DNA of 64,000 nt from Ectocarpus siliculosus (Eukaryota > Sar > Phaeophyceae > Ectocarpales > Ectocarpaceae). The DNA is taken from contig FN649729.1 in NCBI GenBank assembly GCA_000310025.1, positions 3,754,888-3,818,887 of the forward strand, given 5' to 3'. The position numbers and the translations under genes were made by a program. Under the pieces are notes generated by a model. That model was not told the origin of the DNA. It saw only the letters and a program-made list of their open reading frames with translations, and made no database searches. Positions within the stretch are counted from its first letter, which is position 1. Every line of letters starts with the position of its first letter. Of the stretch, positions 1 through 64,000 are shown one piece after another.

Positions 1-222
1 CATACCGTATATGACACAAGATAACACACCCCCTGGACCGATTTTCAAAGCTCGATTACTCCACGACGAAGAGGATGCATAAATGAAACAAAACGTTTTC
101 GAACAGCTCTCGACGAGACGGTTCCAACGCCGCCGTTTTCGGCGCTGTGACTCTTCCTGCTGTTGAGAAATCGAGCTTTGAAAATCGGCCAAGGGGGTGT
201 GTTATCTTGTGTCATATACGGT
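1..222. repeat. Palindromic repeat (57-bp arms, foldback type)
   Basis: Bases 4-60 and 167-222 are inverted copies of each other with few mismatches, separated by a loop of about 105 bp. The arms carry the core CCCCCTGG and the word ACACAAGATAACACA. The left end may run past the window edge. The right arm abuts the foldback element that starts at 223, so one has probably inserted beside or into the other. A diverged relative seems to lie at 12,800-13,130. No coding capacity; likely a non-autonomous DNA element. Confidence 0.7.
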
Positions 223-878
223 ATCTCGGTTTTCCAAAGTCTAACTCCAGTACGAAACTACCATCGTAAATTAACCGTCCGCAGCGGTCGCTTGTGTACA
301 ATGTTAGTAGCTGAGGTTGTACCCCTTGCGATACACTACAGACTAGCGGTCCGCGATTTTTCAAACGATCCTTCTATCATCGAGTTCGGTGAGCTACAAG
401 CTAGATTTTTTTAGCTGCTGTGCGGTCCCATTTTGAAACGCTTCAAGCACACGGTGAACACGAATCACCGCCTATGTGAGTGTATGGGGCCGCGAACTTC
501 AGCGCAGCTCTTCCCTCACATATCCAGCTGGTCGCCATTGTCGATTTGAATGCCTAGGGTCATGTATATGCATGTCCAGCCTTTAGGCAAAGGTGTTTGA
601 AGCGTTTCAAAATTGGACCGCACAGCAGCTAAAAAAATCTAGCTTGTAGCTCACCGAACTCGATGATAGAAGGATCGTTTGGAAAATCGCGGACCGCTAG
701 TCTGTAGTGTATCTCAAGGGGTACAACCTCAGCTATTAACATTGTACACAAGCGACCGCTGCGGACGGTTAATTTACTATGGTAGTTTCGTACTGCAGTT
801 AGACTTTGGAAAACCGAGATATGCAGGCGTTTCCTGGATTTTTCAGAGGAGGTACTGCGATCCCCCCCGCGCCCTTAA
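223..878. mobile_element. Foldback (long inverted repeat) element, copy 1
   Basis: Arms at 223-450 and 594-820 are reverse complements over about 225 bp, around a single-copy centre of about 140 bp. The element recurs at 24,246-24,870 with the centre in the opposite orientation. Beyond the right arm an outer sequence (to TTAA at 875-878, through a C-rich run) is shared with the copy at 24,189 and with a short piece at 30,311-30,376. Short ORFs inside follow the arms and are not genes. The arms give no transposase, so this is a MITE-like passenger whose mobiliser is unknown. Confidence 0.75.
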
Positions 879-3596
879 TGCGATGCCAACAACAACAACA
901 ACAACATATTCTGTATCACAGATAGATCGAAATGTTACGTGGCTGGTAGTACAGTAGGTGGCACAGGAACGAGAAAAGGGAAATAATTTGTCTCTTGCCT
1001 CGAACTCACCTGCCTCATGACGGTTAAAAACTGGCTCCACATTACAGCAGGTAGGTTGTGGGCTCGATCTCTCCGAGTGTGAAAAAATATGGTACATAAA
1101 GCGAAGTCCACAGCAACACGATAAGCGCAGGGTCGTGAGTACAATCAATAAAGAGACAGAAGGGGTTGCTGGCGAAAGGTTACATCGGGAGATATGTACG
1201 ATAGACTGGTGCGGGGAATATATATGTAGGTAGGACGAGACGTGCTCGGGCCTTGTAGGTAACACCTACGACGGTAGAATACACACACACACACCGTCAC
1301 ATGTGCGTACCTGGATCTATTCTGTCAACCGATGTTGACATTTGCCAATCCCGTGACGTCTGAGAGCGCCCTGCTTATCCGAGATCTCGATGCCGAGGGC
1401 GATGGTTCTCGACTAAGGTGCTGCATGCTCCTTCCTGCTGTCGTGGTTGAGACCAGTAGGTGCGCTTGACGCTTGACCCTCCAGAAGAAAGCAGCGTAAG
1501 CGTACTCTGCTGTCACCTGCTGCCACAACAGCGGTCTGCATCCCATCGGTTGGTTATTGCAGATGCCTAGATTCTCTGAGGGCCTCGACTTCCATCCGAT
1601 TCGTGAAGCGTTTTCTGATGTTGATCCCGAGTGGGCTTGTCAACAACAGGTGCGTGGGACAAACATAAGCAGGGCAGTAGGGCAGTGCTCGAGGCCGGGT
1701 GAGCTGGCTGGCTAGGGTTGTGCGGGGACTCCGTAGAATCACTCGCACAGTCCCGCGCGCGGAATGTAAAAAAGCGGTACATATCTTACAATACAGTTTC
1801 TGTCATACATCACGCAAAACACGCTGTCCTGCTGCCCTAGAATGGTTAACAAGTGACTCTACCACCGGCGGAGTACTCGCGGAGCCGTCTTGCTTTTTTC
1901 CTCAAACCCGCAAGGTCGGAGGATATTTTCTATGCATCAACAATCAACCACAACCAACGCTGATTTCGCATCTATCTTTGTTTGTCATATCCAATGAGTC
2001 TATCTATCTACGGACGCCTAGCCGGCGTGCCACACGCACACAAAAACCCCGTAGCTGTGCGAACCAACAGGTGCCAATGAGCACAAGGAAGAGGATATTC
2101 CTATTACATGTACATGTATGTAGCCTGCAGTACATACAGCAAACAAACGCCGTCGATTGACTCTACCCTCCTTTACCGAAGAGACACATAATACACACAG
2201 AAGACACACACTAAAAGACACACACGGAGGAACGGAGGAACCGAGACCCAGCAAAATACCCCCCCCGCACCTTACGATTTGAGGTCCGAATATGTATACG
2301 TCCGAAGGCAGCGTATCGTAAACTACTGTACGTACGTATCAGGAATCTTGTTGGCTGATAAAAATATTTTTTGTCCCGACTGCTGGACACACCGGCATGC
2401 ATGTAACGGTGGCGGGGCGTCGTGGTATCCTTGGCATTCCTGAGATACGACAAAGAGGCAAAGAAGCACCCCGCGAATGCGTGGGCAAGAGAGACGGAGA
2501 TATGTTGCTCCCAACATGCCACAGCCTGTGCCAGAAATCGTTTTTTTTTCGCCGCATCTACAGCAGCAGAATACATCTCTGGATCCCACAAGATCCCATC
2601 TTGTCAATTCCCCAAAAATATTCAGCACGACAGATCATGTCTCATCCCATCACCAATCAACTCGTACACGGTAGCCCGTACGGGAGCGACCAAACTCTTG
2701 GGGCGTGTCTATTTTTGCCCTCCTCCACACTCCTGCTCCCCATACCCACACAACTCCTTTTCGCAGCCGCGAATTGAAGCAAGAATCCATCTCCTCTCTC
2801 ACGTCAGGTATGCATACGCGTGCGGTCAGTCATGTTGTTAGTAGAATGTGATCGGTAGAATCTGATCTGTGGTCAGCAAAGAGTCTCGGTTCCGTTATCT
2901 GGTTGTCTCGCAGTCCTCTCCTTGCTGGCGGTTGTCCCTTTTTCCGAATGTAAGACGAGAGAAGAGCTCTCCTTTCTACTGCTGCTGCTCACGAAGCAAC
3001 TACGTGGGTACCTCTCTCTGCCCATGGGCAGGTAGCTATATTGAGACCGCATAATAAACAAGAGCGCGACGCGACCTACGGATGTACACTGTAGAAGATG
3101 TATGCCGTCGACTATAGCTGTAGATTGTAGTGTTGTTTTGCACTCTGCCTCTCTGCAGCACAGTACAGCGGGAGGGAAAAGAGAGACAAGTCGAGTACGC
3201 CATGCACTCTACCCCTCAGCTTGGTTTGTGTGCAGCTGTCACCTTCACTCCTCTCTCCCGCCCCTCTTCCCTCCCATTGCGCATGCCACTACTATCACCG
3301 CCGGGGGGGGGTGGACCTCCGACGCTTTCTACAACAACTGCGGTGACAGTGCTCCAGACCCACGCACGAAGCTGTGTGCCCCAAGATCTACGTACTGCCT
3401 GCTGTCTGAGCAGAGCGGTACCTGCCTGTCCTGCCTATTATCCTAGTCTACGTTTCAATTAATAGGTGAGAGGGTGAATGATGCGTGGTGGGCTGGGGTT
3501 GTGTGTACGCCGGCCTGACAGCTGTATGTATGTTGATGTCTGCCTTCTGTCGGCGATGGATTAAACTGAATATTCCCTGTCTCTCGTGTTGCTCGG
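879..3596. other. No gene recognised
   Basis: Only short overlapping ORFs in several frames, none with a recognisable domain or splice context. A short CAA run lies at about 887-906 and a CA run at about 1,280-1,294. I see nothing else I can support. Confidence 0.5.
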
Positions 3597-3717
3597 CACC
3601 TGGTGCGCTAAGAAATTGACCAACGGCTTTTTCTTGGAACCTGGTGCGCTCAGAAATTGACCAACGGCTTTTTCTCGGTACCGGGTGCGCTAAGAAATTG
3701 ACCAACGGCTTTTTCTC
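3597..3717. repeat. 41-bp minisatellite, three copies
   Basis: Three head-to-tail units start at about 3,601, 3,642 and 3,683, each containing TGCGCTMAGAAATTGACCAA followed by CGGCTTTTTCT. Copies differ at only a few positions, so the expansion looks recent. No coding role is evident. Confidence 0.9.
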
Positions 3718-6377
3718 TTCAAGCTACCACAAAAAGTGACGGGAAAAGATGCAAGAGACAACTAATTGATAACGCTGTTCGCTGTGCGAGGGGAAAACAA
3801 TTAGAGTATAAATCGTGCCGCGTCCGTCCGTCCCGTCCGTCGCATTATTTGTTTATTGTAAAACAATGCAATATTACAAAGAAAAGGTGTGTTGTTGTTG
3901 TTATAAAAGAGGGAAAAGGGAGCAAGTAAGTTCGTTGCTCCTGGCTTCGGGTACTCACAGTTGTTTTTTGATCTCTTGTTTTAGCCTTCTTAGACCAGGT
4001 CCGCTCAGCGCCTACTCGGAGAGGGAGCGGGGCTGGGATTTTGATCTTCCTTCAAGCTACTTCAATACTAGTTGCTCCATTACATTGTTTGGTTGTTGAT
4101 GTTGTCTTCACAAAAACGTTCCGGTCTGTCTCCGCTCAGTACCTCCCAATATTATCCGTACTGACTGGTTCCAACTGATGATGCGGACGCCTTCATCCAT
4201 CCGTGGTCGCAAGCCAACTACTCAAAGGAGGCACCTTTCTATTTTAACAGCAGCGTGTGATACGGTCCATCTTTGTTTTACACCACCTCTCAACAGTTCA
4301 TCTATTATTATTATGATTGATTGTTGCCTACCTATTGTTGGGCATATTTATGAGTAGCCATCGTATGATGACCCACCACATTATTGCGCGACGCTCTATC
4401 CATCCCTCTGCAGGATGCGGGGCAGCGGTGGCAAGGGGGCATCTCCCGTACCTCCTTCTGATGACGGACAACAACAGAGGCAAGTTTCAGCGCAAGGGGA
4501 AAAAAACAAAACCACAGCAGCTAGCAGCAGCAGCAACCATTGACTGCTTCAGAAGTCGGCTGTATTAATCCCTTCGTCGACGCCATTGTGAAAAGAGGGA
4601 ATCAATCGTCCTCGACAGACGTGGGGAGTTTCTACCTTTATGAAGGTGGTCTCCACATGTATTTGCAATAATAACCAAGCAAGCAAGCGTAACAGAAAAG
4701 AGAGGAAATGACTGCTCTTGGTCATCTATCTGTCTGTGTTTTCTGGTATTGTTACCTTTCTTTGTTGTGTCCCTTTGCTGTTTGTGTGTTTTCTATTACC
4801 ATTCATACCAATACTGTATTAATATATCTATCTGAAACAAAATATGCTACCGGTGGATGTTTTTACCAAAGGTTTATCACCAGGTGCATATATATTAAAC
4901 ATACATACATACATGTATGTATGTGTACCAGATACTAAATGAAAATAAATGTTGTTGTGCTCCAGGCGTTTCGGAGCTTCATGTATACCGCCAAAACCAC
5001 AGACAGACACAGCATTTTTTATCTCTATTTTTGTTTTGTTTTACTTTGATCGGTTTCCGAGGGCTTTTTTCTCGACCGGTAGGTGCGGTAGCTGTTCTTT
5101 TCGTCTTATCATTTTGTTTTCTTTTTCCGAATGGTTTGTACCCTATTTATGTTTTGTTTCCCCGCGGCGTTGTCGTCGTATGTGCCGTTTTTTTGCGACC
5201 AACGGCTCCCCATTTTTGGGACTGTAGAGCCAGTGTGAGAAAACAACAAAACAAACAACAGTACATACATACATACATATATACGATGGGGTGCAAGGGA
5301 TGTTCGGGTACCATTTGAATTTCCACAAAAAAAATGTAAATAAATACGAACAAAATCATATATATGTTGTCGCACAATAATACCCCTTGCTTGGCTCCCA
5401 AGAGTTTTCTCAACTAAAAGGAACAATGTTTCAATAACTGATGCAGCAGTGTCTACACCTACCCAATGAATGAAAATAAATGTAATATTTCGCATACCTT
5501 TGACATTGGGATGGGATTGGGAAAGGGTCAGAAACACTGTATGTATGTATGTGTGTAAAGAAACGCGGCGAAGACTCGGGCCGCAGCATGTTGTACCTTG
5601 GATTGAGTAGTCATGCGACCTTTCTGCAAATTAAATACATGTTGGTGGTGGTATCTGGGTGAGAATGTACCACTTAGGGGCAGGTACAAAAAAAAGCGGA
5701 TAAGAAAAATGAACCACGCATGCATGTACATATGGAAGACAGTCTAGACTATGTCTCAACGAGGAAGTTTGGTAACCCACAAAAAAAAACAAACGGGGAT
5801 GGATATATATCACAACAAACTATCAGCTTGCGATGCAGGTGAGTGAAACGAAGCTTGCCTGCGTGTTTCTCTACCTAACCATAGACAGACGTACGTATGC
5901 ATAATATCCGATAATAATAGTTGCGGCAGCAGAACTGCAGCCTTGCCTCACACGTTGTTTGTAGGCAAACAAAGAAGGTAGATCGAGACGGAAATCCGCA
6001 CTACTACTACTACTGTGCGCAACGAACGGTGAACATCGGACTGCAAATATAATTTCGCTGCACCGAACCTTTAACAAGAGGCCCTGTAGGGCTTCAACGA
6101 CGACGTACGCAAGGAAACTAGCGTCATTTCGTGCTGCTAAACGAACGTGTACCAGACAGGTGAAACAGACTCTTTACAAAAAAAAAAGCGACCCTATGGA
6201 GGCGAAAACGTAAGGTTACAGTGTAATCCACTTTATTAGTGCAGGAACACGAAAACGCGCCGAAAACCCGCTCGGGGTGCCTTCGCAGCGTTTCGTTGAG
6301 AAATACGTCATGGGTAAAAACAAGGATAGAGGTGGGTAGGGAAGAAATCGTTTATGGCCCTACGGGGAAAGCACCCT
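3718..6377. other. No gene recognised; AT-rich with short microsatellites
   Basis: ORFs here are low-complexity and mutually overlapping. ACAT/GTAT microsatellites lie at about 4,900-4,924, 5,262-5,284 and 5,539-5,552. Nothing else stands out. Confidence 0.5.
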
Positions 6378-6440
6378 CCCCGTGCAGAAAATGCCCCGTG
6401 CAGAAAATGCCCGTGCAGGAAATGCCCCGTGCAGAAAATG
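6378..6440. repeat. Short tandem repeat (CCCGTGCAGAAAATGC), four copies
   Basis: Four units of 16-18 bp built on CCGTGCAGRAAATGCC follow each other directly. Unit length varies by a base through the C run. No function inferred. Confidence 0.85.
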
Positions 6441-6944
6441 AGTCAACATCAGTAAGACGTCGCGTGGGGATTTGTATTTTCGATTCAGCAAACCCTCGGC
6501 ATCGCGCGGAGAAAATCGCGCCGATATCGATGTATGTATGTAAACAACTTGACCCCCCACGTTGGGTCGAGTAGAAATGAACCGAGCGCCGCGGCAGCAA
6601 CAGCAGTAGCAAAGCCAACACTCCACTCGATGTCCAGAGACACGCACGCACCGAAGATATATATGTTGACTATGTCGCTCACTCCGACAAGAACCACTCA
6701 TCATGTTCATGTGGCAATTTCCACCGAAAATGTCCGGCATTTACTTCGACAAAACATGCAAATATCCTGAAGCAACAATCAACAATGCTGAACTGTGAAG
6801 CAAACCGGCAATGGACGTGCGCTGTCCCCCCCAACTTGGCTCTTACGAACGTGAACGCACCTGAGGCGACTGCAACACAATTTATGAAACTTCGGCAAAT
6901 TCTTGCGACAGGGTCCCTCCCTTGCCTATTGGTGCGTACCCTTG

Positions 6945-9900
6945 CAAAAAATACATCAAGCGATCTGTGGCCCTCAACCGTAGCTCCGCTCAGCCGCAAA
7001 ACACACTATCCCGGCATTCCTTGGTAAAATCTGCTTGGTGTATTGAGGAATGTTGTCTTGTGGTATATGTAGTCGAAGGCTTTCGAGGCTTTACCCCCTG
7101 GCCCGGCTGGCCTCAACAGTGGCACCCACCTTGTAGACAAAGGAACACGGTCAATAGAGAGCCCACAACAAGATGGCTGGAGTATAGACAGTGAGAGGTC
7201 CCAGCGCACGCACGTCAATGGATCCCGAAGCGTTGCTCTCATGCGTCCTCCACTAATGTCATCAGAACTCTTCTGTTCGAACAACCAGTATCAGGCAGGT
7301 CTCCTGCTCACTGCCCAGTTCACTTGACCGTTAAGCAAGGGCTCTAAATGCATCTACGGCGCGAATCGTGGCTCTGAACCCTAGCTCCGCTTAGCTGGAA
7401 GAGGCGGTATTCCGGCATTCCTTGGCACGATCTACTTGGTGTATTGTAGTATTGAATTTTACGGTCGGGTTGGACGGGCGTTGGGCGAGACCCCGTTCGC
7501 CTCAAAGTTGCACCTAACGCCTAGACATTGGCTTACCTCAACCTGGAGATGACCGTACTCCGGCAGTTCTTGGTACGATGTACCTGCATAATTTCGTTTG
7601 ATGTCTCGGGTACGCGGGTGTTCGGTTTGACCCGCCCCCTCCCCCTTGCCTCTGCTGGCCTCAACAGTGGCATTCACCTTGTAGACAAAGGAACACGGTC
7701 AATAGAGAGCACAACGAGATGGGTGGAGTTTAGACAGTGAGAGGTCCCAGCGCACGCACGTCAATGGATCCCGACGCGTTGCTCTCATGCGTCCTCCACT
7801 AATGTCATCAGAACTCTTCTGTTCGAACAACCAGTATCAGGCAGGTCTCCTGCTCACTGCCCAGTTCACTTGACCGTTAAGCAAGGGCTCTAAATGCATC
7901 TACGGCGCGAATCGTGGCTCTGAACCCTAGCTCCGCTTAGCTGGAAGAGGCGGTATTCCGGCATTCCTTGGCACGATCTACTTGGTGTATTGTAGTATTG
8001 AATTTTACGGTCGGGTTGGACGGGCGTTGGGCGAGACACCGTTCGCCTCAAAGTTGCACCTAACGCCTAGCCATTGGCTTACCTCAACCTGGAGATGACC
8101 GTACTCCGGCAGTTCTTGGTACGATGTACCTGCATAATTCGTTTGATGTCTCGGGTACGCGGGTGTTCGGTTTGACCCGCCCCCTCCCCCTTGCCTCTGC
8201 TGGCCTCAACAGTGGCATTCACCTTGTAGACAAAGGAACACGGTCAATAGAGAGCACAGCGAGATGGGTGGAGTTTAGACAGTGAGAGGTCCCAGCGCAC
8301 GCACGTCAATGGATCCCGACGCGTTGCTCTCATGCGTCCTCCACTAATGTCATCAGAACTCTTCTGTTCGAACAACCAGTATCAGGCAGGTCTCCTGCTC
8401 ACTGCCCAGTTCACTTGACCGTTAAGCAAGGGCTCTAAATGCATCTACGGCGCGAATCGTGGCTCTGAACCCTAGCTCCGCTTAGCTGGAAGAGGCGGTA
8501 TTCCGGCATTCCTTGGCACGATCTACTTGGTGTATTGTAGTATTGAATTTTACGGTCGGGTTGGACGGGCGTTGGGCGAGACACCGTTCGCCTCAAAGTT
8601 GCACCTAACGCCTAGCCATTGGCTTACCTCAACCTGGAGATGACCGTACTCCGGCAGTTCTTGGTACGATGTACCTGCATAATTCGTTTGATGTCTCGGG
8701 TACGCGGGTGTTCGGTTTGACCCGCCCCCTCCCCCTTGCCTCTGCTGGCCTCAACAGTGGCATTCACCTTGTAGACAAAGGAACACGGTCAATAGAGAGC
8801 ACAACGAGATGGGTGGAGTTTAGACAGTGAGAGGTCCCAGCGCACGCACGTCAATGGATCCCGACGCGTTGCTCTCATGCGTCCTCCACTAATGTCATCA
8901 GAACTCTTCTGTTCGAACAACCAGTATCAGGCAGGTCTCCTGCTCACTGCCCAGTTCACTTGACCGTTAAGCAAGGGCTCTAAATGCATCTACGGCGCGA
9001 ATCGTGGCTCTGAACCCTAGCTCCGCTTAGCTGGAAGAGGCGGTATTCCGGCATTCCTTGGCACGATCTACTTGGTGTATTGTAGTATTGAATTTTACGG
9101 TCGGGTTGGACGGGCGTTGGGCGAGACCCCGTTCGCCTCAAGGTTGCACCTAACGCCTAGCCATTGGCTTACCTCAACCTGGAGATGACCGTACTCCGGC
9201 AGTTCTTGGTACGATGTACCTGCATAATTTCGTTTGATGTCTCGGGTACGGCGGGTGTTCGGTTTGACCCCCCCCCTCCCCCTTGCCTCTGCTGGCCTCA
9301 ACAGTGGCATTCACCTTGTAGACAAAGGAACACGGTCAATAGAGAGCACAACGAGATGGGTGGAGTTTAGACAGTGAGAGGTCCCAGCGCACGCACGTCA
9401 ATGGATCCCGACGCGTTGCTCTCATGCGTCCTCCACTAATGTCATCAGAACTCTTCTGTTCGAACAACCAGTATCAGGCAGGTCTCCTGCCTACTGCCCA
9501 GTTCACTTGACCGTTAAGCAAGGGCTCTAAATGCATCTACGGCGCGAATCGTGACTCTGAACCCTAGCTCCGCTTAGCTGGAAGAGGCGGTATTCCGGCA
9601 TTCCTTGGCACGATCTACTTGGTGTATTGTAGTATTGAATTTTACGGTCGGGTTGGACGGGCGTTGGGCGAGACACCGTTCGCCTCAAAGTTGCACCTAA
9701 CGCCTAGCCATTGACTTACCTCAACCTGGAGATGACCGTACTCCGGCAGTTCTTGGTACGATGTACCTGCATAATTTCGTTTGATGTCTCGGGTACGCGG
9801 GTGTTCGGTTTGACCCGCCCCCTCCCCCTTTCCTCTGCTGGCCTCAACAGTGGCATTCACCTTGTAGACAAAGGAACACGGTCAATAGAGAGCACAACGA

Positions 9901-11860
9901 GATGGGTGGAGTTTAGACAGTGAGAGGTCCCAGCGCACGCACGTCAATGGATCCCGACGCGTTGCTCTCATGCGTCCTCCACTAATGTCATCAGAACTCT
10001 TCTGTTCGAACAACCAGTATCAGGCAGGTCTCCTGCCTACTGCCCAGTTCACTTGACCGTTAAGCAAGGGCTCTAAATGCATCTACGGCGCGAATCGTGG
10101 CTCTGAACCCTAGCTCCGCTTAGCTGGAAGAGGCGGTATTCCGGCATTCCTTGGCACGATCTACTTGGTGTATTGTAGTATTGAATTTTACGGTCGGGTT
10201 GGACGGGCGTTGGGCGAGACACCGTTCGCCTCAAGGTTGCACCTAACGCCTAGCCATTGGCTTACCTCAACCTGGAGATGACCGTACTCCGGCAGTTCTT
10301 GGTACGATGTACCTGCATAATTCGTTTGATGTCTCGGGTACGCGGGTGTTCGGTTTGACCCGCCCCCTCCCCCTTGCCTCTGCTGGCCTCAACAGTGGCA
10401 TTCACCTTGTAGACAAAGGAACACGGTCAATAGAGAGCACAACGAGATGGGTGGAGTTTAGACAGTGAGAGGTCCCAGCGCACGCACGTCAATGGATCCC
10501 GACGCGTTGCTCTCATGCGTCCTCCACTAATGTCATCAGAACTCTTCTGTTCGAACAACCAGTATCAGGCAGGTCTCCTGCCTACTGCCCAGTTCACTTG
10601 ACCGTTAAGCAAGGGCTCTAAATGCATCTACGGCGCGAATCGTGACTCTGAACCCTAGCTCCGCTTAGCTGGAAGAGGCGGTATTCCGGCATTCCTTGGC
10701 ACGATCTACTTGGTGTATTGCAGTATTGAATTTTACGGTCGGGTTGGACGGGCGTTGGGCGAGACACCGTTCGCCTCAAGGTTGCACCTAACGCCTAGCC
10801 ATTGACTTACCTCAACCTGGAGATGACCGTACTCCGGCAGTTCTTGGTACGATGTACCTGCATAATTCGTTTGATGTCTCGGGTACGGCGGGTGTTCGGT
10901 TTGACCCGCCCCCTCCCCCTTGCCTCTGTTGGCCTCAACAGTGGCATTCACCTTGTAGACAAAGGAACACGGTCAATAGAGAGCACAACGAGATGGGTGG
11001 AGTATAGACAGTGAGAGGTCCCAGCGCACGCACGTCAATGGATCCCGAAGCGTTGCTCTCATGCGTCCTCCACTAATGTCATCAGAACTCTTCTGTTCGA
11101 ACAACCAGTATCAGGCAGGTCTCCTGCCTACTGCCCAGTTCACTTGACCGTTAAGCAAGGGCTCTAAATGCATCTACGGCGCGAATCGTGGCTCTGAACC
11201 CTAGCTCCGCTTAGCTGGAAGAGGCGGTATTCCGGCATTCCTTGGCACGATCTACTTGTTGTATTGTAGTATTGAATTTTACGGTCGGGTTGGACGGGCG
11301 TTGGGCGAGACACCGTTCGCCTCAAGGTTGCACCTAACGCCTAGCCATTGGCTTACCTCAACCTGGAGATGACCGTACTCCGGCAGTTCTTGGTACGATG
11401 TACCTGCATAATTTCGTTTGATGTCTCGGGCACGCGGGTGTTCGGTTGGACCCGCCCCCTCCCCCTTGCCTCTGCTGGCCTCAACAGTGGCATTCACCTT
11501 GTAGACAAAGGAACACGGTCAATAGAGAGCACAACGAGATGGGTGGAGTTTAGACAGTGAGAGGTCCCAGCGCACGCACGTCAATGGATCCCGACGCGTT
11601 GCTCTCATGCGTCCTCCACTAATGTCATCAGAACTCTTCTGTTCGAACAACCAGTATCAGGCAGGTCTCCTGCTCACTGCCCAGTTCACTTGACCGTTAA
11701 GCAAGGGCTCTAAATGCATCTACGGCGCGAATCGTGGCTCTGAACCCTAGCTCCGCTTAGCTGGAAGAGGCGGTATTCCGGCATTCCTTGGCACGATCTA
11801 CTTGGTGTATTGTAGTATTGAATTTTACGGTCGGGTTGGACGGGCGTTGGGCGAGACCCC
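6945..11860. repeat. 546-bp satellite array, about nine units
   Basis: The phrase GCTCTGAACCCTAGCTCC recurs at 7,371, 7,917, 8,462, 9,007, 9,554, 10,100, 10,645, 11,191 and 11,737, giving a period of 545-547 bp. The first unit (6,945-7,370) is diverged and internally shorter, and the last breaks off at 11,860; central units differ by only a handful of bases. Each unit yields the same roughly 70-aa ORFs on both strands, which are by-products of repetition. I looked for 5S rRNA, snRNA or tRNA promoter boxes within the unit and found none convincing. Likely a satellite; near-identity implies recent amplification or homogenisation. Confidence 0.95.
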
Positions 11861-12139
11861 CTGCGTCCTCAATTGGATCCCAACCGCGGGTTCTTACGGG
11901 GTTGAAGCCAATCCTGAAGACGTTTCACCTATACTTACCTGAAAAATATTCTGAGAGGTCCTGTAATCCGTCAAATATCGCTGCACTCGTTGATACTTGT
12001 TTCCACGGTGGTTGTTTCCACGTGGGGAACAGCAGCAAATGATTCTGGCTACAACGACATTCATCGCGTATCAGCGCCACACAATATAGACCGCAAGATT
12101 TTGGGTATGACACTCAACGATGCACACTATATCACTTTT
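11861..12139. other. Short unique stretch after the satellite
   Basis: No gene seen. It includes ATACTTACCTG at 11,931-11,941, the 5' end sequence of U1 snRNA, but the following bases do not fit U1. Confidence 0.4.
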
Positions 12140-12370
12140 GGGGGGTCTTCCCGCGGGAGGTTTCGCGGATAATACCGAAGGTCCCGCGGAAAGACCCGCG
12201 GGATAGATGAAGTTTCGCGGAAGTGTCGCGGAAAATGTTTACTTTCAACGGAGCTTCCGACCCTCCGCCGGAACCTTTCGCGAGACTTTTCACTTCTCGA
12301 GGAAAGTCCGGAAGCTTCCGCGGAAAGCCCTTCGTTTTCGCGGGTGCTTCCGGATTTTCTGCGGAAAGTG
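12140..12370. repeat. Cluster of the palindromic word TTCCGCGGAA and variants
   Basis: About ten occurrences of TTYCGCGGAA, CCCGCGGG or TTCGCGGAW variants are packed in 230 bp, in both orientations because the word is its own complement. Spacing is irregular, so this is not a simple tandem repeat. ORFs crossing it are arginine/serine-rich by-products. Confidence 0.7.
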
Positions 12371-12587
12371 GACATTGTTTTATTGGTTGTAGCATTGAGG
12401 GCAATATTGTCTATCTCTATGTATCACAGAGAGGATTTATTGCGGTTTGGGTACAGCTGAGGGCCAGTCCTGTTCTGGCCTGATTGCCTTCGCCGTTGTT
12501 GCCCGTCCTCGACCCGATCCCCGCCTCTCTCTGGCCACCCCCCCCCCGCCCGCGCCAAAATGGTTTTCATTGTTTGACATTACATGG

Positions 12588-12725
12588 ACATGTCCATGTG
12601 CACTGGAAAGACGCCGGTGGCCGTCCTCCGAGGACGTCGTCCATGGACGGTGGTCCACGGACGCGTCCACCCACATTCGTGGACGGTCGACGAACACGTC
12701 CATGGATGACGTCAGTCCACGGATG
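12588..12725. repeat. Cluster of the palindromic word GTCCATGGAC and variants
   Basis: GTCCATGGAC, GTCCACGGAC and related words (CATGGACATGTCCATG, TCCGAGGA) occur about ten times in 140 bp at irregular spacing. The organisation matches the cluster at 12,140-12,370 but with a different word. Confidence 0.7.
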
Positions 12726-12799
12726 AGATGGGGTATTGCAGTATTGCTGCGACAACTCCCAAAAATCCGTATCAATGTAAGTAGATGCTGTAGTTTTGC

Positions 12800-13130
12800 T
12801 AACGTAGGCGACAGAAGATGTCACATCCCCTGGAACAATTTTCACCGCTCGATTACATAGATCTAGTTCATCAGCAGAAAAGGTGCAACGGTGCCAATAT
12901 GGTGGTAATTGTCGTATTTGACACAAGATACTCCCCCTGCCGGCCCAAGTAACAACGATAGATGACGACGTAGTCCACATAAGAGTGGGGTCGGAATCGT
13001 GTCGTGGGGCTTTCCCGAAAGGTGTCGCTTTGATTTATACGAGTACATAACTTCTACATATCATTTTCGTTCGTGGAATAATAAACAACTGCTTGTTCGA
13101 TCCAGGGGGTGTAATATCTTCGGTCACCTC
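12800..13130. mobile_element. Terminal-inverted-repeat element (MITE-like), diverged
   Basis: The left end (about 12,807-12,835) and right end (about 13,095-13,127) are inverted copies sharing CCAGGGGRTGT and ATCTTCKGTCRCC. The left arm also resembles bases 22-60 of the window (CCCCTGGA, ATTTTCA, GCTCGATTAC), suggesting one family. No ORF of note inside. Confidence 0.5.
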
Positions 13131-13569
13131 TGTTGTGTCTAAAGGCACAGCAGTCTATTGCAAAATAGGCGACCCGATATGCATAGTCCACCTTTTTTAT
13201 GGTTCACATCCATGCATGGTGAATCGAGGAATAGATCGACGCCAATCCAACTCCAGAAGATCGGGAGACGCTCCCGGTACTCCACAGGAACTCAGTGGAG
13301 ATTGGACGCTCTGCGTCATGGTGCCCCTGGCCCATAGCATCGGCGTGCACTCGCACATGTTGTGTCCTGTCCGAATACAACTATTAATCCGGTGGCTGTC
13401 GCGAGCCCTGATTTGCAGTGATGAATGAAGCGCTACTTCGAGTAGCCACCGTGGTCGAAGTAGACTCTTGCTCAGCGCTAGATGGTTCATATGACCATCA
13501 GCGCTGACCCTTGCACGTGTTCCGTTTGCTTGTCCCCTCCGCACTGTGGCCATGTTCGCCATCGTGCAG

Positions 13570-13674
13570 GGACGGAGTGGGCGGATGGGTGATGCCCGAG
13601 GCCGGTCCGGACGGGGAGGCCAAGTTCAAGATGACCGGCCCAACTGGGAACTGCTATGATTACTCTAAAGCCAG
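13570..13674 (+). CDS. Exon-like block of unknown gene
   Basis: A 105-bp open stretch has a good acceptor (GTGCAG) before it and a donor (CAG then GTACGC) after it. The reading frame gives a G/P-rich, non-repetitive peptide with MPEAGPDGEAKFKMTG followed by NCYDYSKA. No family recognised, and no partner exon found nearby, so it may be chance or a fragment. Confidence 0.25.
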
Positions 13675-13794
13675 GTACGCACGCATGTGGTTACCGACCA
13701 ACGATAGCATCCGTCGCTTCGTGGTCGATGTGACGAATACAGCATCGTCTCCTAGAACGAACTGTGTCCCGTAAAGAAATGTGTCAGAACCACA

Positions 13795-13894
13795 AAAACT
13801 CTCTGCTGTAGTCAACCAAGTGGTATATTCAGGAACGAGAAAGTAAAACTCTCTGCCGTTGTCCACCCAGTGGTATAGTCTATCCAGGAACGAG
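13795..13894. repeat. About 50-bp direct duplication
   Basis: AAAACTCTCTGCYGT and GGAACGAGA recur in the same order in two adjacent copies (13,795-13,845 and 13,846-13,894) with moderate divergence. No function inferred. Confidence 0.75.
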
Positions 13895-13932
13895 AGGAAA
13901 TCCCGTTTATTGTTTTCTTTCGAATTGCATTT

Positions 13933-14571
13933 ATGAATATTTTCTACAGCCCGAGGGAAGAGAGAGATACCAAACTGGCAGAGAGCACGTTTCCCGCAGA
14001 CACGTTTCTATGGCCTTTCTATCGTGCCTCTGCCTCTCTCCCAATAAATACTGTCTCTCTTGCGCATCGTATGCAACCCGCTAGATCGGGTGCATACCGC
14101 TTCGGTTTACACCCTCGAAGCGAAGGCGGCGAGGCGTACAAGCGAGGACGGGACGCCGATGCCTCAGACGAAGCCCCAGCCGCCAAGAGGTGTCCGAAGT
14201 TGTCCGAGGAAGACATCATTGCCATATTTCCCCAGCGGCTGGCAGAGCTGGAAAAAGCCGAACACGAGGCAGCCCGCGCGAAGGAAGTGGCAGAGGCGGC
14301 GGCAGCAGCAGGTGCGGCGGCGGCAGCGAAAGCTGTGGCGGCGGCAGCGGCAGCTGTGGCGGCGGCAGCGGCAGATGCGGCAGCGGCAGCGGCAGCGGCA
14401 GATGCGGCGGCGGCAGCGGCAGATGCGGCGGCGGCAGCGGCAGCGGCAGATGCGGCGGCGACAGCAGTGGCCACAGCGAAGGTGGTGGCGGTGATAGCGG
14501 CAACATCGGCGGCAAAGACAGCAGCACTCCAGGCGGCGGAAGCTCTTGCGGGCAAGGAGGCTATAGGCTGA
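13933..14571 (+). CDS. Alanine-rich ORF, uncertain gene
   Basis: A 212-codon ORF; a more likely start is the internal Met at 14,070. After a basic, non-repetitive stretch (KRCPKLSEEDIIAIFPQRL, then a charged E/A/K helix) it becomes a run of about 100 residues that is almost all Ala with spaced Asp. The DNA is a GCGGCAGCG-type microsatellite that is open in several frames on both strands, so the alanine tract is weak evidence. The pre-repeat part looks more protein-like than its neighbours. It could be a real small gene, one exon of a larger one, or an artefact. Confidence 0.3.
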   Translation: MNIFYSPREERDTKLAESTFPADTFLWPFYRASASLPINTVSLAHRMQPARSGAYRFGLHPRSEGGEAYKRGRDADASDEAPAAKRCPKLSEEDIIAIFPQRLAELEKAEHEAARAKEVAEAAAAAGAAAAAKAVAAAAAAVAAAAADAAAAAAAADAAAAAADAAAAAAAADAAATAVATAKVVAVIAATSAAKTAALQAAEALAGKEAIG

Positions 14572-16712
14572 CCGCTTCTCTGGTTGACGCGTTTCCATAT
14601 GCTGAACACCCCGAGCGGAGCGTTCCCCTTCCTCCCACGATCCTGTTTCGGAGAGAGAGATGAAGGAACAAGCCACAAGTTCGTCTTCGGTGATCAGGGA
14701 GAAGGAAGGAGGGCGGGCTCGGGGCCGTTCCGCAGCGCGGGGGATCGTCGGTGGATGATCGTCGGCTCCCTAGTTTTCCAAGGCCCCACTTTACTCCGAC
14801 CTTGGCAAGAGGCAGGCTAACGCTGCGAGGTGGTGGGCAACGATGGTAGAAGAAGAGGAGGAACGGGAACGGCAGGAACGCACGCCTCGGAACAAGACGC
14901 GACATGATGAGCGGCTCGCTTAGGTTGGGCCAAGAAATGCTTTTGAAGGAGGGCATGTGGCGTGCTCTCTCTTTTGCTCGTTGTGGAACTGTACAACAGT
15001 AGCGTAAAGTTGTTGTGTGCCGTTGCTGTTGAGTTCGCTCGATGCATGACCTGTAAAGCCTCTGCTTATGCTGTTGAAGCTGCGTTCGCTTGTTGTTACG
15101 GTCACGTGTGCATGTGAGAGGGTATGCGCTGGATTTGTGCCTTCGGAGTTTTTTTCTCGATCTCGTGGTCACAGCAGTCTCCGTGTAGAAGGACAAGGAA
15201 ACGAGTCGACTGATTTCAGTCGAAAACCCCTTATCAACAGTCCCGGCGATGGAGTGGCGTCCTTGTATGCGGACGACAAAGGTGGGGATCGAAGAGACAG
15301 AAGCTGACAGTTTTTTTTGTAGACTGGTAAAGAGATACGCCGGAATGGGTCGTCAGCGGTCCCTCTCCCCAAGTACCATCGTATGTGTAAGCAATCTGAA
15401 ATACGCTCAAGGCCGCTGAAAATTGAACTCTTCAACCAAGAATTCCCATGACTCACAACGTTGTTAACACCGAACTACTGTACCGGCGTGACCTCCGCAT
15501 GGGGGGTGAATCTCGCCGCAGGGAAAATGTGTTTCCAATGCAGCCCGGCATCAATCAGGGCCAACGAAAATTGACGGGAGTTCGTGGTGTAAACTTGCAT
15601 GCGGGGTTTGACGAACGCAGAAAACCGCTAAAAAGCGGTGATCGTTTGCCCGGCTGTGGCGGAAACACGTGATCAACGGGGGTTGGCCTACTTCGGTAGT
15701 AGGAACAACGAAAAAACGGTGGTGACGCAATGTAGTCTGTACGCCACGGCACAGAATGCTTCGAAACCACCTTCACTGTGTTTCGACCGCTCTCCGGTGT
15801 CGCACAAGCCCTCTTTCGGCCGAAAGTGATCGGTGGTTCCGCGGTATGCCCAACACGATGTCGTGGCACCACCTCCGCGGTGTCGCAAGCATTACTATCG
15901 ACGACCCCGCGCGAACCTCTTCGACAACGCCTTCAATGGGCACGAAACCTGCTGACAGACCCCGTTGGCATTTGTGGCCGCTGTAGTGCTGCGGAGGAGG
16001 AGTGAACGTGCCTATCGCAAGGTGGACCCACAGGTTTCTGGTGCAAGGAAACGATCCCCGGTTTCCACCCACAGACGACTGGTCGAAGAGGCGCCCTCCG
16101 TGACACACCTTTCCTACGGTGAACAGATCGATTCCCGTCTTGAAAATCGAAGTTATAGGTTGCGCGACATCTCGTGTGCGTTCATCTGTGTTACCACACA
16201 TTCGAAACCAAGGAGGAAGCCGGAACAGGAAATGTTGCGGAAGGCGCCCGCGCCTGCTGATGAGGCACGATCCAGAACCAAGAACATTGTCAAGGGTCTA
16301 GTGCTTGTGGTATTTTTTGGACAAGGATGTAGACTCATGCCCGGGCGCGAACGAAAAGTAGCAAGTATTTACTCAGAGTACCGCCGAAACCAGCTATGAC
16401 TGTCATGTGCCAGGTCTGTTCCCGTTGAGCCCTCGTTTTGCACCGATCGGTACCATTTCGCACTGGATTGTCACGTTATTTCACAAAGAGCTCTTTCCTT
16501 CAACAGTGTCGTGTTTCCGAAAAAGCAGAGTACTCGAGTACTTGATTTCAGATTCCTTTCGGTTCCCTCGACGAGGAAGCCACCAACATGATCTTCTTCT
16601 CTTCGCGTGTCTTACCTGTCGTTCGTATTTTTGTGTTGTTCTCTTTATGAAGCCAACGCGCTCTTCCCGTTGCGTCTTACTCGACGATATGCTAAAGAGT
16701 CTGGAAATGCAG
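14572..16712. other. No gene recognised
   Basis: Several 100-200-codon ORFs overlap on both strands (for example 14,561-15,196 minus and 15,965-16,399 plus) without recognisable domains. If the Prp4 gene at 16,713 is intact its upstream exons should lie here, but I could not find the N-terminal region or first WD40 blade. Confidence 0.4.
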
Positions 16713-16814
16713 AAGGTGCTGCGGAGGCACAGCGAGAGAGTGACCGGCGTCGCATGGCCCCCGGAAGCCCATTTCTCGGACAAAACCTTGTTGGCAACCG
16801 GCGCGGCGGACAAA
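16713..16814 (+). CDS. PRPF4: Prp4 exon, second WD40 blade
   Basis: Coding phase is open through KVLRRHSERVTGVAWPPEA to GAADK, with a strong donor GTGAGT at 16,815. The start at 16,713 assumes acceptor ATGCAG; the frame stays open further upstream, so this edge is uncertain. The GAADK end should continue into a VKLW strand in another exon, which is not seen. Confidence 0.6.
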
Positions 16815-17316
16815 GTGAGTCAACCGTTTGTTGGGCATAGGGGTATTGCTGTTGTTCCGGTTTGTGGTTCGGTGGGGTTGTTAGCTGAAAATATCGGTGT
16901 GGGTTCTGCGGCCGCAAGTTGCTGCTTGCTCCTCTTGCGGTTGTTTAAATTATCGTGGAGAATGTGTTTACTTTGCTTGTTCTTTGGTGATGTGTTCCGG
17001 AGCCGTGTGCCGTGAAAATCATCACAGGCCCGAGTGTGAGATATTCGGAAGCAAAGCTTCTGCTACACCCTGCCGGCCCACAGCGCCCTGGTCGCGGGTG
17101 TACGGAAAGAGCGACAAGAAGCCTCATTGATTGGTGGTGGTGACTGCATATTTTTCGTTTGTGTCCATCAAATCCCGGATTTTCAACTTGCCAATATGTT
17201 GGTTTGAATTATCTAGCCGTTGGCAATAGAACCTTGATTTTCACCCGCATTCTCGTTTCGCTTGCGCCCACATTCTAAGGAGGGGTCGGGCGGCGCGTAG
17301 GCTAGCTAACAGAGCA

Positions 17317-18657
17317 GTGCGCGCCGCGCGAAAGAGACAGCAGGGTCAACTTCTTAGGGTAGCAACCTGGAATGTGCGGACTGTGGCTGTAAACGGGGCC
17401 AATGGATACGGGCGAGCCTACAGCATTCTACACGAGGCAGCGAGACAAGACGTATCGGTAGTAGGAATGCAGGGGACACAGAGGGCAGGTCGAACGGAAT
17501 TTGCAGCAGCGGGTTTCCGGGTGTTCTGCTGTGGCACGGAGACCGGTGGAGTCCATGGTGTGGGGATAGCCGTCAAAGAGTCACTGTGCAAGACATCCAC
17601 GTTCACTACGGAGTTTATCGACGAACGCCTTTTGGCCATGAGGTTTCTGCTGGCAGGCCACCGTGGAGCGGTCAACTTCGTAGCCGCGTATGCTCCAACC
17701 GAACCTTCAACCGCCGACAGCAAGCGCGTGTTCTGGGGAAAACTTGACAGTCTCGTGCGGAGGATCCCTTCCAAAGAATGTGTGTATGTCCTATTGGACG
17801 CCAACGCGCGGACGGGAGATAGGTTGGACGGAGGGGAAGGAAGGGAAATAGGACTGTACGGGCGTGATGAGCTCAACGACAATGGCATGCTACTGTTGAA
17901 TTTCGCAGCGGAAAACAGGCTAGCTCTCACGAACACGTTCTTCGAGACACGCAAGGGCGGAACATGGCACACATACAACGGTGTGTCGGGAAACGATTGC
18001 AAGCGCCTTGACTACATCCTGACAAGGCAGGCACATCACGGCCGAGTATCTAACGTGGTTGTCATCCCCCAGCCGGTTCGCCCGGTCAAAGCAGACTCAG
18101 ACCACAACATGGTAGTAGCCACCGTCAACCTCGGTGGCAGGCTTGCCCACAGCCGTGCAGTCCGGGCTCAACCGAAACAGCAACAATTCAACCGACGGGA
18201 TTTGCAGTTCGAAGCAGCATGTTGTGCGGTGACTAATCGGTTCCTCCTCAACCTCAACACACGACTGGACGAGCGAACAACCACCGCCGCGGAATTGGCG
18301 ACCGACTTTACCAATGCCCTTCTCGAAGCAGCGCGGACGACCCTAGGGGAGGAACCGCGGAGACGCCGCACGCAGGAGTGGTGTGAGACCCCAGAGACGA
18401 GAGCAGCACTGGAGAAGGCCCTTACCAAACGGCGGAAAGCGCGCCGGGCGATGAGGGGCAACTGGAACTCAGCAACGTGGAGAACTCTCAAAGCAGCGTG
18501 TAAGGGAGTGGCTACAGCAGTCGAAACGGGCATTTATGCCCACCTGGACGGATATGTGACTGAACTCGAAGTAATCTACAAAGATCGCGACATGAGAGGA
18601 CTGTACCAACACCTCAAGAGATCAGTGGGCCTCAGCGGGAGACAAGCGGGGGGATGA
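17317..18657 (+). CDS. LINE endonuclease region
   Basis: An endonuclease/exonuclease/phosphatase fold that nicks target DNA to prime reverse transcription. Visible landmarks are the opening strand RVATWNVRTV, GVGIAVKE, the strand FVAAYAPT, LDANARTGD, NDNGMLLLNFA, LDYILTR and the catalytic SDHNMV. No ATG lies at the beginning; the open frame starts near 17,290. After the fold comes a basic linker (RRKARRAMRGNW) that leads to the reverse transcriptase. The frame closes at 18,657 directly after a G run. Confidence 0.88.
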   Translation: MRAARKRQQGQLLRVATWNVRTVAVNGANGYGRAYSILHEAARQDVSVVGMQGTQRAGRTEFAAAGFRVFCCGTETGGVHGVGIAVKESLCKTSTFTTEFIDERLLAMRFLLAGHRGAVNFVAAYAPTEPSTADSKRVFWGKLDSLVRRIPSKECVYVLLDANARTGDRLDGGEGREIGLYGRDELNDNGMLLLNFAAENRLALTNTFFETRKGGTWHTYNGVSGNDCKRLDYILTRQAHHGRVSNVVVIPQPVRPVKADSDHNMVVATVNLGGRLAHSRAVRAQPKQQQFNRRDLQFEAACCAVTNRFLLNLNTRLDERTTTAAELATDFTNALLEAARTTLGEEPRRRRTQEWCETPETRAALEKALTKRRKARRAMRGNWNSATWRTLKAACKGVATAVETGIYAHLDGYVTELEVIYKDRDMRGLYQHLKRSVGLSGRQAGG

Positions 18658-19800
18658 GAACGGCGTGTTGCTCCGGAACAGGGACGACATCCTCCAACGG
18701 TGGTCGAGATTCTTCAGCACCCTGCTCAACACCAAATCCCCCACCCTGAACCCAGACATCATCGAACGAGTGACGCAGCGGCCAGCGACACGTGACACTC
18801 AACGGTTGAGAGAGGTGCCAGAACTCGAGGAGGTGGCACGGGCAGCGAAAGGCCTCAAGAACTGGAAGGCACCCGGCCATGACTCCCTCCCTGCCGAGTT
18901 GCTCAAGATCGATGACGACGAACCCGTTGTCCTGAGACACCTCCATACCATCCTCGTCAAGGTGTGGAACGGAGGAGATATCCCGCGAGAGTGGAAGGAT
19001 GCAACCATCAAGGTGCTGTACAAGAAGGGTGACCAGTCCAACTGTAACAAATACAGGGGAATTTCGCTACTACCTCACGTAGGCAAGGTCCCCATCAAGA
19101 TCATCACCAACCGTCTAAGCGCCTTCTGCGAAGCCAACAACATCCGCCCGGAGGAACAGTGCGGATTTCGACCCGGGCGATCCACCGTCGACATGCTGTT
19201 CGTCGTGCGCCGCCTCCAGGAGCTGGGGCGGAGAAAGAAAATACCGCTCTACATGTGCTTCGTCGACTTTGAGAAGGCGTATGATTCGGTGGACCGAGAG
19301 ATGCTATGGAAGGTGCTGGCCAGGGCCGGGATTCCCGCGAAGCAAATCAAAGTCATCCGCCAATTCTACGATGGAATGCAGGCCCGGGTGCGCATGGACG
19401 ACAGAGAACTATCGGACTGGTTCTTCGTCACACAGGGCGTGCGACAAGGATGTGTGCTATCCCCACTACTGTTCAAGATCTTCTTCGCCGAGGTCCTCGA
19501 GGTCGTCGTTGTCCGATTCAGCGAGGATGATGTTGTTCTGCGGAACCTGGTGTGCTTAGAGGAGGGCAAGACGGAAGCGGGGGGGAGGGAGGAGACACCC
19601 CTTGACCGAGTACGGAGGGCAGTATCGGGGATGCTGTATGCCGATGATGCCGGCGTCGTATCGAGGTCTGCAGAAGGACTGGCGAGAATTATGACCATCA
19701 TCGTTGAGGTGTTCGGGGAGTTCGGGCTAACGGTGTCGGAGAAGAAGACGGAGACGCTCCTGATGCGCGCGAAGGACAAGTCGACTACAACATCACAACC
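18641..19800 (+). CDS. LINE reverse transcriptase region
   Basis: Copies the LINE RNA at the nicked site. Non-LTR RT landmarks appear in order: WKAPGHDSLPAELLK, KYRGISLLPHVGK, EEQCGFRPGRSTVD, CFVDFEKAYDSVDRE (catalytic Asp), GVRQGCVLSPLLF, MLYADDAGVVS (YADD catalytic pair) and SEKKTETLLMR. The frame differs by one from the endonuclease; DENGVLL precedes the domain at 18,655. It runs on out of register into a proline/arginine-rich peptide after 19,800. Confidence 0.92.
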
Positions 19801-19806
19801 CCCCCC

Positions 19807-20588
19807 CGCCTCCACCGCTGACCATCGAAGCCGCGGGACAGAAATACGCCCAGACGACCGAGTTCCGGTACCTCGGTGGCCTCGTCAACGAACATGGCGA
19901 CCTCACCCGGGAGATCAGCTACAGGAGCAGAGGGGCGTGGGCGTGCCTCAGGCGATATGGCCAGGAGCTCTTCGACAGACCGAAAGCACCATTCCGACTC
20001 AAGATCCGCCTCCTCCAGGCGGAGGCGATGGAGGCACTGCTGTACGGCTGCATGACATGGTCATCACTCAGCGGCCACTATCAGACGCTGCGGTCGACAC
20101 ACCACCGACTGCTCCTTCGAGTCATCGGGTACAAGGGCAAGAAAGACACCTACCGGCAGCTCTCGTACGCCCAGACGCTGAAGAGGGTCAGATGCCAGAG
20201 CGTTGAAGCCTCGATCCGACAACGACGCCTACTGTTCGCGGGAGCACTGGCAAGGCAGCCGGACGGGCGACTCCCGAAACGACTGATGCTCGGCGAGCTG
20301 GCGGGGGGGGAGAGGCCACGTAGGGGGGAACAGGAACAGAACTGGCCGAAGTGTGTGCTCGACGAGCTGAAGGCATTCGGGGCCGACCATGGATCTACGA
20401 CAACCGATCCATGTTGTCTCGGAATTCCCGTACCGAAAGACACGGCACCGAAGTTAAAGTCGACGAAAGCCGCGAAGGTGGAGGGGGGAGTACCCTGGCA
20501 TGCGGCGGTGCTGCAGGGAGCTGAGAGGTTCATGACCCCCTGGCACGAGAAGGAAGAAGAGGCCAGCCGACAACGAGCGCTCAAATGA
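19807..20588 (+). CDS. LINE C-terminal region
   Basis: In the third frame, downstream of the C run, the sequence resumes with EFRYLGGLVNEHGDL, ISYRSRGAW, LLYGCMTWSS and HHRLLLRVIGYK, the thumb and connection part found behind RTE/CR1-type reverse transcriptases. It ends with a lysine/glutamate-rich tail and a stop at 20,586-20,588. Confidence 0.85.
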
Positions 20589-20743
20589 AACCACAAGCCA
20601 ACAACCAATGGGGCGGGAGAGGGGCAGGAGACGGACGAGACGGCGAGGGAAGAAAGCAAACGAGAAGAGACGGACCGAGTGGCACGATACGTGCCGGATT
20701 GAATTTCTTTTAGCCAATTCCCCCCCCCCCGTGCCCCTCGGCC

Positions 20744-20934
20744 TTGTTTGCCATGGGGGTTTGGGTTTCGTCGCTTGGCAACGACGTTGTAAAACAAGCC
20801 GCCCCCCCCGGTGTTTGCCATCGGGGTTTGGGTTTTCGTCGCTTGGCAAAGACGTTGTAAAACAAGCCCTCCACTCGGTGTTTGCCATCGGGATTGGGTT
20901 TTCGCCGCCTGGCAACGACGTTGGAAAACAAGCC
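20744..20934 (+). repeat. 66-bp tandem repeat, three copies, in the LINE 3' region
   Basis: TGTTTGCCATCGGG, GGGTTTTCGTCGC and TTGGCAACGACGTTGTAAAA recur three times in order. LINE 3' tails sometimes carry tandem repeats that serve as template recognition; that role here is inference. A minus-strand ORF across it is simply the repeat read backward. Confidence 0.88.
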
Positions 20935-21254
20935 AATTCACTTCGTGAACTCGGCAACCAGGTTACCGTTTTTTTTTTTTACCTCGGGTTTTTTTTTTGG
21001 CGGTAACCATAATGGTGGTTGAGTAGATCATGTTGTGCGGGGTGGAGAACCCTCACTCCGCGCAACGGGGGATGATCGCACCACGTTGTGTTAAAATGGT
21101 CAAGCTTGCTCTAGGCAGTTACACAGTGCTTACAACTGTCTCTGGAAGTGAAGGCACCAGAAAATAAATTAAGTCATACGTAGCTGTCATCCGTACGCAA
21201 GGAAGTAAGCACAAGATGCCGAACACCCTTAGCAGGATGCAGCTCACCCTTCAT

Positions 21255-21395
21255 GCGACTCGCCAAATACCTCACGGCGCTTCGCGCTTGGTGATGTGAG
21301 AGCCTGGTCCGGTGAGAACCCGGCGTGCTCCGTCCCGGCTTTGTAGGGATGCGAGGTCAATGGTCAAACGACTACGGCATGCACGACTATGAGTA
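21255..21395 (+). repeat. Dispersed repeat, copy A (about 140 bp)
   Basis: Shares with 47,583-47,735, in the same orientation, the segments TTCGCGCTTGGTGATG, GAGAGCCTGGTCCGGTGAG, AACCCGGCGTGCTCCGTCCC and ACGACTACGGCATGC. About 85-90% identical by eye over the core. No coding match; class unknown. Confidence 0.85.
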
Positions 21396-22004
21396 CACCC
21401 CCCCCCCAACGCTGCACCATTGCAACAACCCCCCAGTAGTGATGACGTACCATTACAATGTATCGCTGGTTGGTGGCCATGTTTGCGTGTTTGCTTGTTC
21501 GTTAGTGGTCTCTCCACCGTGTGCCTGTTTCTGCCTCATACTTCATGTTATTTCGGCTTGGTCCCTTTTTGTCCTCGCTCTTTTTCACTATATTTTCATT
21601 TTATTTTCTCTTCTTCTTACTGTTTCCATTTTCTCTTTTTTCTCTTTTTTATCTTTTTCTCTCTTTCTTTTTCTCTCTTTTTCTGTGCCAGATGGCCTTG
21701 TCTCTGCTTGCGTTGTGAAGTGCCAAGATTGAACCAAGGGGGTGTACCTCTTTCTCTCCGGCCCATGATAGTGACTCCTAGTCTCAGTGATACCTCGCAT
21801 AGCGCGCAGAGGGAGTGGAGGATTCCAGAATATCTGTCGTTGATTTCTATTGACTTGCGGAACCCTCGGGGCCAGTTTGTTTGAGCGTACCTTTTTAGGG
21901 TAAGTTAACCTGTGACCACGGGAATCGACCGCGTCGAGTGTTGGATCAGTACGGACATACGAGAGTACTGGGTAGAGAGAGATCGGAACGGTTTTTATCG
22001 TGAA

Positions 22005-22005
22005 G

Positions 22006-22044
<39 letters not shown>

Positions 22045-22087
22045 TTCTCGGGTGACTTTCCTTGTGAAGACGACAACAACAACAACA
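22005..22087. repeat. (CAA)n microsatellite, two runs
   Basis: About 13 CAA units at 22,005-22,044 and six more at 22,070-22,087, separated by a 25-bp insert whose CTTTCCTTGTGAAGAC echoes the flank. Lies directly upstream of the second Prp4 exon. Confidence 0.95.
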
Positions 22088-22126
22088 ATTCTTGAATGCT
22101 TCGCACTCTCGGATCACGAATCGCAG

Positions 22127-22241
22127 GTATAGCCGCACTTCAGGGGAGGTGCTAGTCTCGGCGTCCTTCGACAGCACCGCCAAGGTCTGGTCCACTAGGG
22201 ACTGGTCTCTCCTGCGCAAGCTGTCCGGGCACAAGGGCAAG
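22127..22241 (+). CDS. PRPF4: Prp4 exon, penultimate WD40 blade, with GC donor
   Basis: Acceptor TCGCAG at 22,121-22,126 (alternative CTTCAG ending 22,143). Codes SGEVLVSASFDSTAKVWS and RDWSLLRKLSGHKGK. It ends AAG followed by GCAAGT, a typical GC-type donor, and the next exon continues in phase zero. The residue pattern (AKVW, WSLL, SGHKGK) is diagnostic for Prp4 rather than a generic WD40 protein. Confidence 0.8.
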
Positions 22242-23246
22242 GCAAGTGTCTTGAATGCACGGGGGTGCTGCCGTGGCGCAGGTGTAGGCAAACCTCTTCG
22301 AAGTGGATTTTTAAGTGAAACACTCGCAGATGAAGAGGGAATGTGGTCGTGTGACCCTGGAGCGGAGCTTTTCAATTATTGAGCGGCAAGGCCGTACTGG
22401 GTAGTTGGAAAGATGGAGCAACAACGCTAGATGTGGAGGAAACACAGATATATTCAGGCGCCATCATGTGACAACAGTCATATCCGGAAGGTCAACGGTT
22501 GATGATAGGTACTGCAGCAGCGGCATTCTGTTTTGGCGGAGGTTGTCAGCAGTGCTACAAATAAATACGACGTGGTAAGCAGAAGTCACTGCCACCGCAA
22601 CCGGAGTACTGGTCGCTCCTGCCTGCCACGGAATGTGGCCATGAGGGGGGCAACGCTAGATGGCGAACGTCACACGGGTGCCGTTAGTTGAGTTTGTTGC
22701 TTGCGTGCTCTAGCCTGGATTTCAGTGGTCTTGTGCATAACCGACCATCAAGCTGGGGGAGAGTTGTCAGAGCGTCTTCGTCCGCTACTTCTGTGTAAAA
22801 GCGAGGAAGTTCTTTCCAAACTCATGGTGACGAAAATAACACCCGCCTTGGTGGCCAGACCGGCTTGACAGGGCGCACGATGGCGGGTTTTTTCTGCGGC
22901 CGGCCCGTACGTGCCACCATGTCACGAGCTTGGCATACGAATCCTGAATTAACCTTACAATCTGGTCCCGCGGCGCCTCTTTTTGTCAGAACATCACGCT
23001 GGTTGATTCTCGTCGAGGCCGTTGCTGCGACTGCTGCTGGGACATGCCGTGGCCGTTTGCTACCATTTATCTGCTCTCGTTTTTTTTTTTTTGCACGAGA
23101 CGGCGCTTTGTCCGTCGATCACTGAGTGCTGCGCGCGCGCGACGTGCGCCTACCGCATGTGATTTTTCTTTTGGTTTTTGGCCACCGTCTTGAATACGAG
23201 CAACCTTACTTGTGTGCACCTAGTACGTATTGTAACAGTGCAACAG
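22242..23246 (+). other. Prp4 intron, GC-AG type
   Basis: Begins GCAAGT and ends CAACAG. About 1 kb, with no recognised gene; a T run lies at 23,081-23,091 and a GC dinucleotide run near 23,132-23,141. Confidence 0.6.
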
Positions 23247-23315
23247 GTGACGGGTTGCGACGTCTCACCTGATGAGAGGAAGATTGCGACCTGCTCGTTC
23301 GACAGGACCGTCAAG
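23247..23315 (+). CDS. PRPF4: Prp4 exon, last visible WD40 blade
   Basis: Exactly 23 codons between acceptor AACAG and donor AAG-GTATGT. Codes VTGCDVSPDERKIATCSF and ends DRTVK; known Prp4 proteins read DRTFKLW here. The exon that should add LW and the stop was not found before the copia remnant. Confidence 0.78.
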
Positions 23316-23323
23316 GTATGTGT

Positions 23324-23373
23324 TGGAGTAATTGCAGCACAAGAACGACTCTATTCTACTGCATGGGGTTTAA
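23324..23373 (+). repeat. 50-bp direct repeat, copy 1
   Basis: Nearly identical to 24,144-24,192 (TGGAGTAATTGCAG, ACTCTATTCTACTGCATG). The adjoining 23,374-23,418 instead resembles 30,886-30,930 (TGTGAAGGCGTTGCCAAGTC). The pair brackets about 770 bp that contains the copia fragment. Confidence 0.85.
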
Positions 23374-23559
23374 GCGGTATTGTGAAGGCGTTGCCAAGTC
23401 TGTAACCGTCAGGTGAAGACAGCTTGGGCATCTGTGTGTTTGCCTACCTAACCTCGCATCACATACCAGCTACTTTATAGCTACAGCTGAAGGAATAGCA
23501 GTACATGACAGTGCTGTTGCCTCGACAGGTTTTGAGCGTCGAGTTGCGCTTTGTCAAAG

Positions 23560-23850
23560 GGGTGCAACACCATCAAGTACTTCCGCCACCAGCTGGACAC
23601 CATTCATCAGACGCAGGAAGAAGCAACCGTGGTGTGGGAGGACAACTCGGGAGCTCTGAAACTCGCAGCTTCCGTATCACCCCAAGGACTTAGCACGTTG
23701 ACGTAAAGTTTCACCACATAAGGTCGCTGGTAGCTGATGGAGTCAGTCGTAGACGTGAAGCAAATATCGACGTCGCTTCAGAAAGCGGATATTTTTACGA
23801 AAGGGCCAAACCCGTCGGAGTTTCTCCACGCCCGTGGCATGCTGTTAGGA
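23560..23850 (+). mobile_element. Ty1/copia LTR-retrotransposon fossil fragment (RNase H end of pol)
   Basis: Short matches to the copia RNase H domain and its C-terminal end are recognisable on the + strand (for example EDNSGALKLA and KFHHIRSLVADG). Only the last part of pol is represented; gag, protease, integrase, reverse transcriptase and paired LTRs were not found. It is clearly broken, with several breaks, and looks old. Confidence 0.75.
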
Positions 23851-24143
23851 GTTTAACCTCCCCTCTTCGTCTTAATCAGGCTTTATGTCTTGAGGGTTGG
23901 ATGGTGTATGTGTGTGTAGATGTTAAAAAGAAAATTCGGGAGATTTTTGTTGAAGGAAAATAAATCGCTGCTGATGCAACGCAGCTGAAAAGAAAGGGCA
24001 AAACAATTGATGATGATGAGTCAGAAGTTCTTTTAGATTGCATTGTTTCGAGAGAACATGGATGGATGTTGTTTCGAGAGGACATTGAGAGAGAATTGAA
24101 TCTGACGCATAGTACTAGAATGGCATAGTTCTTGAGGACATGC

Positions 24144-24192
24144 TGGAGTAATTGCAGTACAAGAACAACTCTATTCTACTGCATGGGTTTAA
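24144..24192 (+). repeat. 50-bp direct repeat, copy 2
   Basis: Second copy of 23,324-23,373. It ends at TTAA (24,189-24,192), exactly where the outer sequence of foldback copy 2 begins, so that element appears to have inserted at this TTAA. Confidence 0.8.
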
Positions 24193-24926
24193 GGGCGCGG
24201 GGGGGATCGCAGTACCTCCTCTGAAAAATCCAGGAAACGCCTGCATATCTCGGTTTTCCAAAGTCTAACTGCAGAACGAAACTACCATCGTAAATTAACC
24301 GTCCGCAGCGGTCGCTTGTGTACAATGTTAGTAGCTGAGGTTGTACCCCTTGCGATACACTACAGACTAGCGGTCCGCGATTTTCCAAACGATCCTTCTA
24401 TCATCGAGTTCGGTGAGCTACAAGCTAGATTTTTGAAGCTGCTGTGCGGTCCGATTTTGAAACGCTTCAAGCACCTTTGCCTAAAGGCTGGACATGCATA
24501 TACATGATCCTAGGCATCCAAATCGACAATGAATGGCGACCAGCTGAATATGTGAGGGAAGAGCTGCGCTGAAGTTTCAGGCCCCATACACTCACATAGT
24601 ATAGGTGGTGATTCGTGTTCACCGTGTGCTTGAAGCGTTTCAAAATTGGACCGCACAGCAGCTTCAAAAATCTAGCTTGTAGCTCACCGAGAACTCGATG
24701 ATAGAAGGATCGTTTGGAAAATCGCGGACCGCTAGTCTGTAGTGTATCGCAAGGGGTACAACCTCAGCTACTAACATTGTACACAAGCGACCGCTGCGGA
24801 CGGTTAATTTACGATGGTAGTTTCGTGCTGGAGTTAGACTTTGGAAAACCGAGATATGCAGGCGTTTCCGGGCGTTTCCTGTTTTTTTTAAGAGGAACAG
24901 TGCTGCACGACTGAAAAAAAAAAAAA
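24189..24926. mobile_element. Foldback element, copy 2, inside an outer repeat
   Basis: Inverted arms at 24,246-24,480 and about 24,625-24,870, with a centre that is the reverse complement of the centre of copy 1. The left outer part (TTAAGGG, then a G run and GATCGCAGTAC) matches the right outer part of copy 1. The right outer part (CAGTGCTGCACGACTG and an A run) and the left outer part are joined directly, without the foldback, at 30,311-30,376. Confidence 0.75.
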
Positions 24927-26371
24927 GTAGGCGGAGGAACAAAAATTATCGTTTTACGCAGAAGAGCTGCGCGACCGGCGTACATCCATCCAAGGCTAAA
25001 GGTTGACAGCAGTAGACTATTCCAGTAGCTATATAGGGAACCAAGATTTGGGAAATTCCGTCAACTGTAGGCTTCAAACTTGTCGGCGCAATACGCAGCC
25101 CCTCCCCTAAAAAAATGTGAGACTCGTATCTACGCGGCGCAACCACACTGCTGTGCACCCGCCAAATCGACCAAGCACAAGAACACGCCCGCTACAGCAT
25201 CAATCGCCACCAAACTTCGAGGGAAGATGGACTGAGAATCACAGAGTATATTTCAGCAAGGTTGAACTTGGTTAATGCCGGGAATAGAGAGGTAGACACG
25301 GATGAAGTCGAAAACTTGCATCCACATACAGGGACCATGCTTATCTTCTGCCACGCCACCGGCAATACCGAGCCCTGGTAAGGTTAGCTGCTGATGTTGT
25401 GGTTGTAGAGCACTTGGAATTATGCTGCAAGACGTACTACAGGTGGAGTACTCTTGAATTGCGTCAGCTAGATTTGAACTGAAAATGCTGTTGGGGTGCC
25501 CCCTCTCCTGGTGCTGCTGTGTTGCACCGCACACACTTGTGCCTGTTGACTCGGGGCCCTCACCCAGCAGCACAACTCTCTGGAATTCCGGGGAAAAAAA
25601 AATGAGAGGATGGAGTAGCGACAGTAACACGGCCAAGGAACTTGGTCGCTGATAACGTTATGCTATCTGATGTCGCACGCAGACGGCACGGCCGGCAATA
25701 TGTACACATTATTTATGGTTGAAGTATTTTTTCTCAAACCGTAAGCATACGAATACATGTACATACATTGTACGCACTGAGCATTGGGTGTGTCGAAAAC
25801 GCGATGAAATACTTACACACGAACACCGCACACAAGACCGCCCCCCCCGGGTTGTCCAAACCTAGCAACAAACATCTTATTTACAGTCAGTAAAAACGAC
25901 ACAAGCAAGCCCGGAACGCACACAGCATCCCCGTACCTTTCAGGCAGTTTGTGACCCACAAAATACCATGCCAATAAACAACGGACACCCAGCGCGGCCG
26001 AAGGAAAAATAATCCCCCCCGTCCACCTCCCTGCGCAACTGGGTAGGAGAACACAGGGGAGAAAACGCGCGCTCTAGCCGGCTGGTCAGCGTTAGGCTTC
26101 TGTTCATCCGCCTGACATTTTGTATCCCAGGGTCGTCGTATTTGACTGATGGCTGCATCCAACGGAAGTGAAGCACGGGCCTGTTTAACCACCAACAAAG
26201 ACGCGCAAAATGTGGCACTGAAATATGGAGTTACAATGAATCATACCACAGCGATCTTTCCCTACTATGGTGGAGATCTGACGTGCAAGAATGCCCGGCA
26301 CGGCACCCCCAATCCCAAGCCAGGTCTCTCAAGGAACGTTACATGCACCTGCCTGAAGAAGTAGTCAGATC
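24927..26371. other. No gene recognised
   Basis: Short ORFs only (such as 25,253-25,636 minus), no domains. Between the transposon remains and the 3' end of the nuclease-like gene. Confidence 0.45.
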
Positions 26372-29300
26372 TCAGTTCCAGGCGTCGGTGACGAGATCCG
26401 CAACACCATCATCTGTGTCCCCGTCACTACAACCCGGGTCGTCGCTCTTCCCACTCAACCTGTCAGATCCCCCATCGCTGGACCCAGATTCGCCCGAAAC
26501 CAACTTGATCAAATCGTCGAGCGCACCGACCGAACCGTCGCCGTTCTCGTCCGACTCGGGGTCCTCCAGTTCTGCGTTCTTCGATTCCGCGGCCTCGCCA
26601 GAGGAAACGTCGTTGCTCGCAGGTGACTCAGGGGCCCCCACCTCCACGCCGTTCTGCTCCGCTCCGTGCGATTCCTGCTGCTTCATAGAGGCCATGAAGA
26701 GTGCCATGGCATTGGCAACACTCCCGGATAGCCGTGGTCGAGTCTCGATGGGTGGTTGGGGTCGGGCGGCACCCTCGATCGGCCCAGTTTGACGAGTACC
26801 CACCGTAGGCCGGGATGCAGACCTCCCCCCTGCTTGCACGGGTGCCGGCGCCGCCCGACGTTGGGTGCAACGACCTCTGCAGCCGCAAGCGAGCGAGCAC
26901 TTCCTGTCCTTGCACATGCACCTGTCGCACAGGGTCGTCTCCGGATTGCAACCGCACGCTAGCGTGATTGTCTTTCGGCGCTAGCGTGATTGTCTTTCGG
27001 TCTGGGGCGATGTAAGAAAACTCGGACAGGTCAAGCACGCAGTTCTTGACTGTGAGTTCGATGCCGTCATTCCCCTTTCCTCGTGGGTTGACGCTCCATC
27101 CTTTGCCGGCAAACTCTGTCGCCGGCATGGTCTCCCATAGGCCATTCTGCCAGTACCGGAAGATGGCATTACCCCGTTCGGCCTGCTTGCGCAAGGAATA
27201 ATATGACGGACAGATGGCGGTCGTCTTCTTCTTGGGGAGTTGGAGGATGGCGTAGCGGATCACGCTCACGTAGGCTTCGACGTCGCCATAAACGCTTTGG
27301 ACCACCTGGGCTGGAGTTAAATGAGCAGTGCCAAACGCCGCTTCATCCTTGTAGAAGAACAAGGTCGCCAAAAGCTTCACGCATTCGTCGACATCCACGG
27401 CCCACGTGCCGTCCTGCTCTTCGAAGAACAACGGCTTATCAAACAAACCTTCCGTCCGTACGCTCTTAAGGACGAGTACCCACATCTCGTCGAACGGCAG
27501 CCCGGAAATTGCCGGGAGGTAGTCACAGCCCGACTCCAGGAAGGTTAGGGCGAACAGACGGACCTTGTCGTTGTCCGTGGGAATCCAGCTCCCGAAGGTC
27601 AATGGCGGCCACGCGGACTCGCTTCCGTCCTGGAGTTCGCAGATGCTGGCGAACACTCCGTTCATCCACAGGAACTTGGTCTCGCCACCCACGACCCTCA
27701 GGACTGTCACATCAACTGCCCTCTCGCCACGGGGCGTGAGCCAACCAGTTGTCATCGCCAGTAGAATGATCATCCATAGGTCCGTGTCTACCGATGAAAC
27801 GACCCACTTGTCGAAGCTTTTCCCCCAGTACTTCTTCGCCCAAGCGATGAAGTGTATCACGGAGAGCTCCGCCTCGCCGATGTCTGGCCCACGCTGTCGC
27901 TCGACGCCCTCGATCGTGTCGGTTCTGTCTCCAAAGTGAAGGAGTGGTTCAGTTTCGGGAAGCGCCTCCCCGGCACCTTCCCTTGCCATCTCGAGACCTA
28001 TGCCCTCGGCATCTACACTAGGTGGATGATCAGCACTCAGATCAGGCTCACCTCTAACGCCATAGAATGCGACGATTCCATTCGGCTTGGTGTCGCCCGT
28101 CCAGACATCATCAGCTAGCACGCGCGTGGCGAGGTGGGCGGCGATTCCGTCCCGCGCCGCCTTGCCATCGGCTCGAAGCCATGACCCATACTGTAACGAA
28201 GGAACTGGGTCCGTTGACTTCGGGTCGAAGGTCCTAGAGCACTCACCAATTTTCTCGCTTCTCCCAAGCTGTTCGTGTCCTTTGATTACGGGCACCAGTT
28301 CCTGTCGGTCGTAGCACACCACGAGTAGCTCCGTCGACTGCAGCCACTTCGACAACAGCTGATTCTTGAAGTAGTCGATAATCCCGCAGTTCCCTTCTCG
28401 AGATATTCCGGGTGCACCCCTTGGTGGATAGACACGGGGAGATCCACGCCATGAGCGTCGGCTTCGTAAAACGGGTCGTCTGCGAATCCATCGGCACAAT
28501 GCTCTCTGACCCATTTCCCTGGACCTGCCGCCTTGTTGGCGTGCTTGGCTCCTGATACGTTAAAAGGAGAGATTTCCAACAGGGGTGTATGGTGGTGGTG
28601 GTGGTGGTGGGGGGTGAACACAATGCGATGCGGTATGCATTACGGTAATAACAGTCAAAACACGGGCGTGGAGAATGGGTGAACTTCGGCTGGGAGCGAG
28701 AGCTCGAGATGACAACGCTCTTCAGCGCTTAATCTGTACAGTCAGACTAACCCGCTACAGAGTCAATACATATCTACTCGTTTAAATTGCGCACGCTCTC
28801 TCCCTCACCTCCCGTCGCGTTCGCCATGCTGTACGGCGTGGCCGCTCCTATGGACGCCACCATTTCCAGCATCTGGTCTTGTGTCACCACACCCCCGCCT
28901 TCTCTGGCGGCATCAAACATGTTCAGCGTGAGGGCCTTCCACTCTTGGCCCCCAGCGTAGGAATTGCCGACGGAGTCCTTCAGTGCAGACGACCTCCCTT
29001 GACTCTTCGTGGCCTTGTTGGTGCTGTTCCTAGCCGGGATGGAGAAAACCTTCTTCTTGGTCGCGCCCTTTAGTTGTTTCTTCTTGAAGACGTAGTACAG
29101 GACACACTCGTGCATTTTCGCACGAGCTTTGACGGCCGCGTCGATAATCTCTTGCCACTTGACCGGCGGAAACACTCTCCCGTCCAACGCCACGACCTTG
29201 TCTTTGCCATCGTCGCCTTTAAATGCCGGGCTCTCTCTCAAGCAGTCCATCGCCGCCCTGACTGCTGGCGCACGCTTCACCGCCAACTCTCTGCAACGGT

Positions 29301-29628
29301 CCCTTTCTGTGTGTGATTTCTCGATGAAATGCGATTCGATGTCGAAGATGGCGACTTCACGAAGCTGGGCAATCGGTTCCAGCTTTTCTATCGTGCTCGA
29401 AATGACCCTTTTCGTCAACGTCTTGTAGAGACGATTGGACACCTCCTGCCGCTCGTCCAAGCCGATTCGCGCAAAAGTGTCAGCGCCGAGTGAGACGGAG
29501 AATAGCTGGGATACGACCCTCATATCATTGCGCGAATAACTCGACACCTCCGTCAGATGATCTACCGCGAGGAACTGGTACTTGTCGTTGCCGGTGATGA
29601 AAAAAATGGGGGCGATACGGCGAAGGCC
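26372..29628 (-). CDS. FEN/PIN-like nuclease-signature protein with cysteine-rich C-terminus, function unknown
   Basis: Two coding blocks join through a good intron. Block 1 (29,628 down to 28,809) is an unrecognised, largely alpha-helical region with no clear ATG at its beginning. Intron 28,552-28,808 runs from GTGAGG to TATCAG and preserves phase. Block 2 (28,551 down to 26,372) contains SSVDTDLWMI, acidic residues as in a PIN/FEN active site, and LESGCDYLPAISGLPF, like the GCDYLPG helix-two-turn-helix of FEN1/XPG nucleases. The frame changes near 28,395, and again at a 22-bp tandem duplication (26,957-27,000). Beyond the latter the alternative frame shows CNPETTLCDRCMCKDRKCSL and ACGCRGRC, a CXC-like Cys cluster, then an acidic Ser/Asp-rich tail. 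Multi-copy animal proteins with a GCD-type PIN fold plus Cys-rich tail come to mind and may be transposon-associated; that link is inference. Could be a decaying host gene or part of an unknown mobile element. Confidence 0.55.
26957..27000. repeat. 22-bp perfect tandem duplication in coding DNA
   Basis: CGCTAGCGTGATTGTC followed by TTTCGG is present twice, head to tail. As 22 is not a multiple of three, it moves the cysteine-rich region out of the frame of the nuclease-like region. Confidence 0.95.
28552..28808 (-). other. Intron joining the two blocks of the nuclease-like gene
   Basis: Donor GAG-GTGAGG at 28,809/28,808 and acceptor CTCCTTTTAACGTATCAG before 28,551, with a pyrimidine tract. 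Splicing leaves a Gly codon (G plus GA) and keeps the downstream frame open. A (CCA)n run lies at 28,590-28,612 inside it. Confidence 0.6.
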
Positions 29629-30310
29629 TCAAGCCCCGGGTCATGTGTCATGTTTGACTCGTACCATCATGGCAAAGCACCGAGTCTATTTTTAACTTCA
29701 AGACAGACGTACTTGCCCAATCGAAGCCCAGATTTTCTATAAATTGTTATGATAGCCTGACCCTGACCTAGCGTGGTTGTATCGGGCATTTCCATCGCAT
29801 CTTTGGATGGGGATCGTGTATCCAGTGGATGTACATGCGCAACATGCACCAGCGTGCGTTCGAACCCCCAGGCGTGGGCTCTCCTGAAATTTGAATTTTG
29901 AACACACCATGCTTATCTCCTGCCGCACTAAATCGCCTCAAACCTTTTGCATTAGGTGTCAGTGAGACCTAGGTATATGTCGGCAGCATAAGTAGGCTGC
30001 AAGACGCCAACCTTGCGTAGAGGTCGGTTCGCGTGTGAAGCTTCCTCGCTGATTTTGGAGCTGCTGCAGTGTGGTACGCTCTGGCTAAAGATCAAATTTC
30101 TCACCCTACCATGTGTTTCTGGGCGTATAAAACATACCCTACTGTGCTCTTGCATCGTGTTAACATATCTCTCGTGTTGTCTGGGCAGATTAGCTTCTGG
30201 TTTGCCCTCTAGAGCCGGTCCTGGGTGTGGAGGTCTGTTGCGCCGCGAGCCGCCTCATCAGAGGGGTTTCCACAGGGGGCTGCTTTCCCGTTGGAAGCTT
30301 TTTTTCTCAC
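29629..30310. other. No gene recognised
   Basis: The sequence upstream of the nuclease-like gene should hold its first exon or promoter, but none could be identified. A tRNA-B-box-like GTTCGAACCCCC at about 29,858 has no matching A box. Confidence 0.4.
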
Positions 30311-30376
30311 ACTTACTTTTTTTTTTTTCAGTCGTGCAGCACTGGGAAGTACTGCGATCCCCCCCCGCCCCCTTAA
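30311..30376. repeat. Outer repeat without the foldback insertion
   Basis: In reverse complement it reads TTAAGGG, G run, GATCGCAGTACTTCC, then CAGTGCTGCACGACTG and an A run. These are the left and right outer parts of foldback copy 2 joined directly, so it resembles an unfilled or excised site. Confidence 0.65.
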
Positions 30377-30512
30377 CCTTCCTATTTAGTACCTACGTAC
30401 GTACCTACTGTCGTACGCAAAATAAAAATGCCGAAAAAATGTTTGTCAGCCATTGATTGGTCGAGGGGCTACAGTCCCTCCAAATAATATGAGCTCCATG
30501 CCAGACAAAGGG

Positions 30513-30581
30513 TGACTTGGCTTCAGCATGAAAAGTGTCCCCAAAACACGTAGGGACACTTTTCATACTGAAGCCAAGTCA
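30513..30581. ncRNA. Candidate hairpin (29-bp stem, 11-nt loop)
   Basis: Bases 30,513-30,541 and 30,553-30,581 are complementary at 28 of 29 positions, with loop CAAAACACGTA. The stem includes GGCTTCAG and GAAAAGTGTCCC. Size and near-perfect pairing would suit a small-RNA precursor, a very short foldback element or a structured RNA. No promoter or conserved context was identified, so the RNA interpretation is speculative; the hairpin itself is certain. Confidence 0.35.
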
Positions 30582-31529
30582 GCATATTTTTCCAGTACCA
30601 GGCGATGTACAGCAGTTTTGCGAACTGGGGGGCACGCAGGTTGGGAGATGTGCACAGCAAGTCAGAGGCCCATGAGAGGCATCACGGCATCACACAGCAT
30701 ATATATCATCCCATATCACACAGCGTGTACCACCGCAGCCAAGCATGATAGACCAAGGGATCTCAAGTACGTTGCATACAGCGGAGCCTAGGTTGACTAC
30801 AGTGCGGTAAATAGGCCTTTGAGTGCTGTGTCCCAAAGTGTCTCCCCAAATCGTCCCCAAAAGGGCTTCCTAAATAGGAGGAGGGTATTGTTGTGAAGGC
30901 GTTGCCAAGTCTGTAACCGTCATCAGGTGATCTGTTGACGGGCAGAGACAAGCGCACCACCACGTTGAGCCAAGGCTTCTCTGATGCTCCCCACTTGCAG
31001 CGCAGCTTAAAATCCATGAGCGTGGACCACGAAGGATTGTGTGCCAGCCGTTGCTGCGTTGGGCTGGCGCTGATGTGATGACGTGGCAAACATTTTTCAA
31101 ATATTGGTTCTCTTTTCGACAGTTGCCGCTCGGCAGATTCGGGTTCTTTTTCCGCCGCAGCGCCGCAGCGGTTTCCAGCAGGCAGCAGGTAGCAGCCCCC
31201 CCACTGCTGCTGTTGCATGCTAACACAGCAGAACCCATCCTTTCGACTGGGTTATAGCATTGGCCGCAAAGGAGTTCTGCGGGCCGGTTTGTTTTTTCAT
31301 CGATATTGATGTATGTGGTGTCTATGATAGCTTACTACCTTTCGCATCATCATCAGTGACTTGAACGTATAGATACATAGATAACACGCAGAGACTAATA
31401 AAGCATCGTACACACCCCACCCAGCCATCCATTTTCACTTCGAAAAAGAGGTGGTGATGATAATGTGGTGATGGATCATTTGCTGTCAAAATCTACAGCA
31501 AATAATCTACAGTTGTCGAGGTAAAGATT
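30582..31529. other. No gene recognised
   Basis: ORFs on both strands near 30,763-31,257 overlap and lack domains. Bases 30,886-30,930 repeat 23,374-23,418. Confidence 0.4.
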
Positions 31530-32260
31530 GAACGGCGGCCACCGCCTCAGGGCCTCCGGCGGCCGCGCCTGGTACTACTGCTGTAGGGATAACACATGCC
31601 TGCACATGCCTGCTTGCACGGGGGGGGGCGCGGTACATAGGAATCATCACATATATTTGTTTGTAGGTTGAGTCATCCGCAGGGAGGGCTGTAAATGACG
31701 CATCACTCAGTTCTTGACATGTAGGCGGCCACCTCCGGCGCCCTCGGTGGCCGCGCCTTGAACGGGGAGAAGATGTTATGGTATTTGGAGGTAGACAAGT
31801 GATCGCGGTTGGTCATGGTTATTTGGCGCTGTCGGATGCTATGACGTGACGTCATGCTAGATCAGGGCTTTATGCCGAGACATGTGCCCTTCTGTTCAGT
31901 GTGTGCGTACAGACGATCTATGATCGTGTGTGCGTGGGATATTGTGAGTTGGCTTGGAAAGCGTTAATCAAGAGAAAGAGAACAACGGAAAGCAACAACA
32001 ACCTGCTACTGTGGTCGGACAAGAGAGTTCCACACAGCTCAAAGGTGATTGGTTCTGAAGGAAGGGGTCAAATACCATTACAAAGACAGAAAGAGAGATA
32101 GGTAGGTCCAGAAACCGCCATCTCCAGCCAGCTACATGTAATCACGCTGATATCGTACTATTATCTACACTGCTGCTGTGAGAATACATTATCGTTGGTT
32201 TTCAAATGGAGGCCACCTCCGGCGGCCGCACCATGAACGGGAGGAGAAGGGAAGAAGAGG
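31530..32260. repeat. Three dispersed GC-rich, partly palindromic short repeats
   Basis: At 31,530-31,570, 31,722-31,775 and 32,205-32,258 the words GGCCACCKCC and TCCGGCGGCCGCRCC or GGTGGCCGCGCC recur, and the last two continue into TGAACGGGRGGAGAAG. They stand out in an otherwise AT-richer region. No ORF of note between them. Confidence 0.6.
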
Positions 32261-34123
32261 TCGCTCCAGAAACCGTCGTCTTAGCCGTGCTACTTGTCGT
32301 AAAGCGAAGTTACACTACTACTTATGTGTTGTCGTCTGGTGCACCGTCTGCCCAAAATCGTACGCTATCGACTTATGTGCGTTGACCTACTGCTGTATGT
32401 GGACACATGTCGACCAGTGCGTCGACCTACTACTGCTGTAAGTGTGTGAACACATGTCAGTACGGGTACCGGATACATACTGTTGATGGTTGATGATTTG
32501 ATTCTTGGTTCCACTGTCGACGAATGTTGCGTTTCGTGCTCGAACGAACCGACTTACTTGTCGTCTGGTAGTCTCGTCCTGTGTGATGACTGTCATGGAG
32601 TGCAGACCTCCTCATCGGCGTTAGCAACGCACGAAAGAGCCCCATTCTTGGCGTGAGTGAGTGTCGTACAGCGCACTTCGTTTGCAGGTGTTCTGTGTGT
32701 CCCGGCAGCGGTGTACGTTTGTTTAGCGGCGGCCTACCGTGCTAGCGCCGTTGAGTATGAAGGTCGTTTGTGTCCGTATTTAGAACCGTGTCCTATCATA
32801 GTAGCATGTTTGTCGCCGTTGACTTAATTTCGAAAAGAAACGCAGGGAGTTGAGCCCGGACGAGGAGGCGTGACAAGTTCGGAGCCAAATAATTAGCTTG
32901 CACGTGGTTCGCCCGCACATGGCCCAGTTTTGGTGATTGAAATTGAAAATTGAAACTGGGAACCTGGGAATTTCTCGAGCGGGTACATAGTTGCAGTGAT
33001 TGTGGACATATCTTCTAAAACCTACCCCAAGAATTACAACAGCTTAGAGAGCTTCCCAAAATCTTGAACCTCAAGAACTCTCGGTTTTTGGTTGGAAGTA
33101 CCTCCTACAGGAGGACGGTGATGGTGCATATACATACATACATGCATTCCAGGATTTCAAAAGTAGCTTTTTTCACAGCGCGAACCCGCCACTTCCAATA
33201 CGCTCATTCGAACCCTACTGACGAGAGCATTCTCACTCCTCACATATATTCATTCGATGGGATGTCGGCCTCCCTTTCTATATTTTTCAAGACCCGAAGA
33301 GAGTCCAAAATCGGTGGCGCAAGTGCCGTCACGCAGCTATACAACAACCTATGGACAACATGCTCTGGCTATGCATCTCTTCTCGGCAAGGTCCCCGTCC
33401 GTGAGCGAAGGGTTGCGCACCCGACCTCCCAAAGCACTCAGCGCAATGGTGTTGCAACTTTTACTCACTTCAAAGCAATCAAGAGTCTCGGTCGCGCCCC
33501 TTCAAGCAACAAGGCGACAGGCAGACAGATGATCCGGACGGCGAAAAAAATATCTGGAATGGAACTCACGTCTACAGACCGTGCAGAGAGCAGCTTTGTC
33601 CCCACTCTTTTGAAGAGCATCCCGCCTTTGTGTCACTGCCCTTGTTGTTCGCATATTGCACATGACAGAGTCCGAAAAAGAAAATAATGAAAGACTACAT
33701 GTAGAAGGGTTGATGGGTGGTCGCGGTGCGGCCGGCACGGCAGCAGGTTGTTAGCCTCAGACCTTGAAAAGATCAGTCGTCACGCTGCCTACTTGTAAAC
33801 TACTCTATATATCTGTCTGTTTTTAGTACAATATCCAAATGATCTATGAAGAGAAAATGATTGATGAGAGGGCTTCCTTGTAGACCTACAGCTGAAATTT
33901 GTAGGTGATTCTTTTATGGCGGCGCCTGGAGAAAATTGACAATAGAAAGCAAGAAAAAGGTCCAGGCCGAAACACCCAACCAACCAATATCTTGACGACC
34001 GCGACGTCGATTCACAAGCAACCAAGTGGACTGTTACAATAGATAGTGCGGAACTTTAGTCATTGCAGCCTGTATCACGACGAAATCACATGCAGCCGCA
34101 AATTATCCACATTCAAATGCCGG
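32261..34123. other. No gene recognised; one unassigned ORF
   Basis: A 207-codon ORF on + (33,064-33,687) is the longest, but its composition looks random and no domain is recognisable. I would not call it a gene on this evidence. Confidence 0.35.
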
Positions 34124-34435
34124 TCGCCCCGGTGGTCTAGTTGGAAACTTCGAAACCTTCTAGAGGTCAGGTCAGGGGTTCGAATCCCGGCGTAAGCGAG
34201 CTTTTCTTGCAAAGTGAGTTTTTCTCTCGGTTCTGCTCCTGGCCTAGTGGACAGCGTTAGTTCGTGTGTACACAGAGGGAAGAGAGTGCTGAACTCTTCT
34301 CGCATTAAAAATCGAACGCAAAGTACCGCAAGAGGGGACGGTAGAGCGGAGCTCTTCTGTGTGACCACGGGTTGGAGGAAAATGGCACTAGTACTGTGAG
34401 CGCTGATTTCAAGTGAAGACAAAGAAAAAAAAAAA
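34124..34435 (+). mobile_element. tRNA-derived SINE
   Basis: The head has pol III boxes: A box TGGTCTAGTTGG (34,132-34,143) and B box GGTTCGAATCC (34,177-34,187), about 45 bp apart as in a tRNA, but with no proper cloverleaf anticodon arm. A body follows, including a second A-box-like TGGCCTAGTGG at 34,240, and the element ends in an A-rich tail (34,422-34,435). SINEs borrow LINE machinery; the LINE at 17,270 is one conceivable helper, although it has a different tail. Target-site duplications were not obvious. Confidence 0.75.
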
Positions 34436-34842
34436 TGGAAAGGTGATCCTTAAACCACCATCAAAACCACTTCTCAGTGAGGTGCATCATCTGCCGACCA
34501 AAACATATCTATATCTATCTATGCAATGGGGAGGAAGAATTGAGGACTAAAGCGTACGTATAGAACACCGTTTCTCTCTCTTTCTCAAAATGGAAAGGAA
34601 GAGACAACAACAAACGTAAAGCATACTACAGGTTCTACATATATTCTCACCCAGATCCCAGACACTCGAACTCTTCAAGCATAACACAGAATATTGGTAT
34701 CAAACTTCTCTAGGTAAATTCAAGGAGAACTGGGATCCGTCCACCGTCAGGATATACTTCACACATGGAAACTTACAGTAAGTACACCTAATATCTACCG
34801 CCAAACTCACTCTTAGTTTTCGAGGGCATAAACGTATCCTCA

Positions 34843-35071
34843 CAGGTGGAGGTCTACCCCCCTTCCCCAGAATATCCGATGCCCTCGCCCCCTTGTGGAC
34901 ATCTTGACAAGGTCGAACACCTTGGAGAAGACAACCAAGGCCTCAAAAATACCTCGATGTCTCCCCTTTCGCGGCCTTGGTTGTCTTCTCCAAGGTGTTC
35001 GACCTTGTCAAGGCCTCCACAAGGGGGCGAGGGCTCCGACATTTTGGGGAAGGGGGGTGGACGTCCACCTG
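34843..35071. mobile_element. 229-bp near-perfect palindrome (hairpin MITE)
   Basis: Arms 34,843-34,942 and 34,973-35,071 are inverted copies with about 90% identity around a 30-nt loop. Ends are CAGGTGG and CCACCTG, and the right tip contains the palindrome GGTGGACGTCCACC. No coding capacity; ORFs across it mirror each other on opposite strands. Confidence 0.9.
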
Positions 35072-35691
35072 TCTGTGCTTCCCTTGCCGTCTTCATTGTT
35101 TTTCATGGAGTGAATCAACAGGCGTATATAGCAATGTTTTCCGAGGTCAGTCAGTGCCTTTTCGTCTTCACATAGTAAGTACTACAAGCAAATGATATTC
35201 TCTCTTGACACATACAGTAACATTAAGCTCCTCCAACCAAACGCACCATCCGCGCATCATATTCCATATCGTACTCACGCCGGTTTTCGCGATAGCATCA
35301 CACTCACGTATTAATTTCATCCATACTACCCAGTTCTGACCCTCGTCATTTTCGGCGACCCCATATCAACATTCACTCATTCTCTGTAGTCCCGCCCCGC
35401 AACAAGAATTACAAATTATACTCAACTGAAATGCCGGGCACTCGACCTCTCTTTCTGGTGACTTTCAAACCATCGAACCACCTCCCGAACGTCTACATAC
35501 TAATCGAGCAAGTTGCGAATATTTTACGAAAATAGGTATCTGACATACAATCTACAAGGAGGCGTCGTTTTTGTTCGCCTTCTTCTTCGCCCTTTCCCCC
35601 TGGAGCGCGTCATTGTGGTGTTGGTTGTTGTTGGTGATTGGCGAGACTGCTTTCTTCCCCCCTCTTTGATGTAGGGTAGCGCCCATTTGGG

Positions 35692-35852
35692 TTACTTGAC
35701 ACTCTCCTTGCCGACCTTGGGCGCCGGGACCGTGCCTCCGACAACAGAGCTGGGGTGTTTGGCATCCCCGTTGCCGTTGTAGTAGCCAAGGACCAGGTAT
35801 TCGTTGTCGTTCTCTTGCCACTTGTTGTCACGGCGAGTGAAGTGCCCAAGCG
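35692..35852 (-). CDS. C-terminal exon-like ORF, unknown
   Basis: About 53 codons ending at TAA (35,692-35,694), with GHFTRRDNKWQENDNEYLVL and GYYNGNGDAKHP. Amino-acid use looks like a real protein. Just upstream, in another frame, HVVLGLALSADGKGLVKLQD and AILLDPSLWRD also look coding, so this may be the broken 3' part of a gene or an exon pair without a clear intron. No family recognised. Confidence 0.35.
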
Positions 35853-36366
35853 CCCCGAACTAGCTTCGGTTTGTCACGCCAGAGCGAAGGGTCGAGCAGA
35901 ATGGCGCCCGTCTCGAGGTTGATCGAATCCTGGAGTTTTACCAGGCCCTTACCGTCCGCGGAGAGCGCCAAGCCCAAAACCACGTGCCTTGAGGGGCTCA
36001 GAAGCGGGGGCGGTGCCCGCCTCCTCTGCCCCCTCTTCCCCCGCATCGACTTGTTGTTATTTCCCTTTGATTGGCCGCCTGTCTCCCGTTGGGTCCTGCA
36101 CCGATGTGGTTGGGCATATACTAGGAGGAATGGGAAATCACGCATTAGATCACACGGCACTGTGTGACTTGGCTATACAACAAACAACACCAACCGTCGC
36201 ATAATTGAATATCCACAGGCCACAACATTGTATGCTCAAACACAATGCCCTGGCAGCATCGCTTTACGTAAATCAGCGACGGGGATACCACCGTGGATAC
36301 TTGGCGTTCATGAAGAAGACCCGGTGTGGGCGTGGGACGATGAGGAAAACTACACCAACGAAATCA

Positions 36367-36402
36367 ACCACCACCACCACCACCACCGACAACAACAGCA
36401 AG

Positions 36403-36478
<76 letters not shown>

Positions 36479-36497
36479 GCAGCAGCAGCAGCAGCAA
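36367..36497. repeat. Compound microsatellite (ACC)n-(CAA)n-(CAG)n
   Basis: About seven ACC, thirty CAA and seven CAG units in succession. It creates long polyGln, polyAsn and polyLeu ORFs in different frames, which I do not annotate. Confidence 0.95.
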
Positions 36498-37149
36498 CCG
36501 AACGCTTGGCACAGGCCTCATCTCCGATGCGTCCTGGAACGTCCGAGGTCCATGCGACGAGGAGCGAAGAGAGACAGCCATGAACCCAAACACCGACTAG
36601 ACGCGCGGATTGGAGGAGGTTGGTTTCAGAAAACCGTCGATTTATGCCGAGCACATTTGTTGCCTGTCGATAGGGCGGGTACAGTAGTCCGCAAACGTTC
36701 ATTAGTTCACTCTTTCAAAGTCAATAATGTGATAGCATTGATGTCAACAACAACAGCAACAATCCTTTCATTCATTCATCTCCATTCATTCATTCATTCA
36801 TGCACAACTTCGCCTTTCAACAACTGCACGCACTTTGTACCAACAACCAATCACCAACAATAACGAAACTTAATGACAACATTGTGTCGCCCGTCGTAAG
36901 TGGCCATCGCTCCGGTACTCGGCTCGCGGGTAGTCAACAACAACCAAGCGAACGACTCTCAAACCATACCTCCGGTTACGCCGTGGGTGGTGCCGAGTCA
37001 GTGGTAGGCGGACGACTCTGCTCTTCGGGGTGTACCCGGAACAGCGAAACGCCCGTGGTGAAGTCTCCCTCCTCTCGAATACGACCTTAGACCCTCCTTG
37101 GCGGAACACGGTCTCTGTTCGTGACCTCGGCGGCCCACCTGACGCACCA

Positions 37150-37600
37150 GCGAGCGTCTGACAGCGCGGGCATTCTCTCCAACGGCAAGCCCGTCGCCGG
37201 TGGGGTAGACCTTGCCCAGGCACCTGTCGTCGCCGGCGCCTTCGCTACCATTGATTGCCTGGTTGGCGTGCAGCAGGACATCGTTCACAAGACTACGCAG
37301 GAACGAGGGCAAATTCACACGTCTCATTCTGACAAGATGGGCTTCGATGCCCGTGGTACGATTCAGCTTTGAGGAGAACATCCACGCCTAGGTGAACCGT
37401 GCCAAGGGCATCGAAACCCATCTTGTCACGATGAGACTTGTGAAATTACCCTCCTTCCCGCGCAATCATGTGGACGCAGTCCGCACGCCAACATGGCGTT
37501 CCTTGACGGTTACGGCGCCAGCGACGACAGGCACCTGGGCAAGGTCTACCCCGCCGACGACTGGCTTGCCGATGGAGAGCATGCCGCGCTGTCGTGTGCT
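37150..37600. repeat. Inverted duplication of a gene-like segment
   Basis: 37,190-37,365 and 37,390-37,575 are inverted copies with about 75-80% identity, meeting head to head over a 25-bp centre. Both arms, read toward the outside, give related peptides (GIETHLVTMRLVKLPSF on +, GIEAHLVRMRRVNLPSF on -, then DDRHLGKVYP and DDRCLGKVYP). Substitutions that keep the peptide alike suggest the ancestral sequence was coding. Family unknown. Confidence 0.7.
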
Positions 37601-38671
37601 CGCTGGTGCTTCAGGACAGACTCGATGTGCTGACGCTCCCCGTCGCTGAAGTTCTGCACGACCACCGCGCGCGGGAAGAAAGCCCCTTCTTGATCGTGTT
37701 TAGCACCGTCGTTGGTATCCGCGCCTGTAGCAAAAACGTGGCGGTAGGTACGCAGGTGCGGCCACCAGTGAAATGACAATGAACGCCAGTAGCGCTTCAG
37801 AGTCCGCCCAGAGAAGGCAAGCAATAACTTCTATTCTGAGCCGGGAGGGAACGTTAGTGCAAAATGGAAACTACACGACTACCGACGACACGTGGGCCAG
37901 TTACTCTCCGTACCATCAGGTTTCCGCCTCCCCTGCTCACGCTGTTGCCGCTAAAGCTTGGTTCCCTTCTCCTCTTTCCCGCAGATTTCGCGGGTGTACG
38001 CTGGGCATCATTCTCCTGACTATGAAGGGTGGGAAACATCAGCCACCAAACAGTTGGATGACAAACAAGGCGTGTATGGCAACACCTACTGACCTCCAGG
38101 GTAGACTTGAAACTGTAAGCGATCGTCATCGTAGGGTCGTGTCTGACGGGAGGGTGTGTGTGAGTGGACGATGGGGGGGTCACTTGTGTTCTCGCGATCA
38201 CCGGGTGAAATCGAAAATCAAAAGCAACGGAAGTGTTATCACTACTGTAACGTTGTTGTTACTTCTCGTATTTTACCGAATTAGTTAATCGGTGATCGGT
38301 ACTACTGTAGCGCTGCATCATCCTCGTAAACAGGCTTTCCCAAGAGCCAAACAGTAGATTCACCGGTTACCTTGCCGGGTGAACTGGGTGCCGGGCTGTT
38401 GGGTGGTTGCGGGGTGAGAACTCCCCGACCGGACGCCGATTTTTCCCATTCCCGAAATTTGTGACCGGGCATCTCCGCAAAATGTGAAGAATAAGCACAT
38501 TGACACAGCGGGAAGGGGACAGAGTCAACTGAGCGCCGCGTCCTCGCTCTGAAAGCAGAGGATTTCAACAACTGATTCCTCGTTACACCGGGGTGGATGC
38601 GATTCTTGTGGATATCGAAAGCACGTGTCACGTCCGGCGGGTCTCCCACACGTTCACAGTTTTCCCAACGA

Positions 38672-39016
38672 CCCATGGGACTCCCATGCGTCACCTATGG
38701 GCCGCCCATGGGCACCCCGTTAGGCCCATGGGCAACCCATGGGAAGCCCATGGGCGGCCATGAGAGCCCTTCAACCGAGCCAGTGTACTCCTAAACAATA
38801 GATGATCTCCTTTGGAATGGGCACAATAGCGGCTGGTAACCCTAACGCTAACCGCAACCGTAAAACCTCGCGCCCACACGGTACGTGCTAGGTTGGAGCT
38901 GGTGGCTAAGTTCTAGGTTGATGTGAAAGTGGCTAAGTTCTAGGCTGATATGCCAGTGGCGAAGTTCTCCTGTAGGTTGAAGTGCCTATGGGCGGCCTAT
39001 GGGTGTCCCATGGGCG
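38672..39016. repeat. Clusters of the palindromic word CCCATGGG
   Basis: At least eight CCCATGGG or CCTATGGG words occur in 38,672-38,762 and three more at 38,984-39,016, at irregular 8-20 bp spacing. Same style as the word clusters at 12,140 and 12,588. Confidence 0.75.
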
Positions 39017-39164
39017 GAATAACAAAATTGTCAGTTGTGTGGGAGATTGGGGCTGTAGAGTTACAATAGAGAAGATGGGGTGGAAGCTATCTATGCCTTG
39101 TTGGAAACTGGCTGGTGCTAGAAGTGGGGCTCTAAGCGTCACCGGCAACAGCTGGTGGTTTCTT

Positions 39165-39600
39165 ACCAACTGATGGAGTGAAAACAGTAGGAGTGAAAGC
39201 AGTAGGGGTGAACGCAGTAGAGGTGAAAGCAGTAGAAATGAAAGCAGCAAGGGTGAAAGCAGTATCAGTGAAAGCAGTTGGATGGAAAGCAGTGGGGTTA
39301 AACATTACGAGTGAAAGCAGTGAGACTGAAATCAGCATGAGTGAAACCAGCAGAAGTGAAATCAGTAGGAGTGAAAGCAGTAAAAGTGAAACTTGTAGGG
39401 GTGAAACCACTATGAAAGAAACCAGTAGAAATGAAAGCAGCAAGGGGGAAAGCAGTTCCAGTGAAAGGAGTTGGAGGGAAAGTAGGGGTCAAAACAATAC
39501 GAGTGAAAAAAAGTTAGACTGAAATCAGTAGGAGTGAAACCAGTAGGAGTGAAACTAGTAGGAGTAAAACCAGTAGGAGTAAAACCAGTTGGAATGCAGC
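39165..39600. repeat. 15-bp minisatellite (GTGAAAGCAGTAGGA)n
   Basis: About 28 degenerate units of 15 bp in a row, with variants in the last five bases. The + frame reads VKAVG-type repeats then SE(T/S)S-type repeats. Because 15 is a multiple of three all frames remain open; I take the ORFs as by-products. Confidence 0.92.
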
Positions 39601-42600
39601 TCGAAGGAAGGAATCCGTCCCTGCCCCCACCGCTCCCCATCATTTTCCCGGCCTGGCGGACGGGACTGTTCATGGTGGACATGACGGAATCGATGTCGCA
39701 AATACCGTCCATCTGCTGATGATGATGCCGTGTTCACGATGAATATCCATCCACAGTCACAGCCGATTGCGACACAACCCAACCTGCGGGAAATTGTCCA
39801 AGACAACGGACAAGACAGGGCGCAGGGGAAAGCGAATTCACTGCTTGGGTCGTTCTTTGATAGCAGGGTTTTCTATCCACCTTCTACATCAGTCACATGG
39901 CTAAATACGCCTACGTTCCATCACGCACATTCGGACTGTTTCTCGTCTATGCGTGCGGGATAAATATTGTCGACATCTCCCGCTCCTTGAATATCACCCT
40001 TCAATGGGAACCTTCTCATGTACTCGAGGAGGCGACGGCTTCAGTCAGCATTGGCCTTCAATTCAGAGTTTCCGAAATACAACGGTTGCCCATACTGAGA
40101 TCCTGGCTGGACCTATCGCCATCGCAAACTTTCGCGTGTCCTATGTCGCAGTTGAGTACCACACCATATGAACGCGCCTTTGTTTAGGGGGTCTTGCGTG
40201 TCATTGGTGTGAAAAATGAACAAGTCACGTCTGCGGTGCTCCATGTGTGTGTTTTCCCGCCCACATATTCGCTTCACAATTTATAGATATTCGCCGCCTT
40301 GCCGCCCAAATTGAAAACTTCCAACCTATTTTAACCCTGTATTCCGGAGGGAGGGGTGCTTGCCTCTGATTTTCAACGCGCCAGAGAACGCTTCAGTCAT
40401 GCTCCCCGCACGTTTCCGAACAAACAACGAAAGTTTCCGAGCAAAAAAGCAAGCAGCTCCGCGGTTGCTGCAAGTTTGAAACGCTGACGGCAGTACTTAC
40501 AGCAGTAGACAACCGCACCCAAGAAGCACAGAATCAAGATACAATGAAGTCATGTACGTTGTATTACATTGAATACAAAACTACAATGTTTAGCAGATGA
40601 GGAGGACTTGCTGTCGTCCTACAGCAGTACAGCAGTGTCAAAATGTTGGAGTTGGCCGGCTGTTCGTTTGAATCGATGGGCTATAACACGAATAACCAAG
40701 CTTGTACGTCTAAGACAACACGCGGCCTTGGGTTAGACAACACACGAACGGATATATTTAGTTTTGGTGATCAGGAAGGCAGCTTTTCAGCAACCAAGCA
40801 AATTCGATCGCGATTTTTTCTCGCCTGCCCTGACGCTACTTGCCCTCTGTTGGTATGTTCGATATGGGAACAGAGTAATGCGCGGACTTGCTGCTGACGA
40901 GTAATGGGAGGACGGACAGAAATGCTCGTGCAACTACTGACTGGGGTTAGTCGTTGCGGCAGTTCACTCCTGCTACGCTACATATCTGCAGCACGCCCAG
41001 AGACCAGTATTCGTGTCGAAATGGATTGGGAAAGGAGCACATGGGCCATTGATACCGCCTGTACAGCTATACAATAGATCAACGACCCTTAACGCGCACC
41101 GGGCACGCCACGGCAGTTCAACATGACCGTGGAGCTGCTGCTGCAGCAATGAAGGCACCCAATGAACTGAAATGACACGGCACGGTGGCGACCGAACCAC
41201 AGCCGCCAGCTCAGTAGCAGCCCTGCGTTCGAGCGACTCCATGCTTCACTCCGGATCCGACTAACCTACCGAGTTGGCGGTGGTGGCCGAAGCCAGCCAC
41301 CACCTCAGTAACAACCCTTACATGTAGTGGTATGCACGCGTGGTGAAATAAATCTGGTGGACCCGTGAAGAAGAACTCACTTGTTATTACTGTTGCAGAA
41401 CAACAGCAGCAGTAGCTGTTGCCTTAGGTACCGGTAGGAATGACACCAAAGGGCCCAGAATCCTCTACTCAAGCAGGGGCTACTATAGTAGATCCTGTCC
41501 CCTGTTTTATCCTTCCGTGGGGAGTTTAATCTATCCGCGCTTTCTAGAAGGAACCTTTCTCTTAAATGTTCCGTCTGCCGTCCACACATCTGAACCCCAT
41601 AACACACCGGTATCCGCGCCTAGCTGTGCATCTATTTAGCGGCCTACCAGAGCACCACCGGTCCTCAACTTACTTTGAACGGCGTGCGAGGGTAGCTTGA
41701 CAGGAGGGGGGTGTGAGGCCTCTGTCAGAGTGTCCAAGAGAGGTTGCACGACGGCAACGACGGGGGGAGGGGGGCACACGGAGGAGAACATCATGTCAGC
41801 GGGCCAACACTGTCGGGTGTCCATCGACAGCAGTAGTATTCTGGTCTTGGATGATCGTCAACTCTCCTGTGTCTTTTACGTCTGGTGGTGGTGCTACTAC
41901 GGAGGCCACACACAGGAGGAACAAGGAAACGAATCATACATGGAAGAAGGTACAGCAGTGCTACTGAAATCGTGAGAATTCATCTTTAGTAAAGAAAGAG
42001 TTCAGTTTGGTTTGTTTGTCCGCCTCTCCTCCTCACGTTGGAATTTTTCTTTCTCTCTCGCTGAGAGGACCTTCTTCATGTTTACGCGACAAAGCTTTAG
42101 ATTCACTTGTAGCTAATTTCGGCCCAACGGCAAGTGGCACGGCAGTGAGCGCGGGTTCCCCGATGCCAAAGGTCCGTTCTTCCCAAAAAGAAATAGATCC
42201 ATGGCCCGACCACGCACAAGAGGGCACATGACTTCTGAACCATCTCTCTCTCTCAAAGAAAGTTGCGGTTGCCAACAACTTTTTTTTCGTTCCTTGCTGG
42301 TGCTGTGCTGTCCATTGCATGCATGAGCATGAAAGTAAAACGTTTTGTGCAAGGGCCGTTCATTCGAACGACAAATTTTCTTGTTTGTCTGGCACAACGG
42401 GATGCTCTAAAGCCAATCCTGGATACGCCCTCGCTTGGAATGAGCGGGTGCCACCCGGCACACACGGGGCATTTTGCCTGCCTAACCACTGTTAGCCCAC
42501 ATAGCTCCTGTTGAAACGCGCAGTATTTCTAATCAATTCCCATCCAAAGACTTGGGGACGCCTACAAAACCAAACGCATGCGTCTGAAGAGGAACAAGAG

Positions 42601-43165
42601 TGCTCATCTTGAGTACTTCTATACGAGCATTGGTACGCACAAAAAACGTCAGGCTACTGCTCTGAATACCCAAGTACTACGGCATCAGCAGCAAATACTG
42701 CATCAAAATGCACACGGTGCTGTGTCTTGTGTGCCCACGCGCCCAGAATTGGGGAGATGGAACAAGGCATGGGTCTGACACACACACTCGTCTTCGTCTC
42801 AAGTCATCAGTATTCCTTCCACCAGCTGCCCTCCACCGCGTGTGGACGCTCCTGCCGACAAATCTACCTAGTACCTAGTACAGTAGTGGTAGATAATAAC
42901 ACTTGCCCTACCGCAGAACCACGCCAACACGAAAAAAAAAAACGCCAAACAGACAAAAAGACTCATTTTACGCCTTCTCCACCCCCACCCGCTGCCGGCC
43001 CACCCTTAATCGCCAGCTTCTCCCCGCGTTCCCAAAGCATCAGCAGCGCAAACACGCTAGCTATAATAAAACCAATAAAAAAATCGACTCTGATTCAGCC
43101 ACTGCTATGTACTACCACCACCACCGCTACGTAACGTCAGAAATCAATGTCTGGCCGGACCAAAA
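39601..43165. other. No gene recognised
   Basis: Space downstream of the flippase gene. ORFs (for example 39,897-40,187 +) lack domains and splice context. Nothing else supported. Confidence 0.4.
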
Positions 43166-44922
43166 TCAACCCCTCCCTTTCTCCTCGCCCACGCCACCCC
43201 CCCCTGCTCTGAACGAGCCCGCGAACACACTCCCCGCCGCGGAGTCCTGCGCAGCCAAGAAGCGGCGAGTGCTACCCCCGGCAGCCCCTTCGGCGGCGGT
43301 GTCCCCGTAGGTTGTCGCAGCCACCGACATGGACGCCGAATCCCACCGCTCCAAAGAACGGGACCGGCTTTGCCTCACGTGCGCCTCCCCCTCCTGCACA
43401 CACAAAAGGGGTTTAATGATCGTTGTTGTTGCTTTCAGTCTACGGGTAGGTAGGTGGCGTGGGGCGTTGGTTGGCCGGTGTTTTATAATCAAAAGAGCGT
43501 ATCCCCCTTCCTGCGCACAAAGAGATCATTCATTGTTGTTGGTGGCATTGGGGTATTGATTGTGGCCGCTTGTTGAAGCAAGGAGCGTACCGCGTAGATT
43601 CAGCACCGGGGTTTTAAGCAACAGCATCACCAATAACAACAACAACAACAACAACAACAACACAACCATGTCTGCGACACAGTCGAGTAGCAGCAGCCCA
43701 TCGGCATCCATACTGACCTCGGCGACACACCGCCAAGCATTGCCACCACCACCAACACAACCATCTCGGCAACACGATCAAGCAACGGCAGCATCACCAC
43801 TACAACCCAACAACACCCACCCACGCCTGCGACACAGTTTCCTAACAGCAGCCCCAACAACGCCCATCAGCATCCACACTGACCTCGGCGACAAGGTTGC
43901 GGAGCTCCTCCTGGGCGGCGCTGGCACCGGGCCCGAAGTCCGCCGTAACGTGATCGAACGCGAAGGACGAGCGGTTCGGGACGGCGTCCGAACCCGCCGT
44001 GATGCCCATCGAGGCAAGCTCCCCCGGGTTCACGCCCTCGTTGAGAGCGCGCAGTGTTTCCGGGCCCATTTTCCATTTCTGACAAACCGTATCATGATAG
44101 CGGGGGGGGGGGGGGGGGGCATAAAAAGGTGTGATTGGCCGGCTAACAATTATGACCAAACCGTACAATGATGGGCGGAGGGGGGATGAGAGCGAATAAT
44201 AAGATAACAATCGGTGAGAGGGCCCGTTCGGCGATTGGCCGTCTAATCATGTACGGCTTCGGCTATTTAGAAGGAATCGGTGCAGCACCGTTCATCGTCA
44301 GTCCGCCCGTCACGTTTGTTGACGTCGCTTGCCAACTCGTCAAGTTTGCTACACCGCACACAAAGTTGCACTATTCAACATTCGCATCAAGAGACACAGC
44401 AGTTCTGACAGCAGTCCTCGGTAGCATCAAAAATTGTCCATGCAACAATGACAGACAAGACACGTCTATTGTATGCTTCCCGGGCCGGTGTCATCAGGAG
44501 ACGGCTCAAAAACGCCCCCGCACCTACCGAACCCTATAAAACAAAAAACGGCCGAACCCCTGCTGTACCAACATTAACGCTACCAAGACTCTTACCGGAC
44601 ACGCCGCTGCTACGAAAGGGATTGCGGCACCACGATATACTACTTGTGTGCTGCGAAGACCATGAACGTCTATAATAACCCTTAACCCTAATAAACGCCA
44701 ACTCTGCATCAAAGCAGCGGCGCACCCGCTACTACATACTCAACGGGCTTGACTGATCGGTCGACTGACTTACATGGTTCGCATCGTCCCTCTTCGGGCC
44801 GAGGACCTCCTGAACGTCCGTGTAGCCGCCGGGGGTCGGGGACAGCTCTTCGGCCCTCGCCCGGGCCTTGATCTCGTCGAGCCGCTGCAGCCCGGTCTCC
44901 GAGGTGAAGCCACGGTCGAACT
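43166..44922 (-). CDS. Flippase C-terminal tail exons
   Basis: Three exons (44,774-44,922; 43,884-44,078; 43,166-43,393) joined by donors CAT-GTAAGT and GAG-GTCAGT and acceptors TTGTCAG and GTGCAG, all phase zero. They code a cytosolic tail with [34 protein letters not shown] and [11 protein letters not shown], ending TGA at 43,166-43,168. If the first intron is kept, translation would stop at TAG 44,732-44,734, giving a shorter tail. Confidence 0.75.
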
Positions 44923-46163
44923 CTGCACACACAAAGATAGCAACAACAACAACACCAACAACAACAACGGAACCAAAATGTGCTGTGTGACCAAGACCGG
45001 CAAGAGAAAAACGTGCGGTAGAGCGGTAGTACTAAACGTTCACGCGCACGAAGCACATGCATTGCAGCCACTGCATTATTTTTTTTGCACGTGCTTCGTA
45101 AACTACTGTAGATGGGCGACGATCACAATTTTGGCAACTTGTCCCATGTGGAGCAGTCCCATGTGGAGCAGGATCATCCGCACAACAAGCAGGGGATCGA
45201 CCTTGCTGTGACCAATCGAGACGTGAGTCTCACAGAAACAGAAAATCAACAGGACGCGTACACCGGCACAACGAAAACAAAAAAATGGGGGAGAAACACA
45301 CAGAAATACATGCCCTCCACAGCCGTAGGTGTTGGTTTCTAAGCAGGCTCTTTGCGCGTTGTTGCATGGCCTAAAAAAGTAAGTGAACCAAACGAGGCCC
45401 ATCTGCCTGGCCATGAGCAAAAAGCAACGCCCAGTTAGAAGAGGTATCAAGGCGAGTCGCCCCAAGCAATGCTTGGCCATCTAGCACAAGCAACCGAGAG
45501 GATGATCGTACGTCCTATCCTCTCTTTTTGGTTGCTATACATACCTCTGGCGTGGTGGCCGACGGTTGGGCGGAAGTTGTGCTCCAGCATCTTGATGAGG
45601 GTGTCCAAAGACCATGTAACGCACGGCACCTAAAATTAAACCGAAAAAAATGACGACGTCAGGGCCAGAGACAAGGGCAAGACAATAAGATGGGGGTGAA
45701 TGGAGAAATGAAAAACAAACAGAGTACACTACGGACACGACGAGATCAGAGTGGAAGCATACGCTCGCTACCCACGCACGCGACACGCAACAAAAAAAAT
45801 GGAAAGAAAAGCCGCCATCACGGCCTACGTCTCTATCTGCTTCGTCATGCGACGACAGCATCCTGCATACTTAGTAGACAACAGCGACAACGAACGATGA
45901 CATCGGCATCGGCAGCCGGGGTTACGGTAGCAGCAACAGCATCACCAACAGCAGCAGCAGCACCATCACCACCACCACCACCACCACCATCACCAGTAGC
46001 AGCAGCGCGGCAGACACAACATGTAGTAAGCGAAAATCACAACAGCAACCGTAGCAATAACATCAAACTCAGCAACAGCACCGTCGACCACAACCGCCTG
46101 CTACCGCTGCACCAGAAACAACAACAGTAGCATCAGCAGCAGCTGCTATCGCTGCACCAAACA

Positions 46164-46198
<35 letters not shown>

Positions 46199-49100
46199 CC
46201 AACCCCAACGCTAACAACATCACCCCAACACACCTGTATGATGATGAGCCAGAACGCGCTGCGGCTCATGAGCTGCATGGCCACGTAGTAGAAGTCGTAG
46301 GCGTACGACACCAAGAGGGAGTAGAGCGAGATGAAGGAGAAGAAGAGGGCTATCGATCCCCACCAGAAGAACCAGCTCTGGTAATTCCATGTCTGTGTTC
46401 CGCCAAACAAAAACCATACCATCCACGTTTCCGCGTTTGGAGTTCCGCACAAGGATCGGGAAGAAGGGGAGTGAGTGGTCAGGAGGAGGTACCGTTGTAG
46501 CTGCTGGCGCTACGTTCACAGGCATCGAAATAACCAGTATCCCACGGTCGTACAGATCCTAAACATAGCATTAGAAAAAAAAAAAACGTTGGAGTATGCT
46601 ACGAGATTCCGCCAAAAATATGTCGGCAAATCAAACTCCTTGTCATGATACACACACGCATGCTACAGCATGTATAGGGTGTGTCGATACACGACACACA
46701 AGAATAAATACGAAATTATTTTAGGTAAGTATTTGATACATGCATATTGAGGCACACAAATACATGTGGAGGCCCAAGCACAGATCATCGGCGACGAAAT
46801 CTCACGTTGGTCATGTTGAAGACCTTCATCATCATGGCCATGATCAGGCCGGCGTACACGGTCGTGCCGAACACGTACAGCCCGTCCCCGTAGCCTCTCT
46901 CCGCCCAAACCGTCGTGGCGTCCCTGTAGGCCGCCAGCGGCAGGAAGAAGACCGTCAGCGAGTCCAGGATGGCCTGGCACACCCACTTGGTCATCGTCTG
47001 CCGAAGGCAGAGGGGTGTTCGAGTGTGCGTGGACGGTGACGGGTGCAACATTGGAAATAGTAATGAAATTGGGAAGATTGGAGGTCATGGCAGGAGCGTC
47101 CCCAGGTGTGTGTTTTACTTGTTCGTGCGTGTCCCCGTGCGGTGAAGCGAAAAGTGACCAGAGCAAGGGACCGCCGCCGTCCGCAAAGGACAAGGGGTGT
47201 TCGAGCGTGTGTGGATGGTGACGGGTGCAACATTGAAAAGAGGTTAGGGTTCACGCGGACACATTGTATTTAGGAAGGACCACTACTACTTCAGGAGCGT
47301 TCCGAGGAGGGCTTTTATTTTTTGTGTTGTATGTGACAAAACTTGGCGAGAGAAAGGGGGTCAAATGATGCCAACACATGGGGGCGAAATGTTGGTATTG
47401 TAGTTTGTTCCCGGGATGAACGGCGTACCGCTACAAAATCTTCTCTATCCATCGTCACAGAGCTGGCCCAAACCATGGCCTGGCACACCCACGATCGCCA
47501 GAGGGCCATCAGAGCTCCCCAGCAATTCCATCCAACAAAAAAACACAAGGCCGATGTGACGACCCCACCCCCCTTATCCTTCCTTCCATACGACAAGCCA
47601 AATACCAAATACCGGCGGTGTTTCGCGCTTGGTGATGCGAGAGCCTGGTCCGGTGAGAACCCGGCGTGCTCCGTCCCACCTTCTGAAGGGATGCGAGCAG
47701 GTCAATGGTCTAACGACTACGGCATGCAGGAACTATTCGCCCTGCCGCGTCCCGGCCTACCTAGATGCTATCTTCGAAACACGATATACATCATGGCATA
47801 CATGACCGTGAGACTAACCCCCGCCCCCCGCCCCCCGCCCCTTCCGTTCCGTTCCGTTCCCGGTGCGTACGTGTCCCTCCCACTCACCCTGAGGTTAAGG
47901 TCCATGCCGGCCCGGCCGACGGCGTATAGCTTGTGGCACTCCGTCGCGGTCTGGTTGCCGACGTCCTTGTCGAAGATGCCGATCAGCAAGATGGGCATGG
48001 CCGTGAAGAAGTTGAACCCAGAGTACACCAGCGACTCGAACAGCGACTTGAGCACGTTTCGCGGTAGTAGGAAAAAGTCGAAGAAAAGAGAGTGCGACGC
48101 CGGGGGGGGCACGTCAATACCACACGAAACGGTTGGGAGTAGAGGGCGGGGCGCGCACGCGCCGACAAAACAAGTTCAGAGGAAAAAAATATAAAAAAGG
48201 TGGTCACCACCACCTCCAACTTGAATATCACGTACTGCCGTAGCAGGTTTGGGTTATTGCGGCCTTGCTGCTACTGCGCCGCTCGGGTCCGAAACCGAGT
48301 GCCCATCAGGATGGACATGACCGCTTGAGAAAGTGGGAGCTCTAGCAGCGCTCGAGCAGCGACTGCGGCAGAGCCGTGTGGTGTCATTCCGTGGTCGATG
48401 GGACGGGATTCCGAAAAGCGATATGTACCGCATTCCACATTTGAGTATTTTCAACAAAAAACAAGCATGGCGTCTCGGGACGCATCAAGTCGGAGACAGG
48501 AGCAAGGCAGGAGAAAACGCTGAACTTTTCCAACGGAAATTACAATAAAAAAAAAAGCTACACACTTACGTACAATCAGCTTCATAAAAAAAAAAATAGC
48601 AACAAAACAACACACGGAAATCCGTCGGGAGGGGGCTCGAAGTCCGAGCAGGGCGAGACAACAACCAACAGCGGTGTCGGCAAAAAGACTTCACGCATCC
48701 CCTTCGACTATGGTATTATCTCGAACGGTGGTATTTCTGTGAGGTTATGTATACTTTCTAAAAAAGAGGGCAGGAACTCTTGAACCACCGAAACACAGAA
48801 GACCCCACCATTCACAGGAGACAAGAGCGTCAGGCCAAGAGAAAAACACTCACCTGGCCGCTGAACCCGGTGTAGAAGCAGAAGTAGAAGAGGCAGAACG
48901 TCAGCACGAAGTTTTTGTAGAAGCTGTACAGGATCACCTGCTCAAGTCGAAAAGGTTTTACGGCAAAGGTCAAGGCTAGCATAGCGTTCTGGAGCCCCCT
49001 CGTGTGTTTGGCCGGGCTATTATAGCTCAGCGTGAGCGTCGCCGTGGGCACGTTGCAAACGTGGATTTGGTGGCCACATCTACGGTACCTTTGTGGTCGT

Positions 49101-52100
49101 CTTCGTATAGCACGGGCTCGACCGTCACCTTCTTCAGCCCCATCTTGCCCCCGAAAACACTATACAAATACAACCTTTGGTAATGGCTAGATCAATATTT
49201 GGAGAGAAAACCGTCCCTACATGGAACAGACCCACGCATGCATGGAACAGACCCACGCATGTAGCGCATCGAGAGACTGGCAGCCCTGCAACCCCGCATC
49301 AACAAACCTTGCACACGCGGCGGTAATCCCAGTGGCCGTGCACCAGCATGAGCCTCTTCAGGAACCGGAATTGCGCGATGGCGAAGTCCGAGTTGTTCAC
49401 CGCCTGCCGACCCTCTTTCCCGCTGATGCCCACCCCAATCTGCAGGAAACCAGCAGCGTGTGTGTTTTCATTTTTTGTTATTTGTACCGACCGGGCTAAC
49501 CGGCTGACGAATGAAAAGACGCCAGTCTCAGCGCCGTTGAAAACACAAAATGCTTCTGAAGGCCACGACCTGGGACCCCGCGAGCGGGGGTCATGGGGGA
49601 GTCTATGCTACTGTGTGTGTGCAATACTCGTGTAAACGCAAGGCCGCAGTCGTTAGACCATTATCCTCGCGTCCCTACCACGCCGAGACGGAGCGATATG
49701 CAGGGTTGTCGCCGGGCCAGGCTATGTTTCATGTGTGCGTGTGGTGTCTGATACACCACAATTCTTGAGAGATTCCGTACGCAGATGTATCTTGCACACA
49801 GGCAGAAAAGAAGAAACGAAGCTCTTGTAGAGCACACGCTGACATGGAGATCACCGCTTTCTCCTGGAGTCCAAAATGGTGACCTCCGCTAATGCCGCAT
49901 CCTACGCTACTTTGTACCCGCAAAGCAAAAAAAAAAAAAAAACACTTCCTCTTCTTGCCGAACATGCACTTCCTCCTGAATCACCCTGACGTCCTACCAT
50001 ACATGTCCTACCCGAAACGCAAACAATAAATTAATCACTATCAAACCTAATGAAACACACACCACACAACACACAGCAAAAATCACTCAACTCACCAGAT
50101 ACACTCTTCGTGCCCGCAAAGCACACAACAAACTCTCCCCCTGCGTACCTGAGCCTCCTGAATCATCCCGACGTCATTAGCCCCGTCCCCGATGGAGAGG
50201 GTCACCGGCGTTGGCACCACCCCCCTCTTCACAAGCCGGACGATCAGCCGCTTTTGCGCCGGGCTAACCCGGCACGCGATGACGCTCTTGCACATGCTCC
50301 CCAGCGTCAGAAGCATGCGCTCCGCCTCGGGGTTGCCAAGGACGTGGGCCTGGAGGGAGGGAGGAGGTAGGGCATAAACCGTGAGACGTGGGGCACATAG
50401 GCCTGGTTATCATCCGCCATAATCCGCCATCGACCATCCACTATCATCCATCACTCATTCGACCAAAAACAGGGAGGGGAAAGATACGCAAACATGAGAC
50501 ATATGTACAACCATGGGGTCTCATTCATCATTTCTGCCGAGACTTTTCCGTCATACGTCCGGCGATCAACAGGGAGGGTGAGGCATGAAACCGTGAGACA
50601 TTACCATGGGATCACCGAAGGTTTCTGTTTATGGGGAGGGTACACTTCTGTGATCGTCATCCATCATCCACTGACGAAAACACGGAGGGCAAGAGAGAAA
50701 CCGTGAGACACTACCATGGGATCAACCATGATTTCTGCTATGGTTTTCGGGGTGTCCACTGGCACAAGCCCGTGGGCCTGGCTAGCATCCACCATCCATC
50801 AATAACAGCGAGGGAGGGGGAATAATCAAGAACCATGAGACACAAAATGGTGGGGTCTACTTTTGTCATTTCTGTTGAGACGCAAACCCTGGGATCACGT
50901 ACATCAGTGCCAGCAAGGTGTACGGGGGTCTGTACTAGCACACGTGGGGGAATTACCGCGCATAGCCGCCGTTGTGCTTCATGCCGTGAACGACAACAAC
51001 ATCAAGAGCGATAGAATCTTTCGAACCGTATCCTACAACATGAAAAAAGAACCCAATATTTTTGCCGATACGAGGTGTACTTGCTCTCTGTCTCTGTCTC
51101 CCGCCCTCTCCTCCGCCCGCCCAACCACCACGCAACCAAAACCACCCCCCAAAAAAATACAAATCAACCCCCAAAACCCAACAATCTCTCACCAAGCTAG
51201 GCCCGTCTAGCACGAGCGCCAGGGAGTCCGCCGTCAGCTCCGACAGCGGCGGGGCCCCCTGAGGCTGCTCCAGCAGGGGGGTCGGCAGAGTGGCCGCGCC
51301 GTCCTCCTCCATGGTGGCCACGCCGCCCGTCCGATTGCGATCCCCCATGGAAGACGGGGCGGAAAGGCCACCCCCGCCCCCGTGCCTTCGAGATCTTCTC
51401 AGGAGACCCAGGGGGCTTTGCTTTACCTGCCGGCAATAGGGGCATCATTTTTTTTTTTTGGTGGGGAGGGAGACACGTTGCTGGTGATTGGTTGTTTTGT
51501 TTGGTACGATGGTTCCAACATGTAAATGCAGTACCAAATTTCGTTTTTTTTGGGGGGGGAGGGAGAGGTTGGTGGTGATTGAATTGTTGTTTGGTTTCGG
51601 ACGATGGTTGTGATATGTAAATGCAGGTACGCAAGAATTTTGTGAAAAAACATCCACCCTCTTCTTCCTGGCAACACTACCACGGTGAAATATAACGCCT
51701 ATAATTCGAATATACAATAACAAGCGATGTGCCTTCCAACAAGCAAAACCTACCACTATCCATCACGTCCCATCATAAACCAGGCCATGTTCATATAACC
51801 ATGGCCCAATGCAACTGCGTTGTTTTTGTGTGCTCTTTTTGTGTTTTTGTGTCCTCCTCACATGTCCCCAGAAGCGCTTCACCAGCCCGTCGTCTTCCAC
51901 CAGCCTGTTGAAGTGGGTCATCAAGGCCCTGAGCTGGTTCACTACAGACTGCGGGTCCCCCTCCTTCTCCTTCAACTTGATGAGAGTCATCTCCGGCTCC
52001 AACAGCCGGCAGCTGGTTCATCAAATGCGCCATTACGGAAGTGGTGGAGAGAGCAAACAACGGTGGTAGTAGAGAGGTATGGGGAGGAAGTGAGGGGGTA

Positions 52101-55100
52101 CATTTAGTCCTTCCCGAAGCCTCCTGACACGAGATACCACTGCTACCACCAACACTCGGGTTCGGTAATGGTCGGCATGGTTTGGTATTCCCTACTATTA
52201 TTGTATTTATCACGGTAACTTGGTTTTCACCAATTACCGCGGAATAACTATCCCGGAATTTATCGTGATAAAAGTGTACCGAGGGGGACCCTGATATTTT
52301 TGCAGAAGATATCTTGCGTAATGTCCATGGCCACCCCTAGGGGATATAGATGCTGCACTCCCTTCACTTCCATCCAACACCAGCAACAATCTTGACCGTG
52401 TCACCGGCGCTACCGTCCTATCTCTTTGCTCCCTCCTCGGCTTCGTGAGAGTGTTTTTTCCTTCTTGTGTACATGTACTTCGTGCTTGTTTCTTACTGTC
52501 CTGCCAGATGGGCACGCAACCCGCCGTCCTCTTCCAACCTAGATACAACCTCTGATACAACCCTTTCCTTCTTCACGAAGGCGTTCGGCAATAATCAGGG
52601 GGGTGGGGGTAGAGGTGATCACTGACTAAATAGAGGAGCAAGAAAGTAGGGGCTTTGAAACAAGAACTCTCTGGCTCAAGGAGCCTGCGGGGGATCCACG
52701 GAATCTTGAATCACATAGAGTACGCGTGGCAACCGGTGTTTTCGGGCGCCGCCTACAACGACCCCGCCCACGCCGTCACACACGCCATCAACCTGCCCTT
52801 CCAAAAAGAAAAAGATGATGAAAAAGATGAAAAGGTGCCGATCTTCACGAAGGGTACAACCTCCCCAACGTCTGTCTGTCGAGGACGATTTCTCTTCTCG
52901 AAACATGACACAAAGCAAAAAAATTCTGGAACCGGTTGTACGCAAGGAATTGCTATCCATGTATGCATATCCATATTCATGTGTTATTGGTCGATTTGAT
53001 CGACAAGCAACCCCGCCACTTTTAAGCCTATTTATCTAGTGCGTGATTTGGTCTATCGTATATCGACGAGAATCCCCCGGCCACTACTAATACTATATTA
53101 GTAGAGGCTACATCCAGTGTGTGCTTCGGTCGATGTTTATCGACAGGTACCCCCCCCCCCCCCCGCCCGCGCGCACACGCGCTCACCTGTATCCGATGTT
53201 GATGGCCGTCTCCATCTTGTCCCCCGTGAGGACCCACAGCTTCACGCCGGCCTTGCCGAGGTCCGCGATCGTCGCTGGCACTTCGTCCTGCAGCTTGTCC
53301 TCGATGGCGGTAGCGCCAACAACGTCCAGGTCGGCCTGGGCGCAAGTGATCGCATCGTCGTGCAATAGCACGGCAGAAGAAGGGGCGGCGGGGTTATTGT
53401 ACACGGGGGAGAGAGAGTGCGGTATGGACGATTGTGTCACGAACACCAATAGCGTGGTGCAGCAGTAGCGCCGATAGCAGCTGAAGCGGTTACTTTGCCG
53501 CTCCGTCGTGTGAGTGAACTTCCAGGCTTAAGAGTTTCACATGCGTTTGTACCCATCTGTTAGACTTGGATCGAGACTAATCGCGCAAGCTCTAATCAGA
53601 CCGCAACCGGCTGACGTGACTTGGTTCGAGCCTTCCCTTTCCCCCCCCTGACACAACAACCTTTATGGACGTTTCCGTACAGCTACTACAATTTGAAACC
53701 CTTTGAGACAGATGAAAACACAGCGCCAGCACCACAACCACCGCCACCAATAACAACACATGCTACTCCAATACCAAACAATTCGAGACAGCGACTGCTG
53801 CAGCACGGTGTTAACAACGCACACCTCACCTCGACTTCCTTGGCCACCTCGGCGATCTGCTCCGCACGGTCGCCGGTGGCGATGGACGCCTTGCGGTACT
53901 TCTCGTACCACTCGTCGAAAAACTCCTGAAGGCAGCAGAGAAACACACACACGCGCAAACAAATGGGAGAACAGCAGGTTGTAAAAAAGAAAAAGAGAGG
54001 GAAAAATGATAAAATTGTCGGCGGAAAGCGCTATTTACACATTCGTTTTGCTCTGCTGGGTGGCCCATCTGTTGGTTCTTCTCGGCTCCCCCCCGTCGTC
54101 AGCAGTGCCCCAACCTGCTCTTCCTTCTCTAACTCCTCCGAAAGCTCGACAACCTAACAACAAAGCCAGAACAGCATGCATTACGTCCGAAATTTCGATG
54201 GCGTCTTACGAGAGGGTTTGTCCGCCCTTTCCACGTCTCACTTTCTTTCTTCTCTCTATTGTACCGTTTTGCTCCTTACATCAGAGGTATTTATTTTCCT
54301 TGCTTCCTTCTCCTCTCTACGCACTTTCTCCTTTCCTCAGAGGTATTTCTTTTCCCTGCTTGCCTGAGACATCTCCTTCTTGGCCAGCAGGAGGGTGCGA
54401 AGACCGTCGTTGGAAAACACGCCAAGATGAGAAGCCACGGTTTCCTTGTCAGACCCCATGTACCCCCTCGAACGGTCCATGATGATGTTGTCCGCCCCCT
54501 TCACCGTACACAACAATGGATTAAGACGGGGGAGAGGGCGGGGGTACTGTTAGTCCATGACGATGTCCGAGCCCTTTACCAGTAGATAACCAGGGATACG
54601 GGATACGGGGAGGAGTACTCAACACAGCCGTAGTCAACATGAGACCATTGCCTGTAATACCGGGACGGGGCTATTCAGGGGGATGGCGTACTCTCATGTT
54701 TTGCATGCCTTAGCGGATAGACCATTGACCACGCGCCTTCGAGAGGACGGAGCACTGTTCGCACAGGACTTATCATCAGCCAATCGTTCCTTCCTGCTAT
54801 TCAGGTGGGGGGGGGATAGTGGAAAGAAAAAAAAATGAGAAAAACAGAAGGCACCCTGTTCGTGATGAAGCTGTCTGTTCCCTACATACAACAGCAGCGG
54901 TCACCTGAGTTCACGGCAAAACCAAGGACCACAAAGTTACCGGTAAGCAAGGGTATTCTCTAAGGAAGACACCAGGCCTCCTCCCACTCAAGTCGTAGAT
55001 ATCTCCAATCCAATCCGGTGCTACAATGCCATTACACACAGAGAGACCCCCTGCCGCACTACATGTCTCCTCCGACTCGTACCGCAAGAACGAAAATTTC

Positions 55101-56200
55101 CATCCTTTCCCTCATTCAGAAGCTACCCACGAACACGCGCTATCTTTACGTATACTACAAAAAAAAAACAGGAAATAGATGCTGTGCTGGGCGCGGGGGT
55201 TGGGGGAGGTACAAACTTTTGCATGCCTCTTCTAAGTGTTGTAAGACCATCGCGGGGAGGGGTATCGTACTCCGCTGCTGGTGTTGGAACTCCCGGCTCA
55301 GCGACCAGAAGACTACGTACGAGGAGGTTGCGAGATTTCACAACAACGCCCCGACGCGAGACACATATACACACACACGACCGACCCCAGACGTTGTACT
55401 GTACATACCTTGCAGTACAAGACGTACGAGCCGTCGGGAGCACGAACGACGACCGACATCCGCTTCCTCGTCGAGTCGAAGGGGATCGTGAGGATGAGGT
55501 TGTACGACAGCCGGCCCTTGCCGGTCACGTCCAGCTCCACCTTCCCCGGCGAGCGGTCCACGAAATTCACTCCTAGCGTCTGCCGGTGTTTTCGTGACGA
55601 AAAACACACAGGGAGAGGGTGTGAGAGGGGGGGGGCGGGGGGCGGGGTCCGGTAAACGAAAATTGCGAGAGGGGGGTAGGGGGGTTGGGAGGAATATTTT
55701 CCGAGAATGCCACTCCCAAAAATAAACTAAGGTTTCAACACAAGGAGTGGGCTGAGGGGGGGCACACCTTGGTTTCATCGCGCAATAGGGAGAACGCGGT
55801 ATGCATTCAGATTACAGTGCCGACTTCGCATTATCACGAGGACCCTCTGGCGAACACGGAGTCCAACCTCGACTGCTGAACTTCGCCATTGGCGGCCATG
55901 GTCATTTGGCAAGACACTCAACGGCGATCGCCGACCAGCGAGCGTTGACTCATCTTTACCATGTGCTGGAATGTCGTACAAGACACCAGCAACATGCTCA
56001 CCGAACATGAGATACCCAGGGAATTCGCGAAGGGTTTGGCTGTACGCACCAAATACCATGGGCGAGTTGCACACAAACACAGAAACAAAGTTGTGCCCAA
56101 CTAATCGTTTTACACCGGACGTTCGAAATTTCATCACTATTGCCAGCATGCCGTGCATCGTCCCCTGCACGCAGCCGACAACTAACCGTCAACAACAACC

Positions 56201-56247
<47 letters not shown>

Positions 56248-57356
56248 CACCCACAAAACAAGACTCCCTCCCGCGACCGATCCAATGACCCACCTTTCCC
56301 CCGTCCACCAACGCCTCCTCGTCCGGCGACTCCGCCTGCATCTGCTTCTGGCCCGTCTTCGGGTCTTCCTCTAGCACCACCGTGTGGTTCAGAGCCAGGC
56401 ACAGCGCGAAGTCTAGCGGCGCGCTACCCTTCTCGGCGCCGGCGATGTTCGACGCCAGCTCGGATAGCGGGGGTGCGTCTACCGCGTGCTGGCCAAAACC
56501 ATCGTGGGGTTGAAGGTAAGGGGCGGGCAAAACACATGAGGGAGGGGGGGGGGAAGAGATAGAGTGGGAAATGATGAGGGGCGAGGAGTGAAGTTTGGAG
56601 GGTGCGTGGTTCACGGCGATCGTCGAGAAAAAACAGACACAGCACGGGCTCGGGCAATCCGGGTGTTCCAAACATCGGAATATAACGCATGTAGATGGCT
56701 GACGCACAGGGAGTTAGCTTCTTCGCAACGGCAGCTGTTTTTTTTTTTCGTGCTACATTTATTATGGCGACAGTCCCCCCAATTTTTCGTTGCGAGACGT
56801 GTACTGTACTACACTTGGTGTCAATGTATTTTTTCGTACAACTACAACCATCCAGGGTGACACAGGAGGGGGTAAACAGTGGTATGCATGGACATTTATC
56901 ATTGTTGTTTTTTGGTCCAGAGTCCCCCCCGAAGAACAAACCAAAACAAGACGTACTTCAAAACACACAACACGCACAAACAACGGGCGACGTCACACAC
57001 TGAAGACCCAAGAATGCCTGTTGCCTGATAACTACTATTTACTCAGTCCAACACAAGAATACCAAACCCGCACAAGCCTTCCGTGTGCACGTATACCTGG
57101 CAAATGCGCGCCTACAAAAAAGCAACAAAAAAGCATAGAATCGACGCCTTCTCAGCAACGCTCTCACCGTCAGCTGCTGCGGGGTCATGAGGTCCTTGGA
57201 CTTCTGGTCCAGCTCCCCGTATATCACCCCGCCCACGCTGCAGCGCTTGAACTTCATGAGGTTCTGCGTCAGCGTCCCCGTCTTGTCGCTGAAGACGTAC
57301 TCCACCTGCCCCAGGTCGGCCCCCATATTCGAAGACCGCGCTTGGGCGGGGGTGTC
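43166..57356 (-). CDS. P4-type ATPase (phospholipid flippase), 18 exons, 5' part absent
   Basis: Moves phospholipids from the outer to the inner membrane leaflet at the expense of ATP. Exons (high to low): 57168-57356, 56294-56488, 55409-55579, 54364-54498, 53830-53925, 53187-53335, 51862-52012, 51193-51426, 50149-50349, 49308-49439, 48854-48937, 47888-48046, 46806-46997, 46234-46392, 45545-45629, 44774-44922, 43884-44078, 43166-43393. All join in phase and give about 967 residues. Landmarks: [10 protein letters not shown] and DKTGTLTQN (phosphorylated Asp), [25 protein letters not shown] (ATP site, split by an intron), [32 protein letters not shown] in M5, [12 protein letters not shown], then M7-M10. 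The actuator domain, M1-M3 and the PISL-type M4 are missing: about 350-400 residues should lie beyond 57,356 but were not found before the window ends. P4 ATPases usually pair with a CDC50 subunit; none is seen here. Confidence 0.93.
43636..43664. repeat. (CAA)n microsatellite in the last flippase intron
   Basis: About nine CAA units, with further scattered CAA/CAG triplets to 43,860. Gives spurious polyAsn ORFs. Confidence 0.9.
45545..46392 (-). CDS. Flippase exons for M9-M10 and the membrane exit
   Basis: Two exons (46,234-46,392; 45,545-45,629). The first codes [17 protein letters not shown] and FWLIIIQ, the second [19 protein letters not shown], matching the end of the P4 membrane domain. 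The intron between them is rich in CAG, CAA and CAC triplets (45,935-46,200). Confidence 0.88.
46806..48937 (-). CDS. Flippase exons for M5-M8
   Basis: Three exons (48,854-48,937; 47,888-48,046; 46,806-46,997). The first holds M5 with FYKN and ends GFSGQ; the second holds M6 and GIFDKDVG; the third holds M7 and M8 ([19 protein letters not shown]). Introns between them carry a dispersed repeat and a 120-bp duplication. Confidence 0.9.
47000..47310. repeat. About 120-bp direct duplication in a flippase intron
   Basis: GGGGTGTTCGAGYGTG, TGACGGGTGCAACATTG and CAGGAGCGT recur in order at 47,010-47,105 and 47,193-47,300. The first copy begins at the edge of the M7 exon acceptor. Confidence 0.75.
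47583..47735 (+). repeat. Dispersed repeat, copy B (about 150 bp), inside a flippase intron
   Basis: Second copy of the repeat at 21,255-21,395, opposite in orientation to the flippase gene. Confidence 0.85.
49220..49261. repeat. 21-bp perfect tandem duplication
   Basis: CATGGAACAGACCCACGCATG occurs twice without change, just downstream of the intron boundary at 49,308. Confidence 0.97.
50149..50349 (-). CDS. Flippase exon with the hinge motif
   Basis: 67 codons: [28 protein letters not shown] and [14 protein letters not shown], where the two Asp residues coordinate Mg2+. Acceptor TCCAG, donor CAG-GTACGC. Confidence 0.95.
50370..50930. repeat. Degenerate 100-130-bp tandem repeats in a flippase intron
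   Basis: About five diverged units share RAAACCGTGAGACA, CATGGGATCA, TTTCTGYYGAGAC and ATCCACCATC words. This 721-bp intron (50,350-51,192 less flanks) seems to have grown by local duplication. Confidence 0.65.
51193..51426 (-). CDS. Flippase exon with a variable insertion
   Basis: 78 codons. The first part ([19 protein letters not shown], then an acidic linker) is low complexity and family-variable; the end [10 protein letters not shown] is the conserved strand. The start assumes acceptor GGCAG at 51,427-51,431, which fits phase; alternatives exist. Confidence 0.7.
51449..51640. repeat. About 95-bp direct duplication in a flippase intron
   Basis: Both copies start with a T run and GGGGAGGGAGA, then GGTGATTGRWTTGTTG, ACGATGGTT and ATGTAAATGCAG. 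Copies at 51,449-51,535 and 51,543-51,628. Confidence 0.85.
54364..54498 (-). CDS. Flippase nucleotide-domain exon with GC donor
   Basis: 45 codons from GADNIIMDR to [12 protein letters not shown]. The acceptor is GTGAAG. The donor is CAG-GCAAGC; no GT donor nearby keeps the phase, and the next exon ([10 protein letters not shown]) continues exactly, so this is a GC-AG intron. Confidence 0.85.
56196..56246. repeat. (CCA)n-(CAA)n microsatellite in a flippase intron
   Basis: Compound triplet run close to the exon ending at 56,294; translates to polyHis, polyGln or polyThr in different frames. Confidence 0.9.
57168..57356 (-). CDS. Flippase exon with the phosphorylation site
   Basis: First visible exon; acceptor GATCAG, donor ACG-GTGAGA. 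DKTGT is coded at 57,273-57,287, preceded by the P4-specific [10 protein letters not shown] and followed by [12 protein letters not shown]. It begins in phase zero, so an upstream exon must exist. Confidence 0.95.
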
Positions 57357-58111
57357 CTGATCGCAGAGTGTGTCACACGGGACGACAGCGGCACGTCAGC
57401 GGACGAAAAAAGAGTCTTGCCACTTCCCCCGACATTTTTTCAACAGGCGGCGGAGGCCGAGGAACAACACGCACGAGCACGAAAACAACACCAACAGGGA
57501 GGCATAAAAAAGCGCCACCGCTCGAGAAAATATGGTCGTTGACAAGTCGAGGCTAAAACAAAAAAAAAAAACGCAAAAACTAGGAGGCATTTCTGATGCC
57601 TGGGTAAATGGGCTTTTTCTACAGAAACGTTCCTCGTACAAGTATATCGTGGCTGTCAACGGCCTGCAGAGGATTTAAAACGAAACGAACCGTAGCCGAC
57701 AAGGGAGGACCTGCGGTTACAACTATAATGAAGGGCGTCCTGCAGCCGAACACCCTTTCCTTGTAATTTTCCTCGGCTCCAATACTTCAATTCAACACCG
57801 TGATGGCATCTCGCGCTACGCGTACCTCATATACTCTGAGCTATTCAGCTAATGCTGTTGCGCTAGTGGTTTGTATCTCGCCCCGTCCCAAGCCCCTTCG
57901 GCGATTGGCCCCGTGAAGGGCCCCATCTATCTCTCTTACGCTTAGTAAGCCTTCTTCGGCATTATTTCGCTTACTGAAGATTACGCCCGTCAGTGGGGTG
58001 GGTGGTGGTGGGATGGGGGCAATCAGGCATGCAGCCAAGACCCGTATGCGTCGCCAGGCTAGAGTCGTCACGTACATACATACCCTCCCCGAAAAAAGGA
58101 GAAGAGACAGA
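57357..58111. other. Presumed flippase intron, left part
   Basis: No P4 ATPase exon was found here in any minus frame. The region holds A-rich runs and no recognised gene and passes into the hairpin array. Confidence 0.5.
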
Positions 58112-61100
58112 GAGAAGCGCCATTCCGTCGGAGCTGGATAGAATTCCACCAGAAGCCAGGGGCAGCGGATAGCCCAAGGAAACCAAACCCCAAGATCAAC
58201 ATCGGTAACAAGCGGGGGAGAGCCCACTCCTACATCTGAACTCCATGCCGCTGCCCCTGGCCACTCGTGAAATTCTACCTAGCTCCGATGGAAGGGCGCT
58301 CGTGACTAGTTCCGCCGCCTTGGGTCGCACGGGTATACACACGCTCGTATGATACAAGGCGGCGGACCTAGTCACGAGCGCCATCCCGTCGGAGCTGGGA
58401 AAAACTCCACGAGCGGCCAAGGACGCAGCGGGCAGCAAAGGCATCCCAAACCCAAACCTCTCATTCCGCTGCCCCTGGCCGTTCGTGAAATTCTACCCAG
58501 CTCCGACGGAAGGACGCTCGTCGCTAGTTCCGCGGCCTTGAGTCGCACGGGTTTACACACGCTCGTGTGATACAAGGCGGCGGACCTAGTCACGAGCGCC
58601 ACCCCGTCGGAGCTGGGAAGAACTCCACGAGCAGCCAGGGGCAGCGGATAGCCCAAGGCACCCAAACCCCACCTTCGACATCGGAAACAAGCAGGGTAGA
58701 GCCTACTCCTACATCTGAACTCCATGCCGCTGCCCCTGGCCGCTCGTGAAATTCTACCCAGCTCCGACGGAAGGGCGCTCGTGACTAGTTCCGCCGCCTT
58801 GAGTCGCACAGATATACACACGCTCGTGTGATACAAGGCGGCGGACCTAGTCACGAGCGCCATCCCGTCGGAGCTGGGAAAAACTCCACGAGCGGCCAGG
58901 GACAGCGGACAGCGGACAGCCGAGGCACCCTCACCACAAAGTATTCAGATCAACAGACGAAGTATCCACAACGCGGAGACATGAACGGGCTGGCCAACAT
59001 GTTTCCGTCCAGGGCCGTGGGGTTAGGGCGCCTTAACAATACGTGCTGCCCCTGGCCGCTCGTGAAATTCTAACCCACCTCCGATGGAAGGGCGCTCGTC
59101 GCTAGTTCCGCCGCCTTGGGTCACACGGGTATACACACGCTCGTGTGATTCAAGGCGGCGGACCTAGTCACGAGCGCCATCCCGTCGGAGCTGGGAAAAA
59201 CTCCACGAGCGGCCAAGGACGCAGCGGGCAGCAAAGGCATCCCAAACCCAAACCTCTCATTCCGCGGCCCCTGGCCGCGCGTGAAATTCTACCCAGCTCC
59301 GATGGAAGGGCGCCCGTGGCTAGTTCCGCCGCCTTGAGTCGCACGGGTTTACACACGCTCGTGTGATACAAGGCGGCGGACCTAGTCACGAGCGCCATCC
59401 CGTCGGAGCTGGGAAGAACTCCACGAGCAGCCAGGGGCAGCGGATAGCCCAAGGCAACCAAACCCCACCACCGACAGTGGAAACAAGCAGGGTAGAGTCT
59501 ACTCCTACATCTGAACTCCATGCCGCTGCCAGTGGCCGCTCGTGACATAGTTCCGCGCGCCGTTGGAAGTCGGCACGGGTATACAAACGCTCGTGTGATA
59601 CAAGGCGGCGGACCTAGTCACGAGCGCCATCCCGTCGGAGCTGGGAAAAACTCCACGAGCGGCCAAGGACGCAGCGGGCAGCAAAGGCATCCCAAACCCA
59701 AACCTCTCATTCCGCTGCCCCTGGCCGCTCGTGAAATTCTACCCAGCTCCGATGGAAGGGCGCCCGTGGCTAGTTCCGCCGCCTTGAGTCGCACGGGTTT
59801 ACACACGCTCGCGTGATACAAGACGGCGGACCTAGTCACGAGCGCCATCCCGTCGGAGCTGGGAAGAACTCCACGAGCAGCCAGGGGCAGCGGATAGCCC
59901 AAGGCACCCAAATCCCACCACCGACAGCGGAAACAAGCAGGGTAGAGCCTACTCCTACATCTGAACTCCATGCCGCTGCCCCTGGCCGCTCGTGAATTCT
60001 ACCCAGCTCCGATGGAAGGGCGCTCGTCGCTAGTTCCGCCGCCTTGAGTCGCACGGGGATACACACGCTCGTGTGATACAAGGCGGCGGAACTAGTCACG
60101 AGTGCCATCCCGTCGGAGCTGGGAAAAACTCCACGAGCGGCCAGGGGCAGCAGAGATGGATAATGCACCCCACGCCCCACCGCGATGGCGATGGAGCAGT
60201 ATCAAAAGAGGGCATGTACCGCCCGAGGTCGCGCCGCAAGTGCCCCAAGTACTACCGCCGCTAGGGTGCGGAGCCTTGAGATCCCGCTGCATCAGCTGGT
60301 TGTCCTGCTTGTCTCCGATGATAGCGGTGGGATTCGGGTGCCTTGACTTCATTCACTGCCCGTGGCCGCTCGTGGCATTCTGACGAGCTCCGATGGAAGG
60401 GTGCCCGTGGCTAGTTCTGCCGCCTTGAGTCGCACGGACATACACGCTCGTGTGATACAAGGCGGCGGACCTAGTCACGATCGCCATCCCGTCGGAGCTT
60501 GGAAGAACTCCGCGACCGGCAAGGGACAGCGGACAGCGGACAGCCGAGGCACTCTTAACCCCACCGCGATGGCGATGGAGAAGTATCCAGATCAACCGAC
60601 GGAGTATCCACAGCACGAAGTCATTGAGCTGCGGATGGCCGCCCATGAATTTCCGTCCTGGGCCGGTGGGGTTAGGGTGCCTTAACAATATATGCTGTCC
60701 GTGGCCGCTCGTGAATTTCTACCTAGCTCCGATGGAAGGGCGCTCGTGACTAGTTCCGCCGCCTTGAGTCGCACGGGTTTACAAACGCTCGTGCGATACA
60801 AGACGGCCGAACTAACCACGAGCGCCATTCCGTCGGAGCTAGGGAGAAATCCACCAGAAGCCAGGGGCAGCGGATAGCCAAGGCACCCAAACCCCACCAT
60901 CAACATCGGAAACAAGCGGGCAGGGCCCACTCCTACATATGAACTCCTTTCGGCTTGCCCCTGGCCGCTCGTTGAATTCTGTCTAGCCTCGATGGAAGGG
61001 CGCCCGTGGCTAGTTCCGCCGCCTTGAGTCGCACGGGTATACACACGCTCGTGTGATACAAGGCGGCGGACCTAGTCACGATCGCCATTCCGTCGGAGCT

Positions 61101-64000
61101 GGGAAGAACTCCACAATCGACCAGAGGCAGCAGATATGGATAATACACTCCACACCCCACCGCGACGGCCATGGAGCAGAATGAAAAAAGGACTACCGCC
61201 GGAGGTCGCGCCGGAGGAACCCCAAGCACTACCACCACTAGGGTGCAGAGTCTTGAGATCCCGCTGCATCAGCTGGTTGTCCTGCTTGTCTCCAATGATA
61301 GCGACGGAGTTCGGGTGCCTTGGTTAGCTGCTGCCCCTGGCCACTCGTGAGATTCTACCCAGCTCCGATGGAAGGGCGCTCGTGACTAGTTCCGCCGCCT
61401 TGAGTCGCACGGGTATACAAACGCTCGCGTGATACAAGGCGGCCGAACTAGCCACGAGCGCCATTCCGTCGGAGCTGGGAAGAATTCCACCAGAAGCCAG
61501 GGGCAGCGGATAGCCCAAGGAAACCAAACCCCACCACCGACAGCGGAAACAAGCAGGGCAGGCCCACTCCTACATATGAACTCCGTGCCCTGCCATGGCC
61601 GCTCGTGAAATTTTGCCCAGCTCCGACGGAAGGGCGCCCGTGGCTAGTTCCGCCGCCTTGAGTCGCACGGGTATACACACGCTCGTGTGATACAAGGCGG
61701 CGGACCTAGTCACGAGCGCCATCCCGTCGGAGCTGGGAAGAACTCCACCAGCAGCCAGGGGCAGCAGATATGGATGATGCATTCCACACCCCACCGCGAC
61801 GGCCATGGAGCAGAATGAAAAAAGGGCTACCGCCAGAGGTCGCGCCGGAGGAACCCCAAGCACTACCACCACTAGGGTGCGGAGTCTTGAGATCCCGCTG
61901 CATCAGCTGGTTGTCATGCTTGTCTCCAATGATAGCGGCGGAGTTCGGGTGCCTTGGTTAGCTGCTGCCCCTGGCCACTGGTGAGATTCTACCTAGCTCC
62001 GATGGAAGGGCGCTCGTGACTAGTTCCGCCGCCTTGAGTCGCACGGGTATACAAACGCTCGCGTGATACAAGACGGCCGAACTAACCACGAGCGCCATTC
62101 CGTCGGAGCTGGGAAGAATTCCACCAGAAGCCAGGGGCAGCGGATGGCCCAAGCCACCCAAACCCCACCACCGACAGCGGAAACAAGCGGGGCAGGCCCA
62201 CTCCTACATATGAACTCCATGCCGCTGCTCGTGGCCGCTCGTGAAATTCTGCCCAGCTCCGACGGAAGGGCGCCCGTGGCTAGTTCCGCCGCCTTGAGTC
62301 GCACGGGTATACACACGCTCGTGTGATACAAGGCGGCGGACCTAGTCACGATCGCCATTCCGTCGGAGCTGGGAAGAACTCCACAATCGACCAGAGGCAG
62401 CAGATATGGATAATACACTCCACACCCCACCGCGACGGCCATGGAGCAGAATGAAAAAAGGGCTACCGCCGGAGGTCGCGCCGTAGGAACCCCAAGCACC
62501 ACCACTACTAGGGTGCAGAGTCTTGAGATCCCGCTGCATCAGCTCATTGTCCTGCTTGTCTCCAATGATAGCGGCGGAGTTCGGGTGCCTTGGTTAGCTG
62601 CTGCCCCTGGCCACTCGTGAGATTCTACCTAGCTCCGACGGAAGGGCGCTCGTGACTAGTTCCGCCGCCTTGAGTCGCACGGGTTTACACACGCTCGTGT
62701 GATACAAGACGNNNNNNNNNNNNNNNNNNNNNNNNNNNNNNNNNNNNNNNNNNNNNNNNNNNNNNNNNNNNNNNNNNNNNNNNNNNNNNNNNNNNNNNNN
62801 NNNNNNNNNNNGTGCCCCAAGTACTACCGCCGCTAGGGTGCGGAGCCTTGAGATCCCGCTGCATCAGCTGGTTGTCCTGCTTGTCTCCGATGATAGCGGT
62901 GGGATTCGGGTGCCTTGACTTCATTCACTGCCCGTGGCCGCTCGTGGCATTCTGACGAGCTCCGATGGAAGGGTGCCCGTGGCTAGTTCTGCCGCCTTGA
63001 GTCGCACGGACATACACGCTCGTGTGATACAAGGCGGCGGGGACCTAGCCACGAGCGCCATTCCGTCGGAGCTGGGTAGAATTCCACCAGAAGCCAGGGG
63101 GGCAGCGGGCGGCGAAGGCATGCCAAACCCCACCACCAACATCAGAAACAAGCGGAGCAGAGCCAACTCTTACAGCTGGACTTCATTCCGCTGCCCCTGG
63201 CCGCTCGTGAAATTCTACCCAGCTCCGACGGAAGGACGCTCGTGGCTAGTTCCGCCGCCTTGAGTCGCACGGGTGTACCCACGCTCGTGTGATACAAGGC
63301 GGCGGACCTAGTCACGATCGCCATCCCGTCGGAGCTTGGAAGAACTCCGCGACCGGCAAGGGACAGCGGACAGCGGACAGCCGAGGCACTCTTAACCCCA
63401 CCGCGATGGCGATGGAGAAGTATCCAGATCAACCGACGGAGTATCCACAGCACGAAGTCATGAGCGGGATGGCCCCCATGTTTCCGTCCTGGGCGGTGGG
63501 GTTAGGGTGCCTTAACAATATATGCTGTCCGTGGCCGCTCGTGAATTTCTACCTAGCTCCGATGGAAGGGCGCTCGTGACTAGTTCCGCCGCCTTGAGTC
63601 GCACGAGCGTTTACAAACGCTCGTGCGATACAAGACGGCCGAACTAACCACGAGCGCCATTCCGTCGGAGCTAGGGAGAAATCCACCAGAAGCCAGGGGC
63701 AGCGGATAGCCAAGGCACCCAAACCCCACCATCAACATCGGAAACAAGCGGGCAGGGCCCACTCCTACATATGAACTCCTTTCGGCTGCCCCTGGCCGCT
63801 CGTTGAATTCTGTCTAGCCCCGACGGAAGGGCGCCCGTGACTAGTTCCGCCGCCTTGAGTCGCACGGGTATACACACGCTCGTGTGATACAAGACGGCGG
63901 ACCTAGTCACGAGCGCCATTCCGTCGGAGCTGGGAAGAACTCCACCAGAAGCTAGGGGTAGCGGATAGCCCAAGGAAACCAAACCCCACCACCGACAGCG
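58112..64000. repeat. Array of about 20 long hairpins (about 180 bp each)
   Basis: Each unit is an inverted repeat: left arm GCTGCCCCTGGCCGCTCGTG, then CAGCTCCGAYGGAAGGGCGC and CTAGTTCCGCCGCCTTG; a centre CGCACGGGTATACACACGCT; and the right arm as reverse complement. A representative unit is 58,729-58,906. Hairpin centres lie near 58,337, 58,557, 58,817, 59,137, 59,352, 59,591, 59,807, 60,069, 60,445, 60,787, 61,051, 61,423, 61,681, 62,057, 62,310, 62,690, 63,019, 63,284, 63,613 and 63,874. A right arm alone opens the array at 58,112-58,170. Spacers fall into a few classes. From 61,051 to 62,690 units alternate 260 and 375 bp, a higher-order dimer of about 630 bp. ORFs of 60-160 codons recur in every unit and are by-products. 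Confidence 0.95.
62712..62811. other. Assembly gap (100 N)
   Basis: Exactly 100 undefined bases inside the hairpin array, a conventional placeholder for a gap of unknown size. The sequence just after it (62,812-63,040) repeats 60,240-60,469. Confidence 0.99.

Follow-up and report, generated by a model that had tools for sequence, protein, structure and literature searches.

What kind of sequence is the long tandem array of hairpins that closes a 64 000-nucleotide stretch of Ectocarpus siliculosus DNA? The whole of that stretch is called the window here. The array lies on the minus strand, occupies positions 58112–64000, and continues about 1 kb past the window, to approximately 65000–65040 in window coordinates, where its right end was set by eye. 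An earlier note, made from the letters of the sequence, had counted about twenty units and proposed three identities for them: a tandemly amplified foldback element, a protein-binding array, or a source of double-stranded RNA.

The array is about 6.9 kb long and contains at least 23 similar hairpins, all of one family and all on the minus strand. This number is a minimum because a run of exactly 100 N (62712–62811), taken as a nominal assembly gap, sits within the array; judged from the matching flanks, the simplest fill of this gap would be about 154 nt, so that the array length is likewise a lower bound, and further units could be hidden there. Each unit consists of a hairpin of about 147 nt (the span of the Rfam model), or about 185 nt including the outer stem, followed by a spacer. 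The spacers between the 147-nt matches fall into classes of 111–116 nt, 71 nt, 169–194 nt and 229–234 nt, apart from exceptions of 84 and 216 nt; the spacer classes noticed earlier are thus real.

Eighteen hairpins in the window, all on the minus strand, exceed the curated cut-off (142 bits, a covariance-model score) of the Rfam family RF03175, the MIR3454 microRNA precursor, with scores of 149.9–172.2 bits. They are U01 (58265–58411, 172.2 bits), U02 (58483–58629, 156.3), U03 (58744–58890, 171.8), U04 (59060–59207, 152.1), U05 (59279–59425, 170.3), U07 (59729–59875, 168.4), U08 (59990–60135, 156.7), U09 (60370–60514, 155.9), U10 (60709–60855, 158.2), U11 (60969–61115, 149.9), U12 (61345–61491, 166.1), U13 (61603–61749, 161.1), U14 (61979–62125, 167.1), U15 (62239–62385, 165.9), U16 (62942–63088, 150.3), U17 (63205–63351, 164.6), U18 (63539–63687, 150.4) and U19 (63800–63946, 154.1). 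Two more minus-strand hairpins, the scrambled U06 (59510–59657, 55.4 bits, under the cut-off) and one cut by the assembly gap (62615–62711, start inferred; Rfam match 62666–62711, 40.3 bits), bring the window total to 20, in agreement with the earlier count, and a half hairpin, a single outer arm at 58116–58168 on the same strand, lies at the left edge of the array. Hairpins U20–U22, also on the minus strand, are past the window end.

The array and MIR3454 agree in sequence, strand and structure: 18 of the 20 window hairpins and 19 of the 23 genome-wide reach the cut-off on the minus strand, while the plus-strand mirrors of the 18 score only 109–129 bits. A whole-genome search with RF03175 at E values up to 1, in which the best 47 of 18,774 first-look candidates were scored so that a divergent copy elsewhere could escape, gave 45 matches, namely 23 on the minus strand (19 above the cut-off) and 22 weaker plus-strand mirrors, all of them in the array. 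The same model found sub-cut-off matches in two of 14 control genomes. The units and the Rfam consensus differ at model position 120, with T in each of the 21 that were aligned and C in the consensus; the copies in the Rfam catalogue therefore probably came from another strain or species. MIR3454 is an Ectocarpus family (esi-MIR3454), and its cataloguing as a miRNA in Rfam is presumably based on small-RNA reads. Tarver et al. use esi numbers neighbouring MIR3454 (PMC4513859). A 21-mer printed for esi-MIR11352 is absent from the genome at up to one mismatch, which again points to a strain probably different from the one behind the catalogued miRNAs. Weak Rfam matches to mir-2300, mir-5350, mir-3718, mir-2941 and MNV_3UTR, far under their cut-offs, were taken as chance. 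The family identity shows that the locus is more than an anonymous repeat.

The units are also strong hairpins by folding. With 30 nt added at either end, 22 hairpins were folded (19 in the window and three beyond it, the gap-cut unit being left out), and every one of them forms 71–89 pairs, which bears out the stem of about 85 bp estimated before; ordinary pre-miRNAs are shorter than these stems. Two extended units were compared with shuffled sequences: U03 folds at −161.7 kcal/mol (z = −17.9) and U01 at −143.4 kcal/mol (z = −14.9), and for each of them none of 200 shuffles was as stable as the real fold. Fold stability says nothing on the strand, because the plus strand of U03 folds about equally well (z = −18.9). 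When 4.5 kb of the array was folded as one molecule, internal pairing prevailed in nine of 15 hairpins and pairing with other units in the remaining six, and local folding during transcription must therefore be assumed. Of the central palindrome, described earlier as kept, 12 exact copies are present among the 23 hairpins of the array (ten of these copies in the window) and none in positions 1–58000; about half of the units thus keep it exactly.

The array is placed within a gene by its flanks. An exon on the minus strand at 57216–57356, downstream of the array, and another ending at 65607, upstream of the array and outside the window, join without a gap into a P4-ATPase (flippase) peptide, whose best match is 6k7g (E = 2.1e-30), with residues 2–91 aligning without gaps to residues 349–438 of the 6k7g chain. 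Between these exons runs a predicted minus-strand intron of 8250 bp with GT..AG ends (57357–65606, of which 57357–64000 lies in the window). Because the two exons join into one minus-strand flippase peptide, the array is intronic and in the sense direction of its host gene, and it takes up about 6.9 kb of the 8.25-kb intron. The flippase assignment rests on the joined peptide, since neither of the frames holding the two flanking exons has a Pfam match above cut-off. A Pfam search with 18 stop-free frames from the flippase region, each taken singly, gave one match above cut-off, the N-terminal flippase domain in an upstream same-strand frame (L010:7559–8275; PF16209, 5.1e-19), and three matches below it (hydrolase, DUF7502 and ceramidase); the sub-cut-off hydrolase match belongs to a downstream frame at 53186–53527, which has a TGDK motif. 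The upstream exon end with its donor site (GACGAGACCCAG|GT) is present in three tandem copies at 65436–65618 in window coordinates (about 2323–2505 in L010), which are possible alternative 5' splice sites. The survey by Tarver et al. placed 75% of Ectocarpus miRNA loci inside protein-coding genes, for the most part in introns, and with three exceptions these share the strand of their host (PMC4513859).

Among the three identities proposed at the outset, a source of double-stranded RNA fits best, since the units match a miRNA precursor family and lie in what is predicted to be a same-strand intron. The locus has the look of a small-RNA source multiplied in place, not of a mobile element or a novel sort of satellite. 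More specifically, we regard it as reasonably probable that microRNA precursors of the MIR3454 family form a tandem cluster here within one P4-ATPase intron, oriented and co-transcribed with its host and drifting almost neutrally. Its strand and position suggest that the flippase pre-mRNA would carry the hairpins as a polycistronic primary transcript, and the family name that Dicer would cut the stems into duplexes of about 21 nt. One strand of each duplex would then be loaded into the Argonaute of the alga, of which a single one is known in Ectocarpus (PMC12867755), and a higher copy number would be expected to raise the small-RNA output. The parts of such a locus are ordinary; the copy number is unusual for the lineage.

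How did the copies accumulate? In the 21 aligned units, divergence is 10.7% among left arms and 11.1% among right arms, but 20.6% between the two arms of one unit. At eight columns of the stem, a mismatch is carried by between 12 and 21 of these units, so that the mismatch variants remarked on before are indeed common to many units. The hairpin therefore arose first and was then multiplied whole, its mismatches being inherited. Larger duplications agree with this: a multi-unit block at 60342–61114 (minus strand) is repeated at 63176–63945 with 95.4% identity, and a two-hairpin higher-order repeat at 60668–62075 (minus strand) matches 61306–62711 at a shift of 638 bp with 93.1% identity. U10 and U18, together with the spacer cores on both sides of each, show 0/147, 0/64 and 0/139 substitutions with small indels only, whereas the hairpins beyond these spacer cores differ at 6/147 and 13/145 positions. 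Whole hairpins and multi-hairpin blocks have thus been duplicated in tandem, and the earlier idea that units spread as whole hairpins is supported by both the arm divergences and the block duplications.

Among the unbroken units, divergence is greatest in the pair at the right edge (102.6 and 130.6 bits), and the first unit at the left edge, with a half hairpin beyond it, has the highest score of all (172.2 bits). This pattern is in part as expected if the array grows and shrinks by unequal exchange, and the divergent right edge also agrees with a second reading, possible though rather unlikely in our estimate, in which an intronic hairpin was multiplied by unequal exchange or replication slippage and any small RNAs from it are incidental and regulate nothing. 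This purely neutral amplification draws further support from the sequence comparisons among units.

These comparisons used 21 of the 23 hairpins, the scrambled U06 and the gap-cut unit having been excluded beforehand. The arm alignment had been suggested as a place to look for compensatory changes, and it yielded hardly any: RNAalifold found one in only 1 of 49 pairs, and in the Rfam structure changes on both sides affect 3 of 55 pairs, all five pair measures being inside the shuffle range. The true structure, with 95.4% of cells paired over 55 stem pairs in the 21 units, does stand above versions slid by 1–3 columns (35–43% of cells paired), also in covariation score (0.087 versus 0.016–0.051) and in further pair types, but not in pairs changed on both sides (3 versus 0–4); an excess of this kind is as a hairpin inherited from one ancestor would give. 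If the minus-strand RNA has to pair, G-U states should be commoner than A-C states. In the 55 columns with a Watson-Crick majority, 15 G-U and 16 A-C states were counted (40 versus 29 cells, a slight lean to G-U), and in all 66 columns 87 G-U and 89 A-C cells. The match between the two arms of one unit is no better than that between arms taken from different units (0.206 versus 0.204, permutation P 0.75), although recombination among units would blur such a match. A pairing constraint is therefore unsupported by the five measures, the G-U and A-C states or the own-arm comparison.

Hairpins and spacers have diverged to similar degrees (7.4–9.2% for hairpins and 10.0% for spacer cores, in 35 non-independent comparisons covering 16 of the 21 spacers between located hairpins, with two U06 comparisons left out). 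The best 21-nt window (86–106) has 10 changes against an average of about 30 (column permutation P = 0.31), so that no mature miRNA segment stands out as conserved beyond chance; the youth of the array limits the power of both the arm and the window tests. No clear sign of selection since the amplification was thus found on the pairing or on one mature segment, and any output is therefore probably young and loosely constrained, perhaps without a fixed target. The earlier note had named independently varying arms, with no related unit elsewhere, as the mark of a neutral local amplification, and the outcome is largely of that kind: the arms of one unit are no closer to each other than to those of other units, and no further unit was found. 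Neutral drift since the amplification is therefore well supported. Absence of function is a different matter: the family is catalogued as a miRNA in Rfam, 18 of the 20 window hairpins still score above its cut-off, and drift after a recent duplication is little informative on function.

With an inverted-repeat unit whose ends are conserved, the array could also be a foldback or MITE-like transposon that has turned tandem. Such an element would be expected among other copies of itself, yet in the 189-Mb genome a DNA search, the RF03175 family search and a search with one spacer class, each scoring the best candidates, all failed to find a dispersed unit. The tandem amplification of whole hairpins therefore stands from the proposal of a foldback element, and the mobile origin does not; we consider it very improbable. 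Little speaks, too, for an array acting at the DNA level through proteins bound to CTCGTG/CACGAG. This hexamer, correctly noticed before as repeated within the units, occurs at 72 sites in the 6.9-kb array and at 21 in 58 kb, but its spacing varies with the spacer class, and it is frequent because the hairpin sequence itself is repeated. Besides the repeated hexamer the protein-binding proposal found no support, and it is hardly to be credited.

A further reading is an hpRNA-like siRNA locus, in which each stem of about 85 bp would give several duplexes of 21 nt, and these would silence a fast-evolving gene in the manner of Drosophila hp-CG4068. The long inverted repeat that distinguishes hpRNAs from ordinary pre-miRNAs is present in all 22 folded hairpins, stems of 71–89 pairs are long enough for three or four 21-nt duplexes each, none of the possible registers is singled out by conservation, and the copies are in tandem. 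The arms of hpRNAs usually derive from their target, and hp-CG4068 has a known one. In the array the arms showed no homology to another locus among the 50 matches listed (E up to 0.001). Six 21-nt consensus tiles over both arms were then compared with the genome outside the array, allowing up to three mismatches, with reversed patterns as controls. Tile 8–28 gave 7 outside matches (6 in the control), tile 29–49 gave 3 (1), tile 46–66 gave 4 (25), tile 83–103 gave 5 (5), tile 104–124 gave 1 (6) and tile 119–139 gave 2 (2). There is thus no excess of targets: 22 outside matches stand against 45 in the controls, and only two of the six tiles are above their control, by 2 and 1. No near-perfect target emerged from the six tiles, which sites spanning tile borders or with more mismatches would escape. 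The single match with two mismatches (C483:299005–299025) overlaps only short open frames (40–69 aa) in the 220 bases inspected, and it was dropped. Lack of a target excess suits a neutral array as well, and Rfam treats MIR3454 as a miRNA; on balance we hold the hpRNA-like reading to be unlikely.

The hp-CG4068 cluster too has about 20 tandem hairpins, which come from a common transcript, with 20 copies in D. melanogaster and 9–14 in three sister species, and its siRNAs are lost in dcr-2 mutants (PMC10317233), whereas the Ectocarpus array is known here from its sequence. By analogy with Drosophila hpRNAs directed against selfish genes, the array might be a tandem siRNA factory of the hpRNA type in a stramenopile, with an unfixed register and fast expansion and contraction against a fast-evolving or lost target, a conjecture that we think doubtful.

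A tandem cluster of MIR3454-family precursors, the reading preferred here, has a parallel in mouse. The hairpins of the mouse C2MC cluster are shorter than those of the array. Otherwise C2MC, in intron 10 of Sfmbt2, likewise consists of head-to-tail miRNA hairpins in one intron, with phased growth and a unit unique to that intron; it is larger (55–65 kb, 65 miRNA genes) and was built from B1 retrotransposons and CA/TG microsatellites (PMC3212979). In Ectocarpus itself, Tarver et al. found few multi-gene miRNA families and little clustering, just two pairs of loci being separated by 5 kb or less, and concluded that duplication was not a major route to Ectocarpus miRNAs (PMC4513859). Set against that survey, an intron with no fewer than 23 copies of a single catalogued family would stand out as a clear exception, or else exemplify what its filters set aside. 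The same authors set apart, as weak candidates, 65 loci in complex palindromic regions (PMC4513859); these share extended palindromic sequence with the array, which may belong with them. Their criteria for bona fide miRNAs include at least 15 nt of the miRNA paired with the opposite arm, reads for both miRNA and miRNA*, a 2-nt 3' offset, and a common 5' end in at least 66% of the reads (PMC4513859). With the level of pairing seen here, a hypothetical 21-nt segment of the stem would probably have at least 15 nt paired. A later study listed 295 putative Ectocarpus miRNAs, aided by a palindrome-based search and with duplicates kept as separate models (PMC12867755). No mention of a tandem arrangement of MIR3454 was found in the parts of the Ectocarpus miRNA literature examined, and an earlier description is quite possible. 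The array offers a natural test of whether small-RNA dose depends on the copy number of an intronic hairpin, and of the way in which arrays of this kind expand.

Several other features of the window and the genome were recorded. The EsV-1-7 domain, which is expanded in brown algae, has at least 150 matches in the genome, in keeping with a brown algal origin. On the minus strand at 26628–28514 is a 628-aa open frame with no Pfam match at E 0.01. An open frame of 513 aa on the plus strand at 18665–20206 contains a reverse transcriptase domain (PF00078, 1.5e-33) and is probably a retroelement, and just 3' of it, at 20745–20934, are 2.8 copies of a 66–68-bp tandem repeat. Finally, an imperfect array at 39175–39593 comprises about 28 copies of a 15-bp unit or, alternatively, 2.2 copies of a 193-bp unit.
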